Assembly: GCA_937901435.1 (NCBI GenBank)
Contig: CALGTJ010000703.1
Location: 1 to 6,901, forward strand
Origin: an uncultured Rhodobacter sp.
GTDB lineage: Bacteria; Pseudomonadota; Alphaproteobacteria; Rhodobacterales; Rhodobacteraceae
Length of the DNA: 6,901 nt
Reading direction: 5' to 3'
Translations under genes and position numbers: made by a program
In this document: positions 1 through 6,901 of the stretch, one piece after another
Layout: each line of letters begins with the position of its first letter
How positions within the stretch are numbered: the first letter of the stretch is position 1
The notes under the pieces: generated by a model
Database searches by the model: none
Seen by the model: only the letters and a program-made list of their open reading frames with translations
Told to the model about the DNA's origin: nothing

Positions 1-141
1 CGCGATCAAAAAGACTGAAAAGACCAGCAAGCCAACCAAAACGGCCCCCAGTGGGATCAACAGCGCCTCGGCCCGGGGCATCCATGTGGAAAGCACGGAT
101 GCCCTTGGCGTTTGCTGTGATATGACAGAAATATCAGCCAT
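1..141 (-). CDS. BMP-type ABC transporter permease, N-terminal fragment
   Basis: This is the start of an inner-membrane permease that would carry the ligand of the neighbouring BMP-family binding protein across the membrane. Reading the minus strand from the ATG at 141-139 gives 47 codons without a stop, beginning MADISVISQQTPRASV. About 25 mostly polar residues are followed by a strongly hydrophobic stretch (ALLIPLGAVLVGLLVFSVFLIA) that looks like the first membrane helix of this permease family. The gene runs off the left edge, so most of it is missing. Its ATG lies 9 bases after the stop codon of the binding-protein gene and no strong ribosome site is visible, so its translation is probably coupled to that gene. 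The family call rests on the helix and on the usual order of binding protein then permease in BMP operons. The frame is too short to be listed by simple ORF length filters. Confidence 0.72.
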   Translation of the reverse strand, partial: MADISVISQQTPRASVLSTWMPRAEALLIPLGAVLVGLLVFSVFLIA

Positions 142-150
142 ATCTGCGGC

Positions 151-1290
151 TTAGCTTGTCGAGCCCAAGACACCTTCGACCAGATAATCCATGCTTTCGA
201 GGGTGATATCATTTTCCACAAACGCCTCGCCCTGCGCAGCGATGACATTGCCTGCGTTGTCGTTCAGCGGGCCCTTGATGACGGAATAGCCGCCTGCCAT
301 GATCTCTGCCTTGGTGGCCTCGAACTGGGCGCGCGCGGCGTCTGATACGGCAGGGCCGAGCGGGCTCATCTTGATGAACCCATCGGCCAGACCGCCGCGC
401 ACAAAGTTGTCGATCGTCCCGCCCTCTTGCATGGTTTTGACCATGCCTGTGTAGACGCCAGCCCAGTTCCATTCGGCCCCGGTCAGGTATTTTTCTGGTG
501 CCAGCGGGCTTTGATCGGCGTGATAGCCACAGACGAACGCGCCACGCCCGGCTGCGGTTTCCATGACGACCTTAGGCCCGTCCACATGGCAGGTGATGAC
601 GTCACAGCCCTGATCCGCCAGCGCGTTGGTGGCTTCGGCTTCCTTGACCGCCAGCGACCATTCGCCAGTGAAAATCACCTGACAGGTGATCGTCGGATCG
701 ACCTGCCGCGCGCCCAGCAGGAACGAGTTGATGTTCAGCAGAACCTATGGGATCGGCTTGGCCGCGACAAAGCCGATTTTCTTGGTGGTGGTCGCGTGGC
801 CTGCGGCGATGCCGTTCAGGAACTGGCCCATACCGGTATAGCCGAAATAGCTGCCCACATTCATCGGGTGCTTGTCCGCCGACCACAGACCTGCGGCGTG
901 CTGGAACCGCACATCGGGGTATTTCGGCGCGATCTCAAGGATATGGGGGTCGAAATAGCCAAACGAGGTTGGAAAGATCAGGTTTGCGCCGTCGAAATTG
1001 ATCATGGATTCCATGGTGTTCTGCACATCCACGGTTTCTGGCACGTTCTCTTCTTCGATGACGGTGATGCCCTCCATCGCCTTCACGGCGGCGGCACCCT
1101 CGGCGTGGGCTTGGTTGTAGCCAAAGTCATCCTTGGGGCCGACATAGATAAAGCCGACGGTCAGTTCTTTGGAATGCGCGGCGGCCTGTGCGCCGGAAAC
1201 GGGCAGGGTGGCCCCGGCGGCGGCAAGCCCCCCGAAGGCGGCGGTGTTCGTCAGAAAACGGCGTCCGTTGAGAGGTTTGAACGATGACAT
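151..1290 (-). pseudogene. BMP/PnrA-family ABC substrate-binding protein, interrupted by an amber codon
   Basis: This is a periplasmic binding protein of the BMP (Med/PnrA-like) family, whose characterised members mostly bind purine nucleosides; the ligand here is unknown. The gene has 380 codons. The start at 1290 is chosen because AAGGAG lies 7 bases upstream. An export signal occupies residues 1-38, with RR at 10-11, a hydrophobic Ala/Gly-rich core and probable cleavage after AQA or AQAAA; it resembles a Tat signal but is imperfect. There is no lipobox cysteine. The mature part begins KELTVGFIYVGPKDDFGYN, typical of the family, and continues with PTSFGYFDPHILEIAPKYP. Codon 182 is TAG, followed in the same frame by VLLNINSFLLGARQVDPTIT and an intact C-terminal half ending at TAA 151-153. 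A CAG (Gln) or GAG (Glu) codon would fit the family there, so one substitution explains the break. If real, it yields a 181-residue fragment and probably reduces permease translation. A sequencing error is the alternative. Confidence 0.88.
745..747 (-). other. Premature in-frame TAG in the BMP binding-protein gene
   Basis: The minus-strand codons around the site read AAG CCG ATC CCA TAG GTT CTG CTG AAC, that is K P I P stop V L L N. The residues on both sides are continuous family sequence in one frame, so nothing has been inserted or deleted. Plus-strand base 747 is A; a G there would restore CAG (Gln). BMP proteins commonly have a PIPEV-like segment at this place, so GAG is also possible as the ancestral codon. 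Confidence 0.85.
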
Positions 1291-1407
1291 ATGCGTGCTC
1301 CTTGGCGCGCCGAACATCTTGGGCTGGCGCGGATACGCTCGCAACGCCCAAGGAGGAATCGGCAGTTTTCAGTCTGTACGCTGGAAGATAGTCAGAGAGA
1401 GCGGTTC
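1291..1407 (-). promoter_or_regulatory. Leader of the BMP transcript with mutually exclusive hairpins (candidate)
   Basis: If transcription starts a few bases after the predicted -10 box, the BMP mRNA has a leader of roughly 115 bases. Two perfect stems are possible. In the first, CTTGGGC (strand-symmetric arms at 1318-1324 and 1346-1352, 7 pairs, 21-base loop) forms early and leaves the ribosome site free. In the second, arm 1348-1355 pairs with the ribosome site at 1298-1305 (8 pairs, 42-base loop). The arms share bases 1348-1352, so only one stem can form at a time. That arrangement is used by riboswitches and other translation-controlling leaders, but I recognise no known riboswitch class here and the short stems could be chance. 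Confidence 0.3.
1298..1303 (-). promoter_or_regulatory. Strong ribosome binding site of the BMP gene
   Basis: The minus strand reads AAGGAG here, 7 bases before the ATG at 1290. It fixes the start codon and excludes the longer in-frame extension to a TTG at 1344. The 8-base segment CCAAGGAG (1305-1298) is exactly complementary to CTCCTTGG further up the leader (1355-1348), so the site could be masked by pairing. Confidence 0.8.
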
Positions 1408-1413
1408 TGACGT

Positions 1414-1454
1414 ATGCTAAGTTTAACCAATCCCGGTGCAAAAAATGCACCGCT
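1414..1454 (-). promoter_or_regulatory. LysR-type operator with overlapping promoter, BMP operon copy
   Basis: On the minus strand, toward the BMP gene, the module begins with AGC and then the perfect palindrome GGTGCATTTTTTGCACC (1451-1435). The T at its third base and the A at its fifteenth form the T-N11-A pattern typical of LysR-family sites. After 13 bases comes CTTAGCAT (1421-1414). The palindrome's right arm supplies a possible -35 box, TTGCAC, and TAGCAT is a possible -10 box, separated by 16 bases. The same module with the same spacing precedes the second transporter operon at 2404-2444. Because the palindrome covers the -35 box, bound protein could repress by blocking polymerase or activate by contacting it. 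Confidence 0.72.
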
Positions 1455-1470
1455 TAATTATTGTGCATTT
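1440..1470 (-). terminator. Probable intrinsic terminator of the lysR-type gene
   Basis: On the minus strand, 15 bases after the regulator's stop codon, AAATGCAC (1470-1463) is followed by a 12-base loop and GTGCATTT (1450-1443). The pairing is perfect over 8 bases and ends in a run of six T. The stem has only three G:C pairs, so termination may be partial. The T-run and the right arm lie inside the BMP operator palindrome, so one sequence may serve both purposes. Confidence 0.45.
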
Positions 1471-1485
1471 ATCGGGGCGTTTTGC

Positions 1486-2388
1486 CTAGAATGCTTGTAA
1501 TTCCAGCGCCTGACTAAGCTGTTGTACGAATTTCGCACTGGCCACGGGCAGGGCGCGCCCGCGCAACTGACCCAGCAGCAGATTGCCGGGGGCCACATCT
1601 CGGGGGTCCAGAGGGGCGGCGACAAGATCGGGGTGATCTTGCACGTTCAACCCGATAGGAAATTGAAAACAAAGCGCATTTTCGTGCAACACATAATGGC
1701 GCATAAAGTCGAAGGACTCGGCCTCGGCGATGGGCGAGACAATGCTGGACGTTGATTTCTTCGCGGCAATGTCCAGCAAGACCCGGATCGCATAGTTGGG
1801 ATTGGGGGCGACATGCGGATGGGCAAGGCAGTCGCGCAGCCGCAAGGTGGGCCGCCCTGCCAGCGCATGAGAGCGGCGCATCACCACATAAATGGGCTGG
1901 GAAATTGCGGCGATCACTTCGAAATCGACCAGCACACGGGGTTCAAACACCAGCGCGATATCGCTGCTGAAGGTGCTGAGTTCCTGTTCCGCCTGCACCC
2001 TGTCGCGCACATTCACGCCAAAGGTCACGCCGGGATGATCGCGGCGATATTTGGCGATCTGATCTGGCAGAAAATAGGGTAACAGCGCCTGAGAGCAGGC
2101 TATCGACACATGCCCGCGCCGTTCGCCCGACAGATCCGCAACCTGCGACTGCACCCGTGTCAGATCGGACCGTTGTGCGCGGATATGCTGGATCAACAGC
2201 TCGCCGGCAGGGTTCAGGCGCACGCCGCGCGGCAGGCGTTCAAAGATCTCGGACCCAAAATCTTCCTCGAACCGGTTGATCCGACGGTTCAGCGCCGAGG
2301 CGGTGATATTCATATCCTCCGCCGCCTTGCGAATGGACCCGGCGCGCATCACGGCCTCTATGAACAGAAAGTCCTGCAGGTGTTTCAT
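1486..2388 (-). CDS. LysR-family transcriptional regulator
   Basis: This is a 300-residue LysR-type regulator, the usual family length. The N-terminal winged helix-turn-helix spans about residues 1-65: MKHLQDFLFIEAVMRAGSIR, then KAAEDMNITASALNRRINRF as the helix-turn-helix, and an EIFERLPRGVRLNPAGE wing. A linker helix follows, then the two-lobed ligand-binding domain from about residue 90, starting RGHVSIACSQALLPYFLPDQ. The start at 2388 (MKHL) is chosen because the family begins there; the 33 in-frame codons upstream look non-conserved and would overlap the divergent promoter. The ribosome site is weak. The gene lies between two ABC operons, divergent from the peptide-type one and in the same direction as the BMP one. 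Both are preceded by a matching T-N11-A palindrome, one of them only 18 bases upstream of this start codon. This suggests it controls both operons and itself. Its inducer is unknown. Confidence 0.93.
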   Translation of the reverse strand: MKHLQDFLFIEAVMRAGSIRKAAEDMNITASALNRRINRFEEDFGSEIFERLPRGVRLNPAGELLIQHIRAQRSDLTRVQSQVADLSGERRGHVSIACSQALLPYFLPDQIAKYRRDHPGVTFGVNVRDRVQAEQELSTFSSDIALVFEPRVLVDFEVIAAISQPIYVVMRRSHALAGRPTLRLRDCLAHPHVAPNPNYAIRVLLDIAAKKSTSSIVSPIAEAESFDFMRHYVLHENALCFQFPIGLNVQDHPDLVAAPLDPRDVAPGNLLLGQLRGRALPVASAKFVQQLSQALELQAF

Positions 2389-2403
2389 GGGTGTTCGGTC
2401 CTG

Positions 2404-2444
2404 AGCGGTACATTTTTTGCACCAGTTAAGTGAATTCTTAGCAT
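2404..2444 (+). promoter_or_regulatory. LysR-type operator with overlapping promoter, peptide-type operon copy
   Basis: The module begins with AGC and then GGTACATTTTTTGCACC (2407-2423), a T-N11-A palindrome with one imperfect position. After 13 bases comes CTTAGCAT (2437-2444). Possible promoter boxes are TTGCAC at 2417-2422 and TAGCAT at 2439-2444, with 16 bases between them, pointing toward the binding-protein gene. In the conserved blocks 27 of 28 bases match the copy upstream of the BMP gene, while only 3 of 13 spacer bases do. A further GTGCA half-site lies at 2447-2451, near the expected transcription start. The operator is also close to the divergent regulator gene, so it may control both directions. 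Confidence 0.72.
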
Positions 2445-2509
2445 TTGTGCAAACGCTCTGATCGGCGGACGCTGAGCGCAATGACAAAAATCAAAACCGA
2501 TTCACCCAC

Positions 2510-2514
2510 AGGGA
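2510..2514 (+). promoter_or_regulatory. Ribosome binding site deciding the start of the peptide-type binding protein
   Basis: AGGGA lies 8 bases before the ATG at 2523. The in-frame upstream alternatives are weaker: the ATG at 2481 has no convincing ribosome site, and the TTG at 2445 directly abuts the predicted -10 box and would probably not be transcribed. The start at 2523 also places the twin-arginine motif close to the N-terminus, as expected. Confidence 0.65.
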
Positions 2515-2522
2515 ACCCGCAA

Positions 2523-4133
2523 ATGACCCAGCTTTCACGTAGAAAATTCCTGACAACCAGCGGCGTCGCCATCGGCGCCGGGATGCTGCCCTTTCTCAAG
2601 GCGATGCCTGCACAGGCCGCAAATGGCGTGGTCGTGGCCGTGATGGGCCAGACCATCAACAGCCTCGACATTCATCGGTCCGGCACCAACCGCCCCAGTT
2701 ACCAGGTGGCAGTAAATGTCTATGACCGCCTTGTCACCTTTGGCACAAAGACGCTGCCAGACGGCGGCATTTCCTATGATTATTCGGTGATCGAGCCCGA
2801 GATTGCCGAAAGCTGGGAGATCACGCCAACAGAGATGATTTTCAAGCTGCGCCCGGATGGTAAGTTCCACGACGGCACGCCGATCACCGCCGCCGATGTG
2901 AAATGGTCCTTTGACCGCGCCGTCACCCTTGGCGGGTTCCCCGGCGTGCAGATGAAGGCAGGTTCGCTGGAAAGCCCCGATCAGTTCGAGGCGGTCGATG
3001 ATCTGACCTTCAAGATCAAGCTGATCCGCCCGTCCAAACTGACCCTGCCGGATTTGGCCGTGCCTGTGGCCATCGTCATCAATTCCAAGGTGGCGGCCGC
3101 CAATGCCACGGCGGACGATCCATGGGCGACGGAATATCTGCACACAACGCCCGCTGGCTCTGGTGCGTTCAAAGTCGCGCGCTGGAACCCCGGCGAGCAG
3201 TTGGTCTATGACGTGAACGCCGATTACACCTCTGGCCCCGTGCCGGCGGTCAAGCGCGTGATCTTGCGCGAGGTGCCCAGTTCTGCGACCCGTCGCGCGC
3301 TGTTGGAACGGGGCGATGTGCAGCTATCCTTTGATATGCCCAACAAGGACGCGTTGGAACTGGCCGGGATGGACGGGCTGGAAATCCAGACGACGCCTGT
3401 TGAAAACGCAATCTACTGTCTGTGTCCAAATCTCGCGTTCGAGCCCTTCAAAGACAAGCGAGTCCGCCAAGCCATCGCCTATTCTGTGCCCTACGCCGAG
3501 ATCTTTCAGGCCTCGGCCTATGGGCGCGGTGAACCCATGTGGGGCGGGACAGAGGCCAGCCCGTCCACAATCGCATGGCCGCAGAAATTCCCCTATGACA
3601 CCGATCTGGACAAGGCCAAGGCCCTGCTGGTCGAGGCGGGCTATGGCGATGGGTTCGAGGTGCCTCTGTCCATCGACCTCAGCCAGTCCGACTGGATGGA
3701 ACCCGCCGCGCTGCTGATCCAGGAAAACCTTGCCAAGATCGGCATCACCGCCACCATCGACAAGATCCCCGGCGCGAACTGGCGCACCGCCTCGCTGGTC
3801 GAAAAACGCCTGCCGCTGGCACTGGAAACCTTCGGCGGCTGGCTAAACTACCCGTGCTATTATTTCTTCTGGGCCTATCAGGACGGGCACCTGTTCAACT
3901 CGTCCAACTACCGCAACGACGAGGTCGAGGCGCTGACCGACGAGAACCTGCATATGGAGGTCGACAACCCCGAATATGCGCCCAAAATCACGCGTATGAT
4001 CGAGATTGTCTGGGACGAGGTGCCCCGGATCGCCCTGTGGCAGCCTGCGCTGAACGTGGGCATGAACGGGGTGACGGATCTGGAATACTGGTTCCACCGT
4101 CAGCTTGACGCGCGCAACCTGAAAGAAGTCTAA
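2523..4133 (+). CDS. Peptide/nickel-type ABC transporter substrate-binding protein (SBP_bac_5 family), Tat-exported
   Basis: This is a 536-residue periplasmic binding protein of the DppA/OppA family that would deliver a ligand to the permeases encoded just downstream. The export signal has a clear twin-arginine motif, SRRKFL at residues 5-10, then a hydrophobic segment and probable cleavage after AQA near residue 33. The mature protein shows family landmarks in order: the N-terminal lobe reading INSLDIHRSG and VAVNVYDRLV, then EIAESWEI, FKLRPDGKFHDGTPITAADV and the KWSFDRAV helix, and later PAGSGAFKV (the usual GTGPY region), FKDKRVRQAIAYSV and DLDKAKALLVEAGY. The length is normal and no break is seen. 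The gene is first in an operon, with the next ATG 4 bases after its TAA. Family members bind dipeptides, oligopeptides, nickel chelates, opines or sugars, so the ligand cannot be named. A LysR-type operator/promoter lies about 80 bases upstream. Confidence 0.93.
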   Translation: MTQLSRRKFLTTSGVAIGAGMLPFLKAMPAQAANGVVVAVMGQTINSLDIHRSGTNRPSYQVAVNVYDRLVTFGTKTLPDGGISYDYSVIEPEIAESWEITPTEMIFKLRPDGKFHDGTPITAADVKWSFDRAVTLGGFPGVQMKAGSLESPDQFEAVDDLTFKIKLIRPSKLTLPDLAVPVAIVINSKVAAANATADDPWATEYLHTTPAGSGAFKVARWNPGEQLVYDVNADYTSGPVPAVKRVILREVPSSATRRALLERGDVQLSFDMPNKDALELAGMDGLEIQTTPVENAIYCLCPNLAFEPFKDKRVRQAIAYSVPYAEIFQASAYGRGEPMWGGTEASPSTIAWPQKFPYDTDLDKAKALLVEAGYGDGFEVPLSIDLSQSDWMEPAALLIQENLAKIGITATIDKIPGANWRTASLVEKRLPLALETFGGWLNYPCYYFFWAYQDGHLFNSSNYRNDEVEALTDENLHMEVDNPEYAPKITRMIEIVWDEVPRIALWQPALNVGMNGVTDLEYWFHRQLDARNLKEV

Positions 4134-4137
4134 GCAC

Positions 4138-5163
4138 ATGGCTGGGCGAGGAAAAACCATAGCGTTGCGCGTCGCCCAGTCCATTCCGGTGGTCATCGGC
4201 GTGATCATCGTCAGCTTCTTGCTGACCCGCGCCTTACCGGGCGACCCGGCGGTCTATTTCGCCGGGGACGCCGCGGATGAGGCAAGCATCCAGCAGGTGC
4301 GAGAGGCCTTGGGTCTGGACAAGTCCTGGCCTGTGCAATTCGCGTTATATGTGGGCGATCTGCTGCGCGGAGATCTGGGCGTTTCGCTGACCACAGGCCA
4401 GCCCGTTTTGGCGGAACTCTCGCGCCGCTTGCCTGCCTCGCTGGAACTGACCCTGACCGCCTTGATCCTGTCCTGCGCCGTAGCCGTACCGCTGGGCGTC
4501 ATGGCCGCCACGCGTCCCGGTTCATGGCGCGATCACCTGTGCCGGGTGGTGGTGACGGCGGGGGTGTCCTTGCCGACTTTTTTTACCAGTATCTTGTTGA
4601 TTTACATATTTTATTACTTTCTTGGGGTGTCGCCCTCGCCACTGGGTCGCCTGGATTTCATGTTCCTTGAACCGGACCGGATCACCGGGTTCTACCTGAT
4701 CGACAGCGCCCTCGTCGGCGATTGGGAGACCTTTGTCGCCACCGCCAACCAGTTGATCCTGCCCGCCGTCACGCTGGCCCTGTTCACCATGGCCCCGATC
4801 GCCCGCATGACCCGCGCCGCCATGCTACAAGCCCTCTCGTCCGACTATGTGCGCACCGCCCGCGCCGCTGGCCTGACCACGCGCAAGGTCCTGTACGGAT
4901 ACGCTTTCCGCAACGCCTTGCTGCCGGTTGTCACGACGCTGGGCATGGTGTTTTCCTTTACCCTCGGGGCCAATGTACTTGTCGAGAAAGTCTTTGCCTG
5001 GCCCGGCATCGGATCTTATGCAATCGAGGCGCTTGTGGCGTCCGATTATGCCGCCGTGCAGGGGTTTGTCCTTGCCATGGCGCTGCTGTTCGTGGCGCTC
5101 AATCTTGTGATCGACATCTCGTACTCGCTGATCGATCCGCGCATCGGGTTTGACGCAAAATGA
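4138..5163 (+). CDS. DppB/OppB-like ABC transporter permease
   Basis: This is a 341-residue inner-membrane permease, one half of the transmembrane channel of the peptide/nickel-type transporter. The first helix lies at about residues 10-30 (ALRVAQSIPVVIGVIIVSFLL) and is followed by TRALPGDPA, the characteristic DppB-family segment. The periplasmic part includes LGLDKSWPVQFALYVGDLLRGDLGVSL, also typical. Several further helices follow. The cytoplasmic EAA-type coupling loop begins near residue 236 (DYVRTARAAGLTTRKVLYGYAFRNAL) and would contact the ATPase. The C-terminus has VEKVFAWPGIGSYAIEAL and ends SLIDPRIGF, both standard for the family. The gene starts 4 bases after the binding-protein stop and its own TGA overlaps the next ATG by 4 bases (ATGA), so it is translationally coupled. 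The stretch 4575-4624, encoding a membrane helix, is much richer in A and T than its surroundings. Confidence 0.93.
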   Translation: MAGRGKTIALRVAQSIPVVIGVIIVSFLLTRALPGDPAVYFAGDAADEASIQQVREALGLDKSWPVQFALYVGDLLRGDLGVSLTTGQPVLAELSRRLPASLELTLTALILSCAVAVPLGVMAATRPGSWRDHLCRVVVTAGVSLPTFFTSILLIYIFYYFLGVSPSPLGRLDFMFLEPDRITGFYLIDSALVGDWETFVATANQLILPAVTLALFTMAPIARMTRAAMLQALSSDYVRTARAAGLTTRKVLYGYAFRNALLPVVTTLGMVFSFTLGANVLVEKVFAWPGIGSYAIEALVASDYAAVQGFVLAMALLFVALNLVIDISYSLIDPRIGFDAK

Positions 5164-6044
5164 CCGATATTCCCGATACCCAGACCCCCGATACCCAGAC
5201 CTCAGGTTGGATCAGCCACGCCGTCTATATCATGCGGGAAAATCCGGTCACTTTGCTGGCCTTCGTCCTGTTCGCGATGTTCATTGCCTGCGCGATCTTT
5301 GGCCCCGCGCTGGTGCCCTATGATCCGCTCGCCTCTGACACCTCTGTCGCCTTGCAACCACCCTCAGCCGCCCATTGGTTCGGTACCGACAGCCTTGGGC
5401 GCGATGTGTTCAGCCGCGTCATCGTCGCCACGCGGCTGGACCTGACGATCTCTGTCGCCGCCGTCGCCATTTCTTTCGTAATCGGGTCCATCCTTGGGGC
5501 CATCGCGGGCTATTGGGGCGGCTGGATCGACGCGGTCCTGAACCGGGTGCTGGATACGATCATGGCCTTTCCGCTGTTCGTGCTGGCCATGGGGATCGTC
5601 GCAGCACTGGGCAATACGGTCGAAAACATCATCTACGCCACAGCCCTGATCAACATCCCGTTTTACGCGCGCCTTGTGCGGGCAGAGGTGAATATCCGCC
5701 GCGACGCGGGCTTTGTTCAGGCGGCCAAACTGGCGGGCAACACCGACCTGCGCGTGCTGGCCTTTCACATCTTTCCCAACGCCCTGCCGCCGATGATGGT
5801 GCAGGTCTCGCTGAACCTTGGCTGGGCGATCCTGAACGCCGCTGGCCTCAGCTTTATCGGTCTTGGCGTGCGCCCGCCCACACCCGAATGGGGCATCATG
5901 GTGGCCGAGGGCGCGAATTTCATCGTCTCGGGCGAGTGGTGGCTGGCGCTGTTTCCCGGTCTCTGGCTGATGCTGGCGGTCTTTACCTTCAACCTGATGG
6001 GCGACGGATTGCGCGATCTGGTCGACCCCCGTCAACGCAAGTGA
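5160..6044 (+). CDS. DppC/OppC-like ABC transporter permease
   Basis: This is a 294-residue inner-membrane permease, the second half of the channel. A short hydrophilic N-terminus contains the pentapeptide PDTQT twice (residues 5-14). The first membrane helix follows at about 31-50, then FGPALVPYDPLA. The DppC signature HWFGTDSLGRDVFSR lies at residues 72-86. The cytoplasmic EAA-type loop is at about 183-211 (AGFVQAAKLAGNTDLRVLAFHIFPNALPP). The C-terminal part has AAGLSFIGLGVRPPTPEWG, ending in the common NLMGDGLRDLVDPR segment. All landmarks are in place and the length is normal. The start overlaps the stop of the preceding permease gene (ATGA), and its own TGA overlaps a GTG of the ATPase reading frame, showing a compact operon. 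Confidence 0.94.
   Translation: MTDIPDTQTPDTQTSGWISHAVYIMRENPVTLLAFVLFAMFIACAIFGPALVPYDPLASDTSVALQPPSAAHWFGTDSLGRDVFSRVIVATRLDLTISVAAVAISFVIGSILGAIAGYWGGWIDAVLNRVLDTIMAFPLFVLAMGIVAALGNTVENIIYATALINIPFYARLVRAEVNIRRDAGFVQAAKLAGNTDLRVLAFHIFPNALPPMMVQVSLNLGWAILNAAGLSFIGLGVRPPTPEWGIMVAEGANFIVSGEWWLALFPGLWLMLAVFTFNLMGDGLRDLVDPRQRK
5172..5201 (+). repeat. Perfect 15-base tandem duplication in the DppC-like gene
   Basis: CCCGATACCCAGACC occurs twice in direct succession (5172-5186 and 5187-5201). The unit is five codons and in frame, so it encodes PDTQT-PDTQT in the hydrophilic tail before the first membrane helix. The perfect match at every base suggests a recent duplication by slippage with little effect on the protein. 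Confidence 0.9.
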
Positions 6045-6055
6045 AGACCCCGCAG

Positions 6056-6901
6056 ATGAGCTTCCTCAGCATCAAGAACCTCGGCGTCAGCTTTGCCACT
6101 CGAAAAGGGCCCGTCAGTGCCGTGCGCGATGTCAGCCTGACGTTGGAAAAGGGTGAAACCCTTGGCATCGTGGGGGAATCCGGTTCTGGGAAATCTGTCA
6201 CCTCCTATGCGTTGACCCGCATCCTTGACGCGGGCGGCAGCATCACGGCGGGCGAGATCCGGTTTGACGGGATCGACCTGCGCGCGGCCACCAACCCAGA
6301 GATGCAGGACATTCGCGGCCGCGAGATTTCGATGGTCTTCCAGAACCCGCGCGCCGCGCTGAACCCGATCCGCAAGGTCGGTCATCAGATCGAGGACGTG
6401 CTGCGCCGCCATTCCCGAGCAACCCGCTATGACGCCCGCTCCAAAGCCATCGAGGCGCTTGAGGCGGTCCGGATCAAGGACGCCGCCGCGCGCTATGAGC
6501 CTATCCGTTCGAGCTGTCAGGCGGCATGTGCCAGCGCATCGTCATCGCAATCGCGCTGGCCTGTGACCCCCGCCTGTTGATCGCGGATGAACCAACAACA
6601 GGCCTTGATATCACGACACAAAAGGCCGTGATGGACCTGATCACCCAGCTGTCGCGCGACCGGGGGATGAGCACGCTGCTGATCACCCACGACCTTGGCA
6701 TGGCGGCACAATATTGCGACCGGATCGTGGTGATGAAGGACGGCGAGTTGGTCGAAGAGGGCAGGCCCGCGACCTTGTTCGCGCAGGCCAAACACCCCTA
6801 CACGCGCAAACTCGTTGCCGCGACCCCGCGCAAAGGGGCCAGTATCCGCGAGTTGCTACCCGCGGAGGCGCGCAAACCGTTGAAACAGTATATCCCCGGT
6901 G
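6056..6901 (+). pseudogene. DppD-like peptide/nickel-type ABC transporter ATPase, frameshifted and cut by the window edge
   Basis: This is the cytoplasmic ATP-hydrolysing subunit that would drive the transporter. From the ATG at 6056 the frame encodes Walker A GESGSGKS at residues 40-47 and a Q-loop with Gln96 in VFQNPRAALNP, up to RYE148. The next codon lacks one base: GAG CC TAT (6497-6504). The original frame then ends at TGA 6578-6580. In the other frame, from 6502, the protein resumes as YPFELSGGMCQRIV, with the ABC signature at 6514-6534, Walker B LLIADEP with its Glu at 6589-6591, TTGLD, the switch His at 6688-6690 (ITHD), and the HPYTRKLVAATP segment typical of peptide-type ATPases; it stays open to the edge. 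GAG GCC TAT (E-A-Y) would restore it. A GTG at 6041, overlapping the previous stop, is an alternative start. As written the product lacks Walker B and the signature and could not hydrolyse ATP; a sequencing error is equally possible. Confidence 0.88.
6497..6504 (+). other. Site of a -1 frameshift in the ATPase gene
   Basis: The upstream frame reads CGC TAT GAG up to 6499 and the downstream frame reads TAT CCG TTC GAG from 6502, leaving two bases (CC) between them. One G missing from an original GAG GCC would explain it. No slippery heptamer is visible here, so programmed frameshifting is unlikely. Confidence 0.82.

Follow-up and report, generated by a model that had tools for sequence, protein, structure and literature searches.

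A LysR-type gene between two predicted composite operators and two ABC transporter operons points to a probable AtzR-type regulon in an uncultured Rhodobacter sp.

Two near-identical sites flank a LysR-type gene in the DNA of an uncultured Rhodobacter sp. (the window, a stretch of 6,901 nucleotides) and are probably operators of the regulator encoded between them, each combining a main recognition site (RBS), a second site (ABS), and a weak promoter within a regulon of AtzR type. The probability given to this reading is about 0.8 and is not set higher due to a repression reported for plasmid pADP-1 and to row selection in the conservation footprint. Computation yielded the sites, how far they are conserved, how they associate with the regulator and operons, and the column pattern; DNA binding, activation, autorepression, the inducer, the substrates, and the positions of the promoters are predicted from these. 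Joint control of both transporter operons by the LysR-type gene, as the original prediction from this DNA had proposed, is strongly supported by the comparison across loci and genomes. It looks like a known kind of control with modest novelty; the regulon had originally been put down as undescribed in kind, yet the layout resembles that of AtzR on pADP-1 as reported (PMC6834077).

The gene between both sites encodes a LysR-type transcriptional regulator (Table 1), with an N-terminal HTH_1 domain (PF00126, E 4.6e-16) and a C-terminal substrate-binding domain (PF03466, E 3.1e-23), and its closest relative amongst the best 120 of 3415 matches in a protein search is 93% identical. The BMP-type gene falls into two pieces (745-1344 and 151-678) that share one frame and both match PF02608; its product is 76% identical to a Sulfitobacter BMP protein. 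The frame of the ATPase gene is broken near 6.5 kb (plus), and this break and the in-frame TAG of the BMP gene reflect either recent decay or sequencing error. A scan for consensus promoters from 1290 to 2530 found none, and promoters were instead placed from the footprint of conserved columns across relatives. The same scan reported a terminator-like match at 1434-1452, which is simply the palindrome, read on the strand that carries neither lysR nor the BMP gene.

Table 1. Genes and predicted regulatory parts of the window.
Feature	Position	Strand	Basis
BMP/PnrA-like solute-binding protein gene	151..1290	minus	ATG at 1290-1288, in-frame TAG at 745-747
Predicted -10 TATCTT, BMP side	1385..1390	minus	T61 92%, A62 75%, T66 71%
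Predicted -35 ACGTCA, BMP side	1408..1413	minus	G40 100%, C42 82%, A43 92% (28 non-redundant downstream-class sites)
Predicted second-site (ABS) position before BMP gene	1415..1427	minus	Role inferred from LysR-type architecture
Predicted main recognition site (RBS) before BMP gene, GGTGCATTTTTTGCACC	1435..1451	minus	Duplicate match, downstream-class footprint
lysR, LysR-type regulator (HTH_1 + LysR_substrate), 300 aa	1486..2388	minus	ORF with ATG and TAG, Pfam domains
Predicted main recognition site (RBS) between lysR and peptide-type transporter, GGTACATTTTTTGCACC	2407..2423	plus	Duplicate match, footprint
Predicted second site (ABS) TGAATTCTTAGCA, weaker T-N11-A copy	2431..2443	plus	Footprint; role inferred
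Predicted -35 TTGTGC, transporter side	2445..2450	plus	T38 97%, T39 76%, G40 57% of 73
Predicted -10 GACGCT, transporter side	2468..2473	plus	A62 87%, T66 75% of 73
Peptide-type solute-binding protein (SBP_bac_5)	2523..4133	plus	Domain match
Peptide-type ABC permease 1	4138..5163	plus	Domain match
Peptide-type ABC permease 2	5160..6044	plus	Domain match
Peptide-type ABC ATPase, cut by window end	6056..6901	plus	Frames; domain match for 3' piece only

The 41-base stretches at 1454-1414 (minus) and 2404-2444 (plus) are equal at 27 of 28 block positions and at 3 of 13 spacer positions, and a recount of both 41-mers reproduced the original coordinates and counts exactly. The next-best 41-mer match within the window agrees at 15 of 28 block positions, while the best match after 40 shuffles of both intergenic regions reached 19 of 28. 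With ~1e-7 such pairs expected per window, assuming independent bases, a chance origin was set aside; the duplicated module is real and far above chance. Its palindrome has two six-base arms flanking five T-rich bases, with one arm pair broken in the plus copy (GGTACA); the lysR ATG is 18 bases away from this copy. A recent local duplication without function would likewise leave two near-identical copies so close together (within 1 kb), but both copies recur across genera with a fixed geometry and the second only where an operon follows, leaving this origin a negligible probability.

For the comparison across relatives, columns were numbered from the palindrome start (column 0) and footprints drawn from 73 non-redundant upstream-class sites, in the divergent promoter of lysR, and 28 non-redundant downstream-class sites, 3' of lysR. 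Of the 38 downstream-class candidates 31 were used, with seven lacking AGCA left out, as were five upstream-class candidates outside 10-50 bases from lysR. Conservation of the palindrome columns (both classes) and of AGCA (downstream class) is high partly through this row selection; AGCA was no selection criterion for upstream-class rows, in which it is 98-100% conserved. The consensus core reads AGC-GGTGCA-N5-TGCACC-GCT, followed in the upstream class by TGAA at columns 24-27 (T24 98%, G25 95%, A26 89%, and A27 86% of the 73 sites) and TAGCA at 32-36, so that the 13-base spacer, originally taken as unconserved, is in fact kept across species in this class (T24 98%, n = 73). Columns 24-27 differ in the downstream class.

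At columns 24-36 of the upstream class, TGAATTCTTAGCA forms a weaker T-N11-A copy centered 22 bases past the palindrome center, the same distance as separates the RBS and ABS centers of the plus copy in the window. We infer that the palindrome is the main recognition site and that CTTAGCAT contributes the distal half to a second, weaker one. At the ABS position before the BMP gene the distal half AGCA is present and the proximal half is weak (first position G, not T). As to the original interpretation, the T-N11-A palindrome is seen in both window copies and in the sites of relatives, and the cross-locus comparison supports selection on the blocks; together with joint control these parts stand, whereas CTTAGCAT as a free block, which the conserved columns fold into the second site, and the undescribed kind of regulon do not.

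Beyond AGCA, upstream-class sites carry TTG at columns 38-40 and, 17 bases past that hexamer, A62 and T66; downstream-class sites carry ..G.CA at 38-43 (commonest ACGTCA and AAGACA), then T61, A62, and T66. The A62/T66 pair is seen in 70% of the 102 non-redundant sites; at no other offset from 38 to 109 does it exceed 24%. A62 is found in 97% of the oppA-first and 85% of the atzF-first subset and T66 in 90% and 57%, and in the three BMP-first upstream sites column 62 is T, not A. This sigma-70-like -10 signature lies ~24 bases beyond CTTAGCAT and predicts transcription starts near 1378 on the BMP side and near 2480 on the peptide-transporter side. With the -10 at columns 61-66, the palindrome would be centered near -65 and the ABS near -43; LysR-type regulators are reported to have a high-affinity site near -65 and low-affinity activation sites closer to the promoter (PMC4730206). 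The T-N11-A palindrome is located in the regulator's divergent promoter, as expected of a LysR-type composite operator.

Two further patterns appear in the footprints. Downstream-class sites share A-CGCT at columns 46-51, between the predicted -35 and -10 (A46 and C48 in 100% of 28), which is possibly a third half-site of the regulator. In the upstream class, the other strand of columns 28-33 and 54-55 reads TGCTA plus a conserved AA pair. In these we see a possible extended -10 and -35 for lysR, weak in the window, that would be consistent with autorepression.

The module itself might instead be the promoter, with TTTGCA of the right arm as the -35, TAGCAT as the -10, and the regulator a simple repressor on it. 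The two hexamers are spaced by 17 bases in both copies, TAGCAT matches four of six positions of the -10 consensus, and the pADP-1 transporter operon is reported to be repressed by AtzR (PMC6834077). We regard this arrangement as unlikely, as the last T of TAGCAT is found in 60% of upstream sites and is mostly G (71%) in downstream sites, the AGCA within it is nearly invariant upstream without selection, and the -10 signature at columns 61-66 is stronger.

Sites were sought at 86 loci (the window, five plasmid loci, and 80 genome loci; L006 and L007 were left out of the counts), the genome loci being the best 80 of 182 confirmed in a scan of genome contigs, with regulator identities of 63-79%. 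A site was accepted with at most 4 of 12 arm mismatches and with AGCA or two one-letter variants in place. The composite site is present in the divergent promoter at 83 of the 86 loci, the misses being L011, L001 (TTGGCA), and L080 (a weaker candidate 550-590 bases from lysR), and the first gene after it is oppA (49 loci), atzF (28), BMP (3), ICH3 (1), or none recognized (2). Where a BMP or biuret operon follows in the direction of lysR, a second copy stands 3' of the gene at 31 of 32 loci, L001 being the sole miss, against 0 of 52 others, with two loci of <400 bases downstream left out of the test; a Fisher value for this contrast overstates the case, as the loci are related. On the tree the operon trait changes at least four times, with three independent supported pairs that are concordant in nearly all pairings, and a sign test over the three (p 0.25) is alone not significant.

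A profile built without the tested locus gave 25 further matches, 13 scoring above 23 and 12 under 22, against 0 after a single mononucleotide shuffle of the loci. The matches above 23 precede oppA in L042, L010, and L080, BMP in L014, L018, L061, and L029, and, in the atzD clusters L017 and L024, both a biuH-like ICH1 and an ABC-ATPase-like gene; in L085 and L035 they lie beside lysR on the lysR strand. The operator thus travels with the operon. Absence of the motif before orthologous operons had been named beforehand as grounds against the regulon, and the motif stands before them. That the two sites are alike in geometry suggests that both operons are activated.

In a sample of 295 genomes of one family, a regulator search at E 1e-60 matched 44 genomes, down to 42% identity. 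A strict form of the motif occurs in 21 of the 295, all within those 44, and in 0 of the 251 sampled genomes without a regulator match, which bears out the co-occurrence looked for at the outset; a reversed-pattern control gave 0 matches across the 295. Of the 24 strict matches, 23 are no more than 100 bases away from the regulator gene; the remaining one stands before oppA at a distance of ~8 kb. The strict motif recovers 36 of 86 candidate sites upstream and 25 of 38 downstream, and its absence from 23 of the 44 regulator genomes agrees with this limited recall. It was chosen for the genome comparison because a looser motif had background (31 matches in 17 of 18 regulator genomes vs 4 reversed-control matches), several of its matches looking like chance. 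With the looser motif, composite-like sites were also observed away from known lysR loci (G002:C5:203739-203775, G014:C22:209906-209942, and G017:C36:174501-174537).

This distribution bears on who reads the site. Nitrogen genes are often globally controlled and LysR binding is here a prediction, so another regulator, e.g., a global nitrogen regulator, might bind with the LysR-type neighbor coincidental; this is very unlikely given that, across the searched loci and the 295 sampled genomes, the strict motif was found only beside the LysR-type gene or before operons of that cluster, and that arm letters shift in more distant LysR relatives. The palindrome might also be a sigma-54 promoter (GG-N10-GC) under nitrogen control as in pADP-1, having G at columns 0 and 1 and GC at 12 and 13, and the pADP-1 operons being reportedly sigma-54 dependent (PMC6834077). 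Such a promoter is highly improbable here: GG-N10-GC is not invariant, its second G being present in 65% of upstream and 46% of downstream sites, the two arms are conserved together as a dyad, and none of the 251 sampled genomes lacking a regulator match has the strict motif. As to the arm letters, the left arm is GCTGC in 6 of 8 loci with a match amongst relatives at 50-55% identity, a form that occurs amongst closer relatives too, and relatives at 41-44% have GTTGC with GCAAC arms in 4 of 4. Five relatives at 41-52% (L090, L092, L094, L104, and L105) gave no match to the search pattern in the stretches covered. At L088, L089, L106, and L091 (41-44%) the same site grammar is seen with GTTGC...GCAAC arms and TTAGCA, and in the first three the divergent neighbor carries nitrite-reductase domains.

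The neighbors of the regulator in relatives, together with the similar pADP-1 layout, indicate an AtzR-type nitrogen-scavenging regulon. Plasmid relatives (65%) carry allophanate hydrolase, isochorismatase-family hydrolases, and a BMP operon, or a peptide-type transporter, beside the regulator. Amongst the 86 loci, atzF is found in 71, biuH-like genes in 44, atzD in 4, and oppA in 56, of which 47 also have atzF. The gene content of an AtzR regulon (a BMP operon with cyanurate, biuret, or allophanate genes) is found in relatives, while the window shows the BMP gene only and the enzymes, if present, lie beyond its ends. Locus L008 is laid out like the window: atzF closes the operon divergent from lysR, following the ATPase counterpart, and the operon after lysR holds BMP, two permeases, formamidase, BiuH, ATPase, a TrtA-like protein, and a cupin. 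NCBIfam cut-offs are passed by AtzF, BiuH, and formamidase of L008 and by AtzD of L012. The TrtA-like (second isochorismatase-family) protein of L008 falls below the BiuH cut-off and is nearest to structures 6xix and 6xj4, listed for Herbaspirillum TrtA (PMC7948467). For the BMP protein of L008 the nearest structure is 6pi5, reported as the atrazine periplasmic binding protein, i.e., AtzT (PMC6834077). AtzD-like genes (46-51% to the cyanuric acid hydrolase AtzD of pADP-1) occur in or near the L012, L013, L017, L024, L093, L094, and L105 clusters.

On pADP-1 (Pseudomonas sp. ADP), a LysR-type gene is likewise flanked by a divergent degradation operon (atzD) and a BMP transporter operon, with GGTGCC-N5-GGCACC on both sides of it (L006, 5900-5916, upstream of atzD, and 6953-6969, immediately past the LysR-type gene). 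Its protein, taken as AtzR from gene position and the account in PMC6834077 (the sequence record reads LysR family regulator), is 44% identical to the window regulator. There too a single regulator is reported to act on both operons, atzDGEHF and the transporter operon atzRSTUVW (PMC6834077). The systems differ in several ways. The inner arm of the pADP-1 palindrome is C/G and that of the window A/T, and the AGCA half was not found at the same offset in the pADP-1 sites, so that the class of palindrome is shared and the full grammar of palindrome plus AGCA is not. Both pADP-1 operons are reported to be sigma-54 dependent (PMC6834077), in contrast to the sigma-70-like signatures at window-type sites. 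AtzR with cyanuric acid reportedly up-regulates atzDGEHF and represses atzRSTUVW (PMC6834077), against the activation proposed for the window operons, and given this report the direction of control may differ between the two operons. Where pADP-1 has AtzE and AtzG, window relatives have BiuH, and they carry a peptide-type transporter in addition. On the tree the pADP-1 regulator sits on a long branch, paired with Azospirillum L007 from a different gene context. The regulon is of AtzR type; strict membership is not claimed, given the long-branch placement of the pADP-1 regulator and the missing AGCA half at its sites.

Operons with TrtA, BiuH, and AtzF are reported from Rhizobium leguminosarum 3841 and Herbaspirillum sp. 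BH-1 (PMC7948467), and the same enzymes, TrtA-like included, are found in window relatives. The word 'regulator' has 0 occurrences in the main text of PMC7948467 and one in PMC5806882, within the reference list. Some atzG-atzE-atzH clusters are reported near a LysR-family regulator and an ABC transporter, and further ones with allophanate hydrolase and ABC transporters (PMC6219798); their gene content is unlike that of window relatives and the available text of that report describes no operator. No operator for biuret or allophanate clusters is described in the surveyed literature, which is weak evidence since the survey mostly leaves subscription journals uncovered. The reported composite operators of BenM, DntR, OccR, and OxyR likewise join a high-affinity site near -65 with low-affinity sites near the promoter (PMC4730206), while the window-type composite has a fixed 22-base spacing and is repeated before at least two operons per cluster.

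We propose that each operator contains the strong palindromic RBS (center ~-65), followed by the weaker ABS (center ~-43, distal half CTTAGCAT) and by a weak sigma-70-like promoter with its -35 at columns 38-43 and its -10 at 61-66. A tetramer would most likely occupy RBS and ABS, and an inducer would shift it so that RNA polymerase gains use of the weak -35, while the copy next to the start of lysR would additionally act in repression of that gene. The regulon would serve to take up and hydrolyze nitrogen compounds derived from urea, such as biuret, triuret, or cyanuric acid, which would enter through the BMP-type and peptide-type importers. Whether the RBS, ABS, -35, and -10 form a portable operator cassette of one AtzR-type regulator that stays with the operons of urea-oligomer scavenging when these are rearranged, with the SBP_bac_5 transporter as a second importer, appears evenly balanced; if so, the atzF-linked peptide-type SBP_bac_5 transporter imports biuret, triuret, or related carbamoyl compounds.

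The many-locus comparison gives the likely complete layout of a LysR-type operator, with its promoter and two sites for the protein. Related regulators whose half-sites have shifted offer material for studying changes in DNA specificity. The motif is specific enough for finding the regulon in whole genomes. Two ABC transporters without an assigned role can now be placed, as a prediction, in a pathway for nitrogen scavenging in alphaproteobacteria, of which many are marine.
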